A DNA stretch of 64,000 nucleotides, from contig NC_090698.1 of assembly GCF_040954835.1 (NCBI RefSeq), positions 27,333,501 to 27,397,500 on the forward strand. The letters run 5' to 3'. The notes under the pieces were generated by a model that was given only the letters and a program-made list of their open reading frames with translations, had not been told where the DNA came from and did no database searches. Shown here in pieces: positions 1-64,000 of this stretch. This stretch comes from Lepisosteus oculatus (lineage: Eukaryota > Chordata > Actinopteri > Semionotiformes > Lepisosteidae). Made by a program: the position numbers and the translations under genes. The stretch's first letter is position 1. Each line of letters begins with the position of its first letter.

Positions 1-790
1 AGTCAAGCCTGGTTTCCTGGGATTGTATTGTCAGCGTTTTTATCTTTGGAACAACCACAGGGATGAAAGCATCACTTCTTTTCCTACAGTTCTTTTTCAG
101 TTAGTAGCTCCCTGTGTTTTAAAGAGAGTTTTTGGAAAGTCTTGCCCTTGCCTTCTCCCGGGTGAATAAACACCATTGCTTGAATGTCGGTCCCCTAGTT
201 CATTTCCATGATGTTCACGCCAGCTTGATGTGACTAGCATGTGGTGTTTTCTGCTGCTTGGACACTGAAGAGGTGGATGAGATTGTGAGCTTCGGAGAGT
301 GGAGTTTCCCCTCTGCTGTGGCGGGGGGCTTTGAAACACGTCTGGGTGTTTGTGACCTGAGCAGACTGTGTGCTGCTTCTTTCTTGTGACCTCTGCAGGG
401 TTGCATGTTTTTTTTCTTTTTAAATCACTTATAGGATTTTACGTCTAATTCCAACTGCACAAGCTGTTTAAGGGACGTCTGCTGTCCCAGATGTCCAGTT
501 TCCACTCTCTGTCTCTGGTTGGAGTTAACCTACTGCACGGTTCCTTGTTGATTAATTTTTGGCAAAAGTGATGATGTGGGATTTTTTTTTTGTCAAATAC
601 ATTATCGGGGAACACTCTTAATGCTTCAGCTTTTTTGTCGGTGGCTTACAGTTACTACTCCTGAATGTTAAAGTGGTCACATCTAGCTATAGACTCATTA
701 ACTCAAATATACCCACACATTTGGGGAGCTTGGGGAAATTCTCTGCAATCTTGGGATACTACATCTATTTTAAAGTCCTTCATTTACATT

Positions 791-2322
791 ACAGTGCTTT
801 GCAAATGTATTCAGACCCTTTCTACTTAATATTCCATCCATGCATTTTCTAACCACTTTATCCAGTACAGGGGGGCCGGAGCCTACTTCCAGCAAGCAAC
901 AGTCAACAAGGCAAGTGTATGCTCTGGACAAGATGCCAGTCCATCACCGCGCACACAGACACAAACAGAAGCTAGTTAACCTGCTGGTATTTCTTCGGAC
1001 TGTGGGAGGAAACCCAAGCAAACTCGGGGAGAACATGCAAACTCCACAAAGAGCACCCACGAATCAAATGTGGGGCTCCAGCACCGTAAGACTGGGCCAC
1101 CATGCCACTTAATTAATTATGTTAGAAATGTTAGTAAAAATTAAAGAAGAAACGCAGAAATAAGTTGATTGCGTTTTCAGACCTGTGAATATTTGGTGGA
1201 AGCAACTTTGGCAGCAATTCTAGCTGCAGGTCCTTTTGATTAAGTCTTTTCTGACTTTTTGCACTTTTGGCAGATTTTCTCAAGGTCTCACAAGTTGCTT
1301 GGGGATCTCTTATGTGCAGTAAGTCTTTACACAGATTCTCAGTAGAATTCAAGTCACCTCTCTCAAGGACATTCACTTTCATGCTCTTAAGGCACTTTAC
1401 TGTAGCTGTGGCCTTGTGCTTTGGAACACTGTCCTGCTGAAAGATGAATTTTTGTCCCAGTTGTTTTGTCTGAAGCAGAGTTTCCTCTAGGATTCACAAG
1501 TACTTTGCTCCATCTATGTTACCATAAATGAGAAGCAGAATAGTAACATAACACGGTACTCGCCATACCTAACACACAGATGGTGTTGATTGAGTGATGT
1601 GTTGGGTTTGAACCAAATATAATACTTTGTTTTAGACTAACAAATTCCTATTTTCTCTCATCTGACCACAAAACCATTTGCCATATTTCTGCAGTATTGC
1701 TTAAATTCTTAACTTTGTAAATCTGCTATAGAGGCCAGATCTGTGGGGTGACCCAGATATCGTTGATTGGTGCACGTTTTCTCCCATCTCATCTGGACTC
1801 GGTAGCAGTTGTAATATTCACCTTTGGCCTCATGGTCGGATCGCTTACTAGTTTCCTCCTTTCCCAGCCGTTCAGTTTGGAGGGAAAGACTGATCTAGGT
1901 AGTGACTTGGTGGTACAATACACCCTGCGTTTCTCGATGATTGTGCTCACAAGGGTAGACACCTCAGTATTTTTTGTACCCTTCTGGTTTTTGCTTTTCA
2001 GTGACTTTATCCCTGCATTGCTTTGAAAGTTTTCATAGTTGTGTCTTTTGCATGGCATTCACTACCTGACCAAGGAACCTCACAGAGAAAGGAGGTTTTG
2101 TATTCTGAGCTCACGAGAACCATTTCTGAGTGAGCACAGTGTGTGGGTGAGTAAGGTGTGCGCCTTCATTTAGATTTGCTATGGCGAAGGGTTTGCATGT
2201 TGATCAAATACTTTTACATTTCCTTTCATATCTTTCAATTTGTTTGCCATGAATATGTGTATATAACAAATTGCAGCTTCCAATTGTCTGCAAGCTGTGA
2301 CAGGGTCTGAATACTTTGGGAT
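791..2322 (-). mobile_element. Degenerate Tc1/mariner-like DNA transposon
   Basis: The left end reads as a Tc1-type inverted terminal repeat (gctttgcaaatgtattcaga, 797-816), preceded by TA. The matching right end, cagggtctgaatactttg, is at 2301-2318. On the minus strand between them the translation around 1280-1460 is Tc1 transposase-like, with a catalytic-domain stretch resembling FQQDxxPKH followed by a VLERGDLN..ENL region. No long ORF survives, so the copy is dead. It is interrupted by a SINE at about 831-1106. Confidence 0.75.
831..1106 (-). mobile_element. V-SINE inserted within the Tc1-like element
   Basis: In minus orientation the sequence has the familiar fish V-SINE layout. The conserved region includes the gactgtgggaggaaaccc and gagaacatgcaaactcca blocks, and the tail is of ccatccattttctaacc type. 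The motif acttaat is found on both sides (824-830 and 1107-1113), consistent with a short target-site duplication and with insertion into the older Tc1-like copy. Confidence 0.7.
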
Positions 2323-2349
2323 TTGTGGTGGAATCCTGAGTACATGGAC

Positions 2350-2430
2350 ACAGGGCTTACATGCAAACTCCACAACAGAAGGAGCACCCAGGCCCAAGAG
2401 CTGTCAGACGACCGCGCTAGCCTCCACATA
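2350..2430 (-). mobile_element. V-SINE fragment
   Basis: A short block with acatgcaaactccacaac followed by agcacccaggcccaagagct matches the tRNA-proximal half of the V-SINE copies elsewhere in the window, for example 1030-1080 and 7450-7500. The ends are not defined. Confidence 0.5.
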
Positions 2431-5164
2431 ACCGTGCTGAGCTCCCTAAAAGAGAGCTTTAAATTTGTAAAATGTTTACTAATTAGAATTGTTTATTGGC
2501 CTTCAGAGGTCTTGGTATTTATGATTTGAATTTGAAGATTTAAGAGTACACTTTTTCCTCATTGCCAAGGCTTAGAAACATTGAGGAGTTTTATTGATGC
2601 CTTCACTGTTGTGAAAGTTTACTTACTAGACTGCCTAAGTGAATTTATAAACCCAAGAGACATATTAATCCAGTGTTGTCAGATCGTGATGCATAAGGTA
2701 CCTCACATGTGGTCTTTTCTAATAATTTTCTCTCTAACTCAGGTTCTCAGTATGACATCTTCCTCTCCTAAGGAATCCAATATCAATATAGCTTTATGAT
2801 GTTATCATCCTTGAATGCCGGTGTGGAATTTCTTATGGAATAATTGAGATGTCCAACCATTGTTGAACACAATGGTTTTGAGATTTGGTCTGTTGCTCCA
2901 GCTGGGTCCCGCGATGAGGTGGTGTCAGTTTCCGACAGTCTGCTCTGAACATGAAGGCGAAACTACACACTTTCGAAGACGTGTATGATTCACTTTCGTA
3001 GTCTTTTGCACACCAAGTAATCTACACGGGTTCTGTCTCCAAAGTGTGGCCTGATCCACTACCTATTGCGCTCACATAACCTGATCTCCTCAACCTCTTT
3101 ACTCTTTCTTTGTTGTCAATACAGCAAAACCATATAACCATACACGTCTATCAGCTGCACACCTGATGATAAACTACATGTAAAATAATTTGAATTCATT
3201 TTTATAAACAGTACTCACGTTGTGCGCTGGCAGCTGAAGTGGCATTCTGTGCCATATCTCTTTTTCTGATTCTTGTGTGAAGGACTGCTGAAGTCATGGA
3301 CCTCTATCTTAGCAATAGGTTTTATGTTGTCCATTTTTTAAATGTTTCTTGAATTCAGCTTTTGACTGAAAGCAAACAGGAATCCGAGTCTGGTTTGACA
3401 CCACGTGCTTTATTTAACCTGTGAACTCAAGCGCTTCAGCCACAGGATTTTGACAGGCCACTTGGGGATACTAATGGCCATTGATCCCTCCAGTGCCCCT
3501 GTAAGCATGATTTTCTGGGAGTGCTGCCACACAATATTGGGGTGGGATAATGAAGCAGAAAATATACATGGCATGCTATAGCTAGTTTGTGTTTTTGCAT
3601 CTTACCTGCATGCGTGTGAGCTGACAACTGCACTCACCGCCAGTACCGATTGCTGCCACAGCTATAACTGGCACCTCACGGATGACCCACATATAAACCC
3701 TTTTGAAACCAATCCTAGTGTTGTGTGGAGCAGCCCTAAAACTGATCTCGTTGAGTTCAGTGAAACTGCGATGTGAAACTTGGATTATTTCCCCTGTAAA
3801 ATGACTGCGGCACGTTTTGATCCACATACGATCTGGCGCTCTGTTCCAGGTGTTCTGATCCAGTTGCTGCTGTACACAGAGCACAGGTATATGACCCTTG
3901 GTAGTGCTTGGGTTCTATAAAAATTGCTTTTGATAAATATAGTTCCAACATCTGAAATCAATGCCAGGGACAGGATTACTGTCTCTTAGATTTTAGATGT
4001 GTGTTTTTAGAACCAGCCGCTGCCCTGTGTATTTTTCTCTGTTGTAATTTTAATAAAGGTGGCCTAAATCTTAAGGTTAACTTTTTTTTATACGAGTGCA
4101 GCCTGGGTCCTGCATGCTTAAATTTCCTTTCCTTTTCAAATTTCTCGGAACAGATTATTGAGAAACACTTTGGTTATGTGCAGGTTAGTTCATTTTCAGA
4201 TGCCACTTAATGTGTGGTTGTTTCAGAATCTCGCCGTCCGCTGTTTCCTTGGAGTTGAATGGTGGGCTGTTTGTTTCTGTGTAACCGTGGGATGTTAGGG
4301 GCTTTGAGAACTGAGAGAGGTGGACGGAATGGTGTGCAATTTTTAATGGGAAAAGCGCAACGAAGCCAAAGTGTAAATGTTTTTGTCTGCCATCCATTCC
4401 TGCCCTGCTCAGTCTCCTAAAAGGCCTGCTGAACAGCTCTCGGAGCTACGGCTGCTCTGAGATTGGAGATTCGAAGACCATTCATCTTGGAACCTAACCT
4501 ACAACAGATGGGGTTGTACTACTTTTTATCTTGTTAAAAGAAACAACCAATCCACTAATTTGTGTTACTTTTTCCCCAAAGGCACGTTATTTATTCATAA
4601 GGGCCTTTACAAAAGACTTCACTGAGTTTGAGAGAAAAGGCTCAGTCCCTGAAGAGGCAGTGTGCGAGAAGTCTGCCCATATTTGCGGAGGATGTGGTAA
4701 TAGTCCTCCCTGCCAATAAATCCGAAATGGAGACTGTTTAAGTAATGGCCTCTGTAATTATCTGTAAGCTGGGACGTTTTCACAGATCCCTTCTGAGTTT
4801 ATGGCATTAAAGTACAAAACTGAGCAGTCTGCAAGTGAGTTTTGAAATCTGCAGGTCCCGGCAAGGTTGAAATATTACAGTCCGGCTTATGTAAAACCGT
4901 AGTCATGATCTGATAATTGTATTCACCAGTCTCCCATTGTGTTCTCAGTATGTATGAGGGTACGGATTCCTCGTCTGTGTTGGTGTAAATGTCGTATTGT
5001 GTGTCCGTCCATGAGGGATGAGTTCCTCACTAGGATGACCCAGCCAGAGCCTGTTCCTGAAGGACAGCATGCAGGGCTGGGCTGTGATTGCTCCTGCTCT
5101 GCTCTGGATAGTATACCACTGGGCCCCTGACAAAAGGACAGCTTAGAAAAGGCACTCATACTTG

Positions 5165-5325
5165 CCCAGCGTGACTTTGAGAGGAGGGTTAAAATGGGAG
5201 GAAACCTAGCAAAAACCCACAAGAACACAAGGGGATCATGCAAGCTTCACACTGGCAGAAGTCTGGGGCTGGGTTTGAGCCCAGGACCCCCAGAGTTCTG
5301 AGGAAACAGTGTGTGCTGCCCCATA
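5165..5325 (-). mobile_element. Diverged V-SINE fragment
   Basis: Contains gggaggaaacctagcaaaaa, then atcatgcaagcttcacactg and a gagcccaggacccccaga segment. These have the same order and spacing as the conserved V-SINE blocks in minus orientation. It is an old copy with many changes. Confidence 0.5.
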
Positions 5326-7233
5326 CACAATACATGAAGAAAGTAATGGGTCAGTTGAAAATAGCGGATGTATCGTCTTCATGGTGTATTTACTAGGATA
5401 TCGGTCTGCTGTTTGCTTAATTACTTTTGCAGCCCCGGAAGGAACATTTTCCATGACCCTTTGACTGACTGCTGAAGGAAGTCCTGTTTTTAGAACAATG
5501 AGCGAATCAGGCTGAGACCTGCTTCTGTATTGGTCTCATCCCAGGGGTGTACTACTGCGCAGTGATGTGTAGATGTGTTCAACAGTGTTCGCTGGTCACC
5601 TTTAAGCACTGAGCATCGTGACACAGAATGTCTTGTTGGTGTACAGGACCCCACACTTGTACTGGCAGTGCGCCGTTGTCCAAGATGCGTCGAATCATTA
5701 TTATTAAGCAGTTGGTGCAATTTTGTGAGAATTTTATTTAGCCCGCTCGATGTTGCTGTGCATTGACTCCCAGTAAGAGCCTGCTGTGTTCAACAAGCAC
5801 AGGCTTGGTGTCAGTGATTACTGCATACAGCAGGGGTGTGGCTCTCCAGCTGCAGAGAGATCTGTCGACACACACCATCCTCTCTGGACTGCTCTGGGTG
5901 GGTAGACATCCGCACTGCTAATGTCCGCATTCCTTAAACACTTCAGTAGTCGCTATTTTCAAACAGGCTGTTCCGAGAACAGTTTTTAATCCCCCCTTTT
6001 GTTTCAAACTGTCCACTCAGCCAGCAGTCTACACTCAGGACAGATTTGACTACTTCCCTCCTATTAATTAGGTGAGAATTTGTTTTTGAACTCATGTTCA
6101 GCTGCTGCTCCTCCTGGCTTACACAAAGCAACAGCTCCATCCAGAGATGCTGCAGGCTAGGAGGACAAGGCCAGTGTAGAGCGCTGTTGTCCAGAGGTGA
6201 CGTTTGACATTGCACTAAGGTAGAAATGGTTCCTAGTAAACAAGTATGTGTCTGTGATACAAGTCTTGGAAGACATAATGGTCTTCATCTCTCCTGAGCT
6301 ATGATAGGGTTTGTTTTACTGAATTGTAATGCATGGCAATCATCTGTCCTGGGCTGCTTACAAGGGTGGCAATAGCCGGAAAAAAACCTTTTCAGCCTTT
6401 GAGAGTTAATGATATCCTTACTTTTCAGTTTTACAGTCCGATGTTTCTCTCCTGCTGCCTCCTTGATTACTGTAATCAATTTAAAGAGTGGCTTCTGCGA
6501 GCTATTTTTAGGCCTTTTGTTTTACCATTGAAAGGGAGATCTTTTAAACCCTGTGAAATGAAAATTCTTGGTCAGTCATCATCTAGTTGCTTTCACATCC
6601 TGCAAGTGCTCTATGATTTGTGTTGGCATATCATTCTTTTGTGCGTGAGAAAATATGTACACATCGAGAATATAGGGCCACTTGTAAATCCTACCAGATA
6701 TGCGAGAGAGAATCAGAGCCAAGTATAGGTCAGTAAGAAAGATCGTCTTGACTTTCAAATGTCTTAATCAGCAGAGGTGTATATCAATTGCTGCTGTCTA
6801 GCCTAGGTGCCACAGGTTCAAGTCCATGTTATAGTGCTGGCCTCCTGTGACAGGGATTGGCAGTGTACATTTGCCTGCGTGCCTCCAAGGTGAAGTGGGA
6901 TTAATTTCGTACACATCCTGTCTGTACGAGCAGACACAGTCCGTCCTTGCACATGAGGAATGACAGGTGATGGGAGCGCAAGTCTCTGAACGTGCCGGGA
7001 ATGGTCCGCTCTCCTCTTGTACTGGTCTGAGCGTTGCAGTGGTGCAACATGGCATTTTGAAAGATTGGAGTGGGGTGAATAGGGAAGCATTGCAGAATTC
7101 CATTGTTGGTGAAAGGAGGAAATCATTGTATGCAAAAGAAGATGTTTAGTATTTTACTGCAGGTTTATGCATGAAATTCTCTTTTCTTTTTAACCTTCAC
7201 TGTTACATATAACATATAACATTTCAGGCACTC

Positions 7234-7518
7234 ATCCATTCTTTTTCTAACCTGTTCTTCTGAGGGGTGCAGGTGGTCCTGCAACAAGAGCAAGGCAGGG
7301 TACACCCTGGACAGCCGGGGAGAGCAGTCCATCGTGGGGCAGACACGCACGCTTTGACGTTGGGGCCAGAAGCAAATGGGCCTACCAATATGTCTCTGGA
7401 CTGTGGGGGGAAAACCAGAGCACCCGGAAGAAACCCACATGAACAAGATGGAGACCATACAAACTCCACACAGACAGTACCCCAGGGCCCCAGGCAGAGC
7501 TGCCTGGTTCCATAACAC
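7234..7518 (-). mobile_element. V-SINE, near full length
   Basis: Minus orientation, from the catccattctttttctaacc tail at the left, through the gcagggtacaccctggaca core (about 7294-7312) and ggactgtggggggaaaacca, to the aaactccacacagacagtac block. The short open frames through it are repeat translations and not genes. Confidence 0.75.
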
Positions 7519-8992
7519 TCCAGTAAGATTAGGATCCTTAGAGCCCCCTGCGCTGACTTGTCATGTGGTTCGGGTCTCAGTTCTGAAAGCAGTCTTCACC
7601 CTTCTGACTGAATACAAAAAGTACCAAAAGGAGGAGTGTTGCTCATGTGAGTAGTACAGGCTAAATAGCAGTAAATCATCACCAGTATTACATGTATTTC
7701 AGGTTTTCCATACACCCAGTAGTTTGTATTGCTTTCCTTTCTTAATAGGTTTACAGTAAGATTTCCTTGCTGGCCCTTTGAGATTAACTGCCTGTGTATA
7801 TTATTGATAGATTATAGTTACTTCTTCTTTCAAGATGCCCTTTTTTTTAAATAGAAAGATTGATTGTCGTCTCCTTTTTAGATTTCATTACTGGAAAAGG
7901 GACACTAAACGATATTGCAAGGGGAGCTTTCTGTAAATTTCTTCCCTAAGGACTCAGGTCTTTCAGGACAGAGTGCCTTCTGCATGGGGACTCAATTCAA
8001 TTTCCTCCTTATCTCAAGGAAAACGTACCTAATAAAATTAGTTTATAAACATTATGTTAGCAATTTTTCAAGACCTGCTTGCCAGAATATAAGAGCTATT
8101 GCCATTTTAGTAATCAGACTTGCAAGATTTTATAGAGGAAGTGGGTGGTTAATTATATACCGAGCATGAGAATCATTTACCACTCTTTTTATTCTTGTAT
8201 ATTTCTAGAAAAGTAAAGCGCACATATTTTTTGAGTATTGATTAAATGTTTGTGGCATCATTTTGATTAATTCATTATTCGGGACTTCCAGTTAAACACC
8301 CAAGTAACTGATGCTTAGGCACTGAATTGTCTTTATCCACCTACAAAGCAATAAAAGCACAAAGACAGGCAGAACCTATTGTGTGGTCATATAGGTAGGT
8401 TTGTTTATATTTTCTGGATTGTTCCGTTATCCTGGTATTGGGTGACTGTAGGCTGGAACCTGCTTGGTCCCGCTCACTTATCAGGAGAAGAGTGCCTTTG
8501 TGCCACTGTTGTTGGAGGCTGGACTGTCAGTACGCTGCTGTTCCGGACATTCACAGTCCACAATGTCTCAGCTGGAAAGATGTTAAGGCCAGTCTGTCAG
8601 TCTTAGGCCTCAGTCAGATAACCAAGGTGAAGGGGAAGGTCCAAGTGTGATGGTCTGTGCTGGAGTGCCTAGTCCTCACTTCACTTTCACAATGTTTGAC
8701 TCGTAGCGATTGATGGTAACCTGTACTGATTAAGTCCTGGGATCTCTTTCTCCTTTCTGTGATGATATGAATCTTAAAGAACATCTCCGGACTTGATATC
8801 CTATGACAGCAGGAGTCTTAGACTAAGTGACAATTACAAGCCAATAATATTTGGCGACTGTACCATACTCATGGTATCTTTGCCTATGACAGAAATGTAA
8901 TGTATCGACAAGCAACAGACATTCATGGTTCTTCGGGTAAAAATGCCAGGAGCAATCTGTTAAGCAGTACTTGACATATATCGAATTATATT

Positions 8993-9112
8993 GGGGCGGT
9001 GGCTCTTTGGCTAAGGATCTGCGCCTGTGGCTGGAAGGTTGCCGGTTCGTATCCCACAGCCGGCAGAGGAATCCTACTCCGTTGGGCCCCTGAGCAAGGC
9101 CCTTAACCCCAG
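8993..9112 (+). mobile_element. tRNA-derived SINE (short)
   Basis: Begins ggggcggtggctctttggct (A-box-like). It has a B-box-like ggttcgtatcc and ends with the gggcccctgagcaaggccct and taacccc block seen in many fish tRNA-derived SINEs. It differs from the V-SINEs in this window because it lacks their conserved domain. Confidence 0.65.
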
Positions 9113-9229
9113 TGTATTCTAACAGTGTATTCATTCCTTTCTCTAAGTTTGTTTGACACATTTTTCTGGCATTGTTTGGGTGCACTAATTCTCTTGAAGG
9201 GCAAGGTCAGTGCTAATTACTGATTAATG

Positions 9230-9600
9230 GCAGTGGGTGATCGTCTTCACCCCATGTTGCAGCTGTTCTTTCCTCTCGGAGGGGGGCATCTTCCAGTCTT
9301 CACAGAGTGCATGTGTTCATCCAGTGGTTTGATGAGAACAACACTGATGTTACCTATATGGTCTGGTTTTCTCAGTTACCAGATCTGAACCTAATTGAGC
9401 ATTTATAGAATATTCTGAAATGGTGCCTGAGATGGCGTTTTCCACTTCTATCAGCGAGGTGTGAGTTAATTGACTTTCTGGTGGGAGAAGGGTGTCATAT
9501 CACTCCTGCAGAATCCAGACGCTGGTATACTGTAATGCCAATGGCATACAGACCATACTGGGTACTCACGCTGGCCCATCCCTTGTGATTTTACTTTTTT
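9230..9600 (+). mobile_element. Tc1-like transposase remnant
   Basis: A plus-strand frame around 9378-9420 reads PDLNLIEHL followed by a stop, then NILK. This is the PDLNPIEHLW landmark near the end of Tc1-family transposases with one stop and one substitution. Upstream sequence resembling HSFTECMCSSSGL-type transposase text is also decayed. No terminal repeats were identified. Confidence 0.6.
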
Positions 9601-9730
9601 TGTCCACTACCTACATTTATTTGAATGTCTGTAATCCTTTTTGTTTTTATGCTGCTTTGTAAAGGCAGTATTAGATCATCCGACTGCATTTCAACAAAAC
9701 CTCGTGCAAGTTGTGAGCACTTGTCACTGA

Positions 9731-16363
<6,633 letters not shown>

Positions 16364-17040
16364 ACAGCATCACATTGGGCGCACCTTTGGCACCTGAAAC
16401 TAACCCTGTATCAAAAACACCAAGAGTACAAAAAAAAGAATTTTGTTTTAAAAAAGAAATCAATTCTGTGAGATCTGTTACAACCTGAAAGCACCAACAC
16501 GGACCAAAACGTGCCATAGAAAAAAACATTTAAAACGCGCATAAGTTGCCCAGTGTTTCAGTGCTGCAACACAATATCCCATTTAGCATTCTGTTCTCCA
16601 GTCAGAGTTGCCTGCTGTATACTATTGGTAGTAATGTTATTTTGTTCCTGAACTGTATAATACATAAAGTTAATGTGACAACTTGCTTTATCAACTTCTC
16701 TGGACAATTGTACACTCTCAGTTGTAGCAATGCCAGGCATGTTTAATAGGGTATTATTTTATAAAGACGATGCACAAGCTTAGTCCGTCTACCCCCCCCC
16801 CCCCACATACCATTTGTTTTGGGAATGAATGCTTCAATGGAGGGAGTAAATTCTCCTGTTTGGAGGTGTATGCTTTCATGTATAAGGACCCTCACTCTTC
16901 CCTTTTCCCTTCCCCCTTTTATTGTCTAAACTTACTGTTTTGTGTTTTACTGTACTTTTTTTCTGTATATTTGTCATGAAGTGATTGCATCTTATTTGGT
17001 GTATTTGAACAAATAAAGTACTTTTGATCGTAAACTACAC
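16364..17040 (+). other. ppp2cb: 3' UTR of ppp2cb with polyadenylation signal
   Basis: The sequence after the TAA stop at 16361-16363 is non-coding. It contains a run of 14 C at about 16791-16804. A canonical AATAAA at 17012-17017 sits near the expected cleavage region (about 17030-17040). The exact 3' end is inferred. Confidence 0.7.
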
Positions 17041-17205
17041 CATTGCGCAGACTTTTGCAAATGTTTTACAGACTGTTGGATCCAATTCTACACATTTTAT
17101 GTAAGAGAGCATTATGATTGTTCTTTAGAAACTTGGACTGGCCCTGTTTAAGTTGGCAGTAGTCATTTTCAGTTGTTGACAGGTACACAGTCCCCCAGGG
17201 CAGTG

Positions 17206-17934
17206 TAGAAGTCTGCACGAGCATAAAACTGAAGCCCGAACCCAGCCCATACGCGAAACCTTAAGACTGGACCGAGCCTGAATGGTACTACCAAATTTGA
17301 AACCCGAACCCGAAATCGGTCACTCTTTACCTCTCACAGTGAGTAGACACATGCACGCACGGAGATGGATTCTCAGAGACGCAGTTTTATACTGTTTTGC
17401 TCGGCTGCTATGCGCTTCAGTTCATGCCACGCATCGAGAAAAACTATTTTAGAAATCTGTAATACTTTTGAAAGTGGTGAATGGCTGTTAACCGTAATGG
17501 GCCTACTGAAAAAGCTAGCACTATAAGCAAAGTGAATAGGCTTGCAGGTATTACTGGTTTAAGATACCTTCTGCGTCATAACGTCATGCAAGGCAACACA
17601 CACACATTTAATACACATTTTTTATGGAATTAATTATCCTACCTGACAATAATTATCGCACTGCAAAAGGGCAGTAGCCGACTCATTTGGCATTTCGTGA
17701 TTTTTCGTTTAATTTCATCCATTGCGAACCGTTAGCTAGGTTGGCTCCGTTACACACATACGAGAGAGAGAGCGACCACGCTCAAGATTAGTTACAAATT
17801 TCTTCTAATAAAAATACATTTAAAACATATAATAATTCATTTTCACTTATTAAAAAACAAACCCGGCCCGAGCCCGAAGTTGTACATTAAAAACCGTCCC
17901 AAAACCCGATACTTTGTCGGGCAGCAGACCTCTA
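17206..17934. mobile_element. hAT-like non-autonomous DNA transposon
   Basis: The element is bounded by exact 8-bp duplications, gggcagtg at 17198-17205 and 17935-17942. Its terminal repeats are tagaagtctgc at the left and tagaggtctgc at the right (reverse complement). These fit the hAT pattern of an 8-bp duplication with a YARNG-type start. Subterminal regions are rich in cccgaaccc and cccgagccc motifs on both sides. There is no transposase ORF. It fills most of the gap between the convergent ppp2cb and ubxn8 genes. Confidence 0.8.
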
Positions 17935-18000
17935 GGGCAGTGTCATGTGCAATGTACGCATGGAAGAGTTCTTCAACAGCTTATTAGACACACAGTTTTG

Positions 18001-18006
18001 TTTATT
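18001..18006 (-). promoter_or_regulatory. ubxn8: Polyadenylation signal of ubxn8
   Basis: AATAAA on the minus strand (tttatt on plus) lies 47-52 bases after the ubxn8 stop codon. It implies a very short 3' UTR. No better signal was found before the hAT-like element. Confidence 0.55.
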
Positions 18007-18052
18007 TCCTTCCACTACAAGTAGCTCTCCCTAGAGAGAGCAAGAGGCTTTC

Positions 18053-21000
18053 TCATGTTGGAGAGGGGTCTTTTTCATCCACATTCAAAACTGTGTTTTT
18101 TGTAATTCCGGCTTGTTCAAGACTGATGTCCAGGGCAATGTTCAGGGGTCTGCGGGGGTACATTGTGCAGATGGTGTAAATGGCTGGGTGGTAACCAATC
18201 TTCACCATCCAGTCCAGAAGTACCTGTATGACAGGAAGGATAATTATTGTTTACACTTTTAAGAATGCATACAAGAATGGTCACTGAAACCGTATAGTTA
18301 TTTAACCACAGGTTTTTGCCATTATATCCTTTAAAAAAAGAATGTCTGCATCTTACACTTATCTTTTCATTTAAATATTTGGACAGTAAAACTATATGGC
18401 GAAAACAAACTGGTTTAAATAGCTTTTTATATTGCTTGTGGCTGTGCTACATTGAAAAGTGATGGAGAGTTAAATGAGCCTTAGAATTCCTTTAATGATC
18501 CCACCAGGTCAGGTGAGCAGAATTCAACGGTACTGTCAAGAAGCAGAAATGAAGGTAACTATGAGCACTGAAAGTGGAATTAATACTGGTTTGAACCTGT
18601 GCGGTATCCTCAACTTTCTGCTGAGGACAAACAAATTTCATTAGAGTTGCAGAAGAATTTGTAAAAAAAAAACTAACTCAGGGTTGAGATTACAAAATGT
18701 GGGTTTGTTGCAATGTTAAATGTCAGGCAACCAGTCAAAGATAGAGGGAGGGGAGGACAAAGTGACCTTGCAGAGCATGATGGAGCAATGAAGACTTGGC
18801 ATCACTTGTGTTTAAAGGGAGCAGTGTCCATTTGCCTGCACGGCCCCTTCTTTTGCTTCCTATAGACACAGTCTTATAGGACCCCACAGAATAATGGTAT
18901 CAGCACTTTGACTGCTGCTACATTGGAGATAGCCTGGTAGTGAGGTAGTGGAACCTCTTACATCACAAGGCAAGATATTTGAGGGCTTTGGGGGAAAAAA
19001 AGACTTCCAAGTGGAAATATATAAAATTGAGGTAAATCAACCATTAAAGAAAAAGAACTTTGGCTTGCTGTGCATTGTAGGATTTTGAACTCTTTTCTTC
19101 CACACAAAATTTAGCCTCTTGTAGTCTGGTAGACCAGCTGGGCATTAAAAACAAGGGGGATGTTTTGGAAATTGCTGTCCAATCAAGACCCAGTCATCTC
19201 TGACTGTCTACGACGTGTTCAGCAAGTCACATTTCTGTGATCTTTTAACTTGCTTCACTTGGAGCTCGTTGTTTCAACTCCTAAAAGCAAATAATATTTA
19301 TATTATAGTTTATGAATTGTAGTTAAGACAACAGCCAGTGGCACACAAGTTCTCTAAACACTGTGATTTGCTGTTCTTTTCTCCTGTTTCTGCATTGCAG
19401 ATTTATATTCAGCACTTCTGGAATACTATGTAAATTATGCATGTGTTACTGATGATACATTAGGTTTACTTCAGCTTGAGGGTGTTGCTGCTCCTGGGCA
19501 CAGTGAACTCTTATTGCCAGCACGGCTCCTGCCCCCAGTCCACTGACAGGCTCCTCCACCATGACCACCAGCAGCCTTGTCATTTGACAGGAGAGGTAGT
19601 GCCGGAGAGCAGTGTCCCTGTGCTGGAAAGCTGAGAGAGCCCTTGCTGTCTAATATCAACCTTGTCTGGGACGTGATCTGCCTACTGTGCAGCACCCCTT
19701 CAGAAAGCAGTGCTCGCAGCGACAGCTGACATGACCCAGGCCTGAACATGCATCGTCCAGGTGACGGCTCAGCCTGCACTCAGAAGCAGCAGCTAGGAAT
19801 GGCTTTTACTTGTTGAACCTCCTACAAGTTCCATGATGGAGGCTTTTCAAAAGGACTTTCTTAGCTTCCTAATTTAATTTAAAAAATACCTAACAGTTAA
19901 CCACCTTAACAGTGGGTACTGAACCCATCATGCATTTTACCAGGATGGCATTTATATTAGAGTGGTGGAGTGCTTAGTGTTGCTGCCTTACAGAGCTGGA
20001 GCCCTGGATTAAAATATGGATCTGAGGTGCTACCTGTGTCAAATGTTTGTGTGGGTTTTCTCCCACAGTCCAAAGACAGAGGTAAGTAACTTGTTAATTC
20101 ACTTCTGGAAAAACTGGCCCTAGACATGAGTGTGCCTCTGTGTTTATATCTGTCTGATGTCCTGTCCAGTGTGAATCTTGCCTTGCGCCTGATACCTGCT
20201 GGGATAGAATCCAGCTCCCCTGCAACCCTGTATTTTAAAGCAAAGTATATCTTAATAAATCTAGCTAAACATAAAGCTATCACTTGTCTAGAGAATTACA
20301 GAAGTAAATATCTACTAATAAAGCCTTGACCTGTAATACCTGTAAAGGAAAACCAAACATTTAACATCTATGCCAAGACTCAGAAGACGTTAACAGCTTA
20401 GATTCAGTAACATACCACTCGAGTAACAGAAGATGGCGCAATGGAATCCTTGTGAACCCAGCGCTGTGTTTCTTGAGGCTTAGTTTCTATTTATGAAGCT
20501 TCACCTAGTCCTCCTAGTTTGAAAGGCACATTAACAAACATCCCCTCACCCACAAATCAGCACATTCTGAAAACACCTTCAATGGGAACTGGACTCAAGG
20601 GAACCTACTTGTGAGCTGTGAGACTTGAGAAACGTCCTTCTGAAAGTCCTTCCGCTGGTACATCTGAGAGCCACCCTGACTGCCTGCAACACCACAGGAA
20701 AACGTCAGCAGTGGCAGAGCTACTTCTAAACATGTAAAGACACTCTGTGAAGAAGGGAATGTAAAATCTTAAATATTGAGATCTTTAAGATTAAACTGGA
20801 GTCATCAGATTCCTGACACTACTGTTACACTTAGTCAAATTTTAAAAATACCATATGCATGAAATGCACCTCAAATTCGCAGTGCATGCCTATTGTCTGA
20901 CATTACTAAATTACTACCTTGTGCAAACAGATCTTTCTGGGATTAAAGGTGTGATAACTGCAGTGTGGATTTGATAAACAGCACAGGGCTTCTGTTAATG

Positions 21001-24000
21001 CTACACAGCCTGTATAGCCACTGAACTTGGCCTTTCATTGTCCTTGGTGAACTAATCTCTCAATTTTGTAACTTGGAACTAATTTATTTACTTTGTGTAT
21101 ATTTTCTTTCTCATCATCTGTGAAATACATTTTGTGATAAAGGTATTGTGTAATGTGTTATGTCTATTAAATGTATTGTGTAATGTGTTATGTCTTAACC
21201 TGCCTGCAAAGCAAATTTACCATCTGGGACAATAAAGTAAGAAGGGATACATAGTTAACTCTATGACATGCATTCCCTCCCCCCATACACAATGCAAAGG
21301 GCACCAGTTCTTTCTGCTTCCTGGTAGACCAGACATGGCAGCCAGTTAAATTATTGAATTTATCTGTTTCAAAGCAGGAATGCCTTAAAGGCTAAACATT
21401 GTCTGACATAAGCAATTTGCAGTATGCAGGCACAGAATCAGAGGGAACATATTACCTACCCCTTCAGAGTCTTCTGGTGGTTCTTCAGGTAAAACAACAA
21501 CCTGTATAAAGCCAACAGATCAGCCTGTAATTCTGAGATAAACTGTTTTGCTGAAATTAAATGTACATTTTAAATAAGGGAAAGACAACACGCAAACATG
21601 TAGTTCTCTGGTGTCTGGAACAAAACCTCAGAGGGAAATTAATCCAAAATCCATGACCACAAAACCTAGCGAGTTCTCTATTAAAAGTAATTACCCAACT
21701 GTACCTCTAAATAGAAGTACTGTACCCAACTGTTTGCAAAACATGAAAGGAAAATGAAAAACAGCACCATTTAAAGGAGAACTGCAGTCCCAATTTCATC
21801 GGACTGGTTATTAACTCTCGGTAATGAAATAAATTCATTGATGGTTTAGAAAACAATTACAACTTTCGAATGAAGTACATAATTGTCAACTTTGTAAAAA
21901 AGTACTGTAAATCACCATGTTGTCACACACCTCTGGTTCCTGGAGAGTGGGAGTTCCCACAATTTGTGATGGGATGTGGCCCTTCCTGCTCACTAGTCAC
22001 TGTAATAACTAATGAGATGTACGAGCGAATAAGTACAAGTTGTGCAGCAGATATTTCACCAAAGTTCCAACATGATGTGCATGTGGAGTTAACAAGTAAG
22101 TTCCATTTATCCGCAAAACAGTCTTGCAATCGAGAGCATACTTCTGTTGGATTAAAAGAGATGTATTCACAGGCCTGCTTGTTTATAATGTAATATAAAA
22201 TAATAGGGCCAGAGCACATCACCGGACGTTTTGTTGCCTTATTCTGAATGGCTTTGAGCATCCCTGGAAATTTCATCTAGTTTGTGATGAAAATTGGAGG
22301 TTTTATAAGTTACTGTGCACGTTTTACTTTCATTGTGGTTTGAAATGCACTCACTGATGTGGATTCTTTCGAACCTCGAAAAATAAAAAGGGAGTTGCAG
22401 TTCCCCTTCAACGCTGTGGGAGTTCTGTGGTTTTACTGGCTCTGTGGTGGGCACCTCTCTGGTGAGCTCCTCTGAGGGGCTGCGTCTGTGTTCAGGGTAG
22501 AGGAGTGGGGGTTATTTGAAACTGAGTGGCTTACCCTCTTCTGCTGGGGGGGCTCTGAAGGAGGGGGGACCCTGACCAGAGTCTCCGGCAGCCTCTGTCT
22601 CCTCATGGCCTCTCGGTTTGGAGTGTCAGAGGCAGGCTCCTTGCCAGCACCGGCATCCTGATCGGAGGCTGCACTCGCCTGTACAGAGAAACCTAGACAG
22701 TCAAGACACCGGGCCGTTCCCTCCTGGGAAGTTCCTGGAGTGTAGATTAGGTTTGCCCTGCCTCAGATGTCGATTCAGATAGTCCTCCCTAGACAGAGCT
22801 GCTCTGTGGTGAGAGCCCTGTGATTCATTTGTAGCCTTCTTTTTTTTCTTTTGTTTTCAAAGATACTGCATCAGTTCCCACTGCTCTTTTATCCTCAGCA
22901 AACAAGAGGGTAATTACAGCTACGTGTGACTGCTTAACTACTTTTCTATCGTCATGGCCTTGTTTCCAAGTGCTGCCTTTTTGAGGCTTAGCAACATACA
23001 GCAACCTTTTGCACCTACATCTAAAATCTAAGGCTCTTGTTCCTGGAGTTGATGTTTAAAGTTTCCAGACGAAGACACACAGTGGGATGGCTCTGGGATC
23101 TAAAATGATCTGGGACTACATATTCTCTAAAGCCACACCTGATTTCCCCTTTCCCTTGTGTCCTAAAGTGAGCTCCTATCCTCACCCGAAGTGCCTGCCC
23201 CGCCGACAGCTTCCAGAGTTCCCCAGTCATCCTGTACAGCTTCTCCTGCTTCTTCCTCAGCCTGGACTCCTGACGAGGCCTCAGCACAACCTCCTGATAT
23301 GTGGAAGCCTAATACGAAACCAAGACGAGGAAAGGGTTAAATTTGCAGTTAAACTAACGGATTTGTTGGACAGCAGATTGTCAGCAGATTGTTTTAGTAC
23401 AGCGAATAAAAATAATCCCAGATTTCAGATACTTCCAGTTCCAACCAGAATGGTTGTGGGAGTGTGGAACAAGCTGCCCAGCCATGTTGTTGAAACCGAT
23501 GCTTTGGCTTCCTTCAAGACCTGGGATCAATGAACCACTATTGAAAAGGGTCAAATGGCCTCATTTCTTTTCTAACTGTTCTTGCATTCTTACATTTACA
23601 GTTTTCTAAGGAATTAAAAATGTATACTAAGACCACTGCATACTCCCGTAGACAAAAGACAAGCTACAAAACTTGTCATAAAATAATAAAACGAGACTAG
23701 AGATTAAAGTATTTAATTTACAGTCCTATGTGCATTTGTAATTTCAGCAGTACATCGCCTACTGTGCTAAAAAGTCCTAACTGCCTCTCAGACTGTACCT
23801 CAGCAAGAGGAACAGAGCCATAAGGTTAAATTACTACGCTCACATCCTCATGTCTCAAGACTGGAGAGGAGCTCTCAGTCACAAGCATTCCTTTAGCAAT
23901 GACTTTTTTTTTATACATGCTGCATCATGATAGAAATATTTCTGGCACTGACACACGTCTCACTTTGACTAACATATCTGCCTGTCTGCATACAGATAAA

Positions 24001-25874
24001 TGAGATTTGGATACTAATATCCTTGCAGTGTAAACAGCACTGGGAAAGAACTGCAGGGACTGACTGTATTGAGCAAATGGCCTAAAATCACCAGTGCAAA
24101 AACGTCAATCGTACATGACCCAGCATGTACTTTCTCCTGTATTGTAGCACCACAGACTATTCTGACTGATACCAGGGCAAAAATAAGACACTTTGAGTCC
24201 ATAACATTCCATTCCTGATACATGAAAAACCTGTTGAACAAAGCTTTCTTGAACCACGAGAAAAGGCTGAACACCGCAGACACCCACCTTCTCATTGTGT
24301 TTCTCCTGTTGTTCTTTCCTGGCCTTGTCCCGTTCCCAGTTCGCTTCATCTTCAGGTACTTAAAAAAACACATCAAATGCATATTGCATCAGACTCTTGG
24401 TGCCAAGGGTAGTCTCTGTGATTATTCAAGGTTATTAAATAAAAAGTAAAGGAAAAAAAGGGCAATGTTGGTAAAATACAATACATTTCAAACCCTGGCT
24501 GCACAGAAAGTCAGTGATAACCAATGACCAAATGTGTTGCGATGAAGCCGGTACTATTGCCTTTCTCGTGGGAGCCGAGAGGTAAGTCTGCGAGTATACC
24601 CAGAGTGTGGAGTGGCTGACGCTGACCTTGGGGACAGACCAGGTGGAGAGTGGACTGGAAGAGGGATCTCAGCCGTGGAAACACTGCCGACACCAGCCAC
24701 GTAGCCAGAGCCAGCACCAGGAGCCCTCGCCCGGCCAACAGCAGCACGCGTCTCACACCTGACAAGACACACGGGATCTCCCGTTACAACAGGCAATCGC
24801 AAAGAATAAGTACACGTCTGAGCGCTCAGGTATGGACGAACGCACTGGGCTGAAGACCCAGTCCCTGGCTGCAGGACCGCCCAGCAGAGTGAGCAGATAA
24901 CTAGGCTGTAGCTGCAAAGGTGGTGGGGAGGATATCCGCAACACAGAAGAAAATGAAAAGAGAAGTTTACTTATGAGATATACACATGCACCTTTTCCAC
25001 GTAACGACGCCTCGGATGATTAAAATTTCGAAGAGCTAGAGTGAAAGTGAAGGGGCAAGGTTTTGCGACTTCTTTCCAAACGATACTTCAGCTGGAAGAA
25101 TATACATTATTTGCATCACTGGTCGAAAATAACATTTTTATTAAATGTCTCGGACAAACTCATTATGGCATTATATGCAAAATTGCATGGAATAAACCTT
25201 TACTTGTTCCTTTGCAGCCTAAGCATGCTGACGCAGCTACCTACTTGAACTACTTCAACCCAATTATTAAAAAGACATGTACAAAAGCTTCGTGTCTTCC
25301 TCTCAGACATTTTCTTTTATGAAATTAATGTTTCATAATTGAAAGTTTATGAAATTTTGTTTCACATTAATAAAATCAAGCAAGAACTTTAAAAATAATA
25401 AATGCATGAGAACAGTGATGATCATCATGTTACAAAACAGCTTTTGGTGTGACAATTTCATAGGCAGAAAAACTGCAAAAATTAGAAACTATCAATTACC
25501 GAGACAGTTCAGATAAAAATATAAACGTTAATTGTGAAAGGAGCCTGATGCTGATTTTTATACATCGGAAAATTGGTGTTCATGGAATCCTTCAATATTG
25601 TGCGAATTTATAAAGTTGAAAAGCTATAAAACTAAATTACGATATTTATATTTATGTGCTGTGATATTGCTTGGTACGTATTACAAACACACTTCCATGA
25701 ATAATAATAAAAAAGCGAAAGAACAGAAACAGGTCAAATAAATTATTTCACGTCACTAAACAGTTACTAAGACGGAGACCTTTTCTTACCAACATTAGAG
25801 TTTTTCCACAAAGCAAAACAATAGAAAGACAGAGACACTATTCCGAATAGTGCAACTGTCTTAAGCTCAGCCAT
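18053..25874 (-). CDS. ubxn8: UBX domain-containing protein 8 (ER-anchored p97/VCP adaptor)
   Basis: UBXN8 (Rep8) sits in the ER membrane and tethers p97/VCP through its C-terminal UBX domain during ER-associated degradation (established knowledge). Coding exons in transcript order are 25790-25874, 24627-24758, 24288-24358, 23186-23308, 22535-22678, 21460-21501, 20609-20683 and 18053-18223. All have GT-AG introns and phases that join, giving 280 aa (human 270). The start MAELKTVALFG opens a hydrophobic N-terminus. A second hydrophobic segment (about residues 33-55) follows, then a charged stretch and the EKLYRMTGELWKLSAGQ block in exon 4. That block closely matches the human EERFYQMTGEAWKLSSGH region. 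The UBX domain spans about residues 200-275 (ALRCTSGRTFRRTFLKSHSS, then VLLDWMVKIGYHPAIYTI). The p97-contact loop reads YPR where human has FPR. Human UBXN8 is likewise convergent with PPP2CB. Confidence 0.93.
19962..20245 (+). mobile_element. V-SINE (ubxn8 intron 7)
   Basis: Plus orientation. The tRNA-like head gagtggtggagtgcttagtg is followed by gttgctgccttacagagctg, tgggttttctcccacagtcc and a core with gatgtcctgtccagtgtgaa. It ends near gcaaccctgtatt. It is diverged, with no clear target duplication. Confidence 0.65.
21142..21195 (+). repeat. 30-bp tandem duplication
   Basis: The 23-bp block beginning gtattgtgtaatgtg and ending ttatgtct occurs twice, 30 bp apart. It lies in a ubxn8 intron and no function is apparent. 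Confidence 0.85.
21775..22407 (+). mobile_element. TTAA-flanked MITE, copy 1 (ubxn8 intron 5)
   Basis: The left terminus aggagaactgcagtccc and the right terminus, read in reverse complement as aggggaactgcaactccc, form imperfect inverted repeats. The left flank is TTAA (21771-21774) and the right flank TCAA (22408-22411), one change from a TTAA duplication. The interior aligns with the copy at 11127-11711 in opposite orientation. There is no transposase. The TTAA target points to piggyBac-like mobilisation (inference). Confidence 0.65.
23334..23590 (+). mobile_element. LINE remnant, 3' coding end
   Basis: A plus-strand frame ends with MVVGVWNKLPSHVVETDAL, then ASFKTWDQ and a stop. This is the VWNxLPxxVV..SFK signature near the C-terminus of L2/CR1-type non-LTR polyproteins. 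It is followed by the aaatggcctcatttcttttc tail. Similar 3' ends occur near 33.1-33.3 kb and 41.2-41.35 kb. Confidence 0.65.
25187..25250 (+). mobile_element. Penelope-like element tail fragment
   Basis: The segment running from gcatggaataaacc through cctttgcagcctaagcatgc to acttgaac matches the 3' tail of the element at 61056-61260 and the nested copy at 56806-56867. It is 5'-truncated and lies in the first intron of ubxn8. Confidence 0.6.
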
Positions 25875-25976
25875 CCCCTTTACAATCTGATTTAATTAGC
25901 GAGTATTTTTAAGATCGCTGTATGTAGTTCCCCATTGCTCTTCCTGATTGAAACGCGTATTGTAAGCTTGGCACCT

Positions 25977-25992
25977 CTGGGAAATGTAGTTA
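25977..25992 (-). promoter_or_regulatory. ZNF143/Staf-like site upstream of ubxn8
   Basis: The minus strand reads aactacatttcccaga, close to the ACTACAATTCCCAGA core of the ZNF143 element common in vertebrate housekeeping promoters. It lies about 100 bp upstream of the ubxn8 start codon. The assignment is by motif only. Confidence 0.5.
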
Positions 25993-26438
25993 AGATTACT
26001 GAAGAAAAAAATCATTGCTGCCCTCTAGCACCCAAAAATGGGATTTCTTGACTTTTCTTCCAAGGGTGCATCACTAAAGAGCAGAGATACTGTATACCTC
26101 AATGTTTAAAAAAAGAGCTTCATATCAGATACAGTATATATTAGAAAATATTAGTTTATATCAGATACAGTATTTAATTTTTATTATGTATGGCTTAAAG
26201 TCATACATAATACATAAATTCTGGATAAACTAATGGTGCCACTGGCTCACACTAAGCATTTTTTTTTAATTGTTTAAAACAGTTTTGTCTGTTGTAGGCT
26301 TGTTTTTTATTAAACTTTTTGATTCTGATCATACAAATCTTGCTTCAACAATGAGGGAATCCTTCAGTCTGAATCAAAGTTTAAGATGCGTTTAAACGGT
26401 AAAGGTGATTTATTTATGCAAGACACAATATCATTGTG

Positions 26439-26926
26439 CCAGCAGCCATATCACCCTGTAGCTCTCAACTGCCTACCCGCTGAAGCTAAGCCGGGTTGAG
26501 TGTGGTCAGTACCTGGATGGGAGACCTCCTGGGAAGCTATGGTTGCTGCTGAAAGTAGTGTTAGTGGCACCAGTGGGGGGCACCCACCCTGTGGTCTGTG
26601 TGGGTCCTAATGCCCCGGTATAGAGGCGGGGACACCATACTGTAGTGGGTGCTGTCTTTTGGATCAGAAGTTAAACCGAGGTCCTGACTCTTCATGGTCA
26701 TTAATGATTCCCAGGCATTTCTCGATATGAGTAGGGAGTTATCCCAGTGCCCAGGCCAAATTTCTCCCCTCGGCCTTTACTGTGGCCTCCAAATTGTCCC
26801 CATGTATGACTGGCATGGACTGGTGCCCCGTCCAGGGTGTACCCTGCCTTGTGCTCGTTGCTTGCCAGGTAGGCTCTGGCTTAACACGACTCCATTATGG
26901 TATAAAGCGGTTTGGTAAATGACATG
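26439..26926 (+). mobile_element. 5S rRNA-derived SINE with target-site duplication
   Basis: The 5' part carries a 5S rRNA-like region with gctgaagctaagccgggttg and gtcagtacctggatgggaga, covering the internal promoter side of 5S. A body follows that contains V-type sequence (gtccagggtgtaccctgcct) and a short tail. Exact 14-bp duplications acaatatcattgtg flank it at 26425-26438 and 26927-26940. It is a retroposed copy, not a working 5S gene. Confidence 0.85.
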
Positions 26927-27351
26927 ACAATATCATTGTGGGGATCTTCAGCAAGGCTGTTAACATTTAAAGACCCCCGACCCAAAAACGAAGGCTCAGA
27001 TATAATAAAGACAGAGATGTAGGAAAGAATTTCTCTAAATATGCAGCAATAATATGGTAGAAAGGGCAATGGAAAGGCTGTGAGAAAAAAATGCTGAATT
27101 CTGTCTTTGTGGCATCTGCAAGAAGGAGAACAAGTCCCATAAAAGGAATGTATTTTTGTAAGTGAAATTATAAAAATGTGCGAAGTTGAAAATATCAGCT
27201 GTCCCTTACACTCCATTAAACCACACTTGATTTTTTATAATTATGTTTTTTAATAAGTTTCAAAACATTTAGTGCAACCCCATACATACGTGTTTACCAA
27301 GTGTGTCAATATATACTTGTAGTATAAAACATACTTTAAAGCCCATTTTGT

Positions 27352-27357
27352 TTTATT
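27352..27357 (-). promoter_or_regulatory. Polyadenylation signal of the MAT gene
   Basis: AATAAA on the minus strand, about 100 bases after the stop codon at 27459-27461. It is the nearest canonical signal. Confidence 0.55.
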
Positions 27358-27458
27358 GCAAAGTCATCGTGTTTCAGGAACAAAACTCTCTGGATGTCAG
27401 ATGTGATGAGAGTGAAGATACGTGTCTCGGACAGGACTGCAGGTCAACACTGACTCTG

Positions 27459-30400
27459 TCAGAACACCAGTGGCTTTGATTTTTCCCAGGGAAATTCTTC
27501 TCTCCCAAAGTGCCCATAACACGCCGTTTTCTGATAGATGGGTCTTTTCAAATTGAGCTCCCTGTAGGAAAAATTAGATAGCTTACCACAAACTCACACA
27601 AAATCTAGCCGCCATAGAAATAAAGTTAACAGATTCTTAGGTTTACAGATTCCAGCTCTAATTTAAATACATTTCTAACCTAAATACTGTGTACGTATTT
27701 CAGATTTTTATTATTATTATTATTTTGGGGCGCAGACTGCAACTGGAAAAAGCATTTAGATGTTTTTTTTATGGGTATTCCACACACTTCCCTGAATCTT
27801 GAAATGTTTCTCAGAAAAGATCCAATTCCAGTGCTTGAGGACCCCAGTCCATCGTGTTGTCACATTGTCGGTTTAATCAACATTAAACCCAAGACAAAAG
27901 GTTTAATATGGTCTAGTTAAGGCTTAACTGTACCACAAACCTTCAAATATGTTAGGCAGTGCCCTTCAAGGCCAAAGACCTGCAACAAACCCTGCCACAG
28001 ACAGATCTATTCTTGAGATATTATTTTCACATACGCAGATATCCCACAGACAAGCGGGACTGACAGACGTTTTTATATAATAATACAGTATTTGACAGCC
28101 TGTCGCACCTGAAACAAACCTTTCACTTTGTCTTGCCACATCTTTTCCAGTGTATGTGAAGAGCACGGATATTATCAACAGAGTGCTGATGACGACAGAG
28201 CGTCTCACAGGGGAATCATTTGTGCCTAAATTGACATTTTATACAGTATCATGTTCTTGGTTCCACCACAGCTTGGTGGAATAAGTTATTTGCTGCATTA
28301 GTTGGTTAATAATAATAATATAATAAACTTTATTTTATATAGCGCCTTTAAAGGTGGCTTCTCAAAGCGCTTTACAGGATGACAATAACAATAAATAAGA
28401 AGACTACAACAATAAATAAGAAAATTTCACAAGACAGGACACAATTATAATTACAACAATACAACAATAACAATAGAGGAGACCGTGGAAGATGGTATTA
28501 AGAAGAGCAGAGGGGTGAAGAATGGAAGCAGTTAAGTAAAGGCTTTTCTGAAAAGGAGGGTTTTGAGTCTGGATTTGAAGGAGTTTAGAGAAGGTGACTC
28601 TCTAATATCCTTGGGCAAGGAGTTCCAGAGCTTGGGGGCATAGCAGGAGAAGGCCCTGTCGCCCATACAATGTAGACGGGCTTGGGGGACAGTAAGGAGG
28701 GCAGAATTTGAAGAGCGGAGGTTGCGAGGTGGGGAGTAGGGCGATAAAAGTTCAGACAGGTATTGAGGTGCCAAGCCATGTAAAGCCTTGTAGGTGAGCA
28801 TGAGGATTTTAAAGTCTACGCGGAATTTGACCGGAAGCCAGTGCAAGGACTCCAGGATAGGAGTAATGTGAACACTTGCACTAGATCTGGTCAGGATTCT
28901 GGCTGCTGAATTTTGGACATACTGCAGCTTGTTCAGAGTAGATTTAGATACCCCAGGGAGCAGAGCATTGCAGTAGTCAATTCGAGAGAATACAAATATG
29001 TTGATCAGCTTTTCAGCCACAGTAAATGATAGCATAGGGCGTAGTCTTGCGATATTTCTAAGGTGAAAAAAAGATGTTTTGACAGTATGCTGTACATGTG
29101 GGTCGAATGTTAAGCCAGAATCGAATATAACCCCAAGGTTTTTCAATTTTGATTGGAGCTCAAGTACAGAGCCATCTACAGACAGGGTTACAGGACTGGC
29201 TTTACGAAGTTGATGGGGGGTACCAATAAGCATGACTTCAGTCTTGTCACAGTTAAGATGAAGGAAGTTTTGAGTCATCCAAATTTTTATGTCAGAGATG
29301 CAATTAGATAGAATAGAGACAGCCACATCAGTGTCGGGTTTGGTATGGATGTATATTTGAGTATTGTCAGCGTAAAAATGAAAGCTGAGGCCATGTGATC
29401 TTAAAAGCTGACCAAGTGGGAACATGTAAATGCTGAAGAGCAAGGGGCCCAGTATTGAGCCCTGAGGGACACCAGACTTGACAAGACCAATTTCAGACCT
29501 GTACCCATTGAGAGAGACAAAGTGACAGCGATCAGTGAGGTAAGACTTAAACCATTTGAGGGCAGTGTCAGAGACTCCAAACACAGTCTCGAGACGAGAA
29601 AGTTAAATATGATAACAGTTACTAAAAGGGATAACGGTTAAATATGATAACAGTTACTAAAAGGGTCCAATGTAAGAGGTTGTACTAAATTCTGTCCAAA
29701 CAAAAACTATTACATCAAAATTAGCATGGGTGAAGTTTTAAAATCTGTCTCTTTAAATTATGACAGCAAATAATTCAGCTCAGTCAGTCTTCTACATAAC
29801 ATTAACTAAAACCCAGAAAGAAAGGAAAAAAAAACAGACCTAACTATGACCCCAGGTCGCAGGTCAAAGTTTTTCTTCACTATCTCCAGCAGCTCATCTT
29901 CATCTCTAGTCGAGGTGCCATAATGAAAGATTGCGATGGACAGCGGGTGGCTTATTCCGATGGCATAGGAGATCTATTACAAAACAAGAGAGCAAAGGAG
30001 AAAGGTCTTGTTGCTTTTTTGTACTGTAACCTTTTTTTAACATTTTCTTCCATGCAGCTGCAGGCAACTACCAGAATGTTCCAAAAAGCACACTGCCTGC
30101 GAGCTTAAATGAAGAAATCTCGTTTCTTTGGCAAGGACAGCTCTCACAGCTCAAGGTCCCAATTGTACAACATGAAATTCACCCCCTTAGAAACACACTT
30201 CCCAAGCAACTATGGTGAGAGCCCTGGACGTTGGTCAGAGTATTCGCAGTCTCACGAGGTTATTTTCCAAGTCCCTGTCTTCTGAAGAACAAACTGATTC
30301 TGAAATACAACCCTGCTTTTTATCTTTGTCACGGATGTCGGAAGGGACAAACCGTGGAGAGGCAGGAGAGCAGAAAAAGACCCATATGCGTAGCGGCGGA

Positions 30401-33400
30401 ATGGGGGATTAACCCGGGCTCAGCAGTTCAGGAGTCGTATAGAAACTAAGGCAGCGGACGTGGGGCGACCTGGATGCTAGGTGGACGTGGGGCGACCTGG
30501 ATGCTAGGCGGGTCTCAGGACATCTGAACGTCAATGCTGAGCGAAGGTGAATGAGAGACCAGGAAATATATAGCCCCAGAGAGAGAGACACCGGAAGGAC
30601 AGCAAAGCACAGGAAACTAGGGACAGGATATAGTAGCGCCCCCTGGTTGCAGAGGGCGTGACACAAAACCATAGTTGTCTCTACTACAGTTATTCTTCTC
30701 TAGCCCACAGCTGTTTCACTGATTTTCGCTCCTTCTTGAACGAGGGTGAAGGTGTGGTCGAACTGGCGAGAGAGAACGGCGGGGTGCTCTCAGGACCTGA
30801 GGCCTGTCACCTGCCCCCCACCTACCTGGACCAGGACTCTCTTACAGAGCCCTGCTTTCACCAGGGACTTGGCCACCCAGCGGGCCGCGTAAGCCGCGGA
30901 GCGATCCACTTTGGAGTAGTCCTTCCCAGAGAAGGCCCCCCCGCCGTGGCCGCCCCAGCCCCCGTACGTGTCGACGATGATCTTCCGCCCCGTCAGTCCC
31001 GCGTCGCTCTGTTTAGGGAAGCAGGCAAGACCAGGACTCAGCACTTTTGAGCTACTGAATGGCTTGTGGGAAACTAAAACTGGAAGAAATCCTAAACGTT
31101 TAGCCAAAAAGACATAGATGTGCAAGTTGCTTTCTTAATCAAAGCTGCTGAACTTCATCATGTCAACTGCCTGATACTCTCCACCTGGCTTACCACCTCC
31201 CTTAAATGGAGTCTGAAACTTACGCTATGTTTATTTACACAAGTTAATTGTTTCATGGTTTGGTACTTTGCTAGAACACATATAAATCAAATAGTCAATG
31301 CGTCATTGAATATCACAGAATGGAAAGTAGGTAAGACAAGGATTTTCACAGTCCAAGCTATTCCTCCAAGAACCAGCAGCGTCTTTTCAAATGGATAAAA
31401 GAACATTAAAATCATGTGCTTCATAGCTCTATACATAACTATTTTGTAAAGGCTAATGATTTACATTGCAGGAAAAAGATGGCTGAGTTCCTAATCCCCG
31501 AGGCTGACTGATCCCTTTAATCCAGAGTCTAGCTTGATTAGAAATTCAGAATTTCACTTGTTTCTGTATTCCATCCATTCTCCCCACAATTTGCTAATTA
31601 AGAAGTTGCTGTATTTTCTTTGCCCTCAACGGCTCTCAGTAGCCGGGCAGAGATAGGGAAAATGACATCAACCCCTCCCAACACAAAAGAGATCCAATTT
31701 ATATGTGCCACACAGCTGCACATAGGCAGGTGTGAAACACAGAAATCAGTTCAGGGTTGATAGTAATTACTAACCCTATCCCTGAACAGAAAATAAAAGG
31801 TCTAAACAATAAATTGCAGATGATTTAGCCTACTTCAGAGCTCAAATGAAACCAAAACCACAATACACAAGAATGCTCTAGGATCAGGGCTGAGAAACAC
31901 TGCCCTGCTGTTTTAAATAAATATCTTCAAACCCTGGACATGGATGGCTGTTCTAATGAACTCTTCCATACTGTACCTGCGGTCCACCAACGAGAAACTT
32001 CCCACTTGGCAGTAAGTGATACACAGTTTTGTCATCTAGATATTTGGCTGGGATGACAGCTTTGATCACTTTCTCCCTCAGGTCATCTCTGATCTTCTGC
32101 AGGGACACATCTGGACTGTGCTGGACTGATATGACCACTGTGTGAACCCGTACGGGCTCCATTGCTCCCTCATTGTCACGGTACTCCACGGTCACCTAGT
32201 GGAAAGGCAAAGAGGCAATGACCAACTTTGGGTTCGCAGGCCTTTTTCCATCAAAACATTCAACTTTCTAAACTAATGGAAGTGTGCCAAATCAACATTT
32301 TCAGCTTAACAAAGAAAAAGTAGAATCTGAAAAGTTTTCACGCACTCTCATTAGGAGGGTCATTTCTCTTAGTACAGTACTGTATTTGATAGCAAAAACG
32401 ATCGGTCGCAATGGATGATTAGAAAACACATTCAAGGTTTTTGGATTGAGAGCTGCTTAACGAATAGTACGGATAAGGGGAAAATTCTTAAATTGGGGTG
32501 ACAATTAGTGGAGAACCACAGGATATGAATTAGGACCACTATCATTCCACTAGTATCTAGATAACCATTGCATCGAGAGTTTGGTGTATTACTGTATGTA
32601 AACTAGTCATGTTAACAGGAGATTTAGGAAACACTGTAGAAGCAACAAGCCAATTTCAAGATTAGGTAAATATGTGGCAGGTGACATTTAAAAGGCATAC
32701 AAATCCAACAGTATAAATACAAAATACAAATACTCATCTTAAGAAACTACTTCTGAAAAAGAACTTTAGGTAGGCACATCATTTCTCTGCTTCAGACAAT
32801 GTAGGGAGAATTAGCATACAGAATTAAAACGGAGGGATATTTTTCTTAAATTGTGAAATGCACTACAATTTTGATCACCATATCACAAAAAAATATATTA
32901 CTGCTGGATACTATCAGCCTTTAAAGAATCTCTAACACTGACAGGCTAAAACAACATAATGTTTTTAGTCTTGTACAGAGAACACTATGAGGAAACCTTC
33001 ATCTAATATTCATAATTCTCAAAGGCACTGATCAAGCCAACCCAATAAAAGTCTTTAGAATCAATCGTAAAACATGAACCAGACGACACAAGTGGAAACA
33101 GCAGCAAAGAGTATTTAAAACTGGGAAGTGAAATCACAAAGGAATGTGGGTGTCTGGAACAAGTTATCCAGCCATAGTGTCAAACCTGAAACCCTACCTT
33201 CTTTCAAGCAATAGGTAGAGGATATGCTCAGATTAATTTAGTAACAGCAATCAAATGAACTAAAGAGTAGAATGGCCTCCCTGTGAAAACTGTCCTATGT
33301 TTTCACATCCCAAACAGGGAAGTAATTTTACTGTCTAGAGTACATTATACTTATTTTTCAACACTTTGCAGGCAGGTCAAGTAAGTTGGCTCAAGGAAAG

Positions 33401-36400
33401 GGTACTTCAAATGAAATGTGGCCTCCAAGGTTCAACCCTAATTTTAATTTCCCTGAATTTAGTGATTTATTACGTTAAAACAGGTGTAAAACGCATTGTG
33501 AATACATGATCTTTTTTTTGTAGCATCAAATCATTGAACTGTGGGGCTCCAAGAGCACAAGATGGGAAACTTTGTTTACTTTATTACACTTTGAGTTCTG
33601 ACAATTACCAATACAGTTCGGTCCTACAAACAAGGTATCTTACCTGTGTTTTAGAGTCCGGTCTGATCCACGGACATACTCTGTTCCTGGAGAGCTCTTT
33701 CATCTTTGCATTGAGCTTGTGAGCCAAGAGTATGGTCAGGGGCATGCACTCATCTGTTTCATCAGTAGCATACCCGAACATGAAACCCTGTGAGGAGACC
33801 ACATATATTATGAGAATTCTTCATTTTATAACAGGGCTACACTACAGCCAGAGTCTTTCATTATCACTGGATTTAATTAATAATAATAATTATAATTATA
33901 ATTAATAATATTAATAATAATTGCTTACACTTATATAGCGCTTTTCTGGACACTCCACTCAAAGCGCTTTACAGGTAATGGGGACTCCCCTCCACCACCA
34001 CCAATGTGCAGCATCCACCTGGATGATGCGACGGCAGCCATAGTGCGCCAGAACGCTCACCACACATCAGCTATCAGCGGGGAGGAGAGCAATTCATAGA
34101 GGGGGATTATTAGGAGGCCATGATGGGGTAAAGGCCAGGGGGGAAATTTGGCCAGGACACCGGGGTTACACCCCTACTCTTTTCAAGAAGCACCCTGGGA
34201 TTTCTAATGACCACAGAGAGTCAGGACCTCGGTTTTACATCTCATCCGAAGGACGGCGCCTGTTTACAGTATAGTGTCCCCGTCACTATACTGGGGCATT
34301 AGGACCCACGTGGACCGCAGGGTGAGCGCCCCCTGCTGGCCCCACTAACACCTCTTCCAGCAGCAACCTTAGTTTTTCCCAGGAGGTCTCCCATCCAGGT
34401 ACTGACCAGGCTCACACCTGCTTAGCTTCAGTGGGTTGCCAGTTGTGAGTTGCAGGGTGATATGGCTGCTGGATTTGTTTTACAATTACTTGTCACTAAA
34501 GTGTTTTTCTATGGAAATGTTAGTTCAACAGACATCAACTATCAGAAAGCTGCTTATTCCTGGACAGGGTCATGGGGTCACACCAACATATAGTCTAGCC
34601 TGTAGGTATTAGGTGCAAAGCAGGACTACACCTTGGGCAGCACGCCTGTCTATCACAGGGTGCACTGACTGACTGAAAGCACAAATACATGCACGCAGAT
34701 AATTTAGAGACACCAATTAATCATTACGAGTATGGCCTTCAAAGGTGGGAGGACACAAAAGAACCTGATGAAACAACCCATGCAAACACAGGCAGAACAT
34801 GCAAACTCCACACATAAGTTGGCCCACCCTGTCCTCAACTGAAACAATGACCCAACAGCTGCAATTCAATGCTAACCACCAGCTTTCAAATTTCATTCAA
34901 CTTAATATTCTCATGTCTGTAGCTATTATGGCCTAAGTATGGGATTTCATAAGACCACTTGTTAGTATTTTCTTGCAGAAAGAACAAATTATAAAAGGGG
35001 TGCAGTTATTGTGTGATTTATGTTTTGCAATCTTAGACTGTAATGTTTTAGTATGTATGCTTGGCATTCGTTTTCAGTTTGCAATTCTATAACTTTAGCC
35101 TGTTCAATTTAATGGTATAATGTGTCAATTTTTTATCTTTTAGCCTATTTTTAAACTATCCCCCCTTGCACACCCCTGATGAACTCACACTGACAGCTGT
35201 TGTACTAGAAATGTGTATTTTAGCAAGATTTTGAATTGAGGTGCTGTTTCTTCCTTTTTCCTAGTCCTATAGTGATCATGTCCTGAAACTCCCATGCCGA
35301 TATTGTCAATTTGGGATCTGTGCTTCTATAGAAGAACAATATATTATTGACATTTCTTTTTAATGAGGTGATTTTTGTTCCCATTATTCCAGAGTATGCA
35401 AAAGTAAAAAAATACTTATTCTGTTACACATTTATGCACTGCATTGCATTTGTCTAACAATTTCTGTAATGTATACCTTCTGGCAGACAAACTATGTCTA
35501 GATGGAAAGAAATCATTAATGTAATACCTGGTCTCCTGCACCAATATCTTCCTCGTTCCTGCCCTCAAAAACACAGTCTGTGATCTCCATGCACTGGGGC
35601 TCCAAAGCAACCAGCACATTGCAGGTCTTATAATCAAAACCTACCGATGGAAAGGCAAGGTTTAAACAAAGAAGTATACTGGCAATGGCACACGATCCAC
35701 AGTTTTTTTATTTAATTCCAAAAGACTTAAATTGCAATAAATCATTTATCATATAATGTCCTGTAATGTAGTCTTTCAAAGCACAAATGAATGGTATACT
35801 GGCAAGTCAAAGACATTAAATTTATATAACAGGACAATAAAGAAGCAGAGCACAAAGAATTAGCAAGAATCCAGACTTGCATTTGATTAACAATTCAGTT
35901 TAAGCCACTTTATGCTAACATATAGTGCACATTTTCCATAGAATTGGGGTTAATGAAGTTAGAATATGTAGTGGTTTCATTTAAATGACTTGGAATATTA
36001 ATATCTGTAAGTTGTGAAAACATATATTTTAGCCAAAACAGTTAAAGAAAGAGTTCTTCACAGGAAGAAGTTAGTACTTTCGAAAATTCAGGGTTTATAT
36101 TGGACTGAGTGTATAACTGTGAATGAGACAGTGTGTAGATTCACCTTCAGTTTAATTAGCTGAAGTCACTGAACATGTTATTACCTCTGCTTGGCACATA
36201 GTTTAATTTAACTCTACAGCTTTACACCACAATGTGTTAGTTTTGAAAAAACAAGTTCAATTCTACTAGTACTGGAAAATGCAGAGTGATTAGAAGCATT
36301 CTGGGAATTTGTGGCTGAAATGACCATCATGTTTCTAAGGGCAATATATTGGACAGTACCTTTGGAAGAATCATCATATCCAATTTTCTTGATGGTATTC

Positions 36401-38702
36401 CTGACAACAGACTGAAGGTCTACAATTGCTTTTGATGTGACCTCTCCGCACAGCAAGATCATGCCAGTCTTTGCTACACACTCTGTTTGAAAAATGTAAA
36501 AAATCTAAATATTATTGAATAAAAAACATACAGAACAATCAGCATGTTTTATATAACAGGAAATGCCTGCAAGGCAAATACCGTTAAACACAAGAAGTTT
36601 CACTGTTGTCGCATTTCTCTGAAAGTCAGCAAACTATTTCACTGGATTAAGTACACTAGAATGTGTTGAAGCAGGGTATATGTTTGGGCTCGATCCATGT
36701 TATAATGGATGCTTTTTACCCGTTCAAACCAAACTCAACATGCCATTGGAGAGTTTAATTTGTTCAAGATTAAACCTACGAACAGTAGCAGAGTTAATTA
36801 TTGGTCTGTTGTTGTCTCATACACAATGATCATGTGAACTGCTGGAATGAAAACAGTCTCTCACCTACACAGGATACCTGACCTGTTGCTTAGACCTGAA
36901 TTATGGGTAGATCATTTGTTTCCTTGTTTCCATCCAAAAGAATGAAATGATCATTTATTTTTCAAGAGGAAAATTTTAATCATTTCTGATGACGGAAACG
37001 TAAACCCAACAGGTGATAGAGAATGCTAAAAAATAACTATTCAGCTTGCTACTGTGTGCTAGAAATTATAGGGAAGGGGTAATTCCTGCACTTCTATCTG
37101 GGGGGGCACACACTCTATATTCCACATAATGCTACAGAAACCAGGATAAGCTTTGGTATTTCAACCTTTTTGATATGGGAATGATCACCTACTGCCTCCG
37201 TTTGCAATTTTGGCAAGCCAACCTGATTCACAGCAGTACTGTTTCATCGCATTCTTAAATTGCTAAACGTCAGGAAACTATTGCCATTAATCCTGCACCA
37301 GGAATAAATATAAGGGGACTACATTTTTGTAATGTTTTAATTGTTGTCATGAGAAATGATGCTCTTGCTAAGGATAATTCATTTGTATCGTTGCAAAAAA
37401 AAAAGCAAACATGATTTGAGGTGTAAAAGAATACTGTCACACATCTGTTTCTTAGTTGTAAAAGTATATTTGTAAATTTGTAAACGTTTTCCGACACAAC
37501 TCACCACAGGCAACCTTGGAATCTGGGTCTTGAGATAGATATGCATCCAATACTGCATCACTGATCTGGTCACACATCTTATCTGAGCAGAAAAAACACA
37601 GGAATGTTGAATGAAACTCAACAGCTTTAACATCATAATTAATCTTACGGTTGCAATAACCTTTGACAGCACAAATGAATTCTTTCTTTCTTTCTGCATC
37701 TCTAAAACCTGTATTACTAGACGCAGTCACATATACACTAAGTAAAAAACACTTCATTTAAAAAACACTCATAAACTGTGATATAAATGTTGCTCAATTT
37801 AATGACTGAAAACAGACGAAAACAAAGTAAATCTGGTTTCTTAGTTTTCACTTTATCACACACTAGGCATGAGGTTGTTTCATCTGATGTAACACAAAGG
37901 CAATATTTTATCTGACTTTGCAAGGCGAGATGAGGCACTGTTACTGAAACTTTGCACTTTGCATTATTGAAAGTGAGGTACATGAGTATTGATAAAAAAA
38001 AGATTAGTCATCATTATTTCAAGTGTCAGTTATGGCCACACGTAACAGGATAGAAAACCTCTCCATCTCTTTCTCTTGCTGTTTCAAAACATGTTCTTAC
38101 ATGCCCAAAAACATCTCTCTGACTCTACCGAATACTGTCATACTGTAATGCGCTAATAACGTGATTTTCATTTTAAGAAATTCAATCCAAAGTTATAATA
38201 AGCATAATGAGACTTAGTCCAGTTTCTGTTTTATGTATTGATAATGTTCATATTAATCGGTAAAAGCGCACAGTAGGTGTCTTTACAATTAACTGACCAG
38301 TGGCGGATATTGAGCCCAATTACAGAATGTGTCTGAACATGAGCGAGTAACTGAAAACCACTAAATTCAGTGTTGGTTTATGAATGCTTAATAACCAATG
38401 CATGGAATGGTAGAGAATTGATTAAAAGGATAACTGTTAAACCAAGATCGTAAAAACTGAATATAAAGACGCTTGTGCTAGTTTGTCTTTGCGATAATAC
38501 TTAAACAGTGTAGTAGTGTTACACCATATTGGGGCAGCTTTTTCTATTGCATATCGTGTTCAGTTTCATCTTATTTAAATCCTTCTGCATAACAATACCT
38601 GAGGCACATTATTTACTTACCAGAATGCCCTTCTCCAACAGATTCCGATGTAAACAGAAACGTTTTTCTGCTGTTATACTTTCCAGACTTGTTGTGGTTC
38701 AT
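27459..38702 (-). CDS. S-adenosylmethionine synthase (methionine adenosyltransferase), third vertebrate paralogue (mat2al-like)
   Basis: The enzyme makes S-adenosylmethionine from methionine and ATP in the cytosol. Coding exons in transcript order are 38621-38702, 37505-37582, 36360-36482, 35528-35640, 33644-33787, 31977-32195, 30826-31008, 29840-29973 and 27459-27561. Phases join throughout to give 392 aa (human MAT1A and MAT2A about 395). Signatures are present: [13 protein letters not shown] near residue 14, GAGDQ at 128-132, GYATDET just after, and GGGAFSGKD at 275-283. The sequence differs from both human paralogues. The end [16 protein letters not shown] and final LVF recall MAT1A, while [15 protein letters not shown] and [15 protein letters not shown] recall MAT2A. 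It may be the fish mat2al type. An oddity is Ser27 in GHSDK where the family has GHPDK. Several introns hold repeats, including an L2 LINE in the last one. It is divergent from the R-SNARE gene with about 1 kb between start codons. Confidence 0.94.
28300..29600 (-). mobile_element. L2-type LINE, 5'-truncated, reverse transcriptase and 3' tail
   Basis: A 350-residue minus-strand frame (28532-29584) covers the second half of a non-LTR reverse transcriptase. It includes [17 protein letters not shown], the catalytic region written as YADN, and the later [23 protein letters not shown] and APKLWNSLP blocks typical of L2/Rex-like elements. The usual YADD has Asp to Asn at residue 74 of the frame (near 29363-29365), so activity is unlikely. 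The 3' end reads tgtaaagcgctttgagaagc, then gcgctatataaaataaag and TAA-rich repeats. It lies in the last intron of the MAT gene. Confidence 0.85.
29602..29665 (+). repeat. Short tandem duplication, 35-bp period
   Basis: A 29-bp block beginning gttaaatatgataacag and ending ctaaaaggg occurs at 29602-29630 and again at 29637-29665, identical at every base. It adjoins the 5' end of the L2 fragment. Confidence 0.9.
30327..30663. mobile_element. Possible solo-LTR-like or TIR element
   Basis: The segment begins tgtcacgg and ends gcgtgaca, so the ends are inverted copies of TGTCACG. It is GC-richer than its surroundings. No target duplication was found and no coding sequence is present. It could be a solo LTR or a small DNA element, and both readings are tentative. 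It lies in a MAT intron. Confidence 0.35.
30456..30508 (+). repeat. 27-bp tandem duplication
   Basis: The unit beginning ggacgtggggcgacctgg and ending atgctagg is present twice head to tail with no mismatch in the shared part. It sits inside the possible LTR-like element. Confidence 0.9.
33085..33300 (+). mobile_element. LINE remnant, 3' coding end
   Basis: A plus-strand frame reads [18 protein letters not shown], then PSFKQ. It is the same VWNKL..SFK landmark seen at 23460-23520. It is followed by a gaatggcctcc tail block near 33270. It lies in an intron of the MAT gene. Confidence 0.6.
33885..34478 (-). mobile_element. 5S rRNA-derived SINE, full length
   Basis: In minus orientation the 5S-like head is at the right end (about 34375-34478, with gtcagtacctggatgggaga). 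A body containing the cacctggatgatgcgacggc segment follows, and then the L2-like tail ctgtaaagcgctttgagtgg and agcgctatataagtgtaagc. A TAA-rich microsatellite ends it at the left. It lies in an intron of the MAT gene (exons 4-5). Confidence 0.85.
34560..34870 (-). mobile_element. V-SINE
   Basis: Minus orientation. It includes gcaggactacaccttgggca (core), aaaggtgggaggacacaaaa and gcagaacatgcaaactccac in the expected order. It directly neighbours the 5S-SINE. Confidence 0.6.
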
Positions 38703-39698
38703 TTTTGTACCTTGTATCCTGCTTCAGTACTGTGTATAGTGTGCAGTGTACTCGGCTCTTACAGCCTGCCTCTCATCTATTACACCGCCTCCACCAGCCA
38801 AGGGGCCCCAGCACTTATTTAATCATTTCCTGAAGACCACGATTACGCAACTTTCTCGTCTCAAGATAAACGTATAAAGATGCCCGGATAAAGTGGCAAG
38901 ACGCTTTTCCATATTTCCAGTGTGCATATACAATGCAGCCGTACATTACTTTGGATTTTTTGTTTTGTTGGGAGGGGCTCACTGTAATAATTTGCCCCAA
39001 ATAATAATAATGAAAGCGATCAAAAGGCTGTACACAAACATGCTGCCCTTAAAATATGAACTTTTCTATTAAATATAAATCCTATAAAATTGTAAAAACA
39101 TAGACCATCTAGATCCATTGTCTGTTAGGTAGGGATCTGGTAAATTTAAAAAGCACGACCATCCCACCTGCAGATTGTAACTGCCCATTCAATTAGAGTT
39201 GGCTGTAGCCACTGGCGAAAACTGCACATTTGTCTGACTCTAAAGCCTGGTGCAGGTTAGTGTGTTGAGGTTTGTGTCGTCTGTGTCGGCGCCGGGCTGA
39301 GCAGGACAACCTCTCGAGCGCTCCAACTGCGGGAAACGGCCGACAATACAAATCAGGAACCGTACAAGCAGAGGCGAAGAAATTAGGAGTAATCATCTCC
39401 ATGTGGTGAGATATGAAAGTTAGTCGATTGGATCGCCCCTTTACCTTATCTGGGATATGATCAGGTTTTTAACGCAATCTTGTTGTCTTGAATTAGCCTC
39501 TGTGGCCTCAGTACGCTTATCACCAACATATAAGTATGAAATAATAGAGGTTACACACCCGGTGTCCTGACTCCTGACAGCAGGGGACACAGTTTCAACT
39601 CTGAGGACAAATACTCTTACATTAAGGTCATTATATGTGCTTTATTGTAATAATATTTCAATTAAATTATTCCATTATTTTTTACAGGTATTCATACC
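38703..39698. promoter_or_regulatory. Shared divergent region between the MAT gene and the R-SNARE gene
   Basis: The two start codons lie 38702 (-) and 39699 (+), so both genes are probably driven from this 1-kb interval. A CpG-richer patch sits at about 39270-39350 (tcggcgccgggctgagcagg). The R-SNARE start codon lies only 11 bases inside its exon (acceptor tttttacag ending at 39687), so a non-coding first exon should lie upstream. A candidate donor gtgagat follows 39405. No TATA box was assigned. Confidence 0.55.
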
Positions 39699-42600
39699 AT
39701 GACTATTATTTACACGTGTATAGCCAAGGGGCCCATCATCCTCGCTGATCTGTCATTTAGAGGTGGAGATTTTCAGGTAAAATCTTTCCAGTTGTGCCCT
39801 TATACTGTTTTATGATAGTGTGCGGGACTTAAAATTGAGCCTGAGCTCTCCTGACGTAACATTACAAACCGAGACTCCACCCTGAGGTTGTTCAAGAGTG
39901 TAAATAATACAAACTGCATTATTGTTACAACAAACCATGTTACTAATAGATTGTGAATGCTGTTTGGAATTTGGTTTCATGGTAATTGCAACACATGAGC
40001 ATATTTAATACAGAAAGCCGCTTGACTGCACGTGGCTTTCTCTTGTCAACAGGATGTAAATAAGGACGTATTTTGACAAGTTTCAATAAAATCCTGCATC
40101 ATTTAGATTAATACGACACCCATACAGGTTATATAATTAGACATTCTGCATATGAACCTGACGTTTGGCGATTTCGGCTCTTTCAGACATGGGATTTTGA
40201 ACTACCCCTTATATTTAAAGTCAACAACCCGTAAACTGACCGTCAACCTTTCTAGATAACCGTTGTTAATTATGTCTTTATGAAAATGTCTTGGAAGATT
40301 TTTTTAAGACTAAAAAAGGTTTTAGAGGGGTGACCAAAATTCTACATCATACCCTAAGAGGTTTTACTCATATGGTTCAAGTTTAGCATAAGGTTTCCTT
40401 ATCCTAATAATCGCTAAATTCTATACTTAAAACCATGTTTTCTAACATACTATAGGCCTCTTTACTGCTTCCCAGTATTGACTAGGAGATGGATGTGAAG
40501 CATAAACACTTATATATTTTTCATATGTGTGTTTTTCTCAGCATTGCTAAATTTCTATCTGTATTTTTTTTTTTGCTGGTTGCTTGTCTAGTATTGTATT
40601 TTGTCTTGTTTTAATGTATTTAGCAATTTCTACAGTATTAACTAATCCTCCTATTTTGATATAATTTGCAAAGTGTACTGAGTATACCAGAATCTCAATC
40701 ATTGAACTAAATTAGGAAGAGCAAGGGACCTAATGAGCATTCCTGTGATATCCACATCACCCCAATTTAAGCACTTACTCCTTATCTGTACTATATGTTT
40801 TCCTTTAATTAACCTTTTCTCAAACAGACATACACATTACCTCAAATGCCTTTGGCCTCCAATTTGATAATTAATCTGTTATTAATTACTTTATCAAAAG
40901 TCTTCTGAAAATCTAAATACTGTAGATCAATTCACATGCTCTGTATATGTCCATTACTGTTGTTGCTTGATCAACAACAAGTACTGTAACACCTACCTTT
41001 CTAAACCCATGTTGACAATCCCCCAAGATCCTATTTCTATGTAGATGAACCTCAAATGTAGTTCCATAACTTTTCATATTATGCAAGGTTCTTCACCTTT
41101 TTAATATCCCTATCAGTAGTCTGGGTTACTTCAGGTAATCAACACTGAAAAATAAGCCTGCAGACACAAGTGATAACTATGTGAAAGCTCATTTAAAACT
41201 GAGAACAGGAATCACATTTCTACCCAAAGAGCTGTGGTGTTATGAAAAAGACTATCCAGCCAAGGCTTAAACTGATACCCCAGCTTCTTTCTAGAATAAT
41301 TAACAGGAAGAACTTGTGGATGAGACCAGTTAGCTTCTGAAGTGGGACATGTAAATATCTCACATATACAGCATTTCAATATTACCATTTAACCACATTG
41401 TGGAAGGTGTTGCTGGGGTCTGTTAATTTAGCCTTCAACAAAAGTCATGCTAAGATGCAATGAAGCTGACTTGCTTTACCCAGTGACTTAACACTACATA
41501 AAAAAAGACGGGACCAACACCCACAAAACACTCCATAAACAGGATAATGCAGATCAATGTCTGCTGCATATCAAAGGACAGAACCTAGAGCAAGACAAAG
41601 CAGGAAAAGAAGTAATTACATATCAAAGAACAGGACAAGCACTCAGATTGTGAAACAAACTTCTTTCTGGCTCTATATCAGCGTTGGGAACCCCTTGCAG
41701 TGTTCTTTGGGGCCGACCCAGCATGCGTTGTTGTGTCTTTGCTTATTTTCTTATGAGAGGGTATTTAGGAATCATTCTTACCCCCATCATGTTTACAACA
41801 ATTCAGGAGTGAGAACAAACCTTAGGTTTCCTTGGTTAGAAATCCCAAATCTGTGCGATTTGCTCATTCAAATCCTAATGGATGAAAGAAGATGTCTTCA
41901 TTCAAATGCTGAATGCACTGTGATTGTACATGAGTCTACATTTGTATAGGGTGGTGGAAATTGCCATAACATCCATATCAACATATATAACTAAGGTGTC
42001 GGGTGCTTTGTGTGACTATATTAACACAATGATTTTTTTTACAGCTGATTAAAAAAGGATAGTGATTCCTCTGTTTTGCAAACTATGTGACTAGGATTTC
42101 TGAAAATACTGTTAGGAGCTGACAGGTGCCAGGCTGAATCTGAAGTTTAGTGTTAGAGTTCTTTCTAGGTAGTCATGCTACTTTGAATGTGCTTTACTGC
42201 AACTTATAAATCGCAAGAACCACACTCACTGATTCACACTCGAAACAGGCATGACACAGTCCCAGGCATCTCACAGTCACACAATATTTGTGGAACACAG
42301 AAGGATGACACCTGAATGGGTCTTTGTTTTTCTTCTTGTTTAAGAGCTGTTTTGTGACTAATACGTTACTCATTATGTATTTGTTGTATATTTCTAAACA
42401 CCTCTTCATTTTATCTCTCCCTCTTCTTGAAAATGTACAGCGGTGCACTTTGTCCTGTAGGTAAACAGGGAGGGGTTGATGAGCCAGGCTGAGGTATTTG
42501 GTGGGAGGGCATCTGGTTAATAATATATGTGAACCCAAGCTCTGAATAAAAAAGTGGTTCCGTAAAGCACATCCTACACCACAGTATTCCTGGTCACCAT

Positions 42601-55247: not shown

Positions 55248-58200
55248 TTAGTAAGGCTTGTAACTGTTTTGGTGACCACCACGCCTTGGAGTTTTGCCAT
55301 AACCACTCTGCTGATCTAGAGATTAAGCAAAAAACAGTCTGGCGTTAAACCTCAGTTTACAGAATGCTGTTTAAAACTGAAGATTTACTGAAATCCTGAC
55401 TGAACCCATACAGATGGTTTACTGAAAGCTGTAAATCTACAACTTGGGAAAGGCAATTCAAATAGTGACTACAAACAAAAACCTTATAAATATATGAAAT
55501 CTTTGCAATTCCAGGACAGTGGGTCACACGGTTGCTTATTAGGCAGTACACAAGGGGAGGAGAGGACCTTTGTTTTCAGATCCAAACTGGTCAGGATAAA
55601 TTTCAATGGCTCTGACGGCCATCATCCAACACAGTCCGAAGACTTAACTGTATACTCAAACATATCAATTTTTCATTGCCCTGAAAAGAATTATACACGC
55701 AATTAAAATGATGAGCAAAGAAAACATGTGGAAAGATTTTTAAATAAAAGATTGGTTTTATTTTCTTTAAAAACGGAAATTTTTAAATTTCAAATAGCTT
55801 ATAGTAGGAGATTATCTTGTACTGTCCCAACAATTTAAAACACTTGTATGTGAAGCGAAAAAAAAAAAAAAGATCACTTTTCAGTCTGGATATAGTCTGC
55901 GTATTTCACTTAAACCAGCCTTTTAATAACGCGTTAGAAACTCCCTCACTGAAAAGAAAACTGTAACGTACATGCCAGCACAACACTAAGATGGTGCATG
56001 CTTTTTAAATAATTTAGTGACAGGAAGCTGCAAAACTTAAAGAAAAAAAAACAAGATGATGTGATACCAAATCATTTTCTTTTTTTTATTAATTGTGCTT
56101 TGACAGACAAGGTTACATACTGCTGTAGTCACCATATCCGTAGTAGTTGTTATAACCGGAATAATCATAGCCCCCGTATCCTCCGTAGCCTTGGCTGTTG
56201 TAGCCGTAGTTGTAGTTGCTGTATCCCGGATTCCAGTAGCTGCTGTATCCCTGGTTCCAGTTTTGACTTGGGCCTGCAAAGCACAGTAGCATCACCCAAT
56301 TTGCCACAAGGACACCGTGAACTCACTTGCAAAGACACAGCGAGAGCCTAGCTGTGCCCAGTGACTGCTTCTTGTCTGTCACCTTTCTTACAGTGTTGGT
56401 GAACTGCACAACAGCATCCTGTTTTTCAGCTGCTTCTTTTTTTTTAACAATCCCCAACTGTTTTAGGCTTGCCCTTTGCAGATCAACAGAAGTTGGAGGT
56501 TTTAAAGGCATTTTTCAGTTAGCAACTGAATAAGACCTACAAATAATAATTATAATTAATAATTTCTTACATTTGTATAGCACTTTTCTGGACACTCCAC
56601 TCAAAGCGCTTTACAGGTAATGGGGACTCCCCTCCACCACCACCAACAGGCAGCATCCACCTGGATGATGCGACGGCAGCCATAGTGCACCAGTACACTC
56701 ACCACACACCAGCTATCAGTGGGGAGGAGAACAGAGTAATGAAGCCAATTCATAGATGGGGATTATTAGGAGGCCATGATTGGTAATGGTTAATTCCATG
56801 ATTGGAATAAACCTATTACTTGTTCCTTTGCAGCCTATGCATGCTGACGCAGCTACCCACCTGAACTATGATTGGTAATGACTGGAAAGGGCCAATGGGA
56901 AATTTGGCCTGGACGCTGTGGTTACACCTCTACTCTTTTCGAGAAACGCCCTGGGATTTTTAATGACCACAGAGAGTCAGGACCTCAGTTTAACGTCTCA
57001 TCGGAGGGACGGCACCTGTTCACATTATAGGGTCTCCGTCACTATACTGGGGCATTAGGACCCACACAGATCGCAGGATGAGCGCCCCCTGCTGGTTCCA
57101 CTAACACCTCTTCCAGTAGCAACCTTAGTTTTTCCCATGATGTCTCCCATACAGGTACTGACCAGGCTCAAACCTGCTGAGCTTCAGTGGGCTGCCAGTT
57201 GTGAGTTGCCCACGTGACTCAATTACTAACTTGTACGAAGTCCTTGTCTTTGATCTCCGACTTGCACCTATCTTAGAAGTCACGGGTGACACCAGCCACA
57301 GTGCGACTGAGTTAATTGCAGAAGGCCGACGGTGTCAGGCACAGCCAAGCAAGAGCGCAGCTGAGACTCACCACCTCTTCCACGGGCTCTGGACACAAAG
57401 TTCCCCCTGCCTCCCCACTGCTGCTGCTGGTACTGTTCTTTGGACATGGCGACCTTGATTTCACACTGCGCAGGAACAGAAACAGGGAATGCCTTGTGAG
57501 AGCCCAGCTTCCCGCAGCAAACACTAGTTTCTCAGACTGCGGCTACTCTAAACACCTCTGCCCCTAGACTACCGTAAGCTCGGGAGCGGACTGCTAGTAA
57601 CTGAGTCAATACAGGACAAAATGATCAACAGCAGAATTGGAAAACCCCCGAGTTAAAACACATCTGGATATGGCAGGGTGCATGGACTTTATGGCTCAGA
57701 CCTTGTAATTTCACTATTGAGTCCCTACTTCCAAAAATACCAAATTATCACACACACAGCACAATCACTCCTCAATTCCAGCAAAATCACTCCTTAATTC
57801 CAGACTTCATGACACAATTTCTAACCAAAACACCTAAGAATCATGCAATTAGATGTACTCAAATGCAGCTAACAATCTAGCTCTGTTATAATTTGCCGCT
57901 GCCTGTAGGAAAATAGAGGTTTCAAAGGCTGAAGGGGCGGAGCTACTGAAAGAGCGGCGTACTTTACTGAGCCCAACATTGTGGTACTTCTTCTCCATGA
58001 TCTTCTTCACGGGCTCCTCTTCCTTGAAGGTGATAAAGCAGAAGCCCCGTCTTTTGTTGGTCTTGTTCTCCATGGGAAGCTCTATGGACTCCACCTGGGG
58101 ATAGAGCACATCCGATCAGCTCCCCCCCCCGGCTTCAGAAACACGTGTGGGCCCTGGGGACAGACACGAGGACAGCGCCCAAGAAGAGCACAAGCGACTC

Positions 58201-61200
58201 AGTGCTCAGGGGAGACTGAAAACCAACACCACGCAGTACACCATTCAAGAAGGGCATGTGACGCTCTGAGAGATGTTCCAAGCAAGGTTTAGAACATATT
58301 TTGATTTGCTAACTTTTATGATTCCAACCACTGAGAAATGGCACTTATGGGCAACCTCACTCTTCCTTCCAAATCGGATTTCAGTTCCTGTTGTGCGTTC
58401 ACTGGAAATGGGGTGCAGGAGAGCCCTAATACAACAGGCCTACAAATTCTCAAGATTTGTTAGTATCTGTGATGCAGTTCTACATGCCATTTGTTCAATT
58501 AAGTCATTCAGAGATCCTCCAGGACCAAATTCCCACCACAGAAATCTTATAATAAGCAGATGTTCCCAAGCTTTACTAACAAGTGAATAATATAACTAAC
58601 TGGATTATTGACTATGCAAGATCTGGGCTGGAAAATCACAGATATTTTATGCAAGAAAGGCATTTTCTACCTATAGAATATTCACTATATTTTCAGCTGA
58701 ATCTTTCATAAAGCAGATCCAGCTACTGCAATAGCCTGCCTTAACTCTAACTGCTCTCATTTTTTAGACGTCCCTTTCTTTAAGTGGTACAATGATACTT
58801 TTCAGTGACCTGAAAGCAAATTATTCTTAGCTGGAGTGTTGTTTATATTTCTGGAGCTGCACAATCTGTAAATGTGATCCAATGTACTTAAATGCTTGTG
58901 TTTCCTTTTGTTTAGGGAATAGGTGCTGTCATTTTCAAACACCGAACTTCAATCCTAGGAAAAAAAACACTTTAGTTCACGGTCAACTGCACCCTTTTCT
59001 GCAATCTCAATCCTGAAGGTCCCATACACGTTTTTCTTGTTCTTTGGATCTTCTTTTTAAATTAGTTTTAAAAATCTGTGATCCTAAAATAAATGAGTAC
59101 GATGCATACCTCCCCAAAACCACCAAAGTATTCCCGGATTTTCTCCTCAGGGGTGTCCGGCGAAAGTCCTCCTACAAAGATTTTTTTCACTGGTTCCTTG
59201 GTCTTCATAGCCTTGGCTTTCTTAGGGTCAATCACTTTTCCATTCAGTTTGTGCTCCTTCTGCACTATAACCTGGAAGATAGGCACACCAGAGGACACAA
59301 AGCTTAGTCTTGTGAAATCATCAACCAGGCTGGCTGTGTTTTTCCACTTCATTCCCAAACCACTGCTGTGGCAAGGAATTTGATCAAGTCAAAACTCACT
59401 GCAAAAAAGCCAAACTAAAAGCTTTCTCGCAAGTGAAATGCCTCAGAGGATTAGTAATTGGGGTTTTCTAAACGCACTTGTGTAGCAAAAATGACAAGAA
59501 GATGGCACAATACTATAGTCCCAGTACTGTTTCCATTAGCCAACTATGGTTTATCGGAGTAGAAAATGTTAAAATTTCCCCTTCTAAATACTACAAAGCA
59601 CATTACTGGGGTAGTAATTCTGCATTAATATTGCAAAGAAAGACAGGTATTATTTTCAAATGATGTCAATCAAATTAACAATCTTAAATATAAGCAATGT
59701 TCTGAAAAATATCCCTATATCTTTCACTCATATGTATTTACCCTAACAATATGAATTAAACAGGTTTTGTTTAATTTTGTCTTTAGTCAGAAGCTTGGCA
59801 GTTTTGTCACAAACACATCTTGAGTGAAAACGATTACTGATAGATAACTCATGTTCTTCTATATATTTGTTTCTATTACAATTCCATTCACTCAACAAAA
59901 CCTGTGTATTCTAGACACACAATTGGCCAAACGAGCAGATGTTCCTTTTTAATTCACACTTGCAAACAACAATTCTAATCAACATGAATAATTAAATATA
60001 TTTAAATAGTGGTTTAGATTCAATCATGTGATAAATTTAATGCAATGTCACCTAAATGAGCTACACTGCAAACTGAGCCAAACCTTTAACTACAAAGATT
60101 AAATACCCCACTGTGAATTTTTCTAAATACATCTGTCCAGTTATTCCATTTGTTCTTTTGAAATAAGCACCCATTAAAAGCAAATATTAGAAAAAAACAT
60201 TTCTTGATTAGTTCTATTTTTTTTTCAAACCATAAAAATAGCTATGGTTTTCCTAGGCATACAAATTATTTGCTGATCAAATCAGGAATGTAAAATGTAG
60301 GATCATGGACCAAAAAGACATTTCTTTCATTTAGCGTATCGGTAAATTATACACAGTATAATATGCTTAAAGAAAGATATCCTCAAGAAAAAAAAAACAT
60401 TTGCACAGGACTGAAATCAGCATTATATGCCCATTAAAAAATAATCTGTACTTTTATATAACCGTGTTGGAAAATCTCTACACATCTTCGAAATGGAAAG
60501 TGCTTTTAGAACAGCAGTTCTTTGTGAGTAACTGGTAGTAAAATTGTAAGTAAGTAGTAGCTGTAACCACTATAAGCTAGTACCTTCACAATGCAGAAAT
60601 GTTTGAGAGAGCCTGTGCATTTACTATGAAGGCAATTCTAGCAAATTGGCAGCATGCTAACCTCAGAAACAGAAATACCTTATCAACGCTGTCAGCATCT
60701 TTAAATAATACAAAGCCGAATCCTCTGGACCGTCCAGTCATGGGATCCAGTTTTAGTGTGCAGTCTACTACTTCTCCAAACTTGGAAAAATAATCTTTCA
60801 GGTCCTTCTTCGTTGTATCCCAGCTCAACCCTCCAACAAACATTTTTCTGTTAAAGAATTAAAAGTACATTAAAAACAATCTTTTTAAGGATGAAAAACA
60901 TAGGAACAGGTTTACATGCAACCACATGTGCACATACCATATATGGATGTATTGTTTAACAGTGTCTTGGGTGCCATACCAGACAATGTGTTAACATGGT
61001 ATAAGCATCACATCATGCTCTTATGCTGATGCAGACACACATTATAATACAATTGGAACAAGTAATAGGTTTATTCCATGCTGAAAAAAAGAAGAAAGAG
61101 AACACAACGTTTCGGCCGTGGAGCCTTCTTCAGGTGTTCACCTGAAGAAGGCTCCACGGCCGAAACGTTGTGTTCTCTTTCTTCTTTTTTTCAGCATGGA

Positions 61201-62985
61201 ATAAACCTATTACTTGTTCCTTTGCAGCCTACGCATGCTGACGCAGCTACCCACCTGAACTTATAATACAATTGTTTGCCTAAGTGAATTTTGTCTTCGA
61301 ACAGCAAAGTGGTGCAGTAGTAAACATTGCAGCCTAGCAGTGCTCGGTCCCTGGGTTCAATTCCCAGAGTACTATCTGCGTGGAGCTTGTATGTTCTGCT
61401 CCGGTTTCCTCCCACAGTCCAAAGGCATACTGGTGGGTTAACTGGCTTCTGGAAAATTGGCCCTGGTGTGAGTGTGCGCAGTGTGATAGACTTGTGATAG
61501 ACTGGCGTCCCATCCAGGGCGTACCCTGCCTTGCACCCGTGCTACTTGCCAGGATAGACTCCGGCTCCCCTGCGACCCCGAGTCAGATAGAGGGGTTAGA
61601 ACATGGAGGGTGACGACGCTCTGAATGGGATTCCAGACCACTGCAGGGCGCAAAGACACTCTAAATGTAAATACTACAACTCGTATAGTCAGTATGTCTT
61701 TCTTAACTGGAAGGAAACTGGACCACATGTCAAAATTTACCTGAGCAACAGCAATAATGTGAAAACTCCTCCCATATAACACCCCTGCCCAGAACTGAAC
61801 CCAGGACCTATGGCACAGCATGCCACTCGCCTTGATAACACTTCCTAAATGTTGTGCTTAAAACCAGATATCTTAACAGTTTACACACCGTGAAACTACC
61901 TAGAATACTGATTTGCATTCCTGAGCACTTAAATACCTATCTAGACAGTGCGATATGTATCAATGTAGCAGGTAATCAAAGTAAATCTACAATTTACAAC
62001 TGAAAATGAAATTGGGGTGAGGTAGTAACACTTTTATCCGAGTTAAGTAATCACTGCGTCTGCACCGTAAACGTTTTAGTCAACTGAAAAACACAAGAAA
62101 AACATTCTAAGTATACCTATACCGTGACTCTATATAGGGTGCAAATCCTCAGCAAGCATCACTCACGAAACCGGTTGAGTCTCATGAGGACAAACCGGTT
62201 TCGCTTCAGATAGCTGACACTTGGGTGTGACCCAGTTGAACCACCGCGCGGTTATTCAGGTTGCTGACGTTACTATACCCACTCTGTACGATACTTAAAA
62301 AGCCATGAACTGTATAGCAACTTCCAGAAATACTTTCCACACCAGGTAGAAGTGTGTATCAGTCATAACACTTCACTGCCAGTGTTCTCAAGTGCGTTTT
62401 AATACCGTTTAAACGCCCTTAGATTTAATAATGGTCTATAAACTATATGGCACCAGTTGATCCCACTCTGTTATAATGTCGTGATTATAATGGACTGCGA
62501 TAAATTATGCGGTACAGCTTCACGTTTTGGAGTACTGTTGCAAAAAGAAAAACTAATTTTCCGCAGTTTACTCCAACTGGAGTACCAGACATCGCCAGCT
62601 ACAGCGAGACATTTTATATTTAAAAACAAAGGTTTCAGCGTCACTCGAGATTGCTGTTGTACATTACGGATTACGCTGCACAACACAGATTAATGCAGCA
62701 CACGTTACGGGACCCATTTGTCGATGACCTGTCTCTGTGGTAGCATCGTCAGTGACAGTACTGCCCGCAGCCCCTTGTTCGCCCTGGAGACTACAGAGTC
62801 CGTGTCGGGTCTCCGTCCGTCTCTCACCCTTCATCCTCCTCGTTTTTGCTGGCGTCGATCTTCGATCCCTCGGACTCTGAAGCCCCGCTCTCTCCGGTCG
62901 CCATCTGCTGCTCCTCTCCGCCCGCCTCCCCGTCTTCCTCCATCTTCACCACCGGGTCCTCTCCGACTTGGTGCTCCTCCGACAT
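55248..62985 (-). CDS. hnrnpd: Heterogeneous nuclear ribonucleoprotein D (AUF1)
   Basis: HNRNPD binds AU-rich mRNA elements and controls mRNA decay, shuttling between nucleus and cytoplasm. Coding exons in transcript order are 62828-62985, 60679-60847, 59110-59271, 57963-58094, 57372-57465, 56121-56273 and 55248-55315. They give 311 aa, within the human isoform range (287-355). The acidic N-terminus ([20 protein letters not shown]) leads into [17 protein letters not shown]1 starts near residue 55 ([23 protein letters not shown]1 RGFGFVLF). RRM2 starts near 140 ([23 protein letters not shown]1 RGFCFITF). A Gly/Tyr-rich tail ends [18 protein letters not shown]. The RRM sequences match HNRNPD better than HNRNPAB. 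The 153-nt exon 56121-56273 is a multiple of three and corresponds to the human cassette that separates long and short isoforms. The 57-nt N-terminal cassette of human AUF1 was not found. Confidence 0.95.
56548..57208 (-). mobile_element. 5S rRNA-derived SINE interrupted by a Penelope-like fragment
   Basis: Minus orientation. The L2-like tail is at the left (tagcacttttctggacactc, then caaagcgctttacaggtaat) and the 5S-like head at the right (gtactgaccaggctcaaacc and tgctgagcttcagtgggctg). A 62-base insert at 56806-56867 splits it. It lies in an hnrnpd intron. Confidence 0.85.
56806..56867 (+). mobile_element. Nested Penelope-like tail fragment
   Basis: The insert runs from aataaacctattacttgttc to gcagctacccacctgaact and matches the tail of the element at 61056-61260. 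It is flanked on both sides by atgattgg, consistent with a target-site duplication made inside the older SINE. Confidence 0.75.
61056..61260 (+). mobile_element. Penelope-like retroelement remnant with hammerhead-like motif and long perfect palindrome
   Basis: The element is 205 bp with identical 14-bp flanks, ttataatacaattg at 61042-61055 and 61261-61274. Bases 61056-61136 and 61139-61219 are perfect inverted copies (81 bp each, 2-bp spacer). The right arm contains ctgaaga (61142-61148), a short ggc/gcc helix and gaaa (61162-61165). This order matches the hammerhead ribozyme core CUGANGA...GAAA, with one extra A before helix II. The left arm carries the same on the minus strand. A 41-base unique tail (61220-61260) follows. 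Hammerhead motifs are established in Penelope-like elements, but the family assignment here is inferred. It lies in intron 1 of hnrnpd. Confidence 0.75.
61300..61610 (+). mobile_element. V-SINE, full length
   Basis: This is the best-preserved copy in the window. It has a tRNA-like head (gtggtgcagtagtaaacatt, then gtccctgggttcaattccca), gtttcctcccacagtccaaa, the conserved core gcgtcccatccagggcgtac and cctgccttgcaccc, and the end near agaggggttagaacatgg. It lies in intron 1 of hnrnpd. Confidence 0.85.
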
Positions 62986-64000
62986 TTTTTTATTGCACAA
63001 GAAATAACTACCCTTGGTATATTTTCTCAACCGGTTTGCCTTTTACTCCAGAATGAAATGCAAACGCGTGCTGTTTGGAAGACGCACTAATCAAGTGAAA
63101 GAGGTCTTACGCTGGCAACAAGGGCCAGTTGTTTTTCTACTGTTTTTAACAGTTATTTCAATACACGCAGTGCTCTTTGAATCTTAATGGCGCCGCTTAC
63201 AAAATGGTCGCAGGAAGGAAGCACTCGTCGACGTTCGGCATGGGGCCAATCGGACAAGTATGACACAATCGCAGGCAGCCCTCTTCAGGGGAAGCGCTGT
63301 ACTGCGCCGTTCATCACAGTCGCTCGGGTCTCAAGTTTTTCTACCGCTTGAAATGCAGGTCACATTAAATAAACTCATAACACTCAACTAGCGCTCCCGA
63401 TTAATAGAATATGTGTCTTCTTATGATGAGAAATTAAAACGAAAAGCTCGACTTTTCAAGCTAAAGTGAGATTTTTCCGGAAAAGTACTTGATTATCCAG
63501 ATTAATAGAGTGAAGCCGAAACAAACCGACCATTTTTAGACCGCGTAGCATTGAATGTGCCCCGCTTCTCAAAAGGTAGAGCTGTATGTCCTGGATACAG
63601 CTATTTGACCTAATTCAATTTCAATGAAACCTGCCTCCTGATTCCGCGGGCCGTTATTATGAGCCAAGGGAACAAACCGGACCTTAGCATGTTTACCTTT
63701 ATATAGGCCGCAGTCTTCGTAAAACCCGCAACCGTTTGTTTCAGATTGCTGTACTTAAAGTTTTATTTAGTGTACAGTAAGTCCCTATACTGGCCTTTTG
63801 CCCCGATATAAACCATCGGTGAGCCATCTACTATTTAAAATGTTCTAAATGAGAAGTATCAAGTTCAAAAACATCAGAGAGAATTAAAGTTTACAATTTA
63901 CGTTGAGTAAATTACATTAAAAGCCAACTGAAAAATTGAAAACGTCTCAACTTGACGGCAATATATTCAGAGGAATTTCAAAGATGTTTTAAAAAATCAT
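62986..64000 (-). promoter_or_regulatory. hnrnpd: 5' UTR and promoter region of hnrnpd, then 5' flank
   Basis: Upstream of the start codon at 62985 the minus strand carries a CCAAT box (ccgattggcc, about 63245-63254). A plus-strand ttaatggcgccgc, a YY1-like ATGGC context, lies near 63186-63198. The stretch 63180-63320 is CpG-richer than its surroundings. Beyond about 63400 no gene or repeat was recognised. Confidence 0.5.

Follow-up and report, generated by a model that had tools for sequence, protein, structure and literature searches.

Within the window, as the whole 64,000-nucleotide stretch of Lepisosteus oculatus DNA analyzed here is called, two copies of a 14-bp target duplication, TTATAATACAATTG, enclose an insert of 205 bases. 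The insert consists of a palindrome with a 2-bp spacer and a 41-bp tail on one side. The duplication occurs exactly twice (61042-61055 and 61261-61274), and its 14 bases would match by chance with p about 2e-8. Each arm (61055-61136 and 61139-61220) has 82 nt; the two show 100% complementarity and are separated by TT. The outermost base of the left arm, 61055, doubles as the final base of the left duplication, hence a count of 81 or 82 nt. Apart from that shared base, the arms, spacer, tail, and duplications are exactly as an earlier, sequence-only reading had described them. That reading also expected the transcript to form a long hairpin, and the plus strand of the 205-nt insert has a predicted fold of -153.1 kcal/mol (z = -26.5). 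The next-longest inverted repeat in the window (spacer of at most 20 nt) has arms of 15 nt, and the best arms in five first-order Markov sequences were 10-11 nt.

What do the parts represent? From the alignment and from sister loci, the left arm (61056-61136, minus strand) is read as a cDNA-sense copy of a repeated unit that begins at an inner start, with its outer edge at 61056. The right arm (61139-61219, plus strand) aligns as a direct copy of the same unit. The TT spacer (61137-61138) is read, from the arm alignment and the junctions of other loci, as the junction between two cDNA 3' ends. The tail (61220-61260, plus strand) appears from genome-wide matches to reach an outer start site. 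The presence of CACCTGAA at both the arm start and the tail end prompted a tandem, retrozyme-like reading, which was dropped because TRF found no tandem array at 60500-62500 and because the DNA flanking the tail differs among copies.

The palindrome lies in a host intron, which implies no host function. The earlier reading had taken the host gene to be hnrnpd and the intron to be its first; the nearest RRM exon, downstream of this putative intron 1, fits hnRNP D-like better (best match, 122.6 bits) than hnRNP D0 (102.3 bits). The window holds two other copies of the same family on the plus strand. One, at 56789-56867, is shorter, combining the tail end with a short inverted left piece (GGTTAATTCCA versus TGGAATAAACC) between 13-bp duplications (56776-56788 and 56868-56880). 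The other, at 25185-25250, is older and 5'-truncated, with 94% identity, and no clear target duplication was found around it. A reverse transcriptase (RT) open reading frame (ORF) at 28532-29602 (RVT_1 match; no PDB sequence match) is also present in the window and was not assigned to the palindrome's family.

The hammerhead-like motif and its family

Both strands of the palindrome carry CTGAAGA, a GGC/GCC stem, and GAAACGTT, as the sequence-only reading had noticed, though helix I pairs over 6 bp in the minus-strand copy and over only 3 bp in the plus-strand one. The minus-strand motif reads GAACAC.CUGAAGA.A.GGC-UCCACG-GCC.GAA.ACGU.U|GUGUUC from base 61139. Its minimal form spans 61103-61139, with C3 at 61133 and the GUGUUC strand continuing to 61100, and the predicted cut falls between 61106 and 61105, at the junction GAAACGUU / GUG. 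The plus-strand core (61139-61172) has C3 at 61142 and a predicted cut between 61169 and 61170. CUGANGA, helix II, GAAA, helix I, and a very short helix III come in the correct order for a minimal hammerhead of the Penelope-like element (PLE) type, if one extra base after A9 is tolerated; a viroid hammerhead with an extra base there is known. A descriptor that was written after the motif had been seen, and that allows this one base, matches only two sites in the window, both of them palindrome cores, versus a mean of 0.16 and a maximum of 2 matches in 100 Markov sequences.

The covariance-model check that the earlier reading had called for turned out negative, with no match to the Rfam hammerhead models in the window, the locus, a single arm, or a full copy. 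Other Rfam matches at the hairpin (plant microRNA, FasX, and similar) fall under the gathering score and were rejected as products of the hairpin shape. The hammerhead is a predicted minimal PLE-type motif undetected by any Rfam model, and both cores would be buried within the intact hairpin. Minimal type I hammerheads of PLEs, attributed to Cervera and de la Pena in 2014 and Lunse et al. in 2017, reportedly act as dimers. The gar motif resembles those described in the accessible text of PMC7761336 and PMC6155905 in core order, helices I and II, near-absent helix III, and pLTR-like unit; it differs in the extra A after A9 and in having two motifs on opposite strands rather than in tandem.

Exact matches to the ribozyme core number 6,037 in the 1.2-Gb genome. 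The genome search with the tail, also proposed earlier, yielded 2,459 exact matches to its last 31 nt; reversed-pattern controls gave 0 in both cases. No copy turned up in two pattern scans run against viral contigs or in one run against contigs of prokaryote genomes. Among sister copies sampled from a single contig (C1), the pLTR-like unit, the optional tail on one arm, the inverted partner, and the target duplications all recur, as expected of a PLE. Short duplications at AT-rich sites, 14 bp in the window with AT richness judged by eye, are equally PLE-like. Longer copies contain a GIY-YIG-like endonuclease ORF upstream of the unit, with the motif in 6 distinct ORFs. As regards the full elements that the earlier reading had asked for, the scores of these ORFs lie below curated cutoffs, narrowly for Pfam GIY-YIG (best match, 22.4 bits, E 1.5e-4; cutoff, 22.6 bits) and far below for NCBIfam TIGR01453 (E 0.004). 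No RT domain matched in the 294-amino-acid ORF of loci L054 and L041, and no RT coding sequence was seen in the copies examined. Taken on sequence evidence, the view that the palindrome is a short copy (a stub) of a putative endonuclease-bearing PLE is supported.

Ends of the copies

Where do the copies stop at the 5' end? Among core-anchored copies, 60 of 92 end 0-7 nt upstream of CCTG, 30 continue past this point, and 2 end at 17. Of 40 copies sampled independently and anchored on the tail, 24 end at the same point, 11 stop short of it (2 by 3 nt), 4 extend beyond it, and 1 ends at 20. The common point adjoins the hammerhead and has the sequence CTCACACC, which resembles the initiator consensus. 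From these cDNA limits and the initiator-like sequence, we infer that the point is probably the 5' end of the element RNA, and the insertions can be read as "strong-stop" cDNAs whose synthesis began about 82 nt downstream (inner start) or about 122 nt downstream (outer, tailed start). When a cap-derived extra G was sought, the base preceding ACACC in non-full copies was C in 26, G in 12, T in 5, and A in 1. One arm of locus L127 extends past the 5' point.

The limit falls at the 5' edge of helix I, so the hammerhead fold might instead halt the RT, or a cut in the RNA might lie at this point. Either seems unlikely. A structural block would leave cDNAs that end 3' of the fold and lack the motif, and an RNA cleaved by the hammerhead would begin 28 nt downstream of C3. 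The motif has been copied in full, through the predicted cut site, in the window's arms and in core-matched copies (the latter by definition), and the 30 copies that run on upstream also speak against a stop or a cut.

The outer ends of the copies, where each cDNA would have started, show a consistent pattern. The two samples hold 59 head-to-head loci, and 51 have both ends placeable, all with one inner and one outer start, given a broad inner-site window (consensus 66-92) and with L064 counted as inner/outer despite a weak partner 155 nt away; ends are unplaced in the other 8. No inner/inner or outer/outer pair occurs among the 51. By sample, inner/outer pairs make up 31 of 35 loci in the first (one end unplaced in 4), and in the second the 24 partners of tailed arms comprise 20 with an inner end, 4 with an unplaced end, and none with an outer end. 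Since core-anchored copies that are not head-to-head split into 26 outer and 23 inner, independent choice of start would yield 31 of 31 inner/outer pairs with p about 4e-10. All 9 close opposite-strand pairs among the core matches listed are head-to-head. At least 13 flank bases (13-15) are held in common in 17 of 35 head-to-head loci, and 5-12, some perhaps by chance, in the rest.

Could one arm have been copied from the other? Self-priming, in which a single cDNA (or an antisense-template product) folds back and copies itself, would give perfect arms and has been proposed for the palindromes of Adineta vaga Penelope (accessible text of PMC3846280). The identical arms of the window, the variants common to both arms elsewhere, and the equal 5' limits in 33 of 51 loci would all suit it. 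In 13 of 51 loci, however, the tail-less arm outreaches the tailed one in the 5' direction by 10 nt or more (the reverse holds in 5 loci). In those 13, each arm has sequence missing from the other, so neither can have been self-copied from its partner. At 7 of them (L020, L025, L027, L044, L062, L108, and L110) the two arms lie within 8 nt of each other. The tail-less arm also ends at the inner site used by one-sided insertions, and like-with-like pairs are missing; self-priming is thus quite improbable. That the palindrome is an ordinary MITE, tRNA SINE, or satellite-type inverted repeat unrelated to PLEs is very improbable: it is short, noncoding, palindromic, and flanked by duplications, and an RT was not seen, but the outer ends are asymmetric and occur also singly, longer copies continue into the GIY-YIG-like ORF, ARAGORN found 0 tRNA genes and hence no tRNA-like head in the window, and TRF found no array at the locus. 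The earlier reading had named two signs against itself, and just one appeared: no covariance model matched, and the relatives are PLE-like rather than a tRNA SINE or DNA transposon.

The arms carry 15 common variants across 22 pairs (mean of permutations, 2.3; largest of 5,000, 10). Their sequences look like copies of a single RNA source, and two RNAs of that source would fit too. Because sister-element arms have common variants, identical arms do not require the insertion to be very young, the first option offered earlier, and the homogenizing repair offered as the alternative is unnecessary to explain them. Junction fillers match an element end in 11 of 15 cases (p < 0.05, uncorrected) and are untemplated in 4.

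Proposed route of insertion

The sister copies suggest that stubs arise by head-to-head joining of two cDNAs of the RNA start, one per cut end. The explanation we consider probable is that an endonuclease-bearing PLE inserted its pLTR alone, by two-ended strong-stop cDNA synthesis and joining. The endonuclease would make a staggered double cut, leaving 3' overhangs of about 14 nt, and both target 3' ends would prime reverse transcription within the 5' portion of the RNA, one end using the inner site and its counterpart the outer. At the window locus, the left arm (61056-61136) would have been primed by the top-strand 3' end. Both cDNAs would traverse the uncleaved hammerhead and stop at the RNA 5' end, much like retroviral strong-stop products. 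Their 3' ends would then be joined, often with small fillers from element ends, by microhomology or polymerase-theta-type end joining; repair by polymerase theta is an established parallel. Both starts might be served by one RNA molecule or by RNAs of a single source. In LINE-1 twin priming, too, both target ends prime on the element RNA, and an inversion results; in the gar element, unlike LINE-1, priming would take place both times at internal sites specific to the element, and a single RNA segment would be copied from both.

A stricter version is tentative and may well be wrong: insertion would be obligatorily asymmetric, inner and outer cDNAs coming from the same RNA molecule and both extending as far as its capped 5' end, which lies at the ribozyme, before end joining seals the junction. 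If so, the role of the paired start sites would be to let one RNA be copied twice per break, and pLTR-only palindromes would be frozen strong-stop products.

Known systems

One of the closest parallels is the Poseidon-type PLE PAc of Anolis carolinensis, for which the accessible text of PMC11167929 describes a pLTR with a hammerhead that overlaps the ORF start, two adjacent internal RT starts defining an optional tail of 30-40 nt, cutting and extension of both strands of an AT-rich target, and insertion in vitro without need for hammerhead cleavage. The same text calls the further steps that complete insertion "yet to be validated experimentally." It reports no strand difference in start site in vitro, whereas in the gar genome the two arms of a head-to-head copy use different sites. 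Adineta vaga Penelope, as far as the accessible text of PMC3846280 goes, likewise has head-to-head inverted pLTRs with target duplications, junction palindromes, and a 31-bp tail attached to one of the two pLTRs; it differs in its low copy number and in the tentatively proposed self-priming on an antisense template. The gar family departs from it in having junction fillers and, at 13 of 51 loci, non-nested arms. No statement of a one-inner/one-outer pattern or of strong-stop PLE insertions was found in the accessible text of the open-access literature searched (including PMC8969392, PMC7229834, and PMC11014351).

With thousands of sister insertions available in a single genome, the outcome of insertion can be counted. 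The inner/outer pattern, together with the independent 5' limits of the arms, favors two-ended copying of sense RNA and indicates that the RNA copied was uncut by its own hammerhead, in agreement with the anole element in vitro (accessible text of PMC11167929).

Structure of the window insertion and its family

The insertion at window positions 61042-61274 is an exact palindrome far beyond the chance expectation computed for this window. The sequence-only reading had described its geometry correctly: arms of 81 nt (82 with the base common to the target duplication), a TT spacer, a one-sided tail of 41 nt on the right, and flanking target duplications of 14 bp. Its host gene had been named as hnrnpd; the nearest RRM exon (minus strand) fits hnRNP D-like better than hnRNP D0.

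By its sequence, the window locus belongs to a numerous class of short insertions, a class that bears on the unsettled mechanism by which Penelope-like elements (PLEs) insert. A pattern search of the genome for CCTGAAGAAGGC-N6-GCCGAAACGTTGT gave 3,026 + 3,011 exact matches (reversed control, 0), and the proposed search with the tail, using its last 31 nt, gave 1,196 + 1,263 (control, 0). Upstream, longer copies share a common sequence and then the end of an ORF. A GIY-YIG-like motif occurs in six distinct ORFs, most of them with LIYCISCSKCPAIYIGETGRRLGD; these reach 22.4 bits at best in Pfam (cut-off, 22.6) and match the NCBIfam group I intron endonuclease model far under its cut-off. One stretch of the 294-aa ORF at sister locus L054, which we take to be typical of a PLE reverse transcriptase (RT) thumb, found no confirmation in any library searched. 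The Penelope-like reading is upheld as the probable one for the window copy.

Start sites and the 5' limit

Sister copies, all from one contig (C1), were sampled twice. The core-anchored first sample took 100 places among the core matches listed; 8 of these belonged to a single tandem array and were set aside, leaving 92 copies that are partly non-independent (L031 and L045 are one array, and two at L041 are one element). The second, tail-anchored and blind to the 5' end, comprised 40 consecutive copies among the tail matches listed (C1:12.2-35.9 Mb).

Where do the copies start? Their 3' ends lie at an inner site (about ..GTTCC; unit positions 66-92 accepted) or an outer site (..CACCTGAAC). 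First-sample copies not called head-to-head, a few of which were later given partners, divide into 26 outer and 23 inner. Among 35 head-to-head loci, including the window's, 31 pair inner with outer and none has two alike; the other four have one arm unplaced, against outer in three and inner in one. An inverted partner accompanies 24 of the 40 second-sample copies (20 inner, 4 unplaced, 0 outer). Both samples together thus hold one inner and one outer arm in 51 of 51 placeable head-to-head loci (59 in all), L064 being a weak case. Opposite pairs less than 100 bp apart, among the core matches listed, are head-to-head in 9 of 9. A lower threshold reassigned L044, L062, and L023 to this class, and inverted partners are also present at L028, L041/L054, and L088.

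As to 5' ends, the first sample (n = 92) has 61 copies that end near the hammerhead (21 single, 40 head-to-head), 30 that run on upstream, and 1 that does otherwise. Those 61 retain 0 (4 copies), 1 (4), 2 (9), 3 (18), 4 (12), 5 (4), 6 (7), 7 (2), or 17 (1) bases 5' of CCTG, which places 60 of the 92 within 0-7 nt. In the second sample, 24 of 40 end at the same point; of the others, 2 fall 3 nt short of it, 9 fall shorter than that, 4 pass beyond, and 1 lies at 20. This point, CTCACACC, is also the 5' edge of helix I and fits an initiator; we infer that it is the RNA 5' end. The base preceding ACACC in shortened copies is C in 26, G in 12, T in 5, and A in 1, a distribution compatible with either the presence or the absence of a cap-derived G. 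The array at G000 C1:6500572-6566274 (L031, L045) consists of ~6.44-kb units, each with an identical single strong-stop copy, and reads as a segmental duplication later than the insertion.

Origin of the arms and their junctions

In the window copy, the 3' end of the top strand runs on into the left arm (..CAATTG + GAACAAG..) and that of the bottom strand into the right arm with its tail (..TTATAA + GTTCAGG..). Each arm is thus a cDNA-sense copy of a single sense RNA, the pattern that would be expected if a 14-nt staggered cut were primed from its two ends. Could one arm instead have been copied from the other? The tailed arm reaches further 5' in 5 of the 51 loci and limits are equal in 33, which self-copying accommodates but which, taken alone, fit either model. 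A self-copy, however, holds no more than its template, which makes self-copying unlikely: in 13 of 51 loci (L120 at the limit, some diverged or with long fillers) the tail-less arm goes beyond the 5' limit of the tailed arm by 10 nt or more, and the tail is on the tailed arm alone. Such non-nested arms abut within 8 nt in L020, L025, L027, L044, L062, L108, and L110. The arms have 15 variants in common, well over the permutation mean of 2.3, so one RNA, or RNAs from one source, gave rise to both.

Spacers between complete arms (n = 27) measure 5-8 nt in 12 loci and 12-70 nt in 15. With expected end bases trimmed and at least 6 nt retained, 11 of 15 fillers match an element end at an uncorrected p < 0.05; 4 have no match, and among these L127 represents an arm passing beyond the 5' point. 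The filler of L054 comes in about three repeats. The junctions resemble microhomology-type end joining, and any enzyme named for it would be a guess. An identical 8-nt junction, TGTGAGCA, occurs in L037 (~797-804) and L038 (~850-857) despite different target duplications; this joint seems favoured because two separate insertions carry it. The longer copies L083 (1-712) and L091 (164-721) have an inverted internal segment next to a direct copy, like LINE-1 twin-priming products. The window holds two further tail-end copies, one at 56803-56866 (98%), which has duplications of 13 bp and, on its left, a short piece in inverted orientation, and one at 25185-25250 (94%). At 56774-56805, the target 10-mer CCATGATTGG of the former is found again at that copy's centre, as if target sequence had been copied into the junction.

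The hammerhead-like motif and neighbouring features

In the order of its core and in its helices, the motif agrees with a minimal type I hammerhead with one extra A, and helix III is only self-complementary ACGU. Such a reduced helix III would be expected of motifs said to work as dimers (PMC6155905, PMC7761336). Helix I has 6 bp on the minus strand, owing to the junction, and 3 bp on the plus strand. No Rfam model matched the motif. The long hairpin foreseen for the transcript is predicted by folding (-153 kcal/mol), with the two cores on opposite strands, so self-cleavage would not be expected from the window locus; the predicted cleavage site is present uncut in both arms. In an anole PLE, hammerhead mutants equalled wild type for insertion in vitro (PMC11167929).

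Elsewhere in the window, a 356-aa frame at 28532-29602 (minus strand) carries an RVT_1 domain (E 4.2e-16) and has no sequence match in PDB. Three matches to the 5S rRNA family above gathering score, at 34355-34473 (minus), 26438-26554 (plus), and 43201-43319 (minus), are possibly 5S-derived SINEs. Adjoining the element's right side, a dispersed repeat at 61300-61640, pieces of which recur in several places elsewhere in the window at 70-82% similarity, looks by eye SINE- or LINE-tail-like.
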